Part shown: positions 1 through 64,000 of the stretch, piece after piece | Layout of the letters: every line of letters begins with the position of its first letter | Position numbering within the stretch: the stretch's first letter is position 1 | Assembly (NCBI GenBank): GCA_026003255.1 | Contig: BPGX01000009.1 | Coordinates: forward strand, 47,224-111,223 | Length of the DNA: 64,000 nt | Direction: 5' to 3' | DNA from: Bacteroidia bacterium | Lineage (GTDB): Bacteria > Bacteroidota > Bacteroidia > B-17B0 > Aurantibacillaceae | Notes under the pieces: generated by a model | Seen by the model: the letters and a program-made list of their open reading frames with translations, nothing else | The model's database searches: none | Told to the model about the DNA's origin: nothing | Program-made: the position numbers and the translations under genes

Positions 1-661
1 AAACTTTTTCAATTGTAATTTCTTCTTTTGGCTTATTTATTTTATTTGAGACAGAAGGAGTTGGTTTCTCAGTTGTTTTATTTTCAGAGAGTTGTGTAGA
101 GTTTTTTTCAGGTTTAATTATTGAAGTTGATGGTTTAGAGTCTGATTTTTGGGGAGAAGTTCTTGCAGCATCTGCTTTAGTCAGTTTGTTTGTTTTATTT
201 ATTTTTGGTGATACTTTGTTTTTTGTGATTTTTTCCTTTTTAGAAGAACTTTTGAGTTTTTTAGTAGATAATTTTTTATTAGGAGATTTTTTGGCGGCTT
301 TTTTTACAAGTTTTTTTCTTGTTGATTTAGGTAAGCTTTGTTCTTTTGATTGTGATGTATTCTTTTTAGTGACTTTTTTAGAGGTTTTTGATTTTACAAT
401 ACTTTTTTTAGCAGATGATTTCTTTAATTCCTTTTTTGAAGAATTAGATTTCTTTAGAGTAGTCGTTTTTTTGTTTGGCGTTTTTGGAGAAGCAACTTTT
501 TTGATAGATGGTTTCTTTGTAGAATTTTTACTTACCTTTTTTGTCGGCTTAGTTTTGTTGTGTTGTGTTTTGCTTTTCTTAGAGGAAATTTTTTTCAATG
601 ATTTACCTGGACTTTTCTTTTTCTCTTTTGATTGTTTTTTCTGTTTCTTTTTAGCCGCCAT
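1..661 (-). CDS. Lysine/serine-rich basic protein, C-terminus beyond window edge
   Basis: A minus-strand frame opens with ATG at 661 and stays open to base 1, so only the first 220 codons are visible. The product begins MAAKKKQKKQSKEKKK and is dominated by Lys, Ser and Thr with repeated KK pairs, like a histone-H1 tail. No folded domain is visible in this part. The plus-strand ORF 186..692 of the track (Phe/Leu-rich) is the mirror image of this Lys-rich frame and is not real. In some Bacteroidota, Lys-rich N-terminal extensions precede a DksA/TraR zinc-finger domain; that would be a reasonable guess here, but the decisive part lies outside the window. The function is not assigned. Confidence 0.6.
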   Translation of the reverse strand, partial: MAAKKKQKKQSKEKKKSPGKSLKKISSKKSKTQHNKTKPTKKVSKNSTKKPSIKKVASPKTPNKKTTTLKKSNSSKKELKKSSAKKSIVKSKTSKKVTKKNTSQSKEQSLPKSTRKKLVKKAAKKSPNKKLSTKKLKSSSKKEKITKNKVSPKINKTNKLTKADAARTSPQKSDSKPSTSIIKPEKNSTQLSENKTTEKPTPSVSNKINKPKEEITIEKV

Positions 662-732
662 AAAAAAATTTTGGCAAAAATATACCTATTAAAACTTTTT
701 TTTGTGCCGCAAAATAGTAAATTTAACAAACA

Positions 733-3495
733 TTAACTTTTTAATGTAAGTTTTTTATTCAAAAAATGGGCAGTAAAACTTTGTTTATGGTCTAAAAATC
801 CATCTAATGGACCTTGATAAATTAATCTTCCGCCATTTTTTCCACCTTCCGGACCAAGGTCGATAATCCAATCAACGTTTTTAATAATATCCAATTGATG
901 TTCAATAATAATGATAGTATGTCCACGCGTTATTAATAAATGGAGTGCCTTCATAAGAATATCAATGTCATAAAAATGCAGTCCTGTAGAAGGTTCGTCT
1001 AAAATGAATAAGGAAGGGGCAGATTTTTCATCTTGTAGAAAAGAGGCAATTTTTAATCGTTGTAATTCGCCGCCGCTCATTTTGGAAGTGCTTTGCCCGA
1101 GTTGAATATATCCCAATCCAACAGATTTTAAGATTTCTAATGTTTTTAAAATTTTATTTTTTAAGTCAGGAAACATTACTTCTCTCTCGAAAAGTTCAAT
1201 CGCTTCTTCAACAGAAATATCGAGCACATCACTAATGGAATGGTTAAAGTAATTGACTTGTAATACTTCTTCTTTGAATCTTTTTCCATTACATTCATCA
1301 CAGGTCATTTCAATATCCGCCATAAATTGCATAGGAATTCGAATAATGCCTTCGCCTTCGCATTTTTCGCATCTTCCACCAAAAGTATTAAAGGAAAAAT
1401 AAGATGGGTCTAAATAAATGCCTTGAAGTTTGGAATGTTTTGAAAATAAAAGCCGAATATCATCAAACACTTTGGTATATGTTGCACAGTTGCTTCGTGA
1501 GGAGGTACTGATAGAATTTTGATTGAGATAATGTATGTGTTTAATTTTGTTTACAACACCGGAAATTTTTTCTGATGTTTGATGATGTACAATGATTTTT
1601 TCTAATTCGGGAATTAGTTCTTCTTCTACCAGTGAGGACTTTCCGGATCCAGAAACACCTGTAATACAGGTAATCGCATTGAATGGGAATTGAATGGTAA
1701 TATTTTGGAGGTTATTAGCATTAGCGTTGGATAATTGTATAAATTCGAATGAATGACGTTTAAACGATGCTATTTCAACGAATTTTCTTTCAAATAAATA
1801 ATCTGCTGTGAGTGTATTAGCGTTTTTCATTTCATCAAAAGTTCCTTGAAAGACAATTTGTCCACCATTTTTTCCGGCCTTGGGCCCTAAATCAATTATT
1901 AAATCGGCGTGACGCATCACTTCTTCATCGTGCTCAACTACGATTACTGTATTTCCTTCGTCTCGTAGTTTCTTTAATGCATTAATTAGGCGTAAGGTAT
2001 CTCTTGGATGTAAGCCGGTTGTGGGTTCGTCTAATATGTAAATACTTCCTACTAAACTACTTCCAAGCGCTGTGGTGAGGTATACACGTTGCGCTTCACC
2101 GCCACTCAACGTGCGCATTTCACGATTTAGTGTGAGATACGGTAATCCAACATCACATAAAAATTCAAGACGGTGAATGATTTCATCCAGTAGTTTTTGA
2201 ATGGCTTCTTTGTGGGGAAAGAGATCAAGGTTTTCTTTGAAGAAATTGTACAATTCATCAACTGGTGTTTCAACAAGGTCAGCAATAGTTTTATTTAATA
2301 CTTTTATGTATAGAGCTTCTTTTCTAAGCCGTGAACCTTTACACATCGGACAAACGGTATTGGATTTTAAGTGAGAAAGCGGGTCGTACCAGGGAGATTT
2401 ATAGTAGTTGTTGAAGTAGTGTAAAATACCATAAATTCCATTGAGATTATTTTTACCAAACCATAAGGTTTCAAATTCTTCTGGACTTAGTTGACGGAAA
2501 GTTTTGGAAAAAATATCTGGAAAAAACTGTTGTAGTTCTTTAATTTCTTCTTTGATTTCGTATTTGAGTTTCATTCCTTTAATTAAAGGAATATCTTTAT
2601 CGACAAAAACTTTATGAGGGTCAAAGTCAAAAACTCTTCCTGTGCCTTTGCATTTTTGACATATTCCATAAGGGTTGTTAAAAGCAAACAGTTGTGGGGT
2701 AGGTTCTTCAAAAATTATTCCATCCGCATCAAGCGTATTACTGAACCGGTGAAAGTTCCATTCATCGTTGGATTGATGAATGACATAGCATTCTCCATTT
2801 CCTTGATTGAAGGCGGTTTCAATACTGTCTATTAAGCGAGATTCTGTATCTTCATCAAATGATAATTCTACATTTACTCTATCAATAATCAAAAAGCAAT
2901 GCTCGATTTTTTTGGGAAAATCAGAGAGTACATCGGCAATTTTGAATATTTGATAGTTGATTAAAACTCTTGAAAAACCTGAATGTACTAATTCTTCTAA
3001 AGTTTTTTTGAGTTTGGAAGAAAAGGGTATGAGGTTAGCGATATACACTGTAGACGATACAGGTAGTTGAGAAATAAACTGTAAAACATCGTCAGGGTAA
3101 TGCCGTTTTATTTCTTTACCAGTAACGGGGTGATAGATGGTTCCAACTCTTGAAAATAGCACGCGTAGATAGTCATATATTTCAGTAGCAGTTCCTACTG
3201 TACTTCTTGGATTGTTAGAGGTAACTTTTTGTTGAAGTGCTATACAGGGCGAAAGACCTTTGATGTAATCAACGGGTGGTTTAGGTAGTCGTTCTACAAA
3301 TTGTCGTGCGTAAGAGGATAAACTTTCAATATATCTTCTATGTCCTTCGGCATAAAGTGTGTCGTAAGCAAGAGAAGTTTTTCCTGAACCAGAAACGCCG
3401 GTAATTACAATAAGTTTATTATGAGGGATGGATACATCTATTCCCTTTAAGTTATGTGTTTGTGCATTTTTGATATAGATAAAATGTTCTGCCAT
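733..3495 (-). CDS. uvrA: UvrA-type excinuclease ABC subunit A (paralogue lacking one zinc cysteine pair)
   Basis: ATPase that loads UvrB on damaged DNA in nucleotide excision repair, in the cytoplasm. The 920 aa match the family length (about 940). Visible: Walker A GVSGSGKTS near residue 33, ABC signature LSGGEAQRV near 461, second Walker A GVSGSGKSS near 612, second signature MSGGELQRL near 804, and two LDEPTTGLH/LDEPSTGLH Walker B regions. The second zinc module (CEKC...CDEC) is complete. In the first module the pair CQKC is present but the usual preceding CxxC is replaced by FSNTLDADGIIFEEP; this is, as I recall, a feature of a UvrA paralogue common in Bacteroidota. A TAATTTTG promoter element lies about 20 bp upstream of the ATG. 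Family certain; which paralogue is less so. Confidence 0.95.
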   Translation of the reverse strand: MAEHFIYIKNAQTHNLKGIDVSIPHNKLIVITGVSGSGKTSLAYDTLYAEGHRRYIESLSSYARQFVERLPKPPVDYIKGLSPCIALQQKVTSNNPRSTVGTATEIYDYLRVLFSRVGTIYHPVTGKEIKRHYPDDVLQFISQLPVSSTVYIANLIPFSSKLKKTLEELVHSGFSRVLINYQIFKIADVLSDFPKKIEHCFLIIDRVNVELSFDEDTESRLIDSIETAFNQGNGECYVIHQSNDEWNFHRFSNTLDADGIIFEEPTPQLFAFNNPYGICQKCKGTGRVFDFDPHKVFVDKDIPLIKGMKLKYEIKEEIKELQQFFPDIFSKTFRQLSPEEFETLWFGKNNLNGIYGILHYFNNYYKSPWYDPLSHLKSNTVCPMCKGSRLRKEALYIKVLNKTIADLVETPVDELYNFFKENLDLFPHKEAIQKLLDEIIHRLEFLCDVGLPYLTLNREMRTLSGGEAQRVYLTTALGSSLVGSIYILDEPTTGLHPRDTLRLINALKKLRDEGNTVIVVEHDEEVMRHADLIIDLGPKAGKNGGQIVFQGTFDEMKNANTLTADYLFERKFVEIASFKRHSFEFIQLSNANANNLQNITIQFPFNAITCITGVSGSGKSSLVEEELIPELEKIIVHHQTSEKISGVVNKIKHIHYLNQNSISTSSRSNCATYTKVFDDIRLLFSKHSKLQGIYLDPSYFSFNTFGGRCEKCEGEGIIRIPMQFMADIEMTCDECNGKRFKEEVLQVNYFNHSISDVLDISVEEAIELFEREVMFPDLKNKILKTLEILKSVGLGYIQLGQSTSKMSGGELQRLKIASFLQDEKSAPSLFILDEPSTGLHFYDIDILMKALHLLITRGHTIIIIEHQLDIIKNVDWIIDLGPEGGKNGGRLIYQGPLDGFLDHKQSFTAHFLNKKLTLKS

Positions 3496-3513
3496 TTAAG
3501 CTTCAATTTGTTG

Positions 3514-3521
3514 CAAAATTA
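3514..3521 (-). promoter_or_regulatory. Candidate -7 element for uvrA
   Basis: Reads TAATTTTG on the minus strand, matching the Bacteroidota -7 consensus TAnnTTTG, 18 bp before the uvrA ATG. No clear TTTG is seen at -33. Confidence 0.4.
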
Positions 3522-3571
3522 CACTTTTAAGTGTAAGGTTTATTTAAATTTTTATCTAAATTTACGCCATT

Positions 3572-6500
3572 ATGTACATAAGAATACATAGTTATATATT
3601 CTGGGCTGTTTGTTTGTTTTATTTGTTTTTTTTTCAACACTTCTATGGCCAAAATTGGGCGTCAAAGAAGTTTACCGTGTCGGATGGATTGATGAGTAAT
3701 CAATTAGATGCGCTTTTTATAGATAGTAAGGGGCTTTTGTGGATTGCTAATGGTAATGGATTGTCGAGATATGATGGAAAGCATTTTTTGAATTATGTAA
3801 ATGATTCCTTGTTGACACCGATAAGTAAGGTTAATCAGTATTCAATCATAAAATTATCAGATGGAAGTATTTTTTATTCGATGAAATACGGTTATGTCAA
3901 AACTTCCAATAAACGAAAAGGATATCTTGATGTGTATTTGTCTGATACAATTTCTGAAGAAAGAGGCGTGAATTCTCGTTCGGGTATTCGTTTTTTTAAG
4001 GAGGGTTTCGTAGATTTTGATTTTAATAATAATAGTATCAGAAATCACGTTTTCAAGAAATATCCAAAAAATTATAAGTATCCATCGAATTTATTAAGTA
4101 CCAATTTGGGAAGTGTTATTTATTCGTTCTATAATTCGGATAAAGATGTAAGAAATATTTTTTTATTTGAAAATAATTCATTCAAGGAAATCTGGGATTC
4201 TGTGCCTTTTATAATGGCTGGAATTTTTGAAGATGCAGATCATTATTTTATTATACCAGAAGAATTCAATGTTTCAAATCCAATTGTAATTATTAATAAA
4301 CAAAATGGAACAAAGACGTTTTTAAGAAAAAAGAAGAATATCCCAGAAATTACTTTGTTGGGGAATGCATACTTTACTGATCGATATTTTGTTTTTCCAG
4401 CATTAGAGGGTGTTTTAGTCCTTACATCTAAAAATGAACAAGTTTTTATTAAAGACAATTTACCACAAAAAATTAAAAATAAGGATGATGAGAAGTTTTA
4501 TCATTCGTTATATTTACCTATAAGCAAGTATCAAAATTTTTTGGTTAATGGTTATAGGTTAATTGATTTAGAAAAATTAAGTATAACTATTCCAGAGGTC
4601 ATTGAAAAAGAAATCATAAATTCTAATTATATTATTGAAGTATTGCCCGATGAAGAGGGAAATATCTGGTATGCCACATTTGATGGGTTATTACAGGTAT
4701 ATACACTACCGTATGAAAAATTATATGAAATTTCTGAAGAGCGAATTGCGGAAATAAATGACTCTTTGGAAACCAATCGTTTTAAGTGTTTCAAAGATTT
4801 TGAAGGCATAGAATATTGTTTGACGAATGATTTTGAAAGAGTGCAAATTCTCATTCCAAAAATTAAAAATAAGTTTTACAAGTATAGTTTTGTGGATAAT
4901 AAAGTGACTCCTATTTATGTAGAGGGAGTTCAATCTCCTGTTTTAAGGGAACGTTTATATCCGATTATGTCGCATAAAAAATTGATTGTATGTCAGGAAT
5001 ATACTCGTGGTTTAGTGATTTACAGATTAAGTGAAGGTTTAGACACCGCATACTATTCATTGTTTAATTATTCAAATGGCTTGTTATCAAATTATGTAGA
5101 AAATGTATTTGCAGATAAAAATGATAATATCTGGATAATTACCTGGGATGGTATACAAATGATTAGTTATAATGATTTATTAAACGAGAATTATAGTTTT
5201 AATATTAAGTATTCAAAAAGTTTGAAATTAAATATGATTCCGTTTAAAAAAGATGATGAAATATATTTTGCGGATGGGAGTGTTTTATATAAGATTTCCA
5301 CTGAAAAAGCGATTTTAAATAAAAAGCCACCTACAATTATTGTTGAAAATATATCGTATAAAATTGGTAAACAGTCGTATCAATTTTTATTTGAACAAAA
5401 TAAAACCTATGAATTGTTCTACAATACAAGGGATTTAAGTGTTGAAGTATTGGCAGTATGTTTGAGTGATGGAGCAAAAGTAAAATATAAGTTTGTAGTG
5501 GATAGTATGATGCAGTTTCAGAATGAAGGTAAATTGATGTTTTCGGATTTAAAGCCAGGTAAGCATACGATTGAGATATATGCTTGTAATAATTTGAATG
5601 TCTGGAGTGCCCAACCGATTCGTTTTTACATTAATGTGCTTCCGCCCTTTTGGGAAACCTGGTGGTTTAGGATTTTAGTTTTAGTAAGTACGATATTCAT
5701 TGTTGTTGTTATTGTGAAAAAACGGGAATATGATTTAAAGGAAAAGCAAAAGGAATTGGAATTACTGGTTCAGGAGAGGACAAAAGAGTTGGAAGAAAAA
5801 AATATACTCATTGAACAAAAAAATAGAGATATTTTAGATAGTATCAATTATACGAGACGTTTACAACGTTCTTCATTGCCATCTGAAAGAGAGGTAAATA
5901 AGATTTTTCATGATTCTTTTGTAATTTATCAACCAAAAGACATTATTGCTGGTGATTTTTATTTTACTGGTTTAATACGGACGAATGATGGAAACATTTT
6001 GAAAGGTGCAGTTGTGGGGGATTGTACGGGTCATGGAGTTCCGGGTGCTTTTATGAGTATATTGATGTTAGCGTATGTAAAGCAATCGCTTGTAGAAAAG
6101 GATGTTAACTCCCCTGCAGAAGCATTGGAATTCGTTTCAAAAAAAATACAGAAAGTTTTAGAATACAAAAATGAAGTGACAGAGATAAAAGACAGTGCAG
6201 ACATTGTATTTGCTGTATTAAATGAAGAAACTAATACTCTTTTGTGTGCTTGTGCGAATAATCCAATTTATATTGTGAGAAATAAAGAACTAATTGAAAT
6301 CCCTGCGCAAAAAAGAACAGTGGGATATTGTGATAATCAAGAACCATTCAAAAACCACATCTTTCAATTGCAAAAAAACGACATGATATATTTATTCACA
6401 GACGGCTACGCAGACCAATTTGGTGGAAATTCTGGAAGCAATAAAAAAGATAAGAAGTTTACCAAAAAACGTTTTAAAGATGTTTTGAAAGAAGTTTCAG

Positions 6501-6607
6501 TATTGGATATTAATCAGCAAAAACAAAGATTGCTTGAAGAACATCTTAAATGGAAAGGAGACAATGAACAAACCGATGATATTTGCATCATTGGAATCAG
6601 AGTATGA
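3572..6607 (+). CDS. Beta-propeller (Reg_prop/Y_Y_Y) sensor with SpoIIE-type PP2C phosphatase output
   Basis: Membrane signalling protein of 1011 aa. It starts with a signal peptide (about residues 1-26, ending FYGQ). A periplasmic propeller follows, with Reg_prop-like blades (SDGLMSNQLDALFIDSKG; LSNYVENVFADKNDNIWI), then a Y_Y_Y-like beta domain ending in a PPFWETWWFR motif. One membrane helix spans about 700-720 and a coiled coil (KQKELELLVQERTKELEEK) about 725-775. The last 220 residues are a SpoIIE/PP2C phosphatase with GDCTGHGVPGAFMS and FTDGYAD carrying metal-binding aspartates. This is the layout of hybrid two-component propeller sensors with the histidine kinase replaced by a phosphatase. 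The ligand is unknown; the target is inferred to be an anti-sigma-antagonist-like phosphoprotein, which is not encoded nearby. Confidence 0.85.
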   Translation: MYIRIHSYIFWAVCLFYLFFFQHFYGQNWASKKFTVSDGLMSNQLDALFIDSKGLLWIANGNGLSRYDGKHFLNYVNDSLLTPISKVNQYSIIKLSDGSIFYSMKYGYVKTSNKRKGYLDVYLSDTISEERGVNSRSGIRFFKEGFVDFDFNNNSIRNHVFKKYPKNYKYPSNLLSTNLGSVIYSFYNSDKDVRNIFLFENNSFKEIWDSVPFIMAGIFEDADHYFIIPEEFNVSNPIVIINKQNGTKTFLRKKKNIPEITLLGNAYFTDRYFVFPALEGVLVLTSKNEQVFIKDNLPQKIKNKDDEKFYHSLYLPISKYQNFLVNGYRLIDLEKLSITIPEVIEKEIINSNYIIEVLPDEEGNIWYATFDGLLQVYTLPYEKLYEISEERIAEINDSLETNRFKCFKDFEGIEYCLTNDFERVQILIPKIKNKFYKYSFVDNKVTPIYVEGVQSPVLRERLYPIMSHKKLIVCQEYTRGLVIYRLSEGLDTAYYSLFNYSNGLLSNYVENVFADKNDNIWIITWDGIQMISYNDLLNENYSFNIKYSKSLKLNMIPFKKDDEIYFADGSVLYKISTEKAILNKKPPTIIVENISYKIGKQSYQFLFEQNKTYELFYNTRDLSVEVLAVCLSDGAKVKYKFVVDSMMQFQNEGKLMFSDLKPGKHTIEIYACNNLNVWSAQPIRFYINVLPPFWETWWFRILVLVSTIFIVVVIVKKREYDLKEKQKELELLVQERTKELEEKNILIEQKNRDILDSINYTRRLQRSSLPSEREVNKIFHDSFVIYQPKDIIAGDFYFTGLIRTNDGNILKGAVVGDCTGHGVPGAFMSILMLAYVKQSLVEKDVNSPAEALEFVSKKIQKVLEYKNEVTEIKDSADIVFAVLNEETNTLLCACANNPIYIVRNKELIEIPAQKRTVGYCDNQEPFKNHIFQLQKNDMIYLFTDGYADQFGGNSGSNKKDKKFTKKRFKDVLKEVSVLDINQQKQRLLEEHLKWKGDNEQTDDICIIGIRV

Positions 6608-6665
6608 AATTGTCTAAAAGAAATATAATTCATTATATTCGTGCAATAAATTTTGGATAAAAAAT

Positions 6666-8000
6666 ATGTCAATAACGAAGTTGATTACAAGTTATCAAAA
6701 ATCCAATGAGTATAGAAAAAGAATCCATGATTTAATTCCGGGTGGGGCACATACGTATTCAAAAGGAGATGATCAGTTTCCTTTACTTTCTCCTGCTGCT
6801 ATTACACATGGAAAGGGTTCTCATGTATGGGATGTAGATGGGAATGAGTATATTGAATGTTTGGGTGGATTAGCATCTATCAGTTTGGGACATGCGTATG
6901 AACCGGTTGTACAGCGTGTGATTCAAGAGTTATGGAAGGGTAATAATTTTTCACGTCCATCGGTTATTGAAATGGAAATGGCAGAAAAATTTTTAGCCAA
7001 TCTTCCCGGACATGATATGATTAAGTTTGCAAAAAATGGATCAACGGTTACAACTGCTGCGGTGAAGTTGGCGCGTGCTTATACCGGGAGAAAATTAGTT
7101 GCAAGGCCAATTGATCATCCGTTTTATTCTTATGATGATTGGTTTATTGGGAGTACAGAGGTGAAGAGCGGTATTCCGGAAGAAATTCAATCGCTAACGG
7201 TGACTTTCAAAGCTGATGATTTACAATCGTTGAAAGAGATTTTTGCTAAGTATCCCAATCAAATTGCCTGCGTTATCAGTGAGCCAGAAAAATTCAATCC
7301 AGTGACGAAAGAGTTTTTACAGCAGGCGATTGATTTTGTTCATTCGCAGGGTGCTTTATGGATTATGGATGAGATGATAACAGGTTATCGTTCTTATTTC
7401 CCCGGTTCTATGGTAAAATTTGGGGTTGTACCAGATTTAGCGACGTGGGGAAAGGGCATTGCTAATGGTTTTTCTTTTTGTTGTTTGACAGGAAAGAGAG
7501 AAATCATGGAGTTAGGCGGTATTCGTCAGAAAGGAAAAGAGAAATTGTTTTTGATAAGTACCACGCATGGTGGTGAAACATGTAGTATTGCTGCCGCATT
7601 GGCGACGATGGAGGAATTTCAAAAATATGATGTAATAGGACATAATCATGAGTTAGGACGAAAATACATGGAAGGAGCAAATCGAATTATTGAACGTTAT
7701 GGCTTGCGAAATCATATTAAAGTAATGCAATTTCCGTGGCATGTTTCTTTGGGATATTTTGATGAAAATGGAAATAACTCATGGGAATTAAGAACCTTGT
7801 TTCATCAAGAGATGATCAGGCGAGGAATTTTATTTCAGGGGATTTTTTGTCCGCATTTTTCACATACGAATGAGGATGTGGATAGGATATTGGATGCATT
7901 TGATGAGTCGGCCAATGTTTTCAAAAAGGCGTTAGAAGATGGATGGGAGAAATATCTTGTTGGAGAGCCGATAAAACCTGTTTTTAGGAGGTATGTTTAA
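6666..8000 (+). CDS. Class-III PLP aminotransferase, glutamate-1-semialdehyde aminomutase-like, sugar cluster
   Basis: PLP-dependent aminotransferase of 444 aa. The N-terminus YRKRIHDLIPGGAHTYSKG and WDVDGNEYIECLGG are hallmarks of the GSA-aminomutase/aminotransferase class III fold. WIMDEMITGYR carries the PLP-ring aspartate, and TWGKGIANGF the Schiff-base lysine. The context is an SDR dehydrogenase 21 bp downstream, a NeuB-type synthase and a methyltransferase. That argues for transfer of an amino group in surface-sugar biosynthesis and against the haem-pathway HemL. The substrate is not readable from sequence. First gene of the cluster; it is separated from the SpoIIE gene by 58 bp. Confidence 0.8.
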   Translation: MSITKLITSYQKSNEYRKRIHDLIPGGAHTYSKGDDQFPLLSPAAITHGKGSHVWDVDGNEYIECLGGLASISLGHAYEPVVQRVIQELWKGNNFSRPSVIEMEMAEKFLANLPGHDMIKFAKNGSTVTTAAVKLARAYTGRKLVARPIDHPFYSYDDWFIGSTEVKSGIPEEIQSLTVTFKADDLQSLKEIFAKYPNQIACVISEPEKFNPVTKEFLQQAIDFVHSQGALWIMDEMITGYRSYFPGSMVKFGVVPDLATWGKGIANGFSFCCLTGKREIMELGGIRQKGKEKLFLISTTHGGETCSIAAALATMEEFQKYDVIGHNHELGRKYMEGANRIIERYGLRNHIKVMQFPWHVSLGYFDENGNNSWELRTLFHQEMIRRGILFQGIFCPHFSHTNEDVDRILDAFDESANVFKKALEDGWEKYLVGEPIKPVFRRYV

Positions 8001-8021
8001 TCTCTAAACTTTTACAAAAAG

Positions 8022-8843
8022 ATGTTGAAAAGAACTACACAAACATCGGAAATTAATTTCAAAGAAAAATTTAATCTAAGCGGTAAAGTTATCGTCATAA
8101 CTGGTGCTTGTGGTTTGATTGGTCGCGCTTTTTGTGAGGCAGTGGCACAATTTGGTGGACATGTAGTAGTGGTGGATATTGAAGCGGCAAAACCCACCGA
8201 ATTTGCAAAAGATTTAGAAAAAAGATATAATATTAAATGTATTGGAGTCGAAACAGAAGTGGAAAAGAAAGCATCTGTTTTACAACTCAAAGAAATAACT
8301 TTAAAGGAATTTGGAAAAATTGATGGTTTAGTGTGTGCGCATCAAAACAAATCTCATTTGAAATTTGAGCCATTTGAAAATGTTTGTGAAGAAAATTGGG
8401 ATAAGGTTATTGAAGTGAATTTAAAGGGTACTTTTTTGTTGTGTCAGGTGATAGGAAGCTATATGACACAACAGGGAAGTGGGAGCATTGTTACGATGCC
8501 TTCTACGTATAGTAATGTAGCTCCTAATCAGAATTTGTATAAAGGAACTTCTTTAGGTTGTCCTGCGGCTTATTCGGCGAGTAAGGGAGGTATTGATGCA
8601 TTGTCTCGTTATCTGGCATCTTATTGGGCAGATAAGGGGGTTAGAGTAAATATGATTACTCCACATGGAGTGTGGAACCATCATGAGAAAACATTTGAAG
8701 AAAATTTTGCTAATTTTAGCCCGATGAAACGAATGAGTTATAATCATGAAGTAGCGCCGGCTTTGATTTATTTATTGAGCGATGCATCATCTTATGTAAC
8801 GGGCTTAAACCTGAAAGTAGATGGTGGATGGACGGTGTGGTAA
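8022..8843 (+). CDS. SDR-family dehydrogenase of the surface-sugar cluster
   Basis: NAD(P)-dependent short-chain dehydrogenase/reductase, 273 aa. It has the nucleotide-binding TGACGLIGR near residue 26 and the catalytic YSASKGG (Tyr-xxx-Lys) near 186, with a Ser in IVTMPSTYS. The C-terminal VDGGW is the usual SDR ending. It resembles the PtmA-type oxidoreductases of legionaminate-like clusters, which is inference from context. It lies 21 bp after the aminotransferase and is probably co-transcribed with it. Its last 55 codons are repeated as a diverged copy at 11301-11465, on the other side of the restriction module, so this 3' end may be an imported allele. Confidence 0.85.
   Translation: MLKRTTQTSEINFKEKFNLSGKVIVITGACGLIGRAFCEAVAQFGGHVVVVDIEAAKPTEFAKDLEKRYNIKCIGVETEVEKKASVLQLKEITLKEFGKIDGLVCAHQNKSHLKFEPFENVCEENWDKVIEVNLKGTFLLCQVIGSYMTQQGSGSIVTMPSTYSNVAPNQNLYKGTSLGCPAAYSASKGGIDALSRYLASYWADKGVRVNMITPHGVWNHHEKTFEENFANFSPMKRMSYNHEVAPALIYLLSDASSYVTGLNLKVDGGWTVW
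8676..8843 (+). repeat. Direct repeat copy A: intact 3' end of the SDR gene
   Basis: The final 56 codons of the SDR gene, including the stop, match 11301-11465 at 149 of 162 compared bases by hand count. Twelve of the 13 differences are synonymous. Confidence 0.85.
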
Positions 8844-8893
8844 AATGTTTTTATATGGTGTTAAATATAAATAAATGGCTAACTGGAAAGTAA

Positions 8894-10318
8894 ATGTGCA
8901 ATATGAACAGAAGTACCTTAAACAAGCAGATAAGTTTTGAATTAATACAAAATCTTAAAAATGACCCAAAAGCATTTTCATCTTTTTTACAAAATCAAAA
9001 TGACGGAGCTATTATTTATGTTTTGGAAAAGTTTGGTAGATTAGAAAATGGCTATAGCAAAGAACCATTACAAAATTTACTAAATCACTCCAATGAAAAT
9101 ATTAGAGCTTTATCGATAAAAAATTTAGCAAAAATTGAAGATATTAACCTTTTACCTACTTTCATTAAATACGCAAGTACCGATGAAAGTACAATTGTAA
9201 GAAGAGAGGCGGTTTCTGCCATAGGGAGACTTAGAAATGAGAAAGCTATTCCTTCATTAATCAATTTTTTGAAAGATAAAGATCCAAAGGTTGTAATGCA
9301 AGCAATAAGAGGGTTGCTTGTATTTTCTCATAACTCAAGTGTGAAGAACGAATTAAAGAAATTGCTAAATCATCCTAACGAGATAATCAGAGAAGTTATT
9401 AATAAAGAGGTCAACGGGGTTCAATACCAATCGAAGAGTCAGCAAAGACATGACGAATTTCCTGAGTTTTTAAAAAATACTGTGGTTCATGGAGATGTGC
9501 AAGAAATAATAAAATATGTGCCCGATGAATCGGTTCATTTAACTTTTACATCGCCACCTTATTATAATGCTAGAGATTATTCGATTTATCAAAGTTATAA
9601 TGAGTATTTAAATTTTTTGGAACGAGTTTTTAAAGAAGTTCATCGTGTAACCAAAGAAGGTAGGTTTTTCGTCCTTAATACATCGCCAATCATTATTCCA
9701 AGGATTAGTAGGCAACACGCCAGCAAAAGGTACCCTATACCTTATGACATACATCCGTTGTTAATAAAAATGGGTTGGGAATTTATTGATGATATTGTAT
9801 GGGTTAAACCTGAAGCAAGTGTAAAAAATAGAAATGCAGGATTTTTACAACACAGAAAACCACTGGCTTATAAACCGAATGCTGTTACTGAAATGTTAAT
9901 GGTCTATCGAAAGAAGACTGATAAATTGATTGATTGGAACATAAGACAATATAGCCGGGATAAAGTAAAAAAAAGTAAGGTACTTGAAGAATACGAAACT
10001 ACAAATGTTTGGCGTATAGATCCTACATTTGATAAAGTGCATACCGCAGTTTTTCCGCTCGAACTTTGTAATAGAGTTATTAAATTCTATTCTTTTATAG
10101 GAGATTTAATCTTCGATCCATTTGCGGGTAGTGGAACATTAGGCAGAGCAGCATTAAATCTAAATAGAAACTTTTTCTTAACGGAAAAAGAAGCTAAATA
10201 CATAAATAGAATTAAAGAGGAATTAAATAAAGTAGGTAATTTATTTAATCAAGTGGGTCAACCAAAATTTGTTAGCCTTCAAGAATTTATTACTTTAACA
10301 GAGAAAAAAGGTATATGA
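8894..10318 (+). CDS. HEAT-repeat protein fused to beta-class DNA methyltransferase (likely N4-cytosine)
   Basis: Modification enzyme of 474 aa. Residues about 50-175 form HEAT/PBS-lyase-like helical repeats (AVSAIGRLRNEKAIPSLINFL). Residues about 190-460 form an AdoMet-dependent DNA methyltransferase. Catalytic motif IV TSPPYYN is near residue 219, and SAM-binding motif I DPFAGSGTLGRAAL is near 407. The IV-before-I order is beta class, and SPPY is typical of N4-cytosine (some N6-adenine) enzymes. The stop overlaps the next start as ATGA, so it is translationally coupled to the broken endonuclease that follows. The pair is a type II restriction-modification module inserted in the sugar operon. 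The start at 8894 is chosen over the internal ATG at codon 4 by length only. Confidence 0.88.
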   Translation: MCNMNRSTLNKQISFELIQNLKNDPKAFSSFLQNQNDGAIIYVLEKFGRLENGYSKEPLQNLLNHSNENIRALSIKNLAKIEDINLLPTFIKYASTDESTIVRREAVSAIGRLRNEKAIPSLINFLKDKDPKVVMQAIRGLLVFSHNSSVKNELKKLLNHPNEIIREVINKEVNGVQYQSKSQQRHDEFPEFLKNTVVHGDVQEIIKYVPDESVHLTFTSPPYYNARDYSIYQSYNEYLNFLERVFKEVHRVTKEGRFFVLNTSPIIIPRISRQHASKRYPIPYDIHPLLIKMGWEFIDDIVWVKPEASVKNRNAGFLQHRKPLAYKPNAVTEMLMVYRKKTDKLIDWNIRQYSRDKVKKSKVLEEYETTNVWRIDPTFDKVHTAVFPLELCNRVIKFYSFIGDLIFDPFAGSGTLGRAALNLNRNFFLTEKEAKYINRIKEELNKVGNLFNQVGQPKFVSLQEFITLTEKKGI

Positions 10319-11231
10319 CAATAACCGAACAAGTCGCAAAAAATATAATTAGGAAATTATTAAAAGGAGAAGACTACAGAATAGAGGTAGTTACTTTAAT
10401 TAATGCTGAATTTTTGCAATTTGCGATAGATTTCTTTAAAAGAATCGTTGATGCAAAATTAAAAAGTCAAAATATAACCGTTGACTGGTATAAAAAAAGA
10501 ATTTCTTAATCCAGAATTACCAGCAAGAGATATTGCTATTAATGCCGGATTGAATAAAAAAACCATTCATAATATGTTTAATTCCTCTACAAAGGAGATA
10601 GTTATAGATGCATCAAATGAACATTATGACTCTTTGTATGAAACAATTAAAAATCTTGTGGAAACAGAACACGATCTTGATCTTACATTAACCATTAAAT
10701 TTAAAGGTGTAAGTGTTGATTTAAATGTAAGCGAGAGTTTGATAGTAATAAATACTCTTGCAGTAAAGCGAGCAGAGTTAAGGGGTGGTTTATGGAGTAC
10801 TGCTGGTAAAAGAGTAGAAAAACCACTTATGGAAACATTATGCAAATTGTATGATGTGCCTGAGAATAATTATGCTGTAAAAATTAAAAGGTAAAATCAT
10901 AAAAGATGTTGACTTTGAAAGAGAGGTTGACTTTTACTTAGTTGAAGGTAAAAACCAATACAAATGTGAAGTTAAATTAATGGGAAGGGGAAATCCGGAA
11001 AGCGCCGATGCTGTTATAGCAAGAGATAGCAAGGTATTTGTAGCGGATAAACTTTCAGAAACAAACAAGAGACAACTTGATAGCTTAGGTGTTGAGTGGG
11101 TTGAATTAAGAAGTAACGGCGGATTTCAAAGATTTGAAATCGTGCTTGATCATTTAAGAATTCCGCATGGCAAATTACCGCGAAACGTAGATCAAAGGTT
11201 GGAAATAATTTTAAATAAACTATTAAAATAA
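10315..11231 (+). pseudogene. Type II restriction endonuclease, CfrBI-like, frameshifted twice as read
   Basis: Cognate endonuclease of the preceding methyltransferase, spread over three frames: 10315..10509, then 10481..10894, then about 10896..11231. The joins are consistent with one extra A each, in the seven-A run at 10490-10496 (restoring WYKKEFLNPELP) and in the AAAAGG at about 10888-10893 (restoring VKIKGKIIKDVDF). The repaired product would be about 305 aa. Its third segment carries CEVKLMGRGNPESAD preceded by acidic residues, consistent with a D...ExK nuclease core. The wording of this segment and RGGLWSTAGKRVEKP recall the CfrBI family, but this is from memory. The breaks could be sequencing error, slip-strand phase variation or real decay. 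Confidence 0.65.
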
Positions 11232-11300
11232 ACGGCACACTTTATGTTATGAACAAATATCCATTAATGAGATATCTTAATTAAATAAAAATTGAACCTA

Positions 11301-11465
11301 AATCACCACGAAAAAACATTTGAAGAGAATTTTGCTAATTTTAGCCCGATGAGACGCATGAGTTACAATCATGAAGTAGCACCGGCTTTAATTTATTTAT
11401 TGAGCGATGCTTCTTCTTATGTAACGGGCTTAAATCTGAAAGTAGATGGTGGATGGACGGTGTGA
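11301..11465 (+). pseudogene. Orphan 3' fragment of an SDR gene (direct repeat copy B)
   Basis: Codes for the last 54 residues of the SDR protein (NHHEKTFEENFANFSPM...VDGGWTV) in one open frame, with a TGA stop but no start and no upstream part. The protein differs from the intact copy by one Lys/Arg change and lacks the final Trp, while the DNA differs at 13 sites. It sits immediately before the thioesterase gene, where the SDR gene would end if the restriction module were absent. It is therefore probably the original end of the host gene. Confidence 0.85.
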
Positions 11466-11478
11466 TAAAAAATATAAC

Positions 11479-11906
11479 ATGAGTTATTCCATAGAAAATT
11501 TTAATATTGCATTAAAACTAAGAATTGATTGGAGTGAACTGGATTATTTTGGTCATGTAAACAATGTTTCTTTTTTTAAATACATTCAGGCAGGTCGTGT
11601 GAATTATTGGGAAAAAATAGGATTGATTGAGTATTACAAACAACATAAAATTGGTCCCCATGTTGTATTCCTGTAAATGCACTTTCCTAAGAGAACTGCA
11701 TTATCCGGGAGACATACAGATTTTAAACAAAAACTTCCAAAGTTGGAAATACAAGTTTTGTGTTACATCATCTCATTACCAATAATCAAAAGGACATCGC
11801 CGCTGAAGCAGAAGATGTTGTTGTCATGTTTGATTTTAATAAAATGAATAAAATTCAAATACCAGATGAATTAAGAAAAAGTATTGAAAAAGTTGAATCA
11901 AAATAA
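11479..11906 (+). pseudogene. Hot-dog (4HBT) acyl-CoA thioesterase-like gene, frameshifted as read
   Basis: The true start is ATG at 11479 (MSYSIENFNIALKLRIDW); the track start at 11446 reads through the SDR remnant. The first part, WSELDYFGHVNNVSFFKYI, is the classic 4HBT active-site region (Asp near the N-terminus, HVNN). The frame breaks after HVVFL at about 11676. It is picked up as CTFLRELHYPGDIQ in a second frame and as KTSKVGNTSFVLHHLITNN...VESK in a third, ending at 11904-11906. Repaired length is about 142 aa, normal for the family. It lies between the SDR and NeuB genes, so it may act on an N-acyl group of the sugar rather than in fatty-acid metabolism; that is inference. Confidence 0.7.
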
Positions 11907-11917
11907 AAATTCGCTTT

Positions 11918-12972
11918 ATGAAAGTTCTGGATTTCATTAAAAATCATAACAAAGATATTATCTCTACTCCCTATATTATTGCTGAAGCAGGTGTAAATCA
12001 CGAAGGTTCCATGGAACTGGCCAAACGCTTAATTGATGAAGCAGCCGAGGGGCGGAGCTCATGCCATCAAATTTCAATCGTATAAGGGCAGAAACGCTGG
12101 CATCTAAAAACAGTCCCTATTATTGGGACATTACCAAAGAACCTACACGTTCTCAGTATGAGTTGTTTAAGAAGTATGATAAATTCTGGAAGAAAGAATA
12201 TGAGGAATTAAAGACATATTGTGACAAAGCAGGCATTGAATTTATGAGTACACCTTTTGATATTGAATCAGCTACTTTTTTAAACGATTTAATGCCTGTA
12301 TTTAAAATTTCTTCTTCTGATATTACCAATTTTCAATTTATTGAATATCAATGTTCATTTGGTAAGCCCATTATTCTCTCTACGGGTGCTTCCTATTTAT
12401 GGGAAATACAAGAAGCAGTAGATATTATTGAAAAGCATGGTAATCCTTTGATACTGATGCATTGTGTATTGAACTATCCAACCCCTAACAAGAATGCTAA
12501 TCTTGGAATGATACAAGGACTTAAAAAACATTTTCCTCAACACATTATCGGATATAGCGATCATACGTTACCACAAAATATGGAAGTTATTCATACTGCC
12601 GTATTATTAGGTGCTACTGTCGTTGAGAAGCATTTTACACACGATAAAACTTTACCCGGCAACGATCATTACCATGCTATGGATAAAGAGGACTTGAAAG
12701 TATTCTGGGATAAGTGGAAATTTACGGAAGAATTGTTAGGTTCATTCAAAGTTACAGCTTTACCAGATGAAGAACCTGCACGGCTAAATGCCAGAAGAAG
12801 CTTAGTAGCAGCAAGAGATATACCAAAAGGAAAAATTATTGAAGAGAAAGATTTGACGTGGAAAAGACCTGCACATGGAATTAGTGCAAAATACTATAAG
12901 GACTTAATAGGTAAGAAAGTGTTAGTGGATATTAAAGAAGATGAGATATTGAAATGGAATATGATTGAATGA
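11918..12972 (+). CDS. neuB: NeuB-family nonulosonate synthase (frameshifted near the N-terminus as read)
   Basis: Condenses a 6-carbon N-acetyl sugar with phosphoenolpyruvate to make a 9-carbon acidic sugar (sialic, legionaminic or related). The real start is ATG at 11918 (MKVLDFIKNHNKDI; then YIIAEAGVNHEGS). Indels in GAGGGGCGG (about 12047) and AAGGGCAG (about 12085) break the frame, so the track ORF starts only at 12061. After repair the text reads AGAHAIKFQSYKAETLAS, the normal NeuB beta-1/2 region. The barrel continues with STPFD, KISSSDITN and HCVLNYPTP, and YSDHT near the end. A C-terminal SAF/antifreeze-like domain (RRSLVAARDIPKG) completes the enzyme. Repaired length is about 351 aa. 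The exact sugar is not determinable, and no CMP-sugar synthetase gene is visible nearby. Confidence 0.85.
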
Positions 12973-12991
12973 ATTATAAAATTATTACATT

Positions 12992-13678
12992 ATGAGAGAA
13001 TCTGAAATAACACGATATAAAAACACATTAAAAGATTTATTAGATTTAAATGTAGAGCATTATTGTGATTTAGGGCCTGGTAAAGGAGAAATTTGTATTG
13101 GGTTGCATAAAGCAGGAAAAAAGGTTTGTGCATTAGAAGCACCGTGGGACTTTGAGAATCGAACAGCATGGAAAAAAGAATATAATATAAATGTATATTC
13201 AGGAGATTTCTTCACATGCAATTTTAATGAAACTATTAAGGAGAAAGTAGAATGTTTTTCCTTGATACATTGCATTGCTCATTTAAGATTTCCTCCTCAT
13301 ATTGTTTTAAAGAATGCGTATAAAAAACTTGAAAAAAATGGTTATTTTTATTTATCCACTGTTAATGCTGGTTCTTTAGATAAAGTGATAAAACTTTTTA
13401 GGGGTGGGGCAATAACAGAGGAGGTTAAAGAATATGTGGATATGGGAGAAGAATATAGAAAGTATTGTAATCCAACAGGAAGATATATGATATGGGATAG
13501 CTGGATGCATGTAAAAGAATATAGAGATTTTGAATTAAAAAAGATTTTTGAAGATTGTGGGTATAAAGTTGTAATTTTAAAGCATAGAAACAACTTTAAG
13601 CATTGGAAAAATGAAATTCTTTGTAAAATTTGGCCACACTTAAGTGAGGAAATAATCATTGTTGGGCAAAAAGTATAA
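12992..13678 (+). CDS. Class I SAM-dependent methyltransferase of the sugar cluster
   Basis: Protein of 228 aa with a Rossmann methyltransferase core. HYCDLGPGKGEICIGLHKAGK is glycine-rich motif I near residue 22, and the LEAP region holds the acidic ribose contact. LIHCIAHLRFPPHIVLKNAYKKLEKNGYFYLST is the typical post-motif and loop of Methyltransf_11/23 proteins. It starts 20 bp after neuB on the same strand and is probably the last gene of the operon. It likely O- or N-methylates the sugar or its glycan, judged from position only. Confidence 0.7.
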   Translation: MRESEITRYKNTLKDLLDLNVEHYCDLGPGKGEICIGLHKAGKKVCALEAPWDFENRTAWKKEYNINVYSGDFFTCNFNETIKEKVECFSLIHCIAHLRFPPHIVLKNAYKKLEKNGYFYLSTVNAGSLDKVIKLFRGGAITEEVKEYVDMGEEYRKYCNPTGRYMIWDSWMHVKEYRDFELKKIFEDCGYKVVILKHRNNFKHWKNEILCKIWPHLSEEIIIVGQKV

Positions 13679-13682
13679 AATC

Positions 13683-14432
13683 TTACTTCTTATACACCGT
13701 TCTCATAAACTCTGACGAAAATACAAAATTATCAAGCGCTTCATTTCCACTATTTAATACACTTTCTTTTGTGCCTTTCCACTCCGCTCTTCCTTTATGT
13801 ATAAATAATATATTTTCACCTATTTCAATTACCGAATTCATATCGTGTGTGATTACAATTGTTGTCATATTAAATTCCTTGGTTAATTCATGAATTAATT
13901 CATCAATGACAATGGCTGTTTTAGGATCCAATCCTGAATTGGGCTCATCACAAAACAGATATTTTGGAAACGCTGCAATAGCTCTCGCTAAACCTGCTCG
14001 TTTTTTCATTCCACCACTCAGTTCAGCAGGATAAAGTTTATTTTTCCCTTCTAATTTTACTCGTTTTAAAACAAAATTTACTCGCTCTTTTTTCTCTTCT
14101 TCACTCATATTGGTAAACATATCCAGCGGAAATTGAACATTTTCTTCAAGTGTTAGCGAATCAAATAATGCTCCTGCCTGAAACAACATACCTAACTCTT
14201 TGCGAATTTCTTGTTTCGCCTGTGGAGACATCTGAATAAAATCTTTCCCTTCAAACAAAACTTGCCCACTATCCGGCTGATGAAGGCCAACCATTACTTT
14301 AAGTAAAGTTGTTTTCCCACAACCACTTTCGCCAATAATCAAGTTGGTTTTACCTTTTTCAAAAGTAAAACTAATGTCCTGAATGATTGTTCTTCCATCA
14401 AAACTTTTTGTTATGTTTTTTACTTCTATCAA
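13683..14432 (-). CDS. mlaF: MlaF-type ABC transporter ATP-binding protein
   Basis: ATPase of an Mla-like lipid transport system between inner and outer membrane, 249 aa. Walker A GESGCGKTTLL is near residue 37; the signature LSGGMKKRAGLARA, Walker B YLFCDEPNSGLDP and H-loop VITHDMN are all present. The LSGGMKKR and DEPNSGLDP variants are typical of MlaF/MkI-like ATPases. Its ATG overlaps the stop of the permease gene upstream (ATGA, 14429-14432), so the two are translationally coupled. No MCE-domain (MlaD) gene is adjacent inside the window. Confidence 0.9.
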   Translation of the reverse strand: MIEVKNITKSFDGRTIIQDISFTFEKGKTNLIIGESGCGKTTLLKVMVGLHQPDSGQVLFEGKDFIQMSPQAKQEIRKELGMLFQAGALFDSLTLEENVQFPLDMFTNMSEEEKKERVNFVLKRVKLEGKNKLYPAELSGGMKKRAGLARAIAAFPKYLFCDEPNSGLDPKTAIVIDELIHELTKEFNMTTIVITHDMNSVIEIGENILFIHKGRAEWKGTKESVLNSGNEALDNFVFSSEFMRTVYKK

Positions 14433-15169
14433 GTGAAAAAGATTTGCGTGATAATTAAATTAAAAATTAAAATCAATATACTTGAGATCACTACTGCTCT
14501 TGTGCTGGATTTACCGACTTCCAATGCCCCACCACGAGTATAATATCCATAGTATGCAGGTATGGAAGTAATAATAAAAGCAAACACAATTACTTTTGTA
14601 AATGCATACCATATTTTCCATGTCTCAAACATAAATTGAATACCAAAAATATATTCATAAGGGGTTACGGCATTTGAGGCAATACCCATTACATAGCCAC
14701 CTAATAAGCCCAAAAACATACTAATCGCAATCAAAAAAGGATTAATGAAGATGGCAGCAATAATTTTAGGCAATATCAAATAACATGCTGAGTTAACGCC
14801 CATAATCTCTAATGCATCAATTTGTTCTGTAATACGCATAGCACCAATTTCAGATGCAATGTTAGAACCTACTTTCCCTGCTAATATCAAACTTACAATC
14901 GTAGGGCTAAATTCTAACAATATGGATTCCCGCGTCGTAAAACCTACTGCATACAAGGGAACCCAAGGACTGGTAAATCCAAATGCTGCCTGTATGGTAA
15001 TAACTCCTCCCATAAACACCGAAATAATTGCTACAATTGGCAAGGATGTAATCCCAATTTGATGAATCTCTTTGATAATCTGCTTTCTATACACTTTCCA
15101 ATTCTCGGGCTTCCGAAATACCTTGCCCATCAAAAGCGCATATTCACCCAGTTGAAATAATAGATTCAT
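14429..15169 (-). CDS. mlaE: MlaE-family ABC transporter permease
   Basis: Inner-membrane permease of 246 aa partnering the ATPase that follows it. The conserved MlaE core is visible: PIVAIISVFMGGVITIQAAF, LILAGKVGSNIASEIGAMRITEQIDALE (the EQIDALEIMG signature), and several hydrophobic helices to the end. It probably moves phospholipid for outer-membrane asymmetry, by family. First gene of a two-gene operon on the minus strand, divergent from the small lipoprotein at 15214. Confidence 0.9.
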   Translation of the reverse strand: MNLLFQLGEYALLMGKVFRKPENWKVYRKQIIKEIHQIGITSLPIVAIISVFMGGVITIQAAFGFTSPWVPLYAVGFTTRESILLEFSPTIVSLILAGKVGSNIASEIGAMRITEQIDALEIMGVNSACYLILPKIIAAIFINPFLIAISMFLGLLGGYVMGIASNAVTPYEYIFGIQFMFETWKIWYAFTKVIVFAFIITSIPAYYGYYTRGGALEVGKSSTRAVVISSILILIFNLIITQIFFT

Positions 15170-15185
15170 CCTGAATATTTATCTT

Positions 15186-15193
15186 TAATTTTG
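15186..15193 (+). promoter_or_regulatory. Candidate -7 element for the small lipoprotein
   Basis: TAATTTTG, 20 bp before the ATG at 15214, in the divergent gap with mlaE. Confidence 0.4.
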
Positions 15194-15213
15194 CAGCAAA
15201 AATACGTTTTTCT

Positions 15214-15345
15214 ATGAACATTCGTCATTTTGTTTATCTAATTCTATTGTTACTTTTTTCTTTATGTATAACAAGTTGTTCTACCAAGAAAAAGTATCAT
15301 AATAAGAATAAAGGTTGCGATTGTCCTACTTTTGGGAAACATTAA
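15214..15345 (+). CDS. Small lipoprotein, 43 aa, Cys-rich tail
   Basis: Too short for the ORF track. ATG at 15214 opens MNIRHFVYLILLLLFSLC followed by lipobox ITSC, a normal Bacteroidota lipoprotein signal. The mature part is only about 21 residues: a charged linker and then GCDCPTFGKH before TAA. A promoter-like TAATTTTG precedes it, and the stop abuts the end of the convergent CsgG-like gene. The GCDCP ending with a lipidated Cys looks deliberate rather than random; I recall similar short proteins in Bacteroidota but cannot name a family. Function unknown. Confidence 0.65.
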   Translation: MNIRHFVYLILLLLFSLCITSCSTKKKYHNKNKGCDCPTFGKH

Positions 15346-16503
15346 TTATTTCCCTTTTGAGTTGTATCCAAAGCTTATACCAATACGATGTCCATTTGGG
15401 GAAGGAACAAAAAACAAATTAATAGGTATGTTGAGTTTGCCGGAACGAAATGTTTTACCAATTGCAATCACTACTCCTGTTACCAAACGCAGGTCGCCGC
15501 GACTGTCCATTCTTTCTTTTTTTTCGAAAGGAAATGGTTCATTCGGATTCGGATGTTTTTGTTGCCAGTCAGAATATAATCTCCAGACGTTTAAGGAATC
15601 ATAATATCCTGTAGCATACTTAGCTACTGAAAACGTTGGTCCAACGCCCAATTCCCAGCCATTGATGTTATGTCTTAATCCATTCATTATCGTTAAACTT
15701 GGAAAAAAACTACTCTGGTCTAATCCGGTGATTTGCGGGACAATTTCAAATAATGCCTGCCATTTACCTGCTGTGAAATATTGTATTTCAAACTGATAAC
15801 CAAACTGATACATCAATGGATAAACGCCATATCCACCCTGTTCTTTGGGCATATTTAGAATTTTCCCTGTTTCTCCCATAAAATAAATACCACCCATTCT
15901 TGGACCATCTAATCTAAGCCGTGTAGTATTAGGATTAGTAATTTCATTATCTATGACATCTACTTTTTGTAATCTGTTTAGAACAATTTCATCAACGGGT
16001 TGATTGAACAATTTAGCAATTGTAATACTTATCATTCGTGTCATTTCTTCTTTAATGGGCAAGAATTCAATCACCTGTGTTTTTTCACTACTTTTCGTTT
16101 TGACATTGATTAATCTAAACGAGCATACAATTTTGTTTCCAAAATTTTTCACACTTCCACCTAACACTTTATCTACACCTAATTTTTCACCAATGTTTAA
16201 TAAGCATAAATTTCCATAGCAATTTTCTAAGTTTAATCCTTTTTGTTGTGCAAGATAAAGAGCATCGTTGCGGTCAATGATGTCAAACTGATTGGTTTTT
16301 TCCAATTCAATTTTTGCGATTTCACCAATGATATTCCCCGACTGAAGAGTGGACTCATTGGTTTCATAATCTAGAACCAGAATTTTTTCCTTGGTGGATG
16401 TTGATTCGGCTACATTATTTTGGGCATTGCAGAAATTAATAGATGTGTTTATCATCAGAATGCCCATTGTTGTTGTCATTGTTTTTTGAATAATTTTTTT
16501 CAT
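15346..16503 (-). CDS. Secreted CsgG/TolB-like protein of unknown function
   Basis: 385 aa with a signal peptide (MKKIIQKTMTTTMGILMINTSINFCNAQ). Residues about 40-170 look like the CsgG/TolB N-terminal fold that senses or assembles at the outer membrane: ILVLDYETNE, then IAKIELEKTNQFDIIDRNDALYLAQ and GEKLGVDKVLGGSVKNFG. The rest (about 200-385) is rich in beta-strand-like stretches ending IGISFGYNSKGK and may be a small outer-membrane or periplasmic beta domain. It ends 1 bp from the convergent lipoprotein gene. A TACCTTTG element lies 20 bp upstream of its ATG. Confidence 0.6.
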   Translation of the reverse strand: MKKIIQKTMTTTMGILMINTSINFCNAQNNVAESTSTKEKILVLDYETNESTLQSGNIIGEIAKIELEKTNQFDIIDRNDALYLAQQKGLNLENCYGNLCLLNIGEKLGVDKVLGGSVKNFGNKIVCSFRLINVKTKSSEKTQVIEFLPIKEEMTRMISITIAKLFNQPVDEIVLNRLQKVDVIDNEITNPNTTRLRLDGPRMGGIYFMGETGKILNMPKEQGGYGVYPLMYQFGYQFEIQYFTAGKWQALFEIVPQITGLDQSSFFPSLTIMNGLRHNINGWELGVGPTFSVAKYATGYYDSLNVWRLYSDWQQKHPNPNEPFPFEKKERMDSRGDLRLVTGVVIAIGKTFRSGKLNIPINLFFVPSPNGHRIGISFGYNSKGK

Positions 16504-16522
16504 AGTGGTAAGTTTTATATCA

Positions 16523-16530
16523 CAAAGGTA
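16523..16530 (-). promoter_or_regulatory. Candidate -7 element for the CsgG-like gene
   Basis: TACCTTTG on the minus strand, 19 bp before the ATG at 16503. Confidence 0.45.
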
Positions 16531-16635
16531 GTGGTGTTATATGCGAAAAAATTATTGAAAATAACAATTTAAAAAATATTAGTTGCAAAAAATATAATCA
16601 ATTTATGTAAAAACAATAGAAATTTTTATTTGAAT

Positions 16636-16668
16636 TTTGAAAATTCATTCAGATATTTATTATTTTTG
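16636..16668 (+). promoter_or_regulatory. Promoter TTTG-N21-TATTTTTG for the HTH gene
   Basis: Both Bacteroidota elements are present: TTTG at 16636-16639 and TATTTTTG at 16661-16668, spaced by 21 bp, 24 bp before the ATG at 16693. The rest of the 16504-16692 gap is AT-rich and shows nothing else. Confidence 0.6.
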
Positions 16669-16692
16669 TGAAAAACAATAAAAATTAAATTT

Positions 16693-17808
16693 ATGAATAA
16701 TAATAAACACAAAATTAAATCAAAACAAAAAAGCGTAGATAATAAAAAACGCAAGATTAAAATTGTTAAGAAATTAAATTCTACAAAACGAACTAAAAAG
16801 GTTAAAATTTACAACTTACCTAAACAAAAACTATTTCTTGAAAAAGTGAAACAAGTATTACCCCCTTATCTCAATCTTTCTGGCTTGTTGATGGAAGTAT
16901 TGAACATTAGTAGTGATGCTGCATACAGAAGAATTCGTTGTGAAACAGAAATGAGCATTGATGAGGTAATACGTATATGTGAGTATCTCAATCTTTCTTT
17001 AGATGGATTATTAATACTAGGTTCTGAAATGGCTACCTTTAAATACATTTCAATAACCAATAATACTGAAAAATTTGATGTTTATTTGAAAAATATCCTA
17101 AATAACTTAGATTATTTGATACCACAAAATGATGTGATGCTCTATTATGCAGCAGAAGAAATACCCATATTTGAAACCTTGTTTAATGAGCATCTGGTGT
17201 CTTTTAAGATGTATTATTGGATGCGCAATATTTTGAGCATTCAAGAATTGCAGCACCATAAATTTGATTTTGAAATTATTCCTGAACATTTAATGAAAAT
17301 CGGTAATAACATCTACAAAAAGTACAAACAAATACCTAGTACTGAAATTTGGACAAATGAAACGATACTTACTTTCATAAAACAAATAGAGTTTTGTTTA
17401 GAAACAGGATTATTCAAAAGGAAAGAAGATGCTTTGAAAATCATTGATGCACACTTTGAAATGATTGATGAATTAAGGCGTATGGCAGAAATGTCCTTCA
17501 AGCCCAATTTACCAAATATCCCTTTTCACCTTTATCGTTGTGATGTGATGATTGGAACAAATTGCATTGTAGTTGAGAAAAACCAAAAACCCATACTTTC
17601 TTTTATTTCTTTTAATACATTGAATTCATTGTCTACGTCTAATGAAATCTTCTGTCGTGAAGCCAATTTGTGGGTAAAAAACTTGATAAAAAAATCAACA
17701 CTTTTGAGTGGAACCTCTGAAAAAGAACGATTTAAGTTTTTTAATGAAATGATAAAAAAATCTGAATATATTCGCCAAAAGGCAATTGATGCTGTTTATT
17801 TTGAATAA
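16693..17808 (+). CDS. HTH-domain regulator with lysine-rich N-terminal tail
   Basis: 371 aa. Residues 1-48 are a strongly basic tail (KHKIKSKQKSVDNKKRKIKI). Residues about 55-110 form a helix-turn-helix: LLMEVLNISSDAAYRRIRCETEMS is the recognition region, followed by IDEVIRICEYLNLSLDGLL. The AYRRIR...IIxLCxxxNISLD pattern is, as I recall, widespread in uncharacterised Bacteroidota regulators. The remaining 250 residues are helical and without a known motif. A monocistronic transcript is likely, with its own promoter and 312 bp before the next start. The target is unknown. Confidence 0.6.
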   Translation: MNNNKHKIKSKQKSVDNKKRKIKIVKKLNSTKRTKKVKIYNLPKQKLFLEKVKQVLPPYLNLSGLLMEVLNISSDAAYRRIRCETEMSIDEVIRICEYLNLSLDGLLILGSEMATFKYISITNNTEKFDVYLKNILNNLDYLIPQNDVMLYYAAEEIPIFETLFNEHLVSFKMYYWMRNILSIQELQHHKFDFEIIPEHLMKIGNNIYKKYKQIPSTEIWTNETILTFIKQIEFCLETGLFKRKEDALKIIDAHFEMIDELRRMAEMSFKPNLPNIPFHLYRCDVMIGTNCIVVEKNQKPILSFISFNTLNSLSTSNEIFCREANLWVKNLIKKSTLLSGTSEKERFKFFNEMIKKSEYIRQKAIDAVYFE

Positions 17809-18120
17809 TTCATAAAAAATTAATATTGTATATTTTCTCTTATAATTAATTTTTTTGAACACACCTAAAAACACAATAGAACAAAGATACCACAGATTGA
17901 AACAGATTTCCATAGATTATTTTTGAATGATTATTATTTGATAGTGTAGTTGAAAATTTGATAATTCTTATTGACAATAAACAAATGCTATGTTTGAATC
18001 TTATTCCGCTAATGGGAGAAGTTTTTAAATATCCAAATCTTCTCTAAATGATTAAATTTAATTAATAAATTTTTTGCTGCTATTTTGTGTGAAAAATTTC
18101 TTGCATATTTGCCAATCAAT
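17809..18120. other. AT-rich intergenic gap
   Basis: 312 bp without a credible ORF or RNA. It contains ACCACAGATTGAAACAGATT followed by a further CATAGATTA, a degenerate CAGATT-type reiteration seen again loosely at 60270-60310. No terminator or exact TAnnTTTG box was found near 18121. Confidence 0.4.
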
Positions 18121-19476
18121 ATGAATAAAGTAGTTTACATAAACATTTTTTTTTGTATCTTAGTCATTTTATCCTCGTGTAAAAAAAATAAGAATAAGTA
18201 TTTGATTGATAACACCTTGCCTGAGTCCGATATACCTTATGCTTCTTATGTAGATACTTTCTCTGTTTTATTAAAAACAGAACGAATTGATAGCATTCGC
18301 ATCTATAATGATGGATTTAAGTATTTAGGTTCTAATCAAGACCCTGTTTTTGGAAGAACAGATGTAGAACTTTTTACACATTTCTCATTACCTAATAATA
18401 TCACCAATGTAGCATTCCCATCGGATGTAGTTGTCGATTCTGCTAAAATTATTTTGGTCTTTACTGAAAATTTTGTGGGAGATACTACCACACCATTGCA
18501 CTATCAAACTTATTTATTGACTGAATCAATGGATGCTACACAAACATATTATAGTAATAAAACCTTTCAGTATAATCCTATTCCCTTATCCGATATTGTT
18601 ACAAAACCTGTTAAGTTTAATGGCTTCAAGGTTATTCAGATACCAGTTTACAAAGGTTTTGCACAAAGTATCATTTCTAATTCTCAATATTTAGTTGATA
18701 ATACTACTTTTCAAGCCACTTACAAAGGGTTTTATATTACTACTAAAAACTCTGCTTTAAATCCATCCAATAAACAGGGCGCTTTGATGAAAGTGGATTT
18801 ATCAAATAATGTTTCTGGTTTTTATGTTTATTATCATACTGGTAATCCACCTGCTTTAAAAGAATCAAAAGTGTATCAATTTTCATTCAATAATTCGGCA
18901 ACAGTGCGAACCAATCATATTATCTACGATTATGCTTCTGGAAGCAATGTCTATCTATATAATCAATTAAATGGAAATGCAAACTCTGCAGCACAAAATG
19001 TATTTGTAAAAGGATTGAACGGAACGAGAGTTTTTGTAGATTTTCCATTTCTCAAGAATCTCAATACACTGCTCAATTATTCTATTAATCGTGCAGAATT
19101 TGAGATTAAAGTGGATGATTCTTATTCTTCAAGTATTGGTTTATACAATCCGCCTGTTGCAATGTCTTTACTGGCGTTGGATAGTGCAGGAAATGAAATT
19201 TTTACAATTGACCAATACAATTCATCTTACTCATTTGTAAGTTATGATGGTCAATATAATTCTACTACCAAGTCCTATCGTTTTAATATATCTCGTTATT
19301 TACAACACGTTCTTACTGGAAAAATAAAACACTACGGAATGGTTTTAGTTGCCACTGACCCTAATGTTACTTTAACAGCTAGAAAAGATTTTTTTGCATC
19401 ACGAGTAATTTTAGGGGGGTATAATCATTCTACTTTAAAGCCAAAGTTAAAATTGTCTATTACCAGTATTCCATAA
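18121..19476 (+). CDS. DUF4270-family outer-membrane lipoprotein
   Basis: Start moved from the track start 18085 to ATG 18121, because MNKVVYINIFFCILVILSSC is then a clean lipoprotein signal with lipobox LSSC. 451 aa. The body has the DUF4270 pattern: IPYASYVDTFSVLLKTERIDSI, then LGSNQDPVFGRTDVELFTHFSLP, later FSRYLQ-like NISRYLQHVLTGK and a final ASRVILGGYNHSTLKPKLKLSIT. The family is Bacteroidota-specific, surface or periplasmic, of unknown role; neighbouring YqgE does not suggest one. Confidence 0.75.
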   Translation: MNKVVYINIFFCILVILSSCKKNKNKYLIDNTLPESDIPYASYVDTFSVLLKTERIDSIRIYNDGFKYLGSNQDPVFGRTDVELFTHFSLPNNITNVAFPSDVVVDSAKIILVFTENFVGDTTTPLHYQTYLLTESMDATQTYYSNKTFQYNPIPLSDIVTKPVKFNGFKVIQIPVYKGFAQSIISNSQYLVDNTTFQATYKGFYITTKNSALNPSNKQGALMKVDLSNNVSGFYVYYHTGNPPALKESKVYQFSFNNSATVRTNHIIYDYASGSNVYLYNQLNGNANSAAQNVFVKGLNGTRVFVDFPFLKNLNTLLNYSINRAEFEIKVDDSYSSSIGLYNPPVAMSLLALDSAGNEIFTIDQYNSSYSFVSYDGQYNSTTKSYRFNISRYLQHVLTGKIKHYGMVLVATDPNVTLTARKDFFASRVILGGYNHSTLKPKLKLSITSIP

Positions 19477-19483
19477 AGTGCAT

Positions 19484-19514
19484 TTTGTCATATTAAAAAA
19501 TCTTTGTAACTTTG
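19484..19514 (+). promoter_or_regulatory. Promoter TTTG-N19-TAACTTTG for yqgE
   Basis: TTTG at 19484-19487 and TAACTTTG at 19507-19514 are spaced by exactly 19 bp, the best match to the Bacteroidota consensus in the window. The ATG is at 19556. Confidence 0.65.
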
Positions 19515-19555
19515 GCATAAAATTTGCCCATTACTATTAAAAAGTATAAATAAAC

Positions 19556-20152
19556 ATGATATTTAAGGAGAACTCACTTTCTCTGGATTTTACTAATTAT
19601 CGAGCAAAGCGAGGAAGTTTACTGATTGCTGAACCCTTTATGAAAGATGGGTTCTTTAAACGTTCTGTTGTTTTATTGGCAATACACAATGACAAAGAGG
19701 GTTCATTAGGATTTATAGTTAATAAGCCCATTAAGAATGTATCGCTGGCCGATGTGGTAAAAATTTTTGAAAATGCTAAAGATTGGCCGATTTTCTTTGG
19801 AGGTCCAGTGCAAACCTCTTCCTTATTTTACATACATACGCTTGGTGACATTGTAGAAGATAGCAAAAAAGTGGCAGATGGAATTTATTTTGGAGGTAAT
19901 TTTGAAACGATTGAAAAATTAGTCAGAAATGATGAAGCCAGTCCGAATGAGATAAAATTTTTCCTTGGATACTCAGGATGGGGAGAAAATCAATTAGATG
20001 ATGAAATTTTGAATAATTCGTGGCTCACTATACCAGCTTCTCAAAAACTTGTGTTTGGAAAATGTGTGGAAAATAAATGCTGGCAAAAAGCAGTTCTGCA
20101 AACACCACACTTTTATGTTGCTCATTTCCCTGAACAGCCTCATCTCAACTAA
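19556..20152 (+). CDS. yqgE: YqgE/AlgH family protein
   Basis: 198 aa, the usual length for the YqgE/AlgH (DUF179) family. Recognisable blocks are RGSLLIAEPFMKDGFFKRSVVLL, EGSLGFIVNKP, FFGGPVQTSSLFYIHT, FLGYSGWGENQLDDEI and the closing LVFG. Cytoplasmic; biochemical function not established for the family (a regulatory role was proposed for AlgH). Converges with the TolB-like gene, sharing its last 4 bp. Confidence 0.92.
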   Translation: MIFKENSLSLDFTNYRAKRGSLLIAEPFMKDGFFKRSVVLLAIHNDKEGSLGFIVNKPIKNVSLADVVKIFENAKDWPIFFGGPVQTSSLFYIHTLGDIVEDSKKVADGIYFGGNFETIEKLVRNDEASPNEIKFFLGYSGWGENQLDDEILNNSWLTIPASQKLVFGKCVENKCWQKAVLQTPHFYVAHFPEQPHLN

Positions 20153-21216
20153 TTCTTCCATTCGGCAATAAAAAGATTAGTATCTCTCGTACCTTTGTTA
20201 TTTCTATTTGAAGAAAAAATCAGTTTTTTTCCATCTGGTGAAAACATTGGAAAAGCATTGAAATTACTTTCGGTAGTAATTTGTTCTAATCCAGTACCAT
20301 CAATGTTTATCATAAATAATTGAAAGTCAAATCCTCTTTGACTATGATGGTTGGAAGAAAAAATAATTTTTTTCCCGGAAGGATGAAAAAAGGGCGCCCA
20401 GTTGGCTTTTCCTAAGTTGGTTACTTGCCTTAGATTTTTCCCATCTGCGTCGCATATAAAAATTTCCATATTGGTAGGAGCTACTAAATTTTGAGCCAGT
20501 AATTCTTTATACTCTTTTATTTCTTCTTCTGTTTTGGGACGGGAAGCACGGAATACGATTTTACTACCATCGGGAGAGAAGAAAGCACCGCCATCGTAGC
20601 CAAGTTCGTGAGTAATTTGAACGGGATTGGTACCATCAATGTTCATTACCCAGAGTTCAATATCTCCGCTACGAGTGGAGGTAAATACTATTTTATCACC
20701 TTTTGGAGAAACGGTGGCCTCGGCATCATAGCCATCAGTATTTGTTAATTGCTTAACAATCTTCCCATTGAGGTCTGCTACAAAAATATCATATTCAGGA
20801 TATAGGGGCCATACGTATTTACCTTTAATGTGTGGAACAGATGGACAACTATCCATTTTGTGATGTGTAGAAGCAAAGAGAATATGCTTACCATCAGGCA
20901 TAAAATACGAGCAAGTAGTTCTTCCTTTGCCTGTACTAATCATTTGAAAGTTTTCTTTTTTAGACAAATCTAACTTCTTTTTTAGATTTTTCAAATCAAA
21001 ATAAAAGATTTGATCACAGGGTACATTCCAATTTTTATTCGTTACTTGAAAAGTAATTTTATTGCCGGTTTTATCAAAATATGCTTCAGCGTTATCACCG
21101 CCAAAGGTAATTTGAGTTAAGGATTTAAAGTGTTTTTTTTCTTGTTCTGAAATTAAGTTGGATTGTGCATAAATAGTACCAGTAAGGATAATCGCACTGA
21201 AAAAAGTTCGTATCAT
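20149..21216 (-). CDS. TolB-like beta-propeller (PD40 repeats), secreted
   Basis: Start placed at ATG 21216 instead of the track start 21267. It overlaps the stop of the upstream glycosyltransferase gene as ATGA, and the protein then begins with a signal peptide (MIRTFFSAIILTGTIYAQ). 355 aa. At least five PD40/WD40-like blades are visible, for example YDAEATVSPKGDKIVFTSTRSG, YDGGAFFSPDGSKIVFRASR, ANWAPFFHPSGKKIIFSSN and FNAFPMFSPDGKKLIFSSNRN. It is probably a periplasmic scaffold or ligand-binding propeller. The TolB relation is of fold, not proof of a Tol-Pal role. Confidence 0.8.
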   Translation of the reverse strand: MIRTFFSAIILTGTIYAQSNLISEQEKKHFKSLTQITFGGDNAEAYFDKTGNKITFQVTNKNWNVPCDQIFYFDLKNLKKKLDLSKKENFQMISTGKGRTTCSYFMPDGKHILFASTHHKMDSCPSVPHIKGKYVWPLYPEYDIFVADLNGKIVKQLTNTDGYDAEATVSPKGDKIVFTSTRSGDIELWVMNIDGTNPVQITHELGYDGGAFFSPDGSKIVFRASRPKTEEEIKEYKELLAQNLVAPTNMEIFICDADGKNLRQVTNLGKANWAPFFHPSGKKIIFSSNHHSQRGFDFQLFMINIDGTGLEQITTESNFNAFPMFSPDGKKLIFSSNRNNKGTRDTNLFIAEWKN

Positions 21217-21941
21217 TTTACATTTGTTTTTTTGTGTTTTTTGAAACGCATTTTTAGAACGCCCCATAATGCTTCTCTGAATATTTTAATACTCATTTTA
21301 CTTTGTCCTTTTTCTCGGTCCTTGAAGACAATAGGTACTTCCACTATTTTGAATCCCAATTTATAAGCTGCGTATTTCATTTCAATCTGAAAAGCATAAC
21401 CTGTAAATTGAATGGCAGCCAGGTCGATTTGTTGTAACACTTTTTTTCTATAACATTTGAAGCCAGCAGTTGTGTCGTGAATAGGAAGCCAGAGCACCAA
21501 TCTGACATAAAGAGAAGCAAAATAACTCATTAAAATTCTACCAATAGGCCAGTTTTCTACTTTTCCACCTTTACAATAGCGAGATCCAATAGCAACGTCT
21601 GATCCATTGACACAGGCATCTCTTAGGCGAATTAAATCTTTTGGAGGATGACTGAAATCGCAATCCATTTCAAAGATGTATTCATACTCTTTTTGTAATG
21701 CCCATTGAAAACCAGTAATATACGCTCTTCCAAGCCCGTTTTTTTCTTTTCGTAAAATTAAATGCAATCGGTCTGGATATTCTTTCATCAAATTTTTGAC
21801 AATATCGGCAGTACCATCGGGAGAATTATCATCTACGATTAAAACATCAAAAGAGACAGGCAGCGTCATTACAGTACGAATCATTGGTTCTACATTCTCC
21901 TTTTCATTATAGGTAGGTATAATGACTAAACTATCCGACAT
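21213..21941 (-). CDS. Polyprenol monophosphomannose synthase-like GT2 glycosyltransferase
   Basis: Transfers a sugar from a nucleotide donor to polyprenyl phosphate at the inner face of the membrane. 242 aa with the DPM1-type GT-A fold: VIIPTYNEKENV, VLIVDDNSPDGTAD (metal/nucleotide DDxSxDGT), YIFEMDCDFSHPP (the DxD-like catalytic acidic region) and AIGSRYCKGG. FTGYAFQIEMKYAAYKLGFKIVEVPI is characteristic of dolichol-phosphate mannose synthases lacking membrane helices. Translationally coupled (ATGA) to the downstream propeller gene. Confidence 0.85.
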   Translation of the reverse strand: MSDSLVIIPTYNEKENVEPMIRTVMTLPVSFDVLIVDDNSPDGTADIVKNLMKEYPDRLHLILRKEKNGLGRAYITGFQWALQKEYEYIFEMDCDFSHPPKDLIRLRDACVNGSDVAIGSRYCKGGKVENWPIGRILMSYFASLYVRLVLWLPIHDTTAGFKCYRKKVLQQIDLAAIQFTGYAFQIEMKYAAYKLGFKIVEVPIVFKDREKGQSKMSIKIFREALWGVLKMRFKKHKKTNVK

Positions 21942-21978
21942 TTCAGTTTTTTGCTAAAATAATGATAAGTTAAAGAAA

Positions 21979-24594
21979 TTACAAATCAAAATTTATTTGA
22001 CCTAATCCGCCCGGTAAATTTTTGGAGTTGAGTTTTTCCATTGCTTTTTTATGAAGTTCTTCTGGACTTAATTCAATATCATCTTTTTGTTGTTCCAGAA
22101 ACTCTTTGGCTTCTTTGATTTCATCTGGTTCTTCCAATTGAATGTTTTTTATTTTGTAAGGGCTTAATTTTTTTCCTTTAGCACGAATATTAATAATGGG
22201 GGCAGTTTCTTCGAGTTTCACATATTCATCCGGAATTTCTTTACCTTTTTCTTTAGCAAATTGAAGTTTAATTTTGGGATTGGCAATAGAGGTCATTAGT
22301 TCAATATACGAATCAGGGTGTTCGTTAATAATCATAATTTTAGATGAAGTGGGTTCTGCTTTAAATCGTTTTATGTAATAATTTTTACTCTCACCATCAA
22401 AGTATATTAAAGTATATATGTTTTCGCTGTCAAATTTATCGACAAGAAATGTATCATCATCTAAAAACGCCAATACATCGGGTTGAATGAGTTTGTAATA
22501 TCCTTTTTTAGTTACTACTAAAACTTTGTCATCAGGATAGAATGCGCCTAAGTATTTACCTGTTTCATTTTGATTGAGTTTATTGGTAGCTGGGTCATAC
22601 CACCAGTTTTCGGCTTTAATTTGTCCTGCGGATTTTTCTTTTAGAAGTACTTTTGCAATGGGATATTTTGTGAGAATATTACCAATCGCACTTCTGCTTT
22701 TGATGTCAATGCTTGCAAAGTCAAATTCAATTTCAGTTTTTCTGGCACCACTATTTGGTTTTAAGAGTACAATAATCTTTTCAGTTTCTCCATTGGGATT
22801 GACAGAAAGATAAACTACTTTGGAGTTTGGAGTTCCTTTGGTTAGATTATATTCTTTATCTCTGGTAACACCACCTATATTAAAGCGTTTTACAAAGTAT
22901 ACACCTTTGGGTCCATCTCTGTATATCATATTGTACACTGTGTTTTCATCGTTTCTCTTGAAGATTCCGGCGTAGAGAATGTTTTTACCAATATATACTT
23001 TATCGGTTACTTTTACTACTTTCATAATTCCTTCCTGAGTAATGGCAATAATTTCATCGTTATCACTACATTCAAAGAGGAATTCATTTTTTCGTAGTGA
23101 TGTGCCGATAAATCCTTCTTCTCTGTCAATGTATAATCGTTGGTTAGGTATGCTGATTTCTGTTTTTTGTACTTGATGTAATGTGCGTATTTCGGTTTTT
23201 CGTTCTTTGCCTTTTCCGTATTTTCTTTTGAGTTCTTTAAAGTAATCAATAGTATAGTCTACGATGTTGTCTAAATTATGTTGTGTTTGTTTTATTTTTT
23301 CGTTGAGTTCCTGAATATGCTCATCCGCTTTTGCACTATCAAAGCGGGTGATGCGAATCATTGGTATTTGGGTAAGTTTATGGAGGTCATCATCGTTGAT
23401 AGGACGAATGAGTTGTTTTTTATATTTTTCAAATCGTTTATACAGATATTCAAAAAGAGATTCTTTGGTATCAAATTTTTTGAAGTCCACGTACATTTCT
23501 TCTTTGATGAAGATTTTTTCTAATGAAGCAAAATGCCATTTTTCTTTGAGTTCTGAAAGTTCAATTTCCAGTTCTTTTTTTAAGAGTTCCAGTGTTCTGT
23601 TGGCGGAATATTTCAGCATTTCAGAAACGGACATGAAGCGTGGCTTATCATTTTCAATCACAACGGCATTAGGAGAAATGGTCATTTCACACTGGGTATA
23701 AGCATAGAGTGCTTCTATAGTTACATCTGGACTCACATCTGGATGCAGGTGCAAAATGATTTCTACGGTATCTGAAGTGTTGTCTTCAATTTTTTTGATT
23801 TTTAATTTACCTTTTTCATTGGCGGCAATGATGCTGTCTATTAAAGCCGTGGTGTTAGTGCCAAAGGGAATTTCGGTAATGACAATCGTTTTGCTGTTAA
23901 TTTCTTTGATACGCGCACGCACTTTAATTTTTCCGCCGCGTTTGCCATCATTGTAATTGCTGACATCAATGATTCCGCCTGTTGGGAAATCGGGAAAAAC
24001 TTCTACTTTTTTGTTTTTTAGAGCCGCAATAGAAGCATCAATCAATTCATTAAAATTGTGCGGTAGTATTTTACAGGAAAGACCAACGGCAATACCTTCA
24101 ACGCCCATTGCTAACAATAACGGGAATTTTACCGGAAGGGTAATAGGTTCTTTGTTTCTTCCGTCGTAACTAAGTTGCCATTGAGTGGTTTTGGGGTTAA
24201 AGACAACATCCAAAGCAAAAGGGGTTAATCGTGCTTCAATGTAACGTGCGGCAGCGGCGCTATCACCAGTGAGTATATTTCCCCAGTTTCCTTGTGTATC
24301 AATGAGTAAGTCCTTTTGACCTAATCCTACGAGTGCATCGGTGATACTTGCATCTCCGTGCGGGTGATATTTCATTGTATTTCCGATGATGTTGGCGACT
24401 TTGTTGTAGCGTCCGTCTTCCATTTCCCACATGCTGTGGAGGATGCGGCGTTGAACAGGTTTAAGTCCATCATCAATATGCGGAACGGCTCTTTCTAATA
24501 TAACGTAGGATGCGTAATCTATAAACCAATCTTTGTATAATTCTGAAACATGTTTGATGCTTTCTAATTCATTATGTTCTTGTAACTCGCTCAT
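21979..24594 (-). CDS. parC: DNA topoisomerase IV subunit A (GyrA/ParC family)
   Basis: Breakage-rejoining subunit of a type IIA topoisomerase. Start moved to ATG 24594 (MSELQEHNELES), because the 17 extra residues of the track ORF run into the promoter. 871 aa. The winged-helix/tower part begins KDWFIDYASYVILERAVPHIDDGLKPVQRRIL, with YHPHGDASITDALVGLGQ. The catalytic tyrosine is in AARYIEARLTP near residue 117. The C-terminal half has pinwheel-like blades but no clear GyrA box (QRRGGKG), so topoisomerase IV is preferred to gyrase. ParE is not adjacent in the window. A TATTTTTG element is 18 bp upstream. Confidence 0.88.
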   Translation of the reverse strand: MSELQEHNELESIKHVSELYKDWFIDYASYVILERAVPHIDDGLKPVQRRILHSMWEMEDGRYNKVANIIGNTMKYHPHGDASITDALVGLGQKDLLIDTQGNWGNILTGDSAAAARYIEARLTPFALDVVFNPKTTQWQLSYDGRNKEPITLPVKFPLLLAMGVEGIAVGLSCKILPHNFNELIDASIAALKNKKVEVFPDFPTGGIIDVSNYNDGKRGGKIKVRARIKEINSKTIVITEIPFGTNTTALIDSIIAANEKGKLKIKKIEDNTSDTVEIILHLHPDVSPDVTIEALYAYTQCEMTISPNAVVIENDKPRFMSVSEMLKYSANRTLELLKKELEIELSELKEKWHFASLEKIFIKEEMYVDFKKFDTKESLFEYLYKRFEKYKKQLIRPINDDDLHKLTQIPMIRITRFDSAKADEHIQELNEKIKQTQHNLDNIVDYTIDYFKELKRKYGKGKERKTEIRTLHQVQKTEISIPNQRLYIDREEGFIGTSLRKNEFLFECSDNDEIIAITQEGIMKVVKVTDKVYIGKNILYAGIFKRNDENTVYNMIYRDGPKGVYFVKRFNIGGVTRDKEYNLTKGTPNSKVVYLSVNPNGETEKIIVLLKPNSGARKTEIEFDFASIDIKSRSAIGNILTKYPIAKVLLKEKSAGQIKAENWWYDPATNKLNQNETGKYLGAFYPDDKVLVVTKKGYYKLIQPDVLAFLDDDTFLVDKFDSENIYTLIYFDGESKNYYIKRFKAEPTSSKIMIINEHPDSYIELMTSIANPKIKLQFAKEKGKEIPDEYVKLEETAPIINIRAKGKKLSPYKIKNIQLEEPDEIKEAKEFLEQQKDDIELSPEELHKKAMEKLNSKNLPGGLGQINFDL

Positions 24595-24612
24595 TTTGTA
24601 ATGATTTGGCGG

Positions 24613-24620
24613 CAAAAATA
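24613..24620 (-). promoter_or_regulatory. Candidate -7 element for parC
   Basis: TATTTTTG on the minus strand, 18 bp before the chosen ATG; a TTG trinucleotide lies about 22 bp further upstream. It supports the 24594 start. Confidence 0.45.
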
Positions 24621-24685
24621 GTTTTAATTTATTTGAATGGGGCAATAATTTTTTCTAAATTTTATTTTAATCCATCTATTTGCAT

Positions 24686-24693
24686 TAACTTTG
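24686..24693 (+). promoter_or_regulatory. Candidate -7 element placing transcription start at the ATG
   Basis: TAACTTTG ends only 6 bp before the ATG at 24700. With the usual 5-9 nt distance from this element to the first base, the mRNA of the LysM gene would be leaderless or nearly so. Confidence 0.45.
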
Positions 24694-24699
24694 TCGCCA

Positions 24700-26325
24700 A
24701 TGAAAAGAGGTTTAAAGATTTTATTGGTTATTTTTTTTGCTGGTGCTTTTTTATCATTCGGACAAGATAAATCTAAGGTTATTCAAAAAATCAATGGAAT
24801 AGATTATTTTGTACATGAAGTGAAGAAAGGTGAGAGTTTATACGGGATTTCAAAACTTTATGGTGTAGATTTACAATTAATATTAAATGAAAATCCCATC
24901 TTAAAAGAACATGGTTTGAAGGCGGGAAATAAAATTTTAATTCCTGTAAAGAGTGATAGTAAAACACAAGAAGTTTTTTTAGATACATTACAATTTAATT
25001 ATCATAAGGTATTAAAAGGTCAAACGGTTTATTCGATATGTAAGCAATACGGCATTACTCAGGAGTGGTTTTATGAAAATAATCCTTCTGCTGCATCTGG
25101 TATTAAAGAAGGAGAATGGGTGATTGTAGGAAAGAAGAATCAATTGAAAAAAAATATTATTCCGAATGTGAAAGATATTAAAATGGAGGTTGAACAAAAA
25201 ATGGAAGTTATTCCAAAATATGTAGAAAAGAAGAGGGAATATACTGTGTTGTTTTTATTGCCATTTGGTGCTAATAAGGTGGATGAAATAATAGTGGAAG
25301 ATATGGTTAAATATAATCAATCTTTTCCCATGATGAGTTCGATGATGATAGATTTTTACAAAGGATTTGAATATGTTAGGGATTCTTTGAAGTGTGATTC
25401 CTTTAATGTTCGCTTATTACCAATGGATGTGAATGAAAATGATTCATTGAAGTTGGTTCAGATTACTAAGCTGCAGGAATATAAAATGGCGGATTTAATT
25501 GTTGGGCCTGTTTATTCTTCACTAATTAAAACTGAAATGATTAATGCTATCGAAAGGAAGTTACATATCATTCCATTTATTAGTCAAAATAAATTTTTAT
25601 TTAATCATTCTGAATATTCTAAAACTACGCCATCTGTTTTTGTGGATGTTCAAGCATTAGCGCAATTTGTTTTTGATTCTTTAAGGTATAAAGGAAAAGT
25701 AGTATTGTTGATGAGTAACAACAATGGAGAAAAAGAATATGCAAAAGAGTTTAAGAGATATTATAATGATTTGATAAATAAAGTTAATGTGAAAGATACC
25801 ATTCGTACATTCAGAAGTGTTGCAGATTTTAAGAAAGTAGTGAAAGAAAAAGAACAATATGTGGTAGTGTTATTGACCAATAATCAAGTAGTAGCGACGG
25901 ATTATATTACTCAATTGAGCATAATTTGTAAAACTTCGCCCATAACTTTATGTGGATTATATAAAACTTTGTATTTTGATAATTTAGATTTGGAATACCT
26001 CAATCAAATGCAGTTTACATTTGCATATTATCAAAATACTACAAGTATAGATTCGTATGCAAGTTATTTAAGGAAATATAAAGAGGAGTTTAATTCAGAC
26101 CCTTCGTTATTTTTTTATGAAGGTATTGAGATTGCACAGTATTATTTTAAATTGATAAATAGTTATGGATTAAATGCTTTATATGAATTAAACAACTATA
26201 GAAAAGAGGATAAGAGTGCGTTTATGAAGTTTCAATTTTACCGTCCTGATGAAAATACGGGCTTTCAGAATAATGGGGAGTTTTTGTTCAGAATTCAGGA
26301 TAGAAAAATACAAGTTATCAAATAA
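24700..26325 (+). CDS. LysM-domain periplasmic protein with substrate-binding-protein-like domain
   Basis: 541 aa from ATG 24700; the track start at 24691 is a TTG inside the promoter. A signal peptide (MKRGLKILLVIFFAGAFLSFGQ) is followed by two LysM domains. The first is VHEVKKGESLYGISKLYGVDLQLILNENP at about 30-80 and the second YHKVLKGQTVYSICKQYGITQEWFYENNP at about 105-150. Both bind glycan, probably peptidoglycan. From about 185 (YTVLFLLPFGANKVDEI) to the end it resembles a type 1 periplasmic-binding/ABC receptor fold, with a LIVGPVYSSLIKTEM lobe and a later HIIPFISQ hinge. Likely involved in cell-wall sensing or assembly; no catalytic residues are visible. Confidence 0.75.
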   Translation: MKRGLKILLVIFFAGAFLSFGQDKSKVIQKINGIDYFVHEVKKGESLYGISKLYGVDLQLILNENPILKEHGLKAGNKILIPVKSDSKTQEVFLDTLQFNYHKVLKGQTVYSICKQYGITQEWFYENNPSAASGIKEGEWVIVGKKNQLKKNIIPNVKDIKMEVEQKMEVIPKYVEKKREYTVLFLLPFGANKVDEIIVEDMVKYNQSFPMMSSMMIDFYKGFEYVRDSLKCDSFNVRLLPMDVNENDSLKLVQITKLQEYKMADLIVGPVYSSLIKTEMINAIERKLHIIPFISQNKFLFNHSEYSKTTPSVFVDVQALAQFVFDSLRYKGKVVLLMSNNNGEKEYAKEFKRYYNDLINKVNVKDTIRTFRSVADFKKVVKEKEQYVVVLLTNNQVVATDYITQLSIICKTSPITLCGLYKTLYFDNLDLEYLNQMQFTFAYYQNTTSIDSYASYLRKYKEEFNSDPSLFFYEGIEIAQYYFKLINSYGLNALYELNNYRKEDKSAFMKFQFYRPDENTGFQNNGEFLFRIQDRKIQVIK

Positions 26326-26328
26326 AAA

Positions 26329-26354
26329 AGCCCTTCCATGTATATAGAAGGGCT
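26329..26354. terminator. Bidirectional terminator between the LysM gene and tig
   Basis: AGCCCTTC (26329-26336) pairs with GAAGGGCT (26347-26354), preceded by an A-run and followed by TAATT. It lies between two convergent genes. The A-run gives a U-run for the tig transcript; for the LysM transcript the U-tail is weak. Confidence 0.7.
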
Positions 26355-26383
26355 AATTGAACGAACTTTATATAACCAATGTT

Positions 26384-27841
26384 TTAGTTGAATATTTCTT
26401 CGTTAATTCCGAAAAAGTTAGAGAAGTTAATGGCATTGATATTTTCTAATTTTGTTGTAACAGTCACGTCTTGAGCGAATTTTTTAGGGAAAGAAAATAC
26501 AGCGTCTTTGTTATAGTAATTTTCTAACAAGCGCTCTCTATTTTGACTATCAGAAGATTGAAGAGTATACAGAACGTAATTTTTGGTAGAATTTAAATCA
26601 AATAAATACATTTGTGTTAGTAGAGTTTCAACAAGGTAAGATTTAGCAACATTAGTAGCTAATTCTTCTAATTGAACTGAGGTATCAAATGTGTTGGGTA
26701 AAATGTTTTTCAGGATATTATTTTCTATTTGTTTGATAATTTCTTGTTTAAAGTAATCAATAGTAAAATATTTACGGTCGTCTTCTTTTACATAGTTGTT
26801 ATACAATTTGGTTACAAAATCTTCTGGTAGTTCTATTTGAATTAGATTATTAATGAAAGCATTACCGCGTTTAATATTTTCGTTGCCACTAAAATAATCT
26901 GCTACAATGTCTGCCACTTCAAATAATTTAGTATATAAAATATCCTGATTAATTTCATCTTCATCTTTAAGACCAAAAGCCATTTTAATTCTATCGTTAT
27001 TCAGGTGGGAGGATATTTTCTTGTATTGCTGAATGTCTTTAATAGTAATGTTTAAAGTAGCAACGTTGTTTTCTTTTCCTTTTTTAAGAAAATCTAGTAC
27101 ACCTAATTTTTTGTCTGGAAAATTTTTTTCAAGAATTGTTATCCATTTATCAATTTCTAAGTTATAAGTTGAGTTTTTCTGAAGTGTAGTGGGTAGTAAT
27201 TCATTTAATCCATACGATTGGTATTGCAAAGGATGAAGTACTAATGGCATTGTGGATTCTTTCTTTTTTTGTTCCTCTTCTGATTCAGCGGTAGAAGGCA
27301 GTTCAAGCTCTGTAGTAATGATAAACAATTCTTCATTTTGAACATTTATGCTTTCGGCTGGGTTTTCGTTGAGAAAATTAAAAAGTGTAATGATGTCCGA
27401 AAATATTTTCTTTTGTCCTTCAGTAAATCCGTATTTCACAAATTCAACTGCAGCATTTTTTACATCAATATCTACTTGTGGTTCTAATAGTATTTCTATG
27501 CCTATTTTTTTGTCGGTACCATTATCTTCGATTACTCCAGTTGTTTCAAAGTCATATACATAATAGAGAGGTTTTTGTACCTGACTTTTTAATATGTCAT
27601 TTGTTTTTTCTTTGAGTAAATGTTCAAAACCTTCAAAAAAAGCCGTGTTATTGTATTTCTTTTTAATTATCGTTAATGGTGCTTTCCCGGGTCTGAATCC
27701 AGGAAGTTCAATGTTTTTTTGAATTTTCTTAAGGTATTTTTCTCTTTCAGATTCTAATTCTGCCGAAGATAAAACAATTTCTGTTTTAATAATTTCAGGG
27801 CTTACAACTTTTTTTTCTGATGCTATTGTTGCATTACTCAT
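26384..27841 (-). CDS. tig: Trigger factor (ribosome-associated chaperone), divergent form without evident PPIase domain
   Basis: 485 aa. The ribosome-binding tail signature GFRPGKAP is intact in IELPGFRPGKAPLTIIKKKY near residue 47, with a normal preceding segment (SAELESEREKYLKKIQK). The middle part, where the FKBP-type peptidyl-prolyl isomerase domain normally sits, reads NVQNEELFIITTELELPSTAESEEEQ and shows no FKBP motif. The C-terminal half (from about 290) looks like the helical chaperone arms. It probably binds nascent chains at L23. A TAAATTTG element lies 28 bp upstream. The convergent terminator is shared with the LysM gene. Confidence 0.85.
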   Translation of the reverse strand: MSNATIASEKKVVSPEIIKTEIVLSSAELESEREKYLKKIQKNIELPGFRPGKAPLTIIKKKYNNTAFFEGFEHLLKEKTNDILKSQVQKPLYYVYDFETTGVIEDNGTDKKIGIEILLEPQVDIDVKNAAVEFVKYGFTEGQKKIFSDIITLFNFLNENPAESINVQNEELFIITTELELPSTAESEEEQKKKESTMPLVLHPLQYQSYGLNELLPTTLQKNSTYNLEIDKWITILEKNFPDKKLGVLDFLKKGKENNVATLNITIKDIQQYKKISSHLNNDRIKMAFGLKDEDEINQDILYTKLFEVADIVADYFSGNENIKRGNAFINNLIQIELPEDFVTKLYNNYVKEDDRKYFTIDYFKQEIIKQIENNILKNILPNTFDTSVQLEELATNVAKSYLVETLLTQMYLFDLNSTKNYVLYTLQSSDSQNRERLLENYYNKDAVFSFPKKFAQDVTVTTKLENINAINFSNFFGINEEIFN

Positions 27842-27868
27842 AACAATTGAATTAAAAAATTAAGGGCA

Positions 27869-27876
27869 CAAATTTA
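27869..27876 (-). promoter_or_regulatory. Candidate -7 element for tig
   Basis: TAAATTTG on the minus strand, with a TTG 18 bp further upstream (27895-27897). Confidence 0.5.
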
Positions 27877-27908
27877 CAATTAAAATAAAACTAACAATAG
27901 TTTTTTTA

Positions 27909-28103
27909 CCCAAATTATGCAATATAAATTAAAATATTCAAAAGAGATTGCTTTGGATGCTTTGCATCCTCGCAATGACGGCATTGTTCTTTATTCTTAC
28001 AACTACCCTTCCACCTGTGGAACGGTGAAAAAAAATTTCTTAAAGTTAGCAGTAATTGACAATGCACAACATTTAAGAAACGCTTAATAAATAATTTGGG
28101 TTT
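27909..28103. repeat. Dispersed ~195-bp repeat with inverted ends, copy 1
   Basis: The left end CCCAAATTATGCA and right end TAAATAATTTGGG are inverted relatives. The interior has TCAAAAGAGATTGCTTTGG, GCAATGACG, then CAACTACCCTTCCAC and GTGGAACGG as a small inverted pair. A diverged relative with the same order of blocks lies at 60036-60254. The 68-aa ORF 27915..28121 falls inside it and is not a gene; RHCEDAKHPKQSL is a translation of the repeat. Confidence 0.65.
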
Positions 28104-28128
28104 AATAAGGATAAAAAGCAAGAGAAAA

Positions 28129-30123
28129 TTATTGTATCAAAAATTTTTCATTGACTAAAATCTCACCAGATAAATTTTTAATAATCAAAAAGTATAACCC
28201 TTTTGGTAAAGTTGATACATTGATTTGTTCATAATTGTTAGTGGATGTTTTATGTAATACTATTTGTCCTAACACATTACGAATTTCATAGAATTTGTTC
28301 TGATAATCATTCGTTTCGATATTTAATACTTCATTGGTAGGATTAGGGAAGATATTAATGGCTAATTTATTGGAAATTCCTTGAACATCTAATGTGTTGT
28401 CTTTTGTAGGTCCGATAGTTTTATTGATTAGCCAATTATTGGGGTCTACCTGGATGCCTGTTACATTACCATTGATAGTAAGTGTATAAGTTTCAGTTGG
28501 ATTAGAATGCATCACACGAATAATGGTATCTCCGCCTGTGCTACGAATGAGTTTGTACTCAATCGGTGTTATGAAAAGCGGAACAGAGGAAGGTTTGGAA
28601 GTGGTTTGAGTAGATTGAATAATGAGCGTATTTCCAAAATAGTTCCATTTTACATTGAAGGTAGGATAACCTTCACCGAAGTACCACTGGTTGAAAAATT
28701 GAGTGAGATTTTGTCCGGTATATGCTTCAAAACTTGCTTTGAAATCCATTGCAGTTGCTGTACTGAATTTATAGGTGTTTAAGAAGTTTCTTAAACCACC
28801 AAAAAATAGTGAGTCGTTGTTTGTTACAAATCGTAAGGTATGAATGATGGCGCCGCCTTTATCATAAGAAAGACGACTATCAAAAATTCTGTTATCATCA
28901 AGTGTGTCTTGTCCTGTAAAATAAATGCTTCCGCCGGGCTGACTCATAATGTTGTTATGCACGCTGTTCAAATTAGACATAAAATTTGTTGGGTCAAGGT
29001 ATTGATTGACCAGATGTTCTGTATAAGAAGCAAAACCTTCGTTAATCCAAATATCTCCCCATGTTTTGCAGGTAACCAGGTCGCCCCACCATTGATGGCC
29101 AAGTTCGTGTGCATCTATCATAAAATCAAAAAATCCAATAGTAGTCATGGTTTGATGTTCCATTCCGCCCCCAATAGGTGCCATAGCGTGTCCGTATTTT
29201 TCTTTGTAAAAAGGATACATGCCGTACATATTGCATAAAAATTCTATAGTGGGTTTGATTTTATTTAGTTCAACTTTTTGAGTGTTGTTAAAATATGTGC
29301 TATTATATGCGTTATCGTAAATGTAATTCAGAATTAAGATGGAATCGTTAGGAAGATATTGAGGTTTAGCATAAAGTATATAAGGTTTATATTTGGCAAT
29401 TGCTACAGAAATTAAATAATAATCAATAGGGTAATGGGTCTTCCATTCGTATCTTTTTTTGTTACCGATTGTTACTATGTTTGTCAATACTCCATTAGAA
29501 CCAACCATGTTGGTAGAGTCGGTAGTTACAAATATCCACGCGCTATCAATTTTATCCCTTAAATCTTGTTTACATGGCCACCAATGATAAGCACCGCGTG
29601 TTTCACTTAAGCTCCATGTTACCTGATTGCCCCAGGAAGGAGAGGTGCCGTTACTAAAACCATTGCCTAATGCCCCTGTGATAGAAGGTGCTGTTCCATG
29701 ATAATAGATAAAAACATCCGCAAGGTTGTTTTGACTGATTGGTGATGATATTTTGATTTTTACTAAACTATCTATTCTTGAAATATTTGTTTCTTTAATG
29801 TTATTTACATAAACAGAGTCAATGGTAAAATTTTGATGCAATTCAAATGCAAACGTATCTAATACATTGCTTGTAACTTTAGCGATGGTTCGGACAAATC
29901 CCGAAATGTTTTTATTGGTTCTCTCCAGATTTAGGTTTAAATGATGAAATTTAACATCATAGTTATTCATTAGGTTAGAGCTTGATGCTACCACTTTCAA
30001 ATATGTGCTTTTAGTGCTTGCGGATTTTTGGGTTATTTTGGATTGAGCACAAAAATGTTGATGTTGTGAATGCGCTTGAAAAAGCATTGAACTGACTATT
30101 AAGAGGAATGAATAACGTAACAT
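28129..30123 (-). CDS. Secreted M1-family metallopeptidase with T9SS sorting domain
   Basis: Zinc aminopeptidase-like protein of 664 aa exported by the type IX system. Signal peptide MLRYSFLLIVSSMLFQAHSQ. The substrate/amino-terminus motif is GGGMEHQTMTT. The zinc site HELGHQWWGD near residue 336, followed by NEGFASYTEH, gives the third ligand (HExxH-18-E) with the expected spacing. The C-terminal 75 residues (IFPNPTNEVLNIET ... GLYFLIIKNLSGE) are a type A T9SS sorting domain, so the enzyme is secreted or on the surface. Length is shorter than a full four-domain M1 enzyme, in line with other Bacteroidota secreted forms. TAGTTTTG lies 18 bp upstream. Confidence 0.92.
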   Translation of the reverse strand: MLRYSFLLIVSSMLFQAHSQHQHFCAQSKITQKSASTKSTYLKVVASSSNLMNNYDVKFHHLNLNLERTNKNISGFVRTIAKVTSNVLDTFAFELHQNFTIDSVYVNNIKETNISRIDSLVKIKISSPISQNNLADVFIYYHGTAPSITGALGNGFSNGTSPSWGNQVTWSLSETRGAYHWWPCKQDLRDKIDSAWIFVTTDSTNMVGSNGVLTNIVTIGNKKRYEWKTHYPIDYYLISVAIAKYKPYILYAKPQYLPNDSILILNYIYDNAYNSTYFNNTQKVELNKIKPTIEFLCNMYGMYPFYKEKYGHAMAPIGGGMEHQTMTTIGFFDFMIDAHELGHQWWGDLVTCKTWGDIWINEGFASYTEHLVNQYLDPTNFMSNLNSVHNNIMSQPGGSIYFTGQDTLDDNRIFDSRLSYDKGGAIIHTLRFVTNNDSLFFGGLRNFLNTYKFSTATAMDFKASFEAYTGQNLTQFFNQWYFGEGYPTFNVKWNYFGNTLIIQSTQTTSKPSSVPLFITPIEYKLIRSTGGDTIIRVMHSNPTETYTLTINGNVTGIQVDPNNWLINKTIGPTKDNTLDVQGISNKLAINIFPNPTNEVLNIETNDYQNKFYEIRNVLGQIVLHKTSTNNYEQINVSTLPKGLYFLIIKNLSGEILVNEKFLIQ

Positions 30124-30141
30124 ATTATTTTACTTTTCGTG

Positions 30142-30149
30142 CAAAACTA
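30142..30149 (-). promoter_or_regulatory. Candidate -7 element for the M1 peptidase
   Basis: TAGTTTTG on the minus strand, 18 bp before the ATG at 30123. No clear -33 partner. Confidence 0.45.
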
Positions 30150-30324
30150 CATTGAAATATTGGTTTTATTCTTACCTTTAATAATTCTTTTTTTCCGTTA
30201 GAATAATTTTTTTGTTTGGCTTAAAGAGTATTTAAATCTCGTTTTTTTAGACAAAACCCTATTTTTAACATACGAATTAACATTTATTAACTTTATATTA
30301 ACAAAAAATACAATAAGTATTTCT

Positions 30325-30332
30325 TATCTTTG
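30325..30332 (+). promoter_or_regulatory. Candidate -7 element for the PhaE/phasin-like gene
   Basis: TATCTTTG, followed by GCGG and a 35-bp leader to the ATG at 30368. This is the only box in the 30124-30367 divergent gap on the plus strand. Confidence 0.5.
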
Positions 30333-30367
30333 CGGTCGCAAAATAAAAATCTTAAAAACTAAAAAGT

Positions 30368-31723
30368 ATGAAGACAAACAATGCTTTCGTGGATGCGCTG
30401 ATGGAGAGTCAAAGTCAGGCATTGAACAACTGGCTGGAAGCCACACAAAAAATGCAAAACGCCATTGCTACTGGAAATGTAGTAACAGAAGGACCTGCTA
30501 TTTACAAAGAATGGTTAGAAAAACAAATCGCATTAGCAGGAGGTGCAATTTCTAAATTAAGTGAAACTGCGACTACCCCTCAAAATCAAGTTCAGGATTT
30601 TTTCAAAAATTGGTTCCAATCTCAAATGGATTATTTAAAAAGAATCACTGATTTCAATCAAAGTGTGTACAGCAGTTTCACAAATTTTGGAAGACCTGCT
30701 AATGATTACATTACTACATTCTCGGCATTAAACAATCAATGGACTAATCTTTACAACGAATGGGTAAAAGCAACTACAACCACATTGGAAACTTATCAAT
30801 CTGCATTCAAAGGTGCTTTCAACAAAAATCTTTTTCAGGAAATGCTGCAAAGTAATGTTCTTTACAATTCCTTCAAAGAATTATATACACCCATTTTTGA
30901 AGCATTTCAAAAGGGAGAATACAAACCCGAACTTTTCAAGCAATTTTATGATGTTGAAACCTATAAAAAATTAACCGATAGAATTTTTGGTGGCTTGTTC
31001 AATACAACACCCGATTTGAAATCGTTCTTTGACAATGCTATGAGTCAAATCCATAACTATTTTACGACCAGTAATTCTTTGAGAGAACAGTATGCTAATT
31101 ATTATAAAAAACTTTTTGAAACTTACCCTCAACTTTTTACAGGTGATTACAATCAGATTAAAGAACTTTACAACAAGTATGGTAATATCTATTTCGAAAA
31201 CTTTAAACCATTATTAAATTTAATCAACAATCCAAAAGATAAAGAAGTATTGAGTGAGACCCTGGCTTTAATGGATAAAATCGCTCAATATTCGATTAAG
31301 CAAGCCGAAATGTCTGCTGATATCAATTTGAAAATCTATCAATCATTAGAAAAAGTAGCTGAAAAATACAGCAAGAAATTTGTAGAAGCAGATCCAACCG
31401 CTATAGCAAAATTAGATTATAAGACCATCTACAATGAATGGTTAAAAGAATCTGATAATCTATTGACAGAACTTTTTGCAACAGAATCATTTTCTAAACT
31501 AAAAGCAGAAGTATTAAATCTTAGCATGGACATTAAAACTTACTTTGAAAAACAAATGGAGAAATTCCTTGAATTTTATCCAATCGCTAAAACTTCTGAA
31601 TTAGAAGAAGTGTATAAAACACTGCACGATTTGAAAAAACAAGTAAAAACATTAGAACAAAAATTAGAATTATTAATTGAAGAAGAAAAGAAAACTTCTG
31701 CTAAAAAACAAACAGTAAAATAA
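30368..31723 (+). CDS. PhaE/phasin-like helical protein (possible PHA synthase partner)
   Basis: 451 aa, almost entirely helical, rich in Asn, Gln, Phe and Trp, with no signal peptide. The N-terminal part repeats aromatic helices (LNNWLEATQKMQNA, YKEWLEKQIALAGG, FFKNWFQSQMDYL), the pattern of phasins and of PhaE, the helper subunit of class III polyhydroxyalkanoate synthase. The C-terminus has a heptad coiled coil, VYKTLHDLKKQVKTLEQKLE, then a Lys-rich tail (KKTSAKKQTVK), again as in PhaE. No PhaC or other PHA gene is in the window, so this is a fold-level assignment. A strong terminator follows at 31805. Confidence 0.5.
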   Translation: MKTNNAFVDALMESQSQALNNWLEATQKMQNAIATGNVVTEGPAIYKEWLEKQIALAGGAISKLSETATTPQNQVQDFFKNWFQSQMDYLKRITDFNQSVYSSFTNFGRPANDYITTFSALNNQWTNLYNEWVKATTTTLETYQSAFKGAFNKNLFQEMLQSNVLYNSFKELYTPIFEAFQKGEYKPELFKQFYDVETYKKLTDRIFGGLFNTTPDLKSFFDNAMSQIHNYFTTSNSLREQYANYYKKLFETYPQLFTGDYNQIKELYNKYGNIYFENFKPLLNLINNPKDKEVLSETLALMDKIAQYSIKQAEMSADINLKIYQSLEKVAEKYSKKFVEADPTAIAKLDYKTIYNEWLKESDNLLTELFATESFSKLKAEVLNLSMDIKTYFEKQMEKFLEFYPIAKTSELEEVYKTLHDLKKQVKTLEQKLELLIEEEKKTSAKKQTVK

Positions 31724-31804
31724 AAGTACCTCGGGAGAGGTTCTTTTGTTATGCTCTTCAAAGAGCGAGTAGATGTTTGTGATTTCATAGGGTGAATTGA
31801 AAAT

Positions 31805-31835
31805 GGGCTTTCGGGAGAAAGCCCGTTTTCTTTTT
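31805..31835 (+). terminator. Rho-independent terminator after the PhaE-like gene
   Basis: GGGCTTTC-GGGA-GAAAGCCC stem-loop followed by GTTTTCTTTTT. Confidence 0.85.
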
Positions 31836-31850
31836 AAATCAAATCTTTTG

Positions 31851-31858
31851 TAACTTTG
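31851..31858 (+). promoter_or_regulatory. Candidate -7 element for the outer-membrane propeller gene
   Basis: TAACTTTG directly after the preceding terminator, 13 bp before the first TTG start candidate at 31872. Confidence 0.5.
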
Positions 31859-31871
31859 TCAAAATTGAAAA

Positions 31872-34800
31872 TTGGTTGAATTGAAAATATTGCGTTTTAA
31901 TAAATGGTTCTTTGTTGCTGGAGTAGTATTGTTTTCATTTAATGTAAAAGCACAATTCTATTATGGTTCCATCATGGAATTTGGAAAAAACAGAGTGCAA
32001 TACCAGCCTTTTGAATGGACCTACTTTGATGCCGATAAATACAAAGTATTTACATATCAAGGTGGACAGGACATAGCAAAATATATTTACGCTCAATTAC
32101 CTTTTATCATCAATACACTTGAAAAACGACTGGATTATCAAATTGAGGATAAGTTATCTGTAATTGTATACAACAATATTCATGATTTTTATCAATCCAA
32201 CATAGGATTGCAATACGATGAAATTAATACTGTAGCAGGGAATACCAAAATTATTGGTGATAAAATCTTTGTTTATTTTGATGGCAATTTAGAAAAATTG
32301 AAACAAGATTTACGATATGCAATCACAGAATGGATAATCAACAAATACATTTATAGCGGTTCCGCAAAAGATGCTATTAAAAGTAATGCCACTATTACAT
32401 TGCCCGATTGGTATATCAAGAGTTTAGCCCGATTCATGGCACAAGGATGGACTGTACAAAATGATTTAGAATTACTGGAACTCATGCGAACCAATACTAT
32501 TACCGATTTAAAATCCTTAGAAGGGAATGCAGCACTTATTGCAGGGCATGCGTTATGGTATTATGTTGCAGACATATATGGAGAAGCAAGTATTCCGAAC
32601 ATCATCTATCTTACCAAAATCAATCATAACCCCGATGACGCATTTATTTTTATACTTGGTAATTCGGTCAATGATGTGTTTTATGAAATGTTAGATAACT
32701 ATAATAAACATTATTTCAAAACTAAAGATAATGCAAGAAAGGGACACGATTCTACAAACATTATTACTGTCAAACACAAGAAAAAAGAAAGTGTTGAAAA
32801 ATTAGTTATGAGTTCGGATGAAAAAACAATTGCATTTGTAACCAATTATTTAGGACAGAAAAAATTATATATTTATGAAATAGAATCTCAAAAAAGAAAG
32901 CGATTATTAAAATTATATCCTAAATTAGAAAGAGAATACGATAAATTTTATCCATTAGTAACATGGCATCCCAAAGCCAATATTCTGTTAGCAATTTATG
33001 AGTATAAAAATGTATTATACTTACATACTTTTGATTTAGATAATAATGAAGTTTTTAAAAAGCCCATTACAGGATTTGAAAAGATTATGAGCGTGAGTTA
33101 TAGCAATGATGGTAAAAAATTAGTGATGAGTGCTATCAAACAAGGCAAAGGACAATCCGATATTTTTGTTTATACAATTAACAATGGCGGAGTTGAGCAA
33201 ATTACAGATGATATTTTTGATGACAATGAGCCCATTTTTATCAATAACAATAAAGGAATTGTATTTTCAAGTAATAGAACTTCCGACACATTAGTAAAAC
33301 AATCCAGTTCAGACAACAAACGATTTTTTAAGCAATACACTTCATTTAAAGATTTATTTTATGTTGATTATCCAATAAAAAATAATACCTTAATACAAAT
33401 AACCCATACACCGACCTTCAATGAATACAAGCCCATTCCATCAAAACAAAAAAGTAATGAGTTTTATTTTTTAAGTGATGAAAACGGTTTTATCAATGTT
33501 TTTGTGGCAAAACCAGATAGTTCCATTTTAAGTGCTGATACGTCGGTAATTTATCAATATTATTACAACACCTATCCTGTATCCAATGTCAATTTTTTTA
33601 TTAGAGATATTCAGTTAGTCCATTCTCATTTTTATTTCACCATCTTATTCAATTCGTCAAAAGTAAAATTTTACAAAGAAAATTTGGCTTTGATGAAATC
33701 GGATATATTGAATTATCAATCTGAAAAGAAATTAAAGCCCACGTGGATGCGGGCGTACTCCAGAAACTCTTTGATTATACCTGGAATAAAAGAAAAAAAT
33801 CTATCTTCACTACCTCATGATGTTACTAAAAATACTTCTGCACCAAATGAGAATGCAGGAAAAATTCAAAAAGGCATTGATTTTGAAAATTACTCTTTTG
33901 ATAACACAAACAAAGAAAATAAAGAATCTAAAAAAGATACTATACAAACTATTGTGAGCAAGAATCTGAATAATATTGAGAATAGAAATAATTTAGTAAC
34001 GGGCAATTTTACATTTCCTATTCAACAAAATTACTTTACAACATTTTATGTTGACCATGTTCTAACGCAATTGAATAATAGTTTTCTTTTTCCAACTTAT
34101 CAACGATTTACCGGTGGATATGCTCCTGTTTATATAAATCCCGGCTTGAATTTTATTACGAAAATAGGACTCAATGATTTATTTGAAGATAGAAACATTA
34201 TCGCAGGTTTTAGAATCGGAGGAACTCTGGATAATGAATTTTTATTAGGATACGAATACAGAAAAAATCTTTATGACCACCAGTTTTTAGTACATCGTCA
34301 AACTTTTGTTAAAATTAAAGATTTCTACGGAAGTTTTGCAAAAGTTATTTCTTATAACGGCAGATATACCATAAAATATCCCTTTAATGAAGTTTTATCT
34401 TTAAGAACATCCATTCAATATAGAAATGATGAAGCGATTTTTTTGTCTGTGAGTAACGATGCTTTACCAAAACCTGATGAAACCGACCGTTATGCTGGTG
34501 GAAAAGTGGAATTAGTATGGGACGAAAGCCGTTATCGGGATATAAATTTATACGAGGGATGGCGCGGAAAAACCTGGATTGAATACATGCAAAAGATAGA
34601 AAATACAAAACATAATCTCATTACTTTTGGATTTGATGTGCGAAATTACTGGAGAATACATAAGTATTTGTATTGGTGTAACCGCCTTGCTTATGGTGGT
34701 TCAGCTGGAACAGATAAATTAATTTATTATTTAGGTGGAGTAGACAATTGGTTTACACCACAATTTGATAGAACTATTAATATTGTGCATTCTAACGAAT

Positions 34801-35216
34801 ATCAATTTCAAACATTGGCTACTAACATGAGAGGATTCAAACAAAACATCAGAAATGGTAATAATTTCGTTGTGTTTAATAGTGAACTTCGCTCACCGTT
34901 CATTCGTTACTTATTTAAAGACATTAAATCTGAATTCTGGAGAACTTTTCAAGGCATTATATTTGCTGATATTGGTGCTGCATGGTATGGCTGGAATCCT
35001 GTTAGTGAAGAAAATACTATCAACAAAAACATTTTTAATTTTAATCCATTTATAATAACTGTTTACAATTACAAAAATCCTCTGGTGGGCTCATTTGGTT
35101 TGGGTATAAGAGGAAAATTATTTGGGTATTTTATGCGATTGGATTTTGGTTGGGGTATAGACGATTGGAAAGTATTACCTAACATCAATTATTTTTCTAT
35201 TGCAACAGATTTTTAA
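31872..35216 (+). CDS. Large envelope protein: peptidase-MA-like domain, PD40 propeller, C-terminal beta-barrel
   Basis: About 1114 aa. There is no ATG before the end of the signal peptide (WFFVAGVVLFSFNVKAQ), so the start is one of the in-frame TTG codons at 31872, 31881 or 31890. Residues about 40-280 resemble a peptidase-MA/gluzincin domain, but the expected HExxH helix reads ITEWIINKYIYSG, so it is probably inactive. Residues about 300-600 carry TolB-like PD40 blades (KTIAFVTNYLGQKKLYIYEI; GKKLVMSAIKQGKGQSDIFVY). The last 350 residues alternate in beta-strand fashion and end GWGIDDWKVLPNINYFSIATDF with a terminal Phe, as in outer-membrane barrels. No domain gives a specific function. Confidence 0.7.
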   Translation: MVELKILRFNKWFFVAGVVLFSFNVKAQFYYGSIMEFGKNRVQYQPFEWTYFDADKYKVFTYQGGQDIAKYIYAQLPFIINTLEKRLDYQIEDKLSVIVYNNIHDFYQSNIGLQYDEINTVAGNTKIIGDKIFVYFDGNLEKLKQDLRYAITEWIINKYIYSGSAKDAIKSNATITLPDWYIKSLARFMAQGWTVQNDLELLELMRTNTITDLKSLEGNAALIAGHALWYYVADIYGEASIPNIIYLTKINHNPDDAFIFILGNSVNDVFYEMLDNYNKHYFKTKDNARKGHDSTNIITVKHKKKESVEKLVMSSDEKTIAFVTNYLGQKKLYIYEIESQKRKRLLKLYPKLEREYDKFYPLVTWHPKANILLAIYEYKNVLYLHTFDLDNNEVFKKPITGFEKIMSVSYSNDGKKLVMSAIKQGKGQSDIFVYTINNGGVEQITDDIFDDNEPIFINNNKGIVFSSNRTSDTLVKQSSSDNKRFFKQYTSFKDLFYVDYPIKNNTLIQITHTPTFNEYKPIPSKQKSNEFYFLSDENGFINVFVAKPDSSILSADTSVIYQYYYNTYPVSNVNFFIRDIQLVHSHFYFTILFNSSKVKFYKENLALMKSDILNYQSEKKLKPTWMRAYSRNSLIIPGIKEKNLSSLPHDVTKNTSAPNENAGKIQKGIDFENYSFDNTNKENKESKKDTIQTIVSKNLNNIENRNNLVTGNFTFPIQQNYFTTFYVDHVLTQLNNSFLFPTYQRFTGGYAPVYINPGLNFITKIGLNDLFEDRNIIAGFRIGGTLDNEFLLGYEYRKNLYDHQFLVHRQTFVKIKDFYGSFAKVISYNGRYTIKYPFNEVLSLRTSIQYRNDEAIFLSVSNDALPKPDETDRYAGGKVELVWDESRYRDINLYEGWRGKTWIEYMQKIENTKHNLITFGFDVRNYWRIHKYLYWCNRLAYGGSAGTDKLIYYLGGVDNWFTPQFDRTINIVHSNEYQFQTLATNMRGFKQNIRNGNNFVVFNSELRSPFIRYLFKDIKSEFWRTFQGIIFADIGAAWYGWNPVSEENTINKNIFNFNPFIITVYNYKNPLVGSFGLGIRGKLFGYFMRLDFGWGIDDWKVLPNINYFSIATDF

Positions 35217-35283
35217 ACTTTAACCGTTTATCTTTTAATTTTACCGTTCCTATATTTTAACAATTAAATTAGACGTAATCCTG

Positions 35284-35314
35284 TTTCTGGTGTCGGAAAA
35301 AATTCATAACTTTG
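35284..35314 (+). promoter_or_regulatory. Promoter for the M43 protease, TTTC-N19-TAACTTTG
   Basis: TAACTTTG at 35307-35314 with a near-match TTTC 19 bp upstream; the leader to the ATG at 35333 is under 20 nt. Confidence 0.55.
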
Positions 35315-35332
35315 TAATCAAATTTTAAGATT

Positions 35333-37720
35333 ATGAGAAAATTTTATTTAATTGTTGCCGCCGGTATCAGTGCAGGATTGATGTTTGCACAAACCGGTAG
35401 AAAAGCGACTTTTACAAAAGTTGCAACTGTTACTCAAAATCAAACGGTTGAACAGCCCATTAAAAGAACCTGTGGTACTATTGCGCCACCTATTGAATGG
35501 GAAGAGCAGTTTCAGAAATTAATTGAACAATATGTAAAAGATCATCCTGAATTACAAAATGGTAAGGTGGCTACTAATTATGTGATTCCTGTTGTGTTTC
35601 ATGTTATTCACGGTGGACAGGCCGTAGGTGTATATCCTAACTTAGCTCAAGGACAAATTAATTCTCAAATTCAGGTCTTGAATGCTGATTATAGTGGAAC
35701 GGGATACAATGTTGGAAACTACCCTGCTAATGCTTTTGTAAACTATGCTGCATCTTTACCTGCTGCTAACAAGGATGCGAATGGTCGTGTGAAAATTGCC
35801 AATACAGGTATACAATTTTGTTTAGCCACTAAAGATCCTAATGGAAATACTCTTGCTGAACCCGGTATTGATAGAATTAACTATACAAGTAAAGGTTGGA
35901 GCAATCCTGCTTCCTTTACGAGTGCTAGTTCATTTATGTCATACATGAATGGGACAATTAAACCTCAATCCATCTGGGATCCAACGCGTTATTTTAACGT
36001 ATGGGTTTCAGATGTATCTGGATCAGTTGGTCTTTTAGGTTATGCTACGTTTCCTGCAGGTACTGGTTTGTCTGGTTTAAGTGGGTTTGGTACTGCTACG
36101 ACTGATGGGGTCTGGATATGGGCAAAAGCATGTGGTTCTAAAATCATTTTCCCATCTGGTACTTATGCAACCCCTTATGACAAAGGTAGAACTCTTACTC
36201 ACGAAGCTGGCCACTGGCTTGGTTTAAGACATATATGGGGCGATGGTACCTGTGCAACAGATTATTGTAACGATACCCCTCCGGCACAAACATCTAATTA
36301 CAACTGTATTACTACTTATCCATACCATGCAGGAACTTGCTCTGGTAACTCACCCGATGGTGAAATGTATATGAACTTTATGGATTATACGGATGATGCC
36401 TGCATGTATATGTTTACTGTAGATCAAACTACTCGTATGCAAACAGCTATGGCTAATGGAACATATAGAAGTCAGTTGACTGCATCCAGTGCTACACTAT
36501 GTGGTTCATCATCTCCTGCAGCTAATGCTTGCTTTACCATGCCTTCTACAGGTTGTGTTAATACAGCAGTGAATGTAACAAACTGTTCTTCTGGAACTCC
36601 AACTCCTACTTATACATGGAGTGCTAATCCTTCTGGTGGAGTTACTTTTAGTCCCAATCAAAATGCTACAACACCCTCCATCACATTTGCTAACACAGGA
36701 ACTTACACTATTACCTTAACAGCCAGCAATGGTACTGTAAGTTCTATTTCAAATGTCATTAGTATCTCATCTTGTGTAACTCAAACGGTATGCAATGATA
36801 CTATCACTAATATCCGAAATACAGATACCTTAGTTACATATATTACAGGCGCACCGACAAGTACATGTCCGGGATTTGTTGCAGGTAATAACTGCTATGC
36901 TGATAAAGAAAAAGCAGAATGGTTTGCGGCTTCAACCTATAGCCATGTAAGCCCAGCTCAGTTTATTACAAAAGCCATAGTTTTATTCTATAGAAATGGT
37001 AATGTGGGTACTGGTGGAAATAACTCAACGCAAGTAAACTTAAAGATTTATACTGGAAACACAACAAGTGGTCCTAATACAACAGTGGCTACTGCTACAG
37101 CAAATTTAGGTCAAATTGCTGCTGCTACAGGTACTACCAATGTTTCTTATGTAGGTGATCCTAATATCGGTTATTCTACCCCTATTATAGTTCCATTTAC
37201 ATATAATTTTACTACTCCTGTTGGGCCATTGTCCTCTTCTACACCTGGTGGTTTCTTTGCATCAGTGGTATTACCAACCACAAGCGGAGATACGGCTGTG
37301 ATCTTTACAAATACGGATGGTTCTAACCCAACGAACACCATGTGGGATAAATGGAGTGATAATACATGGCATCCGTTTGATGATCCAAACAACTGGGGTA
37401 TTCCTTTAAATGGAGCAATCCTCCCAATCCTTACTTGCTCAACAGGAAAAGAAGATTTCAATGCTTTATCAAATAGCATCGTAATTGTTCCTAACCCATC
37501 CAATGGATTGTTTAATATCGTTGCTACCTTTAATGAAAAACAAAATCTACAATTTGAAGTGTTAAATACCTTAGGTCAAGTATTGAATAAAGGTGAATTC
37601 CAGAATGTAATGAGTAATTATCTCACCATTAATTTAAGTAACTACGAAAATGGTGTGTATTTCCTGAGAATTACAAACGGTTCTGAAAAACTTGTAAAAC
37701 GCATCGTTATTCAAAAATAA
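35333..37720 (+). CDS. Secreted M43 (pappalysin-like) zinc protease with PKD and T9SS sorting domains
   Basis: 795 aa. Signal peptide MRKFYLIVAAGISAGLMFAQ. The catalytic site LTHEAGHWLGLRHIWGDG near residue 288 is the metzincin HExxHxxGxxH. The Met-turn MNFMDYTDDACMYMFT follows, with the disulfide-type cysteines normal for M43B. A PKD-like domain follows (TYTWSANPSGGVTFS ... ITFANTGTYTITLTASNG) at about 395-480. A beta-rich domain of unknown type comes next, and a T9SS type A sorting domain (IVPNPSNGLFNIVATF ... GVYFLRITNGSEKL) ends the protein. It is exported to the cell surface or medium to digest proteins. A terminator follows at 37745. Confidence 0.93.
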   Translation: MRKFYLIVAAGISAGLMFAQTGRKATFTKVATVTQNQTVEQPIKRTCGTIAPPIEWEEQFQKLIEQYVKDHPELQNGKVATNYVIPVVFHVIHGGQAVGVYPNLAQGQINSQIQVLNADYSGTGYNVGNYPANAFVNYAASLPAANKDANGRVKIANTGIQFCLATKDPNGNTLAEPGIDRINYTSKGWSNPASFTSASSFMSYMNGTIKPQSIWDPTRYFNVWVSDVSGSVGLLGYATFPAGTGLSGLSGFGTATTDGVWIWAKACGSKIIFPSGTYATPYDKGRTLTHEAGHWLGLRHIWGDGTCATDYCNDTPPAQTSNYNCITTYPYHAGTCSGNSPDGEMYMNFMDYTDDACMYMFTVDQTTRMQTAMANGTYRSQLTASSATLCGSSSPAANACFTMPSTGCVNTAVNVTNCSSGTPTPTYTWSANPSGGVTFSPNQNATTPSITFANTGTYTITLTASNGTVSSISNVISISSCVTQTVCNDTITNIRNTDTLVTYITGAPTSTCPGFVAGNNCYADKEKAEWFAASTYSHVSPAQFITKAIVLFYRNGNVGTGGNNSTQVNLKIYTGNTTSGPNTTVATATANLGQIAAATGTTNVSYVGDPNIGYSTPIIVPFTYNFTTPVGPLSSSTPGGFFASVVLPTTSGDTAVIFTNTDGSNPTNTMWDKWSDNTWHPFDDPNNWGIPLNGAILPILTCSTGKEDFNALSNSIVIVPNPSNGLFNIVATFNEKQNLQFEVLNTLGQVLNKGEFQNVMSNYLTINLSNYENGVYFLRITNGSEKLVKRIVIQK

Positions 37721-37744
37721 TCATACCTGTTGTTTTGTAAAAAG

Positions 37745-37769
37745 CGGGGAGATTTTCTCCCCGTTTTTT
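37745..37769 (+). terminator. Rho-independent terminator after the M43 protease
   Basis: CGGGGAGA-TTT-TCTCCCCG perfect stem followed by TTTTTT. Confidence 0.9.
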
Positions 37770-37780
37770 ATTTTAAAAAG

Positions 37781-37789
37781 TTATCCACA
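37781..37789 (+). promoter_or_regulatory. Perfect DnaA-box sequence upstream of dnaE
   Basis: TTATCCACA, the canonical DnaA 9-mer, sits 54 bp before the dnaE ATG. A single box can be chance in 64 kb; its position is what makes it notable. Confidence 0.35.
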
Positions 37790-37816
37790 GGGTCGTATTT
37801 TGACGCAGATTCTACA

Positions 37817-37824
37817 TAAATTTG
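37817..37824 (+). promoter_or_regulatory. Candidate -7 element for dnaE
   Basis: TAAATTTG, 19 bp before the ATG at 37844; no -33 TTTG at standard spacing. Confidence 0.4.
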
Positions 37825-37843
37825 TTTGAAAATTTTAGACACT

Positions 37844-40800
37844 ATGTTTTTAATTTTTGATGTAGAAACAACTGGGTTTATTAAAGGCGATGCTAATGAT
37901 TTTTCTAATTTAGAAAACTTTCCAAGAGTTGTTCAGCTGGCTTATCAGTTACACGATGAAAATGGAACATTAATTGAACAATATTCAAAAATTGTTAAGC
38001 CAGATGGCTTTGAAATTCCTTATAGTGCGGCTCAAGTTCATAAAATTACGACTGAAAGAGCATTAAAAGAAGGTTTTGAGTGGAAAGAAGTATTAAATGA
38101 TTTTTTAAATGCTTTACAACAAACAAAATTTTTAGCAGGACATAATATTATTCAATACGATGTTCCTGTTATTACAGCAGAATTTATTCGGTCAGGTATT
38201 GACAAAAAAATTATTCAGGAAAAGATATTTTTGGATACTTGTATTTCTAAGGAAGTTATTGAATATTGTCAATTAAAAGGCGGTAAGGGTGGTGGATATA
38301 AACAGCCCAATTTAAGTGAATTGTATGAAAAATTGTTTGGTGAAAGATTTGAATTGGCGCACAATGCGGCTTTTGATGTTCAGGCCAATGCTCGTGCTTT
38401 TTTTGAATTATTGAAAAGAAAGATCATCGTTATCCCTGATTTGAATACAGAAAATATTGAATACGAAGCACCGGATTTAGAAGAATTATTTCACTCCGAA
38501 AAACATTATCATAAGAAAAAGAGGAGTTCGCATCAACAAGTTGTTTCAAAAGATTCATCAATAACGGCGGATTTCCATTTTGCTTACTTACACAATCACA
38601 CCATTTATTCCATTGGTAACAGTAGTACTAAAATTAAATCACTGCTAAAAAAAGCTGTTGAATATAGATCCAGTGCATTGGCTATTACGGATCTTGGTTA
38701 TATGAGTGGGGTGATTGAATTTTACAGTGCTGTAAAAGATGCTAATAAAGAAATTAAGGCCCAGAATGAAAAATTAATTGCAGAGGGAAAACAACCACAG
38801 CCAACCATAAAACCTATTATTGGATGTGAATTTTATTTGTGTGAAGATATTCACAAAGAAAATACTAAAAATCAAAATTATCAAATTCCAATTTTAGCAA
38901 AAAATGAAATAGGTTATTCTAATTTGTGTAAGTTATCTTCAATTTCATTTATAGATGGCTTTTATTATGTTCCAAGAATTGATAAAAATTATCTATTAGA
39001 AAATAAAGAAGGTTTAATTGTTTTAAGCGGTTGGATTTATGGAGAAATACCACAAATTTTATTTAGAGAAGGTGAAAAAAAAGCCGAGGAAGTACTAATA
39101 TGGTATAAAGAACATTTTGGTGAAGATTTTTATCTTGAACTAAATAATCATTATTTGGATGAAGAAAAATATTTAAATGATTTTTTAATTAAAATGTCTG
39201 AAAAGCATCAGATCAAAGTTGTGGCTGGTCAGGTAAATTATTATCTAAATAAAAATGAATACGATGTTGTAGATTCTTTAATATGCATTAGAAACGGAGA
39301 TGAAAAAGAAAAGGAGATTGGAAAAGGTGGAGGAAAAAGGTTTGGATTACCTAAATGTGATTTGCATTTTCAATCACCTGAAGAAATTCAACAGGCCTTT
39401 TCATTTTATCCATTGGCTATACAAAATGCTATTGAACTGGCCGAAAAAATTGAAGAATTTAAGGTGGAAAAAGATGTTGTATTACCGAAATTTGATATAC
39501 CAAAAGATTTTATTGATCAACATCCTGGTCTTAATGAAATTGAATTGGAAAATGCCTATTTGAGATATTTGGCGTATAAAGGCGCTGCTGAAAGATATCA
39601 ACCAATAACTGAAGAGGTAAAAGAACGAATTGAATTTGAGTTGAAAACCATTGAACAGATGGGCTTTCCTGGCTATTTTTTAATAGTGGGCGATATATTG
39701 TCAGAAGCGAGAAAGAGAGGTATCCGAATCGGTCCAGGACGAGGAAGTGCAGCGGGTTCCATTATCGCGTATTGTTTGGGAATTACCAATGTAGATCCTG
39801 TGAAATATGGTTTGCTTTTTGAAAGATTCTTAAATCCGGAACGTATTTCAATGCCCGATATTGATATAGATATTGCGGATGATAGAAGAGATGAGGTCAT
39901 TGATTATATTGTTCAAAAATATGGTAAAGACCGAGTAGCGAATATTATCACATTTGCAACTCTGGGTGGAAAGTCAGCCATTAAAGACACAGCAAGGATT
40001 TTAGGATTAGAAAAAAGTGAGTCCGACTTAGTTTCCAATGCATTCAATCAATTAGACGCTTTAGGTTTTTCGCTTCAGGAACTGGCAAATCCAGAACAAA
40101 TCAATTTTGAAAAACATGTTTCTGAAAATCAATCCGTTGAAGAGATTCAATCGTTATTCAAAAAGCATTATAATGAATTTTTGAATTCTCATCCAAAGGC
40201 GAAGCAGGTTCTTCAATATGCAGCAGGAGTAGAAGGTTGTTTCAGACACACAGGAAAGCATGCATGTGGATTAATTATTGCCCCAAAAAAATTAAGTGAA
40301 ATTTCTCCATTAGCAAAAGATACAAAGAGTGGTCAGGTGATTACACAATTTGATGTGGATGTGGCCGAAAAAGCAGGACTTTTGAAAATGGATTTTTTAG
40401 GGCTTACTACGTTACGAATTATCACGGATACAATTAAATATGTCAAGGAAAATAAAGGAATAGAAATTGATATAGATCGTGTTCCTCTTGATGATTCTAA
40501 AACGTATGATATTTTCAGAAACGGCGAAACAGACGAGATATTCCAGTTTGAAAGTCCGGGAATGAAAAAGTATTTGCAACAATTGAAGCCGGATAACATT
40601 AATGATTTGATTGCAATGAATGCTCTGTATCGACCTGGACCAATGAAGTATATTGATAGTTTCATTAAGAGAAAACATGGCATTGAAAAGATTGAGTATG
40701 TGTTTCCCGAAATGGAGGAGATTTTGAAAGAGACGTATGGCATTACGGTTTATCAGGAGCAGGTGATGTTATTAAGTCAAAAATTAGCAGGATTTAGTAA

Positions 40801-42241
40801 AGGACAAGCGGATGAATTGAGAAAAGCCATGGGTAAGAAAAAATTAGATGTATTGATGAAACTGGAAGAAAAGTTTTTAGAAGGTTGTAAAAAAAATGGA
40901 TTTGATTTAGATAAAGTCAAGAAAATCTGGGAAGATTGGAAGGATTTTGCCAGTTATGCATTTAATAAATCGCACTCTGTGTGTTATGCTATTTTAGCAT
41001 ATCAAACGGCTTATTTGAAAGCGCATTTTCCAAGTGAATTTATGTGTGCTGTGCTAAATACAAAAGAAAATGTAGAAAAAATGTCGTCCACATTGAGTGA
41101 ATGTCGTAGAATGGGCATTAAAGTGTTACCGCCTGATATCAATGAAAGTATTGAAAAATTTAATGTTCTCAAAAATGGTGATATTCGTTTTGGTTTGTCA
41201 TTCATCAAAAATGTTGGTGAGCATTTTGCTGTAGAGTTGATTAGCAGCCGGAAAGAACATGGCAGAGTAAATAATATCTTTGAATTAGCAGAATTTTTGT
41301 CATCCAAAGCACTGAATAAAAAGAATATTGAAAATCTGGCAATGGCTGGAGCATTTGATTCCCTTGGCATTACACGGTCTACCTTTTTTACTCCTCAACA
41401 AGATGGTTCCATGCTCACAGAAAAATTGGTAAAATTTGCAGATAATCAAAAAAAGAGACAAAGTTTAGGAAATTCACTTTTTGAATTGTCGGGAGGTTCA
41501 GATAGTGCAATTAATCAATTCCCTGAAATTCAAATCATGCCAGAGTGGGACTTGAAAACGAAGTTGATAAAAGAAAAATCCGTGATTGGCTTATATATTT
41601 CAGCAACTCCATTAGATGAATATCAGCATATTTTGAAACATTTGAGTGGTATTGTAAGTATTAAAGATTTGAAGGATATGTTGGAAGAAAATCCCGAAGA
41701 ACTTAAAGATAAAATTGTAACATTTATTGGCTGGGCGGATGTTATAGAAGCAAGAACAACTCGTACAGGAAAAGCATATTATTCAGTGTTATTTGAGGAT
41801 GGTTCTGGAAACATTCGGTTGTTCATCAACGATGATATAGCAGAAAAATCAAAATTAAAATATTATATCAACGACTTGCGATGCTATATGGTGAAAGGAA
41901 AAATAGAGTTAAGACCAGTCATGAACGAATCAGAAGATAAAAAATGGGATATAAGTATTCGGGTGAGCGAGTGTGTAGAAATAGAAGAACTGTTAACCCA
42001 AAGAGCAGAATTAAAATTGTTATTGAATGTAAAAAGTATTTCGCTTGATTTGATTAAAGATTTTGAGAATGCTTTTAAAGTAAATGGTGGTTTGTCAATT
42101 CCAGTATCTTTAGTGATAACGGATGATGAGAAGAAAAACTATGTGAGCAATCAAACAGCATTGAAAATGAGGATTGATAAAGAATACTTTAAACAATTAG
42201 AAAAATATCCCTTAGAATATAAATTGGTTTTGAAGGATTAG
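37844..42241 (+). CDS. dnaE: DNA polymerase III alpha subunit with N-terminal proofreading exonuclease
   Basis: Replicative polymerase of 1465 aa; ATG 37844 is preferred to the TTG at 37826. Residues 1-210 are a DEDD exonuclease: FDVETTGF (Exo I), AGHNIIQYDVPVI (Exo II) and AHNAAFDVQAN (Exo III). The PHP domain follows (YLHNHTIYSIGNSSTKI, then IIGCEFYL), but its second motif reads AITDLGYM where TDH is usual, so a metal-binding His is lost. The palm has GPGRGSAAGSIIAYCLG and catalytic PDIDIDI. A tandem helix-hairpin-helix region (GIKVLPPDINES) and an OB fold (TFIGWADVIEARTTRTGK) are at the C-terminal end. The exonuclease fusion is known in Bacteroidota and makes a separate epsilon unnecessary. 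Confidence 0.95.
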   Translation: MFLIFDVETTGFIKGDANDFSNLENFPRVVQLAYQLHDENGTLIEQYSKIVKPDGFEIPYSAAQVHKITTERALKEGFEWKEVLNDFLNALQQTKFLAGHNIIQYDVPVITAEFIRSGIDKKIIQEKIFLDTCISKEVIEYCQLKGGKGGGYKQPNLSELYEKLFGERFELAHNAAFDVQANARAFFELLKRKIIVIPDLNTENIEYEAPDLEELFHSEKHYHKKKRSSHQQVVSKDSSITADFHFAYLHNHTIYSIGNSSTKIKSLLKKAVEYRSSALAITDLGYMSGVIEFYSAVKDANKEIKAQNEKLIAEGKQPQPTIKPIIGCEFYLCEDIHKENTKNQNYQIPILAKNEIGYSNLCKLSSISFIDGFYYVPRIDKNYLLENKEGLIVLSGWIYGEIPQILFREGEKKAEEVLIWYKEHFGEDFYLELNNHYLDEEKYLNDFLIKMSEKHQIKVVAGQVNYYLNKNEYDVVDSLICIRNGDEKEKEIGKGGGKRFGLPKCDLHFQSPEEIQQAFSFYPLAIQNAIELAEKIEEFKVEKDVVLPKFDIPKDFIDQHPGLNEIELENAYLRYLAYKGAAERYQPITEEVKERIEFELKTIEQMGFPGYFLIVGDILSEARKRGIRIGPGRGSAAGSIIAYCLGITNVDPVKYGLLFERFLNPERISMPDIDIDIADDRRDEVIDYIVQKYGKDRVANIITFATLGGKSAIKDTARILGLEKSESDLVSNAFNQLDALGFSLQELANPEQINFEKHVSENQSVEEIQSLFKKHYNEFLNSHPKAKQVLQYAAGVEGCFRHTGKHACGLIIAPKKLSEISPLAKDTKSGQVITQFDVDVAEKAGLLKMDFLGLTTLRIITDTIKYVKENKGIEIDIDRVPLDDSKTYDIFRNGETDEIFQFESPGMKKYLQQLKPDNINDLIAMNALYRPGPMKYIDSFIKRKHGIEKIEYVFPEMEEILKETYGITVYQEQVMLLSQKLAGFSKGQADELRKAMGKKKLDVLMKLEEKFLEGCKKNGFDLDKVKKIWEDWKDFASYAFNKSHSVCYAILAYQTAYLKAHFPSEFMCAVLNTKENVEKMSSTLSECRRMGIKVLPPDINESIEKFNVLKNGDIRFGLSFIKNVGEHFAVELISSRKEHGRVNNIFELAEFLSSKALNKKNIENLAMAGAFDSLGITRSTFFTPQQDGSMLTEKLVKFADNQKKRQSLGNSLFELSGGSDSAINQFPEIQIMPEWDLKTKLIKEKSVIGLYISATPLDEYQHILKHLSGIVSIKDLKDMLEENPEELKDKIVTFIGWADVIEARTTRTGKAYYSVLFEDGSGNIRLFINDDIAEKSKLKYYINDLRCYMVKGKIELRPVMNESEDKKWDISIRVSECVEIEELLTQRAELKLLLNVKSISLDLIKDFENAFKVNGGLSIPVSLVITDDEKKNYVSNQTALKMRIDKEYFKQLEKYPLEYKLVLKD

Positions 42242-42341
42242 AAATTTTTTTTGGCATAGAATGAGATGAATCAATTTTATTCGTGAAAAATATAGAGTTT
42301 GTGTAATTTAAAGTTTTTTTAATATTAAACACGATAAAATA

Positions 42342-43445
42342 TTATATCCATTTTTTTCTTTTGAAGTAAAATAATAACCAGGAAATAATTAGAAGCATTA
42401 CAACAATGATGATATAATATCCATAAGGATGTTTGAGCTCAGGCATGTATTCAAAGTTCATTCCATAAATACCAGCAATGAAAGTAACAGGAATAAATAG
42501 AGTAGAAATGATGGTGAGGAATTTCATGATTTCGTTCATTTTGTTGGCATTCAGCGATAAATAAAAGTCAATTAATCCGGATATTAAATCTCTTTGTGTT
42601 TCAATACTGTCAATGATTCTAACGATATGGTCATATACATCTCGCATGTAAAATTTAGTGTTTTCCGAAATCATCTCGTTGTCATTATGTAAAATGCTAT
42701 TGATCATATCCCGCATTGGCCATACGACTTTTCTTATTTGAATAATTTCTTTTTTTAGACGATATATTTTATAGAGATTTTTAGAAGATAAACTGATTTC
42801 CTTGTTTTTGATAATTTCTGTTTCCAATGCTTCTGTTCGGTCGCTTAATTTTTCTATACACAAAAAATAATAATCCACTACTGCATCTAAAAGGGCGTAT
42901 AGCAGGTAGTCGGCTTTAGATCGTCGAAGTTTACTTTTATTATTTTGAAGCCGTTTTCTTACATGGTCAAAAGGGTCAATGGATATTTTTTCCTGAAAGG
43001 AAATAAGTGTATTATTTTGATTTAAAACAAGAGACAATTGTTCAGAATACAAATTAGGATTAATGGTGGATTCATTGTTTGTTTCTTTAGCATAAAAAGC
43101 ACGAAAGATACAGAGTAGATAATCGTTGAATTCTTCAAACTTTGGTCTTTGTTCTACATGCACAATGTCTTCTAATGTCAAATTATGGATGTTATAGGTT
43201 TCTCCAATTTTTTCAATTAAAGGTATATGGTTAATTCCATCAACATTTATCCATTTTATATAAGTATCATTGTATGATTGAAGATATTGAGTAAGTTCAG
43301 ACCAGTCGTAAAATTCTTTTGTTTCTATAAAATCTTCTTTGTATACATAAGTTGTAAGTTTAATTCTGTCTTTATGAACACTACCGGTATATTTGATGGT
43401 GCCTGGTGCTAATCCTATTTTTTGAGAAGAAATTTCTGCCACCAT
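42342..43445 (-). CDS. corA: CorA family magnesium/cobalt transporter
   Basis: Mg2+ channel, 367 aa. A long cytoplasmic funnel domain ([42 protein letters not shown]) is followed by two C-terminal membrane helices. The selectivity motif GMN lies in [17 protein letters not shown], and the protein ends in a basic tail (YFKRKKWI). Convergent with dnaE (100-bp gap, nothing seen) and divergent from recA; its 5' end and recA are 78 bp apart. Confidence 0.95.
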
Positions 43446-43523
43446 ATTTTTGTTGAAAACTTTTTAAGTTTTGTTTTGAAAACCAACAATAATTGCCATA
43501 AATTTACAGGAAAATTTAAATAT

Positions 43524-44576
43524 ATGGCAAAGAAAAATGAAGAATTAGAGGTTAAAGACAATAATAAAAAAGCGCCTAATCCAGAGAAGTTAAAGGCCTT
43601 AGCATCGACCATTGAAATGCTTGAAAAAACGTATGGCAAGGGAACCATTATGAAATTAGGTGATAATGTAGTAGAATCTTTGGAAGCTATTCCTACTGGT
43701 TCTATCGGATTAGATATTGCCCTTGGAGTAGGTGGTTTCCCGAGAGGAAGAATAGTGGAAATTTTTGGACCAGAATCTTCGGGTAAAACAACTTTAGCGA
43801 TACATGCCATCGCCAATGTTCAAAAAAATGGTGGAATTGCAGCTATTATTGATGCCGAACATGCATTTGATAGAACCTATGCCGAAAAGTTAGGAGTAGA
43901 TACAGAAAGTTTGTTAATTTCTCAACCAGATAATGGCGAACAAGCCCTTGAAATTGCGGATAATCTTATTCGTTCGGGAGCCATTGATATTCTTGTAATT
44001 GACTCAGTGGCAGCACTGACGCCAAAAGCAGAAATTGAAGGAGAAATGGGAGATAGTAAAATGGGCTTACAAGCACGATTGATGAGTCAGGCCTTGCGTA
44101 AAATGACGGCTACCATTAATAAAACGGGTTGTTGTTGTATATTTATTAATCAATTAAGAGAGAAAATTGGGGTAATGTTTGGAAATCCTGAAACTACAAC
44201 GGGTGGAAATGCGTTGAAGTTTTATGCCTCTGTTCGTTTGGATATTCGCCGTATTGCACAGATTAAAGAAGGTGAAAATGTAATAGGAAACAGAGTAAGA
44301 GTAAAAGTAGTTAAAAATAAAGTAGCGCCACCTTTCAGACAGGCAGAGTTTGATATTATATTTGGTGAAGGAATCAGTAAAATTGGAGAAATAATTGATA
44401 TTGGTGTAGAAAAAGGAATTATCAAAAAAAGCGGTTCGTGGTTTTCTTACAATGATACTAAATTAGGGCAAGGTAGAGATGCACTTAAACAGTTATTAAA
44501 GGATAATCCGGAACTATTAGTAGAACTTGAAGAAAAGGTACGCGCTGTACTAAAAGAATCACCATCTGTATTTTAG
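43524..44576 (+). CDS. recA: RecA recombinase
   Basis: Start moved from 43422 to ATG 43524 ([14 protein letters not shown]), because the 34 extra residues overlap the divergent corA. 350 aa, standard for RecA. Walker [10 protein letters not shown], Walker [24 protein letters not shown], and the L2 loop/allosteric region [26 protein letters not shown] are all present. It forms filaments on single-stranded DNA for recombinational repair and LexA/SOS activation. No SOS box was recognised in the short intergenic region; a TAAATTTA near-match lies about 22 bp upstream. Confidence 0.98.
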
Positions 44577-44595
44577 TTTTTTATAGATACTCATT

Positions 44596-45321
44596 ATGTT
44601 TCCGATAGCAGACACTATCCCGTCTTCTCGGGTACCGTTGATGAATTATTTTTTAATTTTATTGAATACGATTATTTTCTTTTTTGAAATTATTCTGCCG
44701 GATGATGCGTTAGAACTTTTCTTTTTTCATTTTGGACTTGTTCCGGCCAGGTATACCAATTTTGAATTTGCTATTGAAACAGGTTTAAATCCTAATAATT
44801 ATTTTCCATTTTTTACAAACATGTTTCTTCATAGTGGTTGGGCACACATTATTGGTAATATGTGGACATTGTACATTTTTGGTGATAACGTAGAAGATAA
44901 GATGGGACCCTGGAAATATTTGTTGTTTTATATCTTGTGTGGATTGTCGGCTTCGCTTACACATTATTACATAAATCCTGATTCAACAATACCGGCAGTT
45001 GGAGCATCAGGTGCAATATCTGGGGTAATGGGAGCATATATGTTGTTATTCCCTCGTTCCAGAATAATCTTTTTATTTGTTTTATTTTTCTTTATTGATT
45101 TCATTCAGATTCCTGCATTCATTTATTTGTTGTTCTGGTTTTTAGGTCAATTAATGAGTGGAACGGTAAGCTTGTTCGTTCTTCCGCAAAATGTTGGAGG
45201 CATCGCCTTCTGGGCACATATTGGTGGCTTTGTTGGAGGTATATTGATTTATAAGTTTTTTATTCAATCAAAAAGAAAACGAAATTGGGAAGAAGTGGAG
45301 TATGAAATAATAGATGATTAA
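44596..45321 (+). CDS. Rhomboid-family intramembrane serine protease
   Basis: 241 aa with six or seven membrane helices. The catalytic Ser is in VGASGAISGVMGAYM, the second catalytic residue His in FWAHIGGFVGG, and the conserved HSGWAHIIGNMWTLYIFGDNVED loop precedes them, as in the rhomboid family. It cleaves membrane helices of client proteins. Nineteen bp after recA and on the same strand, so possibly co-transcribed. A bidirectional terminator follows. Confidence 0.93.
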   Translation: MFPIADTIPSSRVPLMNYFLILLNTIIFFFEIILPDDALELFFFHFGLVPARYTNFEFAIETGLNPNNYFPFFTNMFLHSGWAHIIGNMWTLYIFGDNVEDKMGPWKYLLFYILCGLSASLTHYYINPDSTIPAVGASGAISGVMGAYMLLFPRSRIIFLFVLFFFIDFIQIPAFIYLLFWFLGQLMSGTVSLFVLPQNVGGIAFWAHIGGFVGGILIYKFFIQSKRKRNWEEVEYEIIDD

Positions 45322-45332
45322 GTATAAAATAA

Positions 45333-45360
45333 AAAAGGTTTCCGATTAGGAAACCTTTTT
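45333..45360. terminator. Bidirectional terminator between the rhomboid gene and rplT
   Basis: AAAAGGTTTCC-GATTA-GGAAACCTTTTT, symmetrical with A- and T-runs, between convergent genes. Confidence 0.88.
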
Positions 45361-45394
45361 TATTTTAATACAAATGTTACTTAATAGCAACAAA

Positions 45395-45739
45395 CTATTT
45401 TACTTTTTCTACAATCTTTTTAAATGCTTCAGGATGATTCATTGCTAAATCCGCTAAAACCTTACGATTTAAATCAATATTATTTTTCTTTAATTTGTTA
45501 ATAAATTGACTGTAAGATAAACCATATTGTCTTACAGCAGCATTGATTCTTTGTATCCAGAGCCCACGAATTTCACGTTTTTTCAGCTTACGGTGTTTGT
45601 AAGCATAGGTTAATCCTTTTTCAAAGGTATTTTTTGCAATGGTCCAGACATTTTTTCTGGCGCCCCAATAGCCCTTTGTTTGTTTTAGAATTTTTTTTCT
45701 TCTTGCTTTACTTGCTACATGATTTACTGATCTTGCCAT
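45395..45739 (-). CDS. rplT: 50S ribosomal protein L20
   Basis: 114 aa, standard length. [28 protein letters not shown] and [20 protein letters not shown] are unmistakable L20 segments. Early assembly protein of the large subunit, binding 23S rRNA; it is autoregulated via its leader in other bacteria. It follows rpmI after 74 bp containing a strong hairpin. Confidence 0.98.
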
Positions 45740-45771
45740 AAATTTAGAATTTGTGAGTGGCAGCGGCTTTT

Positions 45772-45795
45772 AGTGAGCACTTTGTGCTGAACACT
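45772..45795 (-). promoter_or_regulatory. Hairpin in the rpmI-rplT spacer
   Basis: AGTG-AGCAC-TTT-GTGCT-GAA-CACT: a 9-bp stem with a 3-nt bulge between the two ribosomal genes. It could take part in L20 autoregulation; that is speculation. Confidence 0.35.
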
Positions 45796-45813
45796 CAGGT
45801 TAGTGATATATGA

Positions 45814-46008
45814 TTATTTACAGAGTAAATATCTTACATTGTTTAAATCAGCATGATTGACTTCAGTCATTCTAACCAAACGACGTTTTCTGTCTTTTTC
45901 TTTTTTAGTTAAAATATGATTTTTATAGGCCTTTTTTCTCATAATTTTTCCAGTTGCCGTGATTTTGAATCTTTTCTTCGCGCTGGAATTTGTTTTCATC
46001 TTTGGCAT
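45814..46008 (-). CDS. rpmI: 50S ribosomal protein L35
   Basis: Start moved to ATG 46008 ([17 protein letters not shown]), giving the standard 64 aa; the track start 46059 runs through the promoter. The basic L35 signature is intact ([23 protein letters not shown]). Transcribed with rplT. The usual infC (IF3) gene does not precede it; an adhesin gene does. Confidence 0.97.
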
Positions 46009-46028
46009 AAAAATAATTTTAAGGGTCG

Positions 46029-46060
46029 CAAATGTAATAAAATTAATTTGAAAAAACAAA
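46029..46060 (-). promoter_or_regulatory. Promoter TTTG-N20-TACATTTG for rpmI-rplT
   Basis: On the minus strand, TTTG (46057-46060) and TACATTTG (46029-46036) are spaced by 20 bp, 20 bp before the rpmI ATG. A full consensus match shows that the pair is transcribed without infC. Confidence 0.65.
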
Positions 46061-46094
46061 AATCTATTTTTTGATTGGCAAAATTAATTATTGA

Positions 46095-49000
46095 CTAATC
46101 TTTATTAGGTAAGCACGTCACATGTCCCACAAATTCATGTCTATTCCCTTTCAGGTCTTTCACATAAATTTTGTACACATACACATCCTGAGTGGCTTTA
46201 CCTTCGTTACCTTTTACACTACCGTCCCAACCTTTTCTAAATTCGTTACTTTGAAATATTAATTCTCCCCAACGATCAAATATCATCATTTTGTAATCAC
46301 TTTCATCAATACCAATACCTTTGGGCTGGAAAACATCGTTTAATCCATTGCCATCGGGTGTAAATACATTGGGTATATACAAATGAAATTCAGGATCAAT
46401 GCTAATTACTTTTGCAATATAATCTACACATCCATATTGATTGGTAGCAATCAGCGAAACAGTATAGGTTCCGCTATAAGTATATTCGTGAGAAGGATTG
46501 ACAATAGTAGTGGTATTAGTAGGTGAACCATAGTCACCAAAGTTCCACAGGTAACTCACAGCACCATAAGATGTATTTATAAAATTAATAGTAGGTGTTA
46601 CAATGGTAGTTCCCCATGGGTTTGCTTCAAAATCAGCAATCGGATATGGATATACTTCAATATAATTGGTTGCAACAGTGTCATAAACACAACCAAATTG
46701 ACTTACAATAGTTAACGTTGGAGAATAAACACCAGCTAATGTGTAGTTGGTGGATGTAGGATTACCCGTTGCACTTTGATCATTCCCAAAATTCCAATAG
46801 TAGGTATCAGAATTTCCACCTGATGAAACGGCTTTGAAATTAACCAGCAATGGTGCACATCCTTTTATTATATCTCCTGTAAAGCTACCTCTTGGTAATG
46901 GGTTTACATATACAGTACATGTAGTTGTAGCACTTGGTATTGAGCAACCATCATCTATTGTAACGGTATAAACATTAGGTTGCGTTAGGTAATTACCTGT
47001 AACAGTTACACTAGGTACGTTCATTCCGTTACTCCAATAATATGAATAAGGCCCGCCATTGCCAATGCTGGTAATACTCGGATATATCGTTGCTTGTTCC
47101 TTATCACAAACGGTTGTACTCATTCCAATAGCCAACAAAGGAGGCATAACAAACGCTTTGACAATTTTTACAGGAGAAGAACAATTATTCGCATCTAGTG
47201 CATACACAGTATAAAAAGTTGTGGCTGTCAATGTTTGAGAATAAGGTCCACTAGCAGTCCAACCTGTTGGCATCCATGAATAGGTGTAGGGCGGCGTTCC
47301 ACCACTTGCATTCACTGAAAGATTAACATTATTCCCATAACATATTGTATAGTTTGAAGTAGATAAAGCTACAGGTGATGGTTGATTAATAACAATAGTT
47401 GTTGAAGTAAAACAGCTATTTATGTCTAAAACATTTATTGAGTAATTTCCAGCAGTTAATCCTACCGCAACAGATGAACTTCCGCCAGAGGGATACCATG
47501 TGTACGTGTAATTACCCATTCCTCCACTGACGTTTACAGTAGCACTTCCGTTAGCATAACCAAAACATGTTGCATCTTGACTAGAAATATTTAAGGTCAA
47601 AGCTGGTGGTTGTGTGATTTGAACAGTATTTGAAATGGGACCACAATTGTTCGCATCCTTTACATAAACTGTATATATGCCTGAGGATAAGTTACTTGCA
47701 ACAGTATTATTACCGCCTGTTGGATTCCAGGTATAAGAATATCCACCCACTCCTCCAGATGCTGTAACTGTTGCATTTCCGTTACTTCCTCCGTAGCAAC
47801 TAACGCTTTGACCATTGACGCTTATACTTAATGCAGGTGGCTGATTGATTTGTACGGTAGCAGAAATTAAACAATTGTTTGCATCCGATACATTAACTGT
47901 ATATATTCCGCTAGTTAAGTTATTGGCAGTAGAGCTATTTCCACCACTTGGTGTCCATGTATACGAATAACCTCCAACACCTCCTGATACAGTGGCACTT
48001 GCGACTCCATTATTCCCTGCATTACAACTCACACTCTGGGTTTGTTGAGCAGTAATAGATAACGCGGGAGGTTGAAGAATCGAAGTGGTTCCGGTTATTA
48101 AACAGTTATTGGCATCTTTTACTTGTACAGTGTAATTTCCAGCCGATAGTCCAGAGGCACTTGAATTATTCCCACCTGTTGGTAACCATGTATAAGTATA
48201 AGGTGCAACCCCACTACTTACGTTCACTGTGGCACTTCCATTGCTACCTCCGTTACAACTGACAGAAGTTGTTGGGATACTTGTAATAGATGGCATTGGA
48301 GTACCAGGAACATTGACAGTAGCAGACGCCGTGCAACCATTGGCATCTTGTACAATAGCTGTGAAATTTCCGGTTGAGAGACCGGTCGCAACAGAAGCAT
48401 TGCCACCAGTAGGATTCCATGTATAATTGAAGGGACCAGTACCCCCTCCAGTAACTGTTACAGTTGCTGAACCAAGACTAGAACAACTTGCTGAACTTGA
48501 GGCAATAGAAAGTGTCATGGATGGTGGCTGACTTATCGTAATTGTTTCGGTTTTGGCACAGTTGGCATCTTGTATTGTTACCGTGTATTGACCAGCCGAC
48601 AATCCAGTAGCTAATGCTCCATTTCCACCTGTGGGTGACCATGTATAATTGAAAGGAGCTGTTCCTCCTGTAACACTTACTGAAGCAGATCCATTCGAAC
48701 CTCCGTAACAGGAAACGTTTGTTGCTGTAACATTGGCAGTAAATCCACCGCCAACGCTAACAGTAACGGTTTGAGGAGATGAGCAGGAAATAATAGGATT
48801 ACAAACAACGGTATAAATACCGGGAGTGTTGGCAGTAATGCATTGAGTATTGGCAGTTCCTCCGCCTGGTATGCTCCAGTTGTAAGACGCAAAACCCGCT
48901 GGTGCACAGATATTTGCCCCAGCACAGGCGGGTGGTATTGCAAATGTGGAATTTGTACAATCGGCATCAATATAAGCATACGCCCAATCAACTTGATATA

Positions 49001-49868
49001 CACACCAGTTTACGCTGGCTTGAAGCGTAACGTTTTGTCCAATATAAGGGGTCAAATCAACATTTACGGTAGTCCATGGTAAATAAGTAACATTACAGTT
49101 GCTACAACCTGTATAACATCTGGTATCCATTGCACCAAATTGTGGTGTGGCACCAGATAAACCAACAAACTGCCCGGAGCTACCATCCCAATATACTTTA
49201 AAGTAAGGGCATGGTAGTTGATTACCGTTTTGGTCTAAAATTTTTATTTCAACATAGGCCGCTTCAGATGGCGTGTGTGGAAAGTTATAAACAACAAATG
49301 CAAAATGTAAAGCAAATTGAGCATTAGCAGCACTAACTGGAATAACTCTTTGTGCAGTTGAATTGCAAAAATTACCCATTGAACTAGAAGTGCAGCTACA
49401 ACCAACCGACCAATCGTTCCCTAACATTAAAGAATAATTACCGCCCGGATACACTCTCGGAAAATTACCCCACATATCTGTACCGCTATTAACTACCTGA
49501 AAGTATCCTGATCCACCACTAGTGTTTAACATTGTCCATGTGCTCGTGTTACCTGCTTCAAAGTCGATATTGGTACAACCGGCTGGTTGAGGACCTTGTT
49601 GTATAGTATTGTTCCCCCCAATTAATTTTGAAGTATTCAACTGAAGATTTTGATAAGGTCTTAGATTAAATTTACGAATTATCCAGTTTCGTTTAATCTG
49701 TTCCAAAAACTGTTCTCTCTGGCTTTCATCTACAACATGTTTGATATGTTCTAATGCATGTTGTTCATTAAACCCAGCTAAGGAATCAATTTGAGATAAT
49801 AAACTTAATGGTAAACTAATGATGAATAGTAAACATAATTTTCGAAAAACTGTTGTATATTTTTTCAT
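46095..49868 (-). CDS. Giant surface adhesin: SprB repeats, PKD domains, CHU_C gliding-type T9SS C-terminus
   Basis: 1257 aa, intact. A signal peptide (about 1-28, LLSQ) leads into a jelly-roll-like region (CTNIDFEAGNTSTWTML) with many Cys. About seven SprB-type repeats follow, each starting VSCYGGSNGSASVSVTGG and ending DANNC, from about 375 to 850. Two PKD-type domains come next (YYWNFGNDQSATGNP; SYLWNFGDYGS). The last 90 residues, LYIPNVFTPDGNGLNDVFQ ... FVGHVTCLP, are the gliding-motility-associated CHU_C domain, a type B T9SS signal. Role: attachment or gliding on surfaces, by analogy with SprB. Its C-terminus is nearly identical to that of the neighbouring gene, so the two are tandem paralogues. 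Confidence 0.93.
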   Translation of the reverse strand: MKKYTTVFRKLCLLFIISLPLSLLSQIDSLAGFNEQHALEHIKHVVDESQREQFLEQIKRNWIIRKFNLRPYQNLQLNTSKLIGGNNTIQQGPQPAGCTNIDFEAGNTSTWTMLNTSGGSGYFQVVNSGTDMWGNFPRVYPGGNYSLMLGNDWSVGCSCTSSSMGNFCNSTAQRVIPVSAANAQFALHFAFVVYNFPHTPSEAAYVEIKILDQNGNQLPCPYFKVYWDGSSGQFVGLSGATPQFGAMDTRCYTGCSNCNVTYLPWTTVNVDLTPYIGQNVTLQASVNWCVYQVDWAYAYIDADCTNSTFAIPPACAGANICAPAGFASYNWSIPGGGTANTQCITANTPGIYTVVCNPIISCSSPQTVTVSVGGGFTANVTATNVSCYGGSNGSASVSVTGGTAPFNYTWSPTGGNGALATGLSAGQYTVTIQDANCAKTETITISQPPSMTLSIASSSASCSSLGSATVTVTGGGTGPFNYTWNPTGGNASVATGLSTGNFTAIVQDANGCTASATVNVPGTPMPSITSIPTTSVSCNGGSNGSATVNVSSGVAPYTYTWLPTGGNNSSASGLSAGNYTVQVKDANNCLITGTTSILQPPALSITAQQTQSVSCNAGNNGVASATVSGGVGGYSYTWTPSGGNSSTANNLTSGIYTVNVSDANNCLISATVQINQPPALSISVNGQSVSCYGGSNGNATVTASGGVGGYSYTWNPTGGNNTVASNLSSGIYTVYVKDANNCGPISNTVQITQPPALTLNISSQDATCFGYANGSATVNVSGGMGNYTYTWYPSGGSSSVAVGLTAGNYSINVLDINSCFTSTTIVINQPSPVALSTSNYTICYGNNVNLSVNASGGTPPYTYSWMPTGWTASGPYSQTLTATTFYTVYALDANNCSSPVKIVKAFVMPPLLAIGMSTTVCDKEQATIYPSITSIGNGGPYSYYWSNGMNVPSVTVTGNYLTQPNVYTVTIDDGCSIPSATTTCTVYVNPLPRGSFTGDIIKGCAPLLVNFKAVSSGGNSDTYYWNFGNDQSATGNPTSTNYTLAGVYSPTLTIVSQFGCVYDTVATNYIEVYPYPIADFEANPWGTTIVTPTINFINTSYGAVSYLWNFGDYGSPTNTTTIVNPSHEYTYSGTYTVSLIATNQYGCVDYIAKVISIDPEFHLYIPNVFTPDGNGLNDVFQPKGIGIDESDYKMMIFDRWGELIFQSNEFRKGWDGSVKGNEGKATQDVYVYKIYVKDLKGNRHEFVGHVTCLPNKD

Positions 49869-49960
49869 AGATATTGGTTTTTCTGCAAATTAAAAATATT
49901 TATTCTTATTTATACCCACCATTTATAGAATTTTAATGCCTTTTGAAAAAAATATAGTTT

Positions 49961-52900
49961 CTATTTATCTCCTGTATAAGGCAAGCAAGTCACATGTCCC
50001 ACAAATTCATGTCTATTGCCTTTCAAATCTCTTACATAAATTTTGTACACATACACATCTTGAGTGGCTTTGCCTTCGCTTCCTTTGATACTTCCGTCCC
50101 AACCTTTTTGGAAGTTATTACTTTCAAAAACGAGCTCACCCCATCTGTCAAATATAAGCATTTTGTAATCACTTTCGTCTATACCGATGCCTTTTGGTTG
50201 GAAGACATCGTTTAGTCCGTTACCATCGGGAGTAAAAGCATCCGGGATGTATAAGCTAAATACTTTATCGACATAGATTACTTTAGTGATATAGTCAGCA
50301 CAGCCATATTCATTTTTTGCTATTAGTGCTACCGTGTAGGTTCCGGAGTACAAATATTCATGACTTGGGTTGGATTTGAGTGCTGGTATTGAGTAAGCCG
50401 CTGGCAGAGGGTCGCCGAAGTTCCATTGATAGCTGACGGCACCGGAAGATAGATTGATAAAATTAACGAGGGGGTCGTATGGCGTTACGGTCCAGCTATC
50501 AGCTTCAAAGTCGGCAGTTGGATAGCCATAAGTTTGAATGTAGTTAGTTAGTACGGTTTGTGTAATACATCCGTATTGACTTTCGGCAGTTAAGGTGGGA
50601 GAATAAACGCCGGGAGCAGTGTAGCTGGTAGCAACAGGATTGCCTGTAGCAGTCAATCCATTTCCAAAATCCCATGTATAAGAACTTACACTAACACTAT
50701 TGGTATTGGCTGTAAAGTTGACATTCACCGGCACACAACCTTTTGTGATGTCAGCGCTGAAAGAGATGACGGGGTTAGGATAGATGAAGATGGTAAATTC
50801 AGCGATGGCTGAGGGGTTTGTACAACCATCGTCCACGATGACCGAGTAAGTATTAGAAGTTCCGAGTGCGATGTTAGCATTAACGGTGATAGAGGGCGAG
50901 GAGGCGCCATTGCTCCAGATGTAAGTGTATGGTCCGTTATTACCTGGACTGGTAATAGTTGGATAGAGCGTGATGCTTTGTCCATCGCAGAGATTGGCGG
51001 TGAAGCCGGTAGCTGATAGAGGAGGTCTAACGAACACCGTGATAACAGAAGACGGTCCTGTACAACCGTTAGCATCATTGACACTCACTTGATAATTAGT
51101 AGTTACTGTTGGGTTTACAGTAATTGGTCCGCCGGTAGTGGTGATGTTAGGGTTCCATGAATAGGAGTAAGGCGGCGTTCCGCCATTGGCATTAGCGGAG
51201 ATATTGGTGCTGTTGCCGAAGCAGATGGTTGGGTTAGGTGTAACGGCGAGGTTGATAGCGGAAGGTTGTGTGATGTTAATGTTGGCAGAAATAGGACATC
51301 CGTTGGCGTCATTGACTTGTATGGTATAATTTCCTGCGAAGAGATTGGAAGCGGTTGTGTTATTGCCTCCTGTTGGGGACCAGGTATAGGTGTATCCGCC
51401 CACGCCGCCGGATACAGAGGCGGTTGCAATACGCCGTCGTTGTAGCCGTTGCAGGTAGACGTTGGTTCCTGTGACGGTTATACTTAATGCGGGCGGTTGA
51501 TTAATTTGGACGGTGGTGCTGATAGGCCCGCAGTTGTTAGCATCGGATACACTTATGGTATAAATGCCGGCGGTCAGACCTGATGCTGCTGGCACTATTT
51601 CCGCCTGTTGGCGCCCATGTGTAGGAGTAACCACCGACACCGCCGCTGGCGGTTGCATTAGCAGCACCGTTGTTTCCGCCGTTACAACTTACGCTTTGCG
51701 TTTGAGTAGCGGTGAGGGATAAGGCAGGCGGTTCAAGTATCTGGACGGTGGATGAGATAGTACAATTGTTAGCGTCACTGACGGTGATGGTGTAGATTCC
51801 TGTTGTAAGACCGGAAGCAGTTGAACTATTTCCGCCGGTAGGTGACCATGTATAAGTATATCCACCCACACCGCCGCTGGGGGAAGCATTAGCAGCACCA
51901 TTGTTACCGCCGTTACAACTTACGCTTTGGGTTTGAGTAGCGGTGAGAGAAAGAGCAGGTGGTTGAGAAATGGTTATGACGGTATTGGTGATACAGTTGT
52001 TATTGTCTTTGACCTGAACGGAATAAGTTCCTCCGGATAATCCTGTGGCAACGGAGGAAGTACTAACGGAAGGTGTCCATGTATAGGAGTAGGGTGTAGC
52101 ACCGCCGGAGAGGTTGATGGTGGCAGAGCCGTTGGAAAGTCCGTTACAAGCGACCGAGTTAATATTCACACCACTAATGCTAACGGCAGGAGCCCCTGTG
52201 ATATTGGCAACGGCAGTAGTATAGCAGTTGTTTGCATCTTTGATGGTTACGGTGTAAGAACCTGGAGAGAGCCCTGTGGCGATGTTGGAGTTTCCGCCGC
52301 TAGGCGACCATGTGTAGGAATAAGGGGCTACAGCACCGCTTACAGATACGGTAGCAGAACCGGGTGTTGAACAGCTGGCGGATTGAGTGGTCATGGCAAG
52401 AGTGTAGGGAGAAGGTTGAGTGATTTGGACAGTTGCGTTGGCAGAACAGTTGTTAGCATCTTTAACGGTAACGGTATAATTGCCGGCTATTAGACCTGTT
52501 GCGGAGGCGCTATTTCCGCCTGTTGGTGACCATGTGTAGGAGTAACCACCGACGCCGCCGCTGGCGGTTGCATTAGCAGCACCGTTGTTACCTCCGTTAC
52601 AACTTACGCTTTGAGTTTGTGTGGCGGTGAGAGATAAAGCAGGTGGTTGTTGGATTTGAACAGTAGTAGAGATAGAACAGTTATTAGCGTCTTTGACGGT
52701 GATGGTGTAGATTCCTGTTGTAAGACCGGAAGCAGTTGAACTATTTCCGCCGGTAGGTGACCATGTATAAGTATATCCACCCACACCGCCGCTGGGGGAA
52801 GCATTAGCAGCACCATTGTTACCGCCGTTACAACTTACGCTTTGGGTTTGGGTTGCGGTGAGGGAAAGTGCTGGTGGTTGAGAAATAGTGATGACGGTAT

Positions 52901-54654
52901 TGGTGATACAGTTGTTGTTGTCTTTGACCTGAACGGAATAGGTTCCTCCGGCTAAGTCCTGTGGCGACGGAGGAAGTACTTACGGAAGGTGTCCATGTAT
53001 AGGAGTAAGGCGTGTAGCACCGCCGGAGACGTTGATGGTGGCAGAGCCGTTGGACAAGTCCGTTACAGGCGACCGAGTGAATATGCAGGCACCACTAAGG
53101 CTAACGGCGATGGTTGAGCCCCTGTGTTATTGGCAACGGCAGTTGTGTAGCAGTTAGTATTGCATCTTTGATGGTCACGGTGTAAGTTCCCACTGCAGAG
53201 AGCCCGGTAGAAGCAGATGGTCTGGAGTTTCCGCCGCTTGGCGACCATGTGTAAGAGAATAGGTGGTGTTCCTCCTGAAGTTGTCACCGCTTGCACTTCC
53301 GGTAGCAAGAGCCGGGTGTTGAACAAGCTGGCGGAATTGAGTGGTCACGGCAAGCGGTGTATGAGAGGAGCGTTGCGTGATTGTGGACTAATGTAGTGCC
53401 TGTATGGCAGCCCAGTTGTTAGCATCTTTTACGGTAACGGTATAATTGCCGGCTACTTAGATCCTGTTGCGGTAGGCACTATTTCCTCCTGCTTGGTGAC
53501 CAGGTGTAGGAGATAAGGCGCGGTACCTCCTGTTACTGAAACGCTGGCACTACCATTTGAGCCATTAGCACAAGGTATACAAGTTGTATGTTTGAGTAAC
53601 TGCGGAGAGCGGTCATGCAGGGGGAGGCAAGTAACAGAACAACAGGCAGGAAGCGGTTTGATTAACTGCAAAAGCCCTAACATGTCCGGCCGGCAGAGCA
53701 ATCGCTGCCGTCAGCAACATCATAGTTGCACCGGTTGAATTGTAAACCAGATGCAACTATAAGTATTGGATGTAGTAAATGGTGGGCTTAATGTAATTGG
53801 AGTTCCACCGCAACTATGTTGCTGATAGTGATGATTTACCTGTGCTTGCGGGGAATGCTGCCCCTGCGTGATTACTGCCTGTCACTACCGAAATAAGTGC
53901 TCGTAGAAGGATTAACACCAGTAGCACTTGGCGAAGCAGGCATTCCTGTAAGATTGTACATTAAAAGTTCCTCCAGTTTAAGTATGCTCCAGTGCCACCT
54001 GCTTGAGTAGCAGTATTATCCCTGGTAGGTTGCTGTTGGATCCCTGTAATTAGTCATTCAAGTAATTCCATCTACGGCCCTGTTCGGGTCTGCGATAGCA
54101 TTGGGTATATTAACAGTATTCTGTTGCATGACCGGTAGAATAATTCCGGTTACGTCCCATCTTCAATACTATGGGACCTGCTTCTCGCCCGAGGTCATAA
54201 TATTGATGGACCGGTACAGTTTGCGGCTGGGGGTTGGTTTGTTAAGGCCCCCATAGAGACCTAAAGGGTCTATGTCATACATTAGTCACGAGTTCCTGTC
54301 AATGCAGATAGCAATAGGATCCAGAGGCAGCAATAGCTTTAAGTACTACCTGAAGACAGGGTTGGAAGTCCTGAGTTAGATAAACATGCCGGATAATCCT
54401 GGTCCTGGTGAAGGTGTGTAGCTGGTTGTACTCATTATTCACACCTGCTGGAACGTAATTTAAGCTCACGGTTGTTGCGCAGAATAGAAAGGTGTCATTG
54501 CAAAAATCTCGTTGTTAGAATCACCAATTTGTTGTAAATTAGAGTTAGCTGCATTGCATTTTATGTCCTTGGCAGGAAAAGTTTTGACAGTAACCAAAAT
54601 TGTAGAATGAAAAGATAAAGACTAATACAATACGGGGATTTACTGATTTCTCAT
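49961..54654 (-). pseudogene. Second SprB/CHU_C adhesin, frameshifted throughout as read
   Basis: One gene of about 1560 codons broken into pieces: 49961..51667 (CHU_C end, PKD, repeats), 51537..52784 (SprB repeats) and many short stretches up to 54654. The probable start is ATG 54654, with a shifted frame soon after; a signal-like VLVFIFSFYNFGYCQ lies at about 54585-54630. The repeats read VSCNGGNNGAANATASGGVGGY and alternate with SPGSYTVTIKDANNC. Internal comparison (51.98-52.5 versus 52.9-53.5 kb) shows mostly extra single bases, so sequencing error is a better explanation than decay for at least that part. TAGATTTG at 54673-54680 is a likely promoter element. Role as for its neighbour. 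Confidence 0.8.
51600..53520 (-). repeat. ~915-bp higher-order tandem repeat inside the second adhesin
   Basis: Blocks recur at an offset of 915 bp: the sequence at about 51804-51930 reappears at 52719-52845 nearly base for base, and the next 500 bp at 52895-53470 match 51980-52555 with scattered insertions. The unit spans several SprB repeats (305 codons). Confidence 0.75.
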
Positions 54655-54672
54655 ATTTTACTTTTGTTGATG

Positions 54673-54680
54673 CAAATCTA
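54673..54680 (-). promoter_or_regulatory. Candidate -7 element for the second adhesin
   Basis: TAGATTTG on the minus strand, 18 bp before the presumed ATG at 54654. Confidence 0.4.
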
Positions 54681-54836
54681 AATATTTAACTGTTCTTAAT
54701 TGGATAATCGTTCAATAAATCAAATAGCCCGTTCGCTCAATAAAAGTGTCATTTCACTCAATAAGTAAAATAAAATTATGATTTTGGATATTTGCAGGTG
54801 TAAAAAAACTCTTTTTACTTTACGGCAAAACTTTTT

Positions 54837-55244
54837 ATGATAAAAAAAATTGAGCATATTGGGATTGCTGTTAAGTCATTAGAAGTACAAAAAGTTTTTG
54901 ATAAGATTTTAAACAATAAAGCATATAAAGAAGAAAAAGTGGAGAGTGAAAAAGTGAAAGCTATTTTTTATCAAACAGGGGAAAGTAAAATTGAACTTTT
55001 AGAAAGCACTGATGAAACAGGAACAATAGCCAAGTATATTGAAAAAAGAGGAGAAGGTATTCATCACATTGCTTTTGCAGTAGATAATTTGCTTGAAGAA
55101 ATGAAACGATTACAAAGTGAAGGTTTTGAATTCATTTATCCTGAACCGAAGAGAGGTGCGGATAATCAATTGATTAATTTTATTCATCCTAAATTTACAC
55201 ACGGTGTATTAATTGAATTGTGTCAGGAGGTTAATGAGTTATGA
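54837..55244 (+). CDS. mce: Methylmalonyl-CoA epimerase
   Basis: Interconverts R- and S-methylmalonyl-CoA in the propionate/succinate route. 135 aa, standard. VOC fold with metal ligands visible: KKIEHIGIAVKS (His), KIELLES (Glu), GEGIHHIAFAVDN (His) and GVLIELCQ (Glu). Cytoplasmic. The mutase genes are not adjacent here; the next gene is a hot-dog thioesterase, so a small acyl-CoA operon is possible. Confidence 0.93.
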   Translation: MIKKIEHIGIAVKSLEVQKVFDKILNNKAYKEEKVESEKVKAIFYQTGESKIELLESTDETGTIAKYIEKRGEGIHHIAFAVDNLLEEMKRLQSEGFEFIYPEPKRGADNQLINFIHPKFTHGVLIELCQEVNEL

Positions 55245-55300
55245 GTTGTTAGTGATGAATTATGAGTTATAAATTAAGTATTGAGTAATGAGTTATGAAT
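55233..55300. repeat. Degenerate ATGAGTTATGA-type tandem repeat
   Basis: The end of mce and the gap after it hold reiterated TTATGAGTT/ATGAATTATGAG words (TAATGAGTTATGAGTTGTTA, ATGAATTATGAGTTATAAA, AATGAGTTATGAATTAAA). It looks like simple-sequence expansion rather than a protein-binding array. Confidence 0.6.
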
Positions 55301-55318
55301 TAAAAATAATAAAATGAT

Positions 55319-55705
55319 ATGCAGTTAGAAGAGTTGATAAAAAAGAGTGAGACGAGAATTTTTAAAGCAATTTTTCCAAACACGACGAATCATTATGATA
55401 CCTTGTTTGGAGGAACAGCGATGCAATGGATGGATGAGGTGGCGTTTATTACAGCAACTCGTTTTTCAAGAAAAAAATGTGTAACAGTGTGTTCGGATAG
55501 AATTGATTTTAAGAAGCCCATTCCTGCTGGTACAATTGTTGAATTGGTTGGGCGAGTAAGTAAGGTGGGGACAACAAGTGTAGTAGTCAAAGTGGAAATT
55601 TTTATGGAGGATATGTATTCTGATCACAGAGAAAAAGCCATTAGTGGAGAGTTTACGTTTGTGGCAATTGATGAAAATAAGAAACCAGTGAAAATTTTGG
55701 ATTAA
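55319..55705 (+). CDS. Acyl-CoA thioesterase (hot-dog, YciA/BACH type)
   Basis: 128 aa. PNTTNHYDTLFGGTAMQWMDEVAFITATRFS is the conserved hot-dog helix with the catalytic Asp of the BACH/YciA group, followed by TVCSDRIDFKKPIPAGTIVELVGRV. It hydrolyses acyl-CoA esters in the cytoplasm. The stop TAA shares an A with the ATG of the next gene (TAATG), so the two are translationally coupled. Confidence 0.9.
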   Translation: MQLEELIKKSETRIFKAIFPNTTNHYDTLFGGTAMQWMDEVAFITATRFSRKKCVTVCSDRIDFKKPIPAGTIVELVGRVSKVGTTSVVVKVEIFMEDMYSDHREKAISGEFTFVAIDENKKPVKILD

Positions 55706-57663
55706 TGGATATTTCAATTATCATAGTAAATTATAATGTGCGTTTTTTTTTGGAGCAATGTATTCATTCTGTTTTGAAAGCAAAAGATGGTTTAGATATT
55801 GAAGTTATTGTAGTGGATAATCACTCTGTTGATGGGTCGGTGCAGATGTTGAAAGAAAAGTTTCCAGATGTGAAATTAATTGAGAATAAAGAAAATGTTG
55901 GTTTTTCTAAAGCGAATAATCAAGGGATTAAAATTGCAAAAGGAAAATATGTGTTGTTATTAAATCCTGATACGGTTTTGCAAGAAGATACATTAGTAAA
56001 GTGTTATGAATTTATGGAACAGCATTCGGATGCAGGTGCATTAGGTGTAAAGATGTTTGATGGAAAAGGAAGTTTTTTACCTGAATCCAAAAGAGGTTTA
56101 CCAACGCCGATGGTGGCGTTTTATAAGATATTTGGCTTGTCAAAGTTGTTTCCTAAATCAAAAGTATTTGGAAAGTATCATTTAACTTATTTAGATAAAG
56201 ATAGAAATCACAAAGTGGATGTATTATCGGGTGCATTTATGTTTATTCGTAAGGAGGTATTGGATAAGATTGGCGGATTAGATGAAGATTATTTTATGTA
56301 TGGGGAGGATATTGATTTGTCTTATAGAATTACGAAAGCAGGATATCATAATTATTATTTTTCGGAGACGAGCATTATTCACTACAAAGGAGAGAGTACG
56401 AAGAAAAGCAGTGTGAATTATGTGATAGTTTTTTATAAAGCGATGATGATATTTGCGGATAAACATTTTTCAAACTCGTATGCAAGTGTATTCAGGTTTT
56501 TGATTTATATTGCTATTTATTTCAGAGCAGGACTTTCTATATTGTATAGGTTTATTAAAACGATACTATTGCCATTGTTTGACATTATTGTTATTAGTGG
56601 ATTGCTGATAGCATTTGCATTCTGGTATGAAAAAGCGTTTAAGTTATCAGAGAATTATTTTGATAGAGTGCAATTGTATGTAGGAGTGATTTTATTTGCG
56701 TTTTTAATTGTTGGAAATGTTTTGTTTCAGGGAGGATATGCAAAGTATCCAAAGTATAAAAATATCTTTCAGGGCAATGTTTTTGGGTTATTGATAGTGT
56801 TGAGTATATATGCTTTGTTACCGGAGAGTTTGCGATTTTCAAGAGCCATTGTGGTGATGGGTTTTGTTTTGAGTTTGTTATATTTTACAATAAGCCGATG
56901 GTTGTTTTATTTTACGGGATTAAAAAAGTATTCTTATCTTTCTTCTGTTTTACCGAAGAATGTGTTAGTAGTAGGAGATGAAGAAGAGTTTGAACGAGTA
57001 AAAGAAATTTTGAAAAATATTCCTGTGCATACTAACTATCTTGGTTTGATAAAGACGAACGATTCATCGTCTCAACATCCTAATTTTTCAGGATATTTGA
57101 AGGATATTGAAGAAGTAGTACAATTAGAAAAGATAGATGAGGTTATTTTTTGTTCGAAACACTTACACGCAAAAGATATAATTTATTGGATGACAAAAAT
57201 GAGTTATTTACCTGTTCAATATAAGATAGCCCCGCCCAATGAATTGTATATTATAGGAAGCAATGATATTCACTCGCAAGGGGAATTGTATACATTGGAA
57301 TTCAAAACAATACTTTTACCTGAAAATCAAAGAATGAAACGTTTGGTAGATATTATTTTGTGTTTGTTTTTAATTATTACTTTGCCACTTACTATTTGGT
57401 TTTTCAGAAATAAAGGTCAGTTGATTAATAATCTTTGGAATGTATTCATTGGGAAGAGAACCTGGGTAGGATTTGGAAAATTTCGAGATAAAGATTTGCC
57501 AAATTTAAAGGCAAGTATTTTATTTATTGGAAAGATGAAAGGATATGATGAGCGTTCGGAAAAAGCAAAGGAATTAAGTTATATGTATTGCAAGGATTAC
57601 AAGCCGCTGACTGATGTTATTGCTTTTTTCAAATTATTTCATTTAATTGATAATGATGCTTGA
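55705..57663 (+). CDS. GT2 glycosyltransferase fused to a degenerate WcaJ/PssY-like membrane domain
   Basis: 652 aa. Residues 1-240 are a rhamnosyltransferase-like GT2 domain: SIIIVNYNVRFFLEQC, VVDNHSVDGS, LLLNPDTVLQED and GEDIDLSYRI. From about 265 there are five or so membrane helices (YIAIYFRAGLSILYRF; LLIAFAFWYEKAF). Residues about 415-520 look like the CoA_binding_3 domain of polyprenyl-phosphate sugar transferases (NVLVVGDEEEFERVKEIL; IDEVIFCSKHLHAKDI). The end (RMKRLVDIILCLFLIITLPL ... NLWNVFIGKRTWVGF) matches the sugar-transferase region but lacks the usual SLVGPRP. Probably a membrane-anchored glycan transferase for surface polysaccharide; the C-terminal part is likely non-catalytic. 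Confidence 0.8.
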   Translation: MDISIIIVNYNVRFFLEQCIHSVLKAKDGLDIEVIVVDNHSVDGSVQMLKEKFPDVKLIENKENVGFSKANNQGIKIAKGKYVLLLNPDTVLQEDTLVKCYEFMEQHSDAGALGVKMFDGKGSFLPESKRGLPTPMVAFYKIFGLSKLFPKSKVFGKYHLTYLDKDRNHKVDVLSGAFMFIRKEVLDKIGGLDEDYFMYGEDIDLSYRITKAGYHNYYFSETSIIHYKGESTKKSSVNYVIVFYKAMMIFADKHFSNSYASVFRFLIYIAIYFRAGLSILYRFIKTILLPLFDIIVISGLLIAFAFWYEKAFKLSENYFDRVQLYVGVILFAFLIVGNVLFQGGYAKYPKYKNIFQGNVFGLLIVLSIYALLPESLRFSRAIVVMGFVLSLLYFTISRWLFYFTGLKKYSYLSSVLPKNVLVVGDEEEFERVKEILKNIPVHTNYLGLIKTNDSSSQHPNFSGYLKDIEEVVQLEKIDEVIFCSKHLHAKDIIYWMTKMSYLPVQYKIAPPNELYIIGSNDIHSQGELYTLEFKTILLPENQRMKRLVDIILCLFLIITLPLTIWFFRNKGQLINNLWNVFIGKRTWVGFGKFRDKDLPNLKASILFIGKMKGYDERSEKAKELSYMYCKDYKPLTDVIAFFKLFHLIDNDA

Positions 57664-58324
57664 AGTGGTTTTGACAAAAGATAATTCGCCAACGATTTAC
57701 AATAGAGAGATGAATGCGTTCTATCATTCCGTTTTTGGTGCAATACAAGAAAGTGAATATGTTTTTATTAAAAATGGATTGGAGTATGTAAAAGATAAAT
57801 TTGATACAATCCATATTTTAGAAATAGGGTTTGGAAGTGGAATGAATTGTTTTTTGACTTATCAAAAGTGTGTTGAAGATGGTTTAGATAAAAAGATTAA
57901 TTATATTGGGATAGAGAAGTTTCCGTTAGATGTTCAATTGGTTGAAAAATTGAGTGAATTCCAGCCCTTTTGCAGAGATGTTGAAACATTTATGTTGATA
58001 CACGCTGTTGATATTACAGTTGATTTACATAAAAATTTTTTTGTAAGAAAGATGTGGATGGATATTCAAGATGCTTTGAAAGAAATTGAGAACAATTCCA
58101 TTCATCTGATTTATTACGATGCCTTTGCGCCTTCCAGCCAGCCAGAAATGTGGAAAAAGGAGATATTTGAGATATTATTTGAAAAGATAGTGAATGGTGC
58201 GGTTTTGGTAACATTTTGTGCAAAAGGACAATTTAAGCGGGATTTGAAGGAAATAGGTTTTGAAGTGCAAAGCTTGAAAGGTGCATTAGGAAAACGAGAA
58301 ATGACGAGGGCAATAAAAGTATAA
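57653..58324 (+). CDS. mnmD: MnmD-type tRNA methyltransferase (mnm5s2U pathway)
   Basis: Methylates aminomethyl-uridine at the wobble position of tRNAs. 223 aa from ATG 57653; the track start 57647 is a TTG and ATG 57656 is equally possible. NSPTIYNREMNAFYHSVFGAIQESEYVFIKNGL and ILEIGFGSGMNCFLTYQKC (SAM site) are characteristic of the MnmC N-terminal domain, as is IYYDAFAPSSQPEMW. The FAD-dependent MnmC2 half is absent, as in stand-alone MnmD. Overlaps the preceding gene by 11 bp. Confidence 0.9.
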   Translation: MMLEVVLTKDNSPTIYNREMNAFYHSVFGAIQESEYVFIKNGLEYVKDKFDTIHILEIGFGSGMNCFLTYQKCVEDGLDKKINYIGIEKFPLDVQLVEKLSEFQPFCRDVETFMLIHAVDITVDLHKNFFVRKMWMDIQDALKEIENNSIHLIYYDAFAPSSQPEMWKKEIFEILFEKIVNGAVLVTFCAKGQFKRDLKEIGFEVQSLKGALGKREMTRAIKV

Positions 58325-58328
58325 TGTT

Positions 58329-58751
58329 ATGAATTTACCAAAGTTTTTCAGGATAGCCGTATATGGTATGTTATTGCAGGATAATCGTTTGCTTCTGGCA
58401 AAAGAGATTATTCAAGGAAGAGAAGTTATGAAATTTCCGGGTGGAGGATTACAATTTGGAGAAGGAACAATAGATGCATTAAAAAGAGAATTTATGGAGG
58501 AATTGGATATATCCATTGAGATATTGCAGCACCTTTACACCACTGATTTTTTTGTTCAGTCCGCATTTCATAGAGATTATCAGGTAATTGCTATTTATTA
58601 TTTAGTTAAGAATTTGAATGATTTGCCAGTTACAAATTTTCAAAAAAATAATATAGAATTTATCTGGTGTTCCCCATTAGAGTTTGATGAAAATATGCTT
58701 ACATTTGAGACCGATAAAAAAGCATTGGAATATTTATTGAAACTTAAATAA
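58329..58751 (+). CDS. NUDIX hydrolase
   Basis: 140 aa. The Nudix box is complete: GGGLQFGEGTIDALKREFMEELDI fits Gx5Ex7REUxEExGU apart from the last Gly. It begins RIAVYGMLLQDNRLLLAKE, typical of general nucleotide-diphosphate hydrolases. The substrate is unknown. Five bp after mnmD on the same strand. Confidence 0.88.
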   Translation: MNLPKFFRIAVYGMLLQDNRLLLAKEIIQGREVMKFPGGGLQFGEGTIDALKREFMEELDISIEILQHLYTTDFFVQSAFHRDYQVIAIYYLVKNLNDLPVTNFQKNNIEFIWCSPLEFDENMLTFETDKKALEYLLKLK

Positions 58752-58758
58752 TTAAGAT

Positions 58759-59192
58759 ATGATTCAGAGAATTCAAAGTTTATATCTTTTAATACACAGT
58801 ATATTATCTGCGTTTTTATTTTTCTTTCCCTTTCAAACTAATATTGTAAACCTTTCTGAAATTAAGGATTTGCAATTGTCATTATTGAATTATGAAAATA
58901 CTTATTTGTTTTTAGCGGCTATTCTTAATTTAATTATTTTGGTAGATTCTTTGACGATTATTTTTTTATACAAGAATAGAAAATTGCAAATGTTGTTGTG
59001 TCATTATTTAACGGCAATGAATATTGCATTGTTAGGGTTAATGTATTTTGGGGCTAATCAGATAGAAGGATTACCCAACTTATAAATTATCTTTTATTGT
59101 TCCGGTATTAAAACATTGTTTTATCTCAATTAGCACGATATTTCATCAGAAAAGACGAAGAACTGGTAAGGTCAGCCAATAGAATCCGATAA
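58759..59192 (+). CDS. DUF4293 four-helix membrane protein, frameshifted near the 3' end as read
   Basis: The track ORF stops at 59085 (108 aa), but the family ending RKDEELVRSANRIR appears in another frame and stops at 59190-59192. At least one indel therefore lies between about 59080 and 59140. MIQRIQSLYLLIHSILSAFLFFFPF at the start and hydrophobic helices at about 5-25, 48-72, 78-98 and after the break fit the Bacteroidota DUF4293 family. Repaired length is about 144 aa. Function unknown. Seven bp after the NUDIX gene. Confidence 0.75.
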
Positions 59193-59945
59193 TAAGTTTT
59201 TGATTAAGAAGTAATACTATAGTTTGAAGAATGATAATGCCATCGTAACAAAGGTATACCAACAATCCCTTATAAGTTTCTGGAATAAAAAAACAGCAGG
59301 ACGAGTAATGAACCGATAATTAATGAAGTAAAAAAGAATATGGGAGATATAAATACAGAGGTAATAATGTTAAAGTAGAGTGAAAAGAATAAGTAATATT
59401 CTTGTCTTGTGAATACCAATATATTTTGGAATAGTGAGAAACTTGTCGGAGTGCATTGTCTGAATATCAAAAGGAATGGTCAGGAAAGCAATGAAAATGA
59501 ATTGATGAAGATAAAAAAATTGGAAGAAATTGTTTGGTATACCAGAGAATTAATAACAACCATATCGCAGCAATTACGAGAGGTTTAAGAATGATATTAC
59601 CCTCTGATAAGAGAAGTAAATTTTGGTGAATGGTAAAAATACAGAACAAAAGAGGCGATAAGCACGATGTTGATGTATTGTGTGATTTTGAAATTTTGCA
59701 GGAGTAATTTTATGAATACGGCTGCAAGAAAGATGGAAAGAGCAAGGATAGATGTGTTATTAAAAGTATTATCTTTTGTAAAGCGTAAGTAATAATAACC
59801 AGCAAAGCAAAGTAAAAAAGCGGATAAATAAAAAAGAGGATGAGTGTTGATGTTTAGGTAAAAGTAAAACAACTGGCTATGTGCCACAAAAGCCAACGCT
59901 GTGATGAATGTACCGAGGAGTTTGTGGGAGTATAAAAATTGGCAT
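59146..59945 (-). pseudogene. Polytopic membrane protein, frameshifted in several places as read
   Basis: Pieces in three frames join into one hydrophobic protein of about 265 aa: LYSHKLLGTFITALAFVAHSQLFYFYLNIN (about 59930-59840), YYYLRFTKDNTFNNTSI, then SEGNIILKPLVIAAIWLLLILWY, then SPIFFFTSLIIGSLLVLLFF, and finally YKGLLVYLCYDGIIILQT at about 59260-59210. The stop is about 59146 in the last frame, so it would overlap the end of the convergent DUF4293 gene. The probable start is ATG 59945. I recall a Bacteroidota family of such membrane proteins but cannot name it. No transport or catalytic motif is visible. Confidence 0.55.
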
Positions 59946-59963
59946 TAAAAAAACAAGTAAAGG

Positions 59964-60008
59964 AGCGTAAAAATATAATTTGTAGATTCAATTTACAACT
60001 TTTACGCT
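59964..60008. other. Imperfect inverted repeat upstream of the broken membrane gene
   Basis: AGCGTAAAA ... TTTTACGCT with an inner TTGTA ... TACAA pair forms a long hairpin in the gap before the repeat element. Could be a regulatory RNA structure or a residue of a mobile element. Confidence 0.35.
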
Positions 60009-60035
60009 TATTTAATTCTAAACTGAAAAATTTTA

Positions 60036-60254
60036 TCCAAAATTTATGTATTAGAAATTGGAATTTTTTCAAAGGAGATTGTTTCACTTCGTTTGCAATG
60101 ACGTCTTTTTTCTTCATTCTCATCAACTACCCTTCCACACTGCTATAAAAAATAAAAAAAAAGAGTGGAAGGGTGAAAATAAAAAATGAACGGAGAAATG
60201 CATCAATAAAGAGAAATTCGACACCTGCGAAGTGTCAAATGCATAATTTGGGTT
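60036..60254. repeat. Dispersed ~200-bp repeat with inverted ends, copy 2
   Basis: Same order of blocks as 27909-28103: a CCAAAATTTATGTATT-like left end, TTCAAAGGAGATTGTTTCAC, GCAATGACG, CAACTACCCTTCCAC with GTGGAAGGGTG as inverted pair, and a right end GCATAATTTGGG. The middle is longer than in copy 1. No coding capacity. Confidence 0.65.
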
Positions 60255-60483
60255 TATAGAACGTGGTTAGTTTCAGATTAAAAATAGATTTTCACGGATT
60301 ACGGATTTTTTGATGTGTGGTATTGAAAGTTTTTGTGTAAATTTGCAAACACAGTATGTTTGTTGGAATTTTAAATATATTTCTATTCAGAGTAATTCCT
60401 AGATAATCCTTTTTTTGTGTGATATAATACTTTTCGGGTCTTATCATTCATTAAAATTTTTAAATACATTAAAATTTTTAAAT
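60255..60483 (+). other. Leader region of the dab operon
   Basis: Contains CACGGATTACGGATTTTT (CAGATT-like reiteration), a candidate -7 element TAAATTTG at 60338-60345, and a perfect 18-bp tandem repeat at 60449-60484. If the box is used the mRNA leader is about 130 nt, long for this genome. Confidence 0.4.
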
Positions 60484-60484
60484 A
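60449..60484 (+). repeat. Perfect tandem repeat of 18 bp at the dabA start
   Basis: CATTAAAATTTTTAAATA occurs twice in direct succession, and the last base of the second unit is the A of the dabA ATG. Each unit contains the near-palindrome TTAAAATTTTTAA. Confidence 0.8.
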
Positions 60485-63020
60485 TGTTTATTCATACTAC
60501 TTTTGACAAGTCAAAAGTACTACATCATTTAAAGCATTTTCTTCCATCGCAAAGCCCATTTAAAAGAATTTTGTACATCATAACCTCTTGCATTTTTTTC
60601 AACATTATTCCTTTCATGAAGCCAATCATCTGGCCTCTAAAGTTTTTGGCTATAAAAACATATCCCAATATCTTTGAATACAGAAAATGGTTCCATGAAG
60701 GGAAAATAGACGAAAATATCATTCGCGAAACCATTATTCAACATAAAGGTCAGGAAAATCTGGATGAATATTTTTTTTCGGTTACTTATATGACAACGTT
60801 GATATTTCCTTTGAAGGAAGATTAGGAAGAATCATGCATTTATGGAAAGATTATTACCAAATCAACATCAGCAAATACGTTCAGCCCCAAATTGTTCCGG
60901 ATCATCAGCAATTATTTAGACCAGGGAATTAGTATTGTGGAAGTTCCCCATATAAAGATGGTGGCTTACTGGATAATGTTCGATACTTTGAACAACAGTC
61001 GCTTATATCCTCCTTTTTTGCTTAAGAATGGTCGTGCAAGGCAATGGCTTTTGAATAATAGTGAAGAACTGCAACTGGAATACCTATTAGAATTGCTTGT
61101 TGGAAAAGAAGAATGGTTTGAAGAATATCTGTTTGATGTATCATTTGAACACCCCGGGCTGGAGTGGTATGGTCAGTGTGATTGAAGACCATCCTGAATA
61201 TCTGATAAAACCAAGAAAAATTTCTCTGGAGGAATTTTTTAATACTGGAATTACTTTTTTCAAATTGACTATCTGGATTATAAAATTACATTCTTGGAAA
61301 GCTTTATCAGTTGTCACCTCTATGCCTCAACAGCATTTGTTTGATCAACCTGAAAAAAGATATTCACTTTGAACTATTGCACTTATGGCAGGAAGCTTAC
61401 GAATGGACGTATTATTACAAAATATTAAATGGAATAAAACAAAATCTCATTTCAAAATCTGACTCTGAACAACAAGCTAAAACTCCCGAATTTCAAACCA
61501 TACATTGCATTGACGATCGTGAAGAATCTTTCCGGAGATATATTGAATTATTAGCTCCGAATAGTAAAACCTATTCAACAGCCGGATTCTTCAATATTGA
61601 CGCATATTATCAACCGCAGCATAGCCATTTCAAAATGAAAATCGCTCCTGCTCCCGCTAAACCCAAGCACGTCATTAAAGAAATTATCAATACCGTACAT
61701 TATGATGAACATACAGATATACAATTAGAAGCACGACAAGAAAGTAATATCTCCGGATGGTTAATGTCGCAAACTATTGGTTTTTGGTCTGCCATTCGTT
61801 TATTTAAATACCTGTTTAATCCTGATAAAAATCCGGTTGCTATCTCTTCCGAAGACCATACGCATCCGGAAGCATCCCTGCAATGTGATTACACTTCAAG
61901 TGAAGGCGAATTAAAATATGGCTTTACGCTTGAAGATGCCGCTGACAGAACAGAGATATTATTAAAAAGCATCGGTCTTACGTCTCATTTCGCTCCACTT
62001 GTCTATATCATTTCTCACGGTGCAGGAAGCACGAACAATCCTTATTATGCTGCTTATGACTGTGGCGCCTGCTCAGGAAAACCGGGATCTGTAAATGCCA
62101 GAGCACTTAGTTATTTTTTGAACCGAACTGATATTAGAAAAATACTCATGAATCGTGGAATAAATATCCCTGAAACAACAGTGTTTATTCCTTGTTTACA
62201 CAATACAACCACGGATGAATTAGTGTATTATGATATTGAAAAATTAAATCCTTCTCAAAAAGAACTTTTTAAGAAACATCAAAACATTTTCAAATCAGCA
62301 CTCGAATACAATGCCAAAGAAAGAGCCAGAAGATTCGCCAACTTCAACATTAAACATCTGTCTAAAGAAGAAATTCATAAGAAAATCAAACAACGGCAGT
62401 ATTCCATTTTTGAGCCAAGACCGGAATACAACCATGCCACAAATGCTGTGTGCATAGTCGGAAATCTAAGTTTAACACGTAATTTATTTTTAGACCGAAG
62501 GGCGTTTTTACAGTCGTATGATTATAAGATGGACCCGGATGGAAAATTATTACTTGGACTGATGCGGGCACTTTCTCCGGTGTGCGGTGGTATTAATTTA
62601 GAATATTATTATTCCAGAACAGATAATCAAAAATTAGGTTCTGGTTCAAAATTACCTCATAATGTATTTGGTTTAATAAATGTAGCTAATGGGGCAGAAG
62701 GTGATTTGCGAATCGGCTTACCTTCTCAAATGGTTGAGATTCACGACCCGGTTCGACTGTTGATGGTCATTGAACAAAAACCGGACATTGTTCTACAAGT
62801 TTTAGAATCCGACTCTCATGTGTTAGAATGGTATAAGAACGAATGGATACATTTAGTTTGTTTAAATCCTGAAAGTAAAAAATACTATGTATATCGCGAT
62901 GAAAAATTTTTAGAACTGACTACGTTGAAAGAACAGCATTTAAAGAAAATTTCATTAGCAGAACTTGAAAATATTTTTGAAAAAGAATCTGAAAATCTTG
63001 ATGTTTATCAAATCATCTGA
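60484..63020 (+). CDS. dabA: DabA-type inorganic-carbon transporter subunit (DUF2309), 5' third frameshifted as read
   Basis: Peripheral subunit of the DAB bicarbonate/CO2 uptake system, carbonic-anhydrase-like. The repaired protein would be about 845 aa. MFIHTTFDKSKVLHHLKHFLPSQSPF starts it. The frame is then broken several times (60.57, 60.8-60.95, 61.18-61.37 kb), with family words such as HPGWSGMVSVIEDHPEYL in the shifted frames. From 61311 to 63020 it is intact. The zinc site has TIHCIDDREESFRRYIE (Cys and Asp), IISHGAGSTNNPYYAAYDCGACSG (His and Cys) and HNTTTDELVYYD. It is directly followed (2 bp) by dabB. Assignment by motif; activity not proven here. Confidence 0.85.
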
Positions 63021-63022
63021 AT

Positions 63023-64000
63023 ATGGAATTCATTCATCATCTTCTGACATCCATTTTAATCTTAAACATTATTGGATTTTTAGGAAGTTTATTTTTTGCG
63101 GAATACAAAGAAAAGCAGATAAAATATTATTGTTTCTCCATCGTGGGAATAATTTTTCTGCATCTTTTAATTTTAGTATTTCTACATCTTGTAAAGCATT
63201 TCCCATCATATGAATATTTACCTATTGCGTCTCTTTCATCATGGACATTATAGCTTTGACATTAACTTCTTATGGAATACTACAACACTGATTTTCTTAC
63301 TGACAGGGAACATTATTACCTTGTTGATTCTTTATTTTAGTGGTTATTACATGCATAGAGAAATTGGCTTACAAACGATTTTTTAATACTTTAATGTTTT
63401 TTTACTTTGCTTTTAATATTGTTGTTGCATCAGGTAATTTCACAACATTATTTATTGGTTGGGAATATCTGGGAATTTCTTCGTTTTTACTTATTGCATT
63501 TTACCGGGATAGATATTTACCGGTAAGAAATGCCCGTTAAAGTTTTTTCGGTATATCGGATAGGTGATATTGGTTTGATTATCTCTGTATGGGCATTACA
63601 TCAATTAGTTCACGAACAGGTTTTATTCTATGATTTGAAAGAACATTCTTTCGTGCTTGCCTATTTTGATAAAAATTATTGGATAACACTATTTATTGGT
63701 TTGTGGAATTTTGATTGCCGCCATTGGTAAATCAGCACTCTTTCCTTTTTCATATTGGTTGCCTCGTGCAATGGAAGGGGCCTACGGGATCTTCAGCTAT
63801 ATTTTATGGCGCCCTTTCAGTGCATGCCGGGATTCTGCTATTATTAAAAACCTATTATTTATGGTCAGAAATTTACGTTTTAAGAGTAGTAATGATTTTC
63901 GTAGGTCTTATCACATATTTTACTGCCAATAAATCTGCCAAACTACAATCCTCCATCAAACCTCAGATTGCTTATAGTTCCATAGTACAAATTGGAATCA
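63023..64000 (+). CDS. dabB: DabB-type proton-conducting membrane subunit (NuoL-like), frameshifted, right end beyond window
   Basis: Membrane partner of DabA, related to NADH-dehydrogenase/Mrp antiporter subunit NuoL. MEFIHHLLTSILILNIIGFLGSLF starts at 63023, 2 bp after dabA. Frames change at about 63215-63250, 63330-63360, 63530 and 63700-63710. Across them the family text is continuous: LTGNIITLLILYFSGYYMH, TTLFIGWEYLGISSFLLIAFYRD, VFSVYRIGDIGLIISVWALH and IGKSALFPFSYWLPRAMEGP, the lysine/arginine-bearing antiporter helices. The open frame continues past 64000 (QIAYSSIVQIGI). With DabA it forms the operon; cation coupling is inferred. Confidence 0.8.

Follow-up and report, generated by a model that had tools for sequence, protein, structure and literature searches.

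The window, a stretch of 64,000 nucleotides, comprises bases 47224-111223 of contig C9 and lies at the right end of that contig, within a draft assembly of 3.05 Mb in 31 contigs (a MAG whose completeness is 89.6% and whose contamination is 5.3%). Analysis of open reading frames and Pfam matches places a nonulosonate operon at 6666-12972, in the order class-III aminotransferase, SDR oxidoreductase, methyltransferase and endonuclease, orphan SDR 3' end, thioesterase and NeuB-type synthase; the genes and gene ends of this operon all read on the forward strand. The aminotransferase gene upstream (6666-8000) is intact (Pfam Aminotran_3, 1e-30; NCBIfam PRK06209.1, 1e-168, above its cut-off). The SDR gene (8022-8843; Pfam adh_short_C2, 2.5e-44) has a complete reading frame, in keeping with an earlier claim that its protein stays intact, and orthologues in congeners share 81% amino acid identity with it. 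These maps bear out the order and positions of the SDR gene, the methyltransferase–endonuclease pair and the orphan SDR end given in a preliminary description of this DNA. That description made a sugar gene the immediate successor of the orphan end, which needs correction: a 4HBT-type thioesterase gene (11479-11907; Pfam 4HBT_2, 6.8e-8) comes first and separates the orphan end from neuB, the nonulosonate synthase gene (11918-12972; Pfam NeuB, 1.5e-66, and SAF, 1e-17). No tRNA or known RNA family was found in the window.

Between the SDR gene and the orphan end (8844-11300) lie only the two genes of a restriction-modification (RM) module. The DNA methyltransferase (8903-10318, with a second possible start at an ATG at 8894) is intact and joins N-terminal HEAT repeats to a C-terminal N6/N4 methyltransferase domain (Pfam N6_N4_Mtase, 3.5e-41, and HEAT_2, 1e-16; PADLOC MTase_II, 9.7e-89). 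It carries SAM and TSPPY motifs, and TSPPY and DPFxGSG are invariant. The adjoining gene (10315-11231) encodes a CfrBI-like type II endonuclease. Two +1 insertions, one at 10492 and the other at 10886, divide its sequence among three frames, as comparison with loci L072, L073 and L074 reveals. All three pieces are matched by the PADLOC REase_II profile PDLC03496 (profile positions 1-62, 66-190 and 227-307), and the middle piece matches Pfam RE_CfrBI at 9e-12, a match that exceeds the cut-off. The module resembles the CfrBI type II system in its endonuclease, matched by RE_CfrBI and PDLC03496, and in the TSPPY-type methyltransferase that partners it; it differs in the HEAT repeats at the methyltransferase N-terminus.

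Many relatives of the module carry a small XRE-type regulator gene ahead of the methyltransferase (L072, L081, L085, L087, L089, L099 and L103), which in several of them ends 3-15 bp upstream of it. The window, by contrast, is without this controller, save at most its last ten codons: a possible remnant (VLNINKWLTGK followed by a stop, 8858-8893) has a weak, short similarity to the ends of the relatives' genes. On the other side of the module, a 69-bp spacer (11232-11300), whose matches in the loci compared are all short and no better than chance, separates the endonuclease stop codon from the orphan tail, and the right-hand joint lies near 11300. Neither an integrase gene or fragment nor an IS was found in the 2.4-kb insert. 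Avoidance of CCWWGG, the site that a CfrBI-like system would recognise, was considered as a sign of long residence and rejected; this motif is depleted relative to dinucleotide shuffles, but under a Markov model its depletion does not exceed that of control palindromes.

The doubled SDR 3' end consists of a left copy at 8676-8845 and a right copy at 11301-11470, which are 92% identical (E = 1e-68 on comparison of the flanks), too close for a chance resemblance. Within the right copy, the orphan reading frame (11301-11465) has 54 codons followed by TGA and is 92% identical to 8676-8840; the 3.05-Mb assembly holds these two copies of the SDR tail and no further ones. Comparison codon by codon reproduced the count given in the preliminary description, 13 differences in 162 bases (11301-11462) of which 12 are synonymous, and the remaining one replaces K by R. 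A fourteenth change had been missed: TGG has become TGA at 11463-11465, so that the orphan stops one codon early and lacks the terminal Trp found in the window's own SDR and in 14 of 14 orthologues. At the protein level the tails are 98% identical. Four of the differences fall in the first four codons of the orphan, which thus has no perfect crossover core at its edge.

The distances of the two tails to the 14 orthologues are nearly equal. Against three congeners the own and orphan tails show 36 and 39, 47 and 47, and 46 and 49 differences, an even result for the suggested comparison of whether the orphan matches the relatives' allele better; with the two tails equidistant, the relatives have no power to judge which is native. 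The equidistance and the 98% protein identity indicate that the tails are sister alleles of one gene.

How the two copies diverged was simulated by applying equal mutation to one constrained and one unconstrained copy until approximately 11-13 synonymous changes had accumulated. Drift of this kind after a duplication would be expected to bring 18-21 amino acid changes (18 at 11 synonymous changes); two were observed, and two or fewer nonsynonymous changes were never reached in 3000 runs at that divergence (P <= 0.001). A dead orphan copy drifting after an insertion-made duplication is ruled out by this result. The earlier claim that both ends evolved in working genes gains support from the simulation and from the equidistance of the tails to the orthologues, and divergence of both under selection as working gene ends is, on these comparisons, well supported. 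With the drift model rejected, the tails must have diverged in use and been brought together recently. The same result bears on the reading in which the RM insertion itself copied a target of approximately 170 bp and the copies then diverged, which we consider quite unlikely. Its size and position fit, in that a 170-bp direct target repeat flanks a bare RM unit here and duplications of approximately 100 bp have been reported (PMC3874152); drift nevertheless predicts some 18-21 amino acid changes where two are found, and the simple form of this reading is rejected by the synonymous-only divergence.

The right-hand joint lies inside a low-quality stretch, 10490-12090, in which alignments with relatives reveal six one-base insertions and no other damage. 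The endonuclease, thioesterase and neuB genes are each split into frames by them: two insertions fall in the endonuclease (10492, A; 10886, A), two, placed by frameshift-aware alignment, in the thioesterase (approximately 11656-11670 and 11726-11735), and two, seen on alignment with five relatives, in neuB (12049, G; 12086, G). All lie in or next to base runs, and on the maps of ORFs and Pfam matches the other genes from 0 to approximately 60 kb are open. Gene decay as the cause was ruled out, as all six changes are +1, three consecutive genes are affected and the same type of error recurs at the contig end; since genuine decay should leave deletions, stops and missense changes side by side, we read this stretch as low-accuracy sequence. 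The frameshifts in the three genes are thus most likely sequencing errors, and all three are probably intact. One-base indels also cluster at the contig end (window positions 60490-64000), where base runs have gained a base in 10 of 12 events and where the indels break a DabA gene and the Proton_antipo_M gene that follows; this likely low-coverage sequence offers a yardstick for errors, which were mapped on contig C9.

The joint falls midway in low-accuracy sequence, and the chief rival to a recombination between strains is an assembly seam at approximately 11300, at which two related strains, one with SDR and module and the other with SDR, thioesterase and neuB, would have been joined to produce the doubled end. 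We regard such an artefact as possible, though it is not the reading we favour. The source is a MAG of the completeness and contamination given above, the six +1 insertions are roughly centred on the joint in a contig whose other genes are open as far as 60 kb, the same error signature appears at the contig end, a place of typically low coverage, and a tail identity of 92% is what two strains would give. Against this, the sequence at 11300 offers no overlap for an assembler to join on, and the assembly holds no second-strain copy of neuB, the thioesterase or the SDR. Moreover, only six indels in 1.6 kb would suggest a consensus of several reads and not one chimeric read.

In five family members with contigs covering the locus, the SDR gene is followed directly by neuB, with the aminotransferase also upstream in four, and the module, the orphan tail and the thioesterase are absent from the locus. 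The congeners, represented by one genome per species, are likewise without these three elements, and none of them carries the module. Among SDR orthologues at the level of the class, neuB lies directly 3' in three and other genes in the rest; none is accompanied by a thioesterase of this kind. Relatives with the order SDR, thioesterase and neuB had been predicted, but neither the 87 genomes of the family nor a sample of 395 genomes from the class contains one. By these gene orders the module is foreign to the operon as it exists in relatives.

Of the 87 family genomes, 40 encode a homologue of the thioesterase, the congeners not among them; the gene at 11479-11907 is unique to this genome at its place and is absent from the congeners altogether. 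Because this gene too is unique here at its place, comparison of the loci indicates that the interval between SDR and neuB has received more than one insertion. The orphan tail might then have arrived together with the thioesterase from a second SDR–thioesterase operon, that of a paralogue or of another species, independently of the arrival of the module. The absence of a thioesterase between SDR and neuB in all congeners and at every SDR locus inspected speaks for such a course, which we nevertheless judge improbable: in 0 of the 19 thioesterase homologue loci examined does an SDR gene, or neuB, stand beside the homologue, and tails with 98% protein identity that lie equally far from the orthologues are alleles of one gene.

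A search of 84,980 genomes yielded 198 relatives of the methyltransferase, and the best 80 of these were examined. These 80 span many bacterial and archaeal phyla, with up to 94% protein identity; the relatives at up to 94% include members of Marinimicrobia, Caldisericia, Patescibacteria and Altarchaeum. At the DNA level, the module is 90% identical to the copies in Marinimicrobia and Caldisericia (L072 and L073), and the cross-phylum homology extends from 8900-8903, at the methyltransferase start codon, to 11231-11232, at the endonuclease stop. The 90% identity and the confinement of the homology between these two points indicate a very recent transfer of the bare restriction gene pair across phyla. 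Judged by its sequence relatives, the pair is an independent traveller. No orthologous SDR stands beside other copies among the 80 module loci. The search that had been suggested for the same pair next to other SDR genes gave a single weak SDR match (29% identity, L133) in these loci, and a conserved SDR target for the module is thereby ruled out.

Flanking direct repeats are present at 6 of 64 other module copies, whereas none of 154 control pairs, drawn from flanking sequence on those contigs, shows one. Found at 6 of 64 loci only and mixed in kind, such repeats were rejected as a rule of the module family; by inspection, those of L143 look like IS copies, that of L097 like an intergenic repeat and that of L083 like a neighbouring methyltransferase gene. 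Some of the repeats are 99-205 bp long, which accords with a long target duplication on insertion; L072 and L073, the closest relatives of the module, are nevertheless without one. Among the copies with flanking repeats only L149, a 3.5-kb contig from Saprospiraceae, resembles the window. Its module has a gene end on one side and, on the other, a C-terminal fragment with 85% identity to that gene (L149:1-108 and 2799-3533). The two differ by nine synonymous and five nonsynonymous codon changes, and the contig may offer another instance of a gene end present twice.

We favour, at roughly even confidence, an origin by recombination between two closely related SDR alleles, through which the module entered, the gene end was made whole again and the tail that it displaced stayed behind. 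A mobile pair of the CfrBI kind, perhaps with a controller stump, would have entered the nonulosonate operon at the SDR 3' end. The incoming DNA would have carried, linked to the module, the SDR 3' end of a strain approximately 8% different, and exchange within the shared tail would then have joined a complete SDR gene to the module and shifted the displaced tail to the far side. One crossover with a circle of tail and module would give exactly this picture in a single step; a linear piece would give it too, if the joint on the right were illegitimate. The form of the donor, circular or linear, the direction of the exchange and the identity of the native tail are matters that we infer.

In favour of this recombination of alleles we count the nature of the tail differences (12 synonymous, one conservative, one stop), the outcome of the drift simulation, the equal distances of both tails to the 14 orthologues, the adjacency of aminotransferase, SDR and neuB in relatives with neither module nor tail, the cross-phylum DNA identity of the module, the excess of flanking repeats over the controls, and the six +1 frameshifts in or next to base runs, of a kind with 10 of 12 at the contig end. 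Against it stand the position of the right-hand joint inside the low-quality stretch, an insert with neither integrase nor IS, the thioesterase likewise unique at its place, and the four differences in the first four codons of the orphan. The earlier proposal of recombination with a foreign allele stands in part: diverged, selected alleles and an intact SDR speak for it, whereas the choice of native tail and a simple homologous joining at the right end remain proposals. Overall, the integration story is plausible. In a speculative and rather doubtful extension, bare RM modules would pass from strain to strain through homologous recombination at a host-gene 3' end that they carry. Under this scheme the doubled gene end would let the module excise and integrate in circular form, much as e14 does in icd but with no recombinase, and the host protein would stay whole.

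The preliminary description likened the integration to that of elements using tRNA 3' ends, a comparison better replaced by a protein-coding precedent, the insertion of e14 and phage 21 in the icd gene of Escherichia coli (PMC11148124, PMC4129442). In strain MG1655, e14 lies in icd with a 165-bp segment (icdC) duplicated; the copies differ by 12 exchanges, with two conservative replacements among the 54 C-terminal residues (PMC11148124); the lambdoid phage 21 likewise replaces 165 bp of E. coli icd (PMC4129442). As proposed for the SDR locus, the insert supplies an alternative 3' end for the host gene, and the displaced tail, with almost only silent differences, is found on the far side. The dimensions are strikingly alike, 165 bp, 12 changes and 54 codons in icd compared with 165 bp, 13-14 changes and 54 codons here. 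The two differ in that e14 is a prophage needing an integrase, whereas the 2.4-kb insert consists of the restriction pair only and has no recombinase. This same likeness in anatomy and numbers (PMC11148124) would speak for the module as the leftover of an island whose integrase, since lost, had targeted the SDR 3' end as its attachment site. We hold this to be highly unlikely, given an insert without integrase gene or fragment, relatives of the module none of which has an SDR attachment site, and a repeat whose edge is divergent and not an identical core.

The prophage e14, too, carries a restriction gene, mcrA. RM genes cross phyla without a transposase of their own, their entry into chromosomes being only partly understood. 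If real, and it is hostage to the low-quality stretch, the present case varies a type of RM insertion that has been described before. PMC3874152 and PMC3031569, citing Nobusato (2000) and Furuta (2010), describe RM units inserted with target duplications of approximately 100 bp. The resemblance is that of a bare RM unit between direct target repeats, with no mobile element; the difference is that the repeats at the SDR locus are diverged alleles that evolved under selection and not copies made by the insertion. A module between two selected alleles would, if this is true, suggest that such modules travel by ordinary homologous recombination between strains, in place of an insertion-made duplication, and the allele divergence of the flanking repeat would provide a simple test applicable to all such RM insertions.

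Follow-up and report, generated by a model that had tools for sequence, protein, structure and literature searches.

Two short intergenic elements in a Bacteroidia genome are very probably MITEs of an IS1380-family transposase and carry a CGTC-REP-like hairpin

The window (the whole stretch of 64,000 nucleotides analysed here) has a coding density of 0.83 and contains two related short elements, both at gene boundaries, as the original prediction had placed them. Copy 1 is flanked by a trigger-factor-like gene (26384-27841, minus strand), which encodes the N-terminal domain of trigger factor, and by a peptidase M1 gene (28129-30123, minus strand), while copy 2 lies upstream of a frameshifted dabA-like gene. 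In line with the claim that neither element encodes a protein, copy 1 has no convincing open reading frame (ORF), and a mechanically called 90-aa ORF that overlaps the left part of copy 2 is probably spurious. In the dabA-like gene that follows copy 2 (inorganic carbon transporter subunit, 60892-63020), the coding sequence is divided between frames, with profile positions 112-201 in the ORF 60892-61185 and 250-747 in the ORF 61311-63020; this is a frameshift that is either real or an assembly error. The boundaries of the two copies were set by cutting at CCC/CCA...GGG, and their features are as follows.

27904-27908: left putative target-site duplication of copy 1, TTTTA
27909-28100, plus strand: copy 1, very probable miniature transposon of family A, CCC...GGG, 192 bp
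27909-27921, plus strand: left terminal inverted repeat of copy 1, CCCAAATTATGCA
27944-27980, plus strand: CGTC-REP-like hairpin unit of copy 1, GAGATTGCTTTGGATGCTTTGCATCCTCGCAATGACG
28000-28026, plus strand: second hairpin of copy 1, CAACTACCCTTCCACCTGTGGAACGGT, for which the family consensus is CCCTTCCAC/GTGGAAGGG
28088-28100, minus strand: right terminal inverted repeat of copy 1, reverse complement CCCAAATTATTTA
28101-28105: right putative target-site duplication of copy 1, TTTAA
60032-60036 and 60253-60257: left and right putative target-site duplications of copy 2, TTTAT
60037-60252, plus strand: copy 2, very probable miniature transposon of family A, diverged, 216 bp
60037-60054, plus strand: left terminal inverted repeat of copy 2, CCAAAATTTATGTATTAG
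60075-60103, plus strand: CGTC-REP-like unit of copy 2, with the shortest tip, GAGATTGTTTCACTTCGTTTGCAATGACG
60124-60176, plus strand: second hairpin of copy 2, with a long A-rich loop, CAACTACCCTTCCAC ... GTGGAAGGGTG
60236-60252, minus strand: right terminal inverted repeat of copy 2, CAAATGCATAATTTGGG

All the sequence blocks named in the original prediction are present in both gaps, in the order and orientation claimed. The outer ends, described there as inverted relatives, are true inverted repeats in copy 1 (CCCAAATTATGCA and reverse complement CCCAAATTATTTA) and in copy 2 (CCAAAATTTATGTATTAG and reverse complement CCCAAATTATGCATTTG), where the left end differs from the consensus by a one-base indel. 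The sequences flanking copy 1 match at four of five positions. Local alignment of the two copies gave a score of 70 (1000 shuffles: mean 18.9, maximum 29), and against the family consensus copy 1 scored 247 (shuffle maximum 33) and copy 2 scored 72 (shuffle maximum 34). The CCCTTCCAC hairpin is unlike in the two copies, with a short loop in copy 1 and a long A-rich loop in copy 2.

We searched the genome that contains the window (3.05 Mb in 31 contigs, 89.6% complete) and detected at least about 80 elements with terminal inverted repeats (TIRs) of the type CCCAAATTATGCATTAG. A consensus search for family A (about 195 bp) gave 66 matches at about 40 loci, most of them spanning the whole length; this count is a lower bound, as 40 of 123 candidates were scored and copy 2 of the window was missed. 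Pairing of ends revealed a second family, B (core of about 285 bp), whose interior carries AACCACAATGAACACAAAG...CTTTGTGGTT and which was found at 37 loci at E<1e-20. Searching for the end alone (AAACCCAAATTATGCA, at most two mismatches, 3.05 Mb) returned 41 forward and 49 reverse matches, 90 in all, compared with three for the reversed control. One odd member of 42 bp (G000:C1:283803-283844) consists of little besides the two ends. Since families A and B and the odd members differ inside, their common feature is the ends and not the interior. The two outcomes that had been named as fatal to a dispersed element, namely a lack of further copies and an alignment in which only the ATTGC...GCAATGACG core is shared, are thus contradicted by the family-A matches and their mostly full length. 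The core is, in addition, an independent repeat that occurs outside the elements.

The flanks of the elements carry the signature of transposition. When the bases to the left of CCC were compared with those to the right of GGG in 43 facing end pairs, 22 showed perfect 5-bp duplications (shuffled mean 4.1; maximum 11 in 2000 shuffles), and in the same 43 pairs no excess was seen at widths of 2-4 or 6-9 bp, the excess being confined to width 5. The duplications are AT-rich, with TTAAA, TTTAA, TTTAT and ATAAA as typical examples. About half of them are imperfect, as is expected after decay. At C7:52600, a family-B element is nested within the right terminus of a family-A copy and has the duplication ATGAA. 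When its flanks are joined, the family-A sequence CCTAATGAATAATTTGGG reappears, which provides an in-genome empty site for one event. None of the 43 elements lies in an ORF, which bears out the expected restriction to intergenic places, and joining the flanks yielded no ORF of at least 100 aa at any of the 43 sites. Neighbouring genes are in tandem (21), convergent (14) or divergent (7) orientation. Hairpins and an intergenic position would also suit an immobile structured RNA, a cis-regulatory element or attenuator between two genes; a search of copy 1 against Rfam gave no match, dozens of copies stand beside unrelated genes, and the copies, the duplications and the nested insertion refute this reading, which we regard as scarcely credible.

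A complete insertion sequence with the same ends was found in a relative of another genus of the same bacterial family (G057, L160:832-2232). This element of 1401 bp is bounded by CCCAAATTATGCATTAG and CTAATGCATAATCTGGG, has TTGAA on both sides as a perfect 5-bp duplication, and encodes between its ends a single ORF of 441 aa, a transposase that matches the NCBIfam IS1380 model (E=8.7e-80, above the family cut-off) and Pfam DDE_Tnp_1_4 (E=2.2e-53). Single matching ends adjoin IS1380 transposase fragments in three more genomes; in G011, the end lies about 70 bp upstream of an IS1380-type fragment. Elements with the same ends occur in other genera of the bacterial family (G015, G011 and G004). 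G015, the metagenome-assembled genome KLAP24, has about 40 ends belonging to a uniform 166-bp miniature element at which its contigs break. A scan of species genomes with the extended end gave 63 stretches, nearly all from Bacteroidota and including Thermophagus xiamenensis and Flavobacterium columnare. Among the 54 distinct pairs from relatives (the scan stretches together with the G015, G011 and G004 loci), 32 had perfect 5-bp duplications (shuffled 10.0, maximum 18). Most of these elements are miniature, at 136-266 bp, and among those with a perfect duplication the length goes down to 39 bp. Minimal elements with little besides two inverted ends, L221:5405-5443 (39 bp) and L200:3015-3080 (66 bp), both have perfect 5-bp duplications and are very short for a transposable unit. 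At one mismatch, no such TIRs were detected in the genus mates.

The elements are thus short, without a transposase gene, bounded by TIRs and constant-length duplications, and present in many dispersed copies outside genes, and they have an autonomous counterpart with the same ends in a relative and an empty site at one nested event. We conclude with high confidence that both window copies are non-autonomous miniature transposons (MITEs) moved by an IS1380-family transposase. That this class of transposase acted in the present genome is suggested by the matching ends and the duplication length. Such an enzyme would recognise the 13-17 bp ends (CCCAAATTATGCATTAG) and move the elements into AT-rich intergenic sites (TTWAA/TTTAT-like), with duplication of 5 bp.

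The transposase with matching ends that the original prediction had called for was therefore found in the relative, and no IS1380 transposase gene with matching ends is present in this assembly. Its only DDE_Tnp_1_4 match is to a gene of the IS1634 family that sits at the end of a contig (C22). IS1634 elements make 5-6 bp duplications, and a transposase of another family, such as this one, might in principle have moved the MITEs. No TIR-like sequence bounds the C22 gene in the available flank, of which only the left side could be fully checked as the right end runs off the contig, and the TIRs that match at both ends belong to the IS1380 element; we consider an IS1634 or other driver most improbable. 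The IS1380-type driver may either lie in the missing 10% or so of the genome or have been lost, leaving the MITEs stranded. As family-A backbones differ by about 26% on average, an old expansion is favoured, and the family may be old and inactive in this genome.

The core of family A, GAGATTGC...GCAATGACG, is a separate CGTC-tagged hairpin resembling repetitive extragenic palindromes (REPs). Read on the other strand, it consists of CGTC, an ATTGC stem, a variable distal stem, GCAAT and CTC; in the GAGATTGCTTTGGATGCTTTGCATCCTCGCAATGACG unit of copy 1, the reverse strand has an unpaired CGTC, the stem ATTGC/GCAAT and the distal stem GGATGC/GCATCC. On folding, four of five unit types formed a hairpin at -8 to -12 kcal/mol with CGTC unpaired, and the hairpin did not form in the unit with the shortest tip, as in copy 2. 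The genome has 39 exact units, of which about 27 have recognisable ends on either side and 12 belong to clusters that lack them (a split counted by hand). Of the roughly 80 elements, about half contain such a hairpin. A genus mate (G002) has 48 exact units and no matching TIRs, which shows that the unit is independent of the MITE. In G002, the units (for example, C33:3582-3675 and C69:83847-83939) often stand head to head about 25 bp apart, and their tip types are mostly unlike those of this genome. The unit shows the unpaired CGTC followed by a stem starting with AT that defines the CGTC-REP superfamily. The families CGTC-1 to CGTC-4 have a stem of 8-9 bp, a loop of 4-5 nt and the tail CCA, whereas the present unit has a stem of 5+6 (up to 5+8) bp with an internal loop, a loop of 3-4 nt and the tail CTC. 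Because stem, loop and tail differ, we filed it as CGTC-REP-like and not as one of the four families.

The architecture of the core and the units that stand outside TIR elements, here and in G002, raise the alternative that the copies are extragenic palindromes of the REP/BIME type, spread by a REP-associated tyrosine transposase (RAYT) or by recombination, and that their similar ends are the foot of a larger hairpin. However, the whole element has TIRs and 5-bp duplications, which REPs lack, and family B has the same TIRs and duplications without the core. Furthermore, no tyrosine transposase flanked by units was found: the only Y1 gene of this genome is IS200-like with no unit nearby, and no RAYT gene was found in the unit-rich G002. 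The duplications and the matching insertion sequence rule this account out for the whole element, where we judge it very unlikely, and it is right for the core only. The two options left side by side by the original prediction, a MITE or an intergenic palindromic element, are thus each partly true, the first for the whole element and the second for its core. On this reading, a CGTC-REP-like hairpin was probably taken up between the ends of an IS1380-type MITE and multiplied together with it.

The tip of this captured hairpin appears to be exchanged between copies. In 26 family-A copies, each distal stem belongs to one of three recurrent types (GGAAGC, GGATGC and GGGCGT). Tip type shows no association with backbone relatedness (0.258 within and 0.262 between types, P=0.26), and nearest neighbours agree in type in 10 of 26 cases, with 8.4 expected by chance. 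Tips of the same type differ by 9%, against 26% for the backbones of those pairs; the 9% figure is partly circular, because types were defined by tip similarity, a problem that does not affect the lack of association. The free-standing clusters of this genome contain these tip types as well. The independence of tip type from the backbone suggests exchange, and the simplest reading is that tips were replaced between copies within the genome after MITE insertion, with gene conversion or an unknown activity that processes hairpins as the possible means. If selection acted on the hairpin alone, it would preserve the pairing and not the same sequence. A broader proposal, which we put forward tentatively and think less probable than not, is that CGTC-type REPs spread through a genome as passengers inside IS1380-driven MITEs and that their tips are then exchanged, one copy at a time, for others from a common genome-specific pool, independently of the backbone. 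If true, this would be a two-layer parasite with active hairpin exchange by an unknown enzyme, and with concerted evolution of tips between constant arms.

The IS1380 family includes IS1247, with inverted repeats of 16/13 and direct repeats of 5 (PMC3281130), and is known to mobilise DNA whose bounding ends are recognised imperfectly (TMos, PMC9330008). Members such as IS1247, ISPme1 and ISEcp1 have in common with the present system a TIR of about 16 bp, 5-bp direct repeats and a DDE_Tnp_1_4 transposase, but the window elements are only 0.2 kb long without a transposase, and the matching autonomous copy is in another genus. CGTC-tagged REPs were described by Di Nocera et al. (2013) and include dRS3 of Neisseria and RPE-4/RPE-6 of Rickettsia; that study reports no transposase dedicated to them, and their means of spread is recorded as open (PMC3733652). 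They share with the present unit the unpaired CGTC at one end, the stem starting with AT, head-to-head pairs, an intergenic position, occurrence in Bacteroidetes and the lack of a RAYT. The present unit differs in being the cargo of a TIR element, with an internal loop, recurrent interchangeable tips and the tail CTC instead of CCA. In the parts of the sources consulted, MITECca01 of Cardinium (PMC9769881) and BrickBuilt of Porphyromonas gingivalis (PMC4596501) are likewise intergenic MITEs of Bacteroidota, and BrickBuilt also carries repeat cargo, a minisatellite; those parts report for each a single genus or species, and neither an IS1380 link nor CGTC-REP cargo.

Literature searches with the TIR sequence gave no match, and those with the core sequence led to no publication about a bacterial repeat. 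IS1380-type MITEs are an ordinary kind of element, well supported here and new as far as the open literature searched shows; what stands out is the CGTC-REP-like cargo, together with the exchange that it seems to undergo. The assignment would name the transposase family behind a MITE group of many Bacteroidota, isolates such as T. xiamenensis and F. columnare included, and an IS1380-type parent for MITEs is a link absent from a recent review of prokaryotic MITEs (PMC10969869). It would also give at least some CGTC-tagged REPs a concrete means of transport, and, with dozens of near-homologous copies in a single genome, it allows tests of how REP hairpins can alter their sequence while remaining paired.

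At several places in the genome (G000 C2:230313-230828, C2:584434-584928, C1:70848-71224 and C1:476070-476558), A and B elements follow one another with little beyond a single 5-bp AT-rich sequence between them, which suggests that one element inserted into the duplication made by another. Inside family-B elements (for example, G000 C1:476092-476376) there is a AACCACAGAGAACACAAAG...CTTTGTGGTT repeat that is also found inside MITEs of other Bacteroidota (L205, L225, L230 and L238); it may be a further independent module that was captured between these ends.
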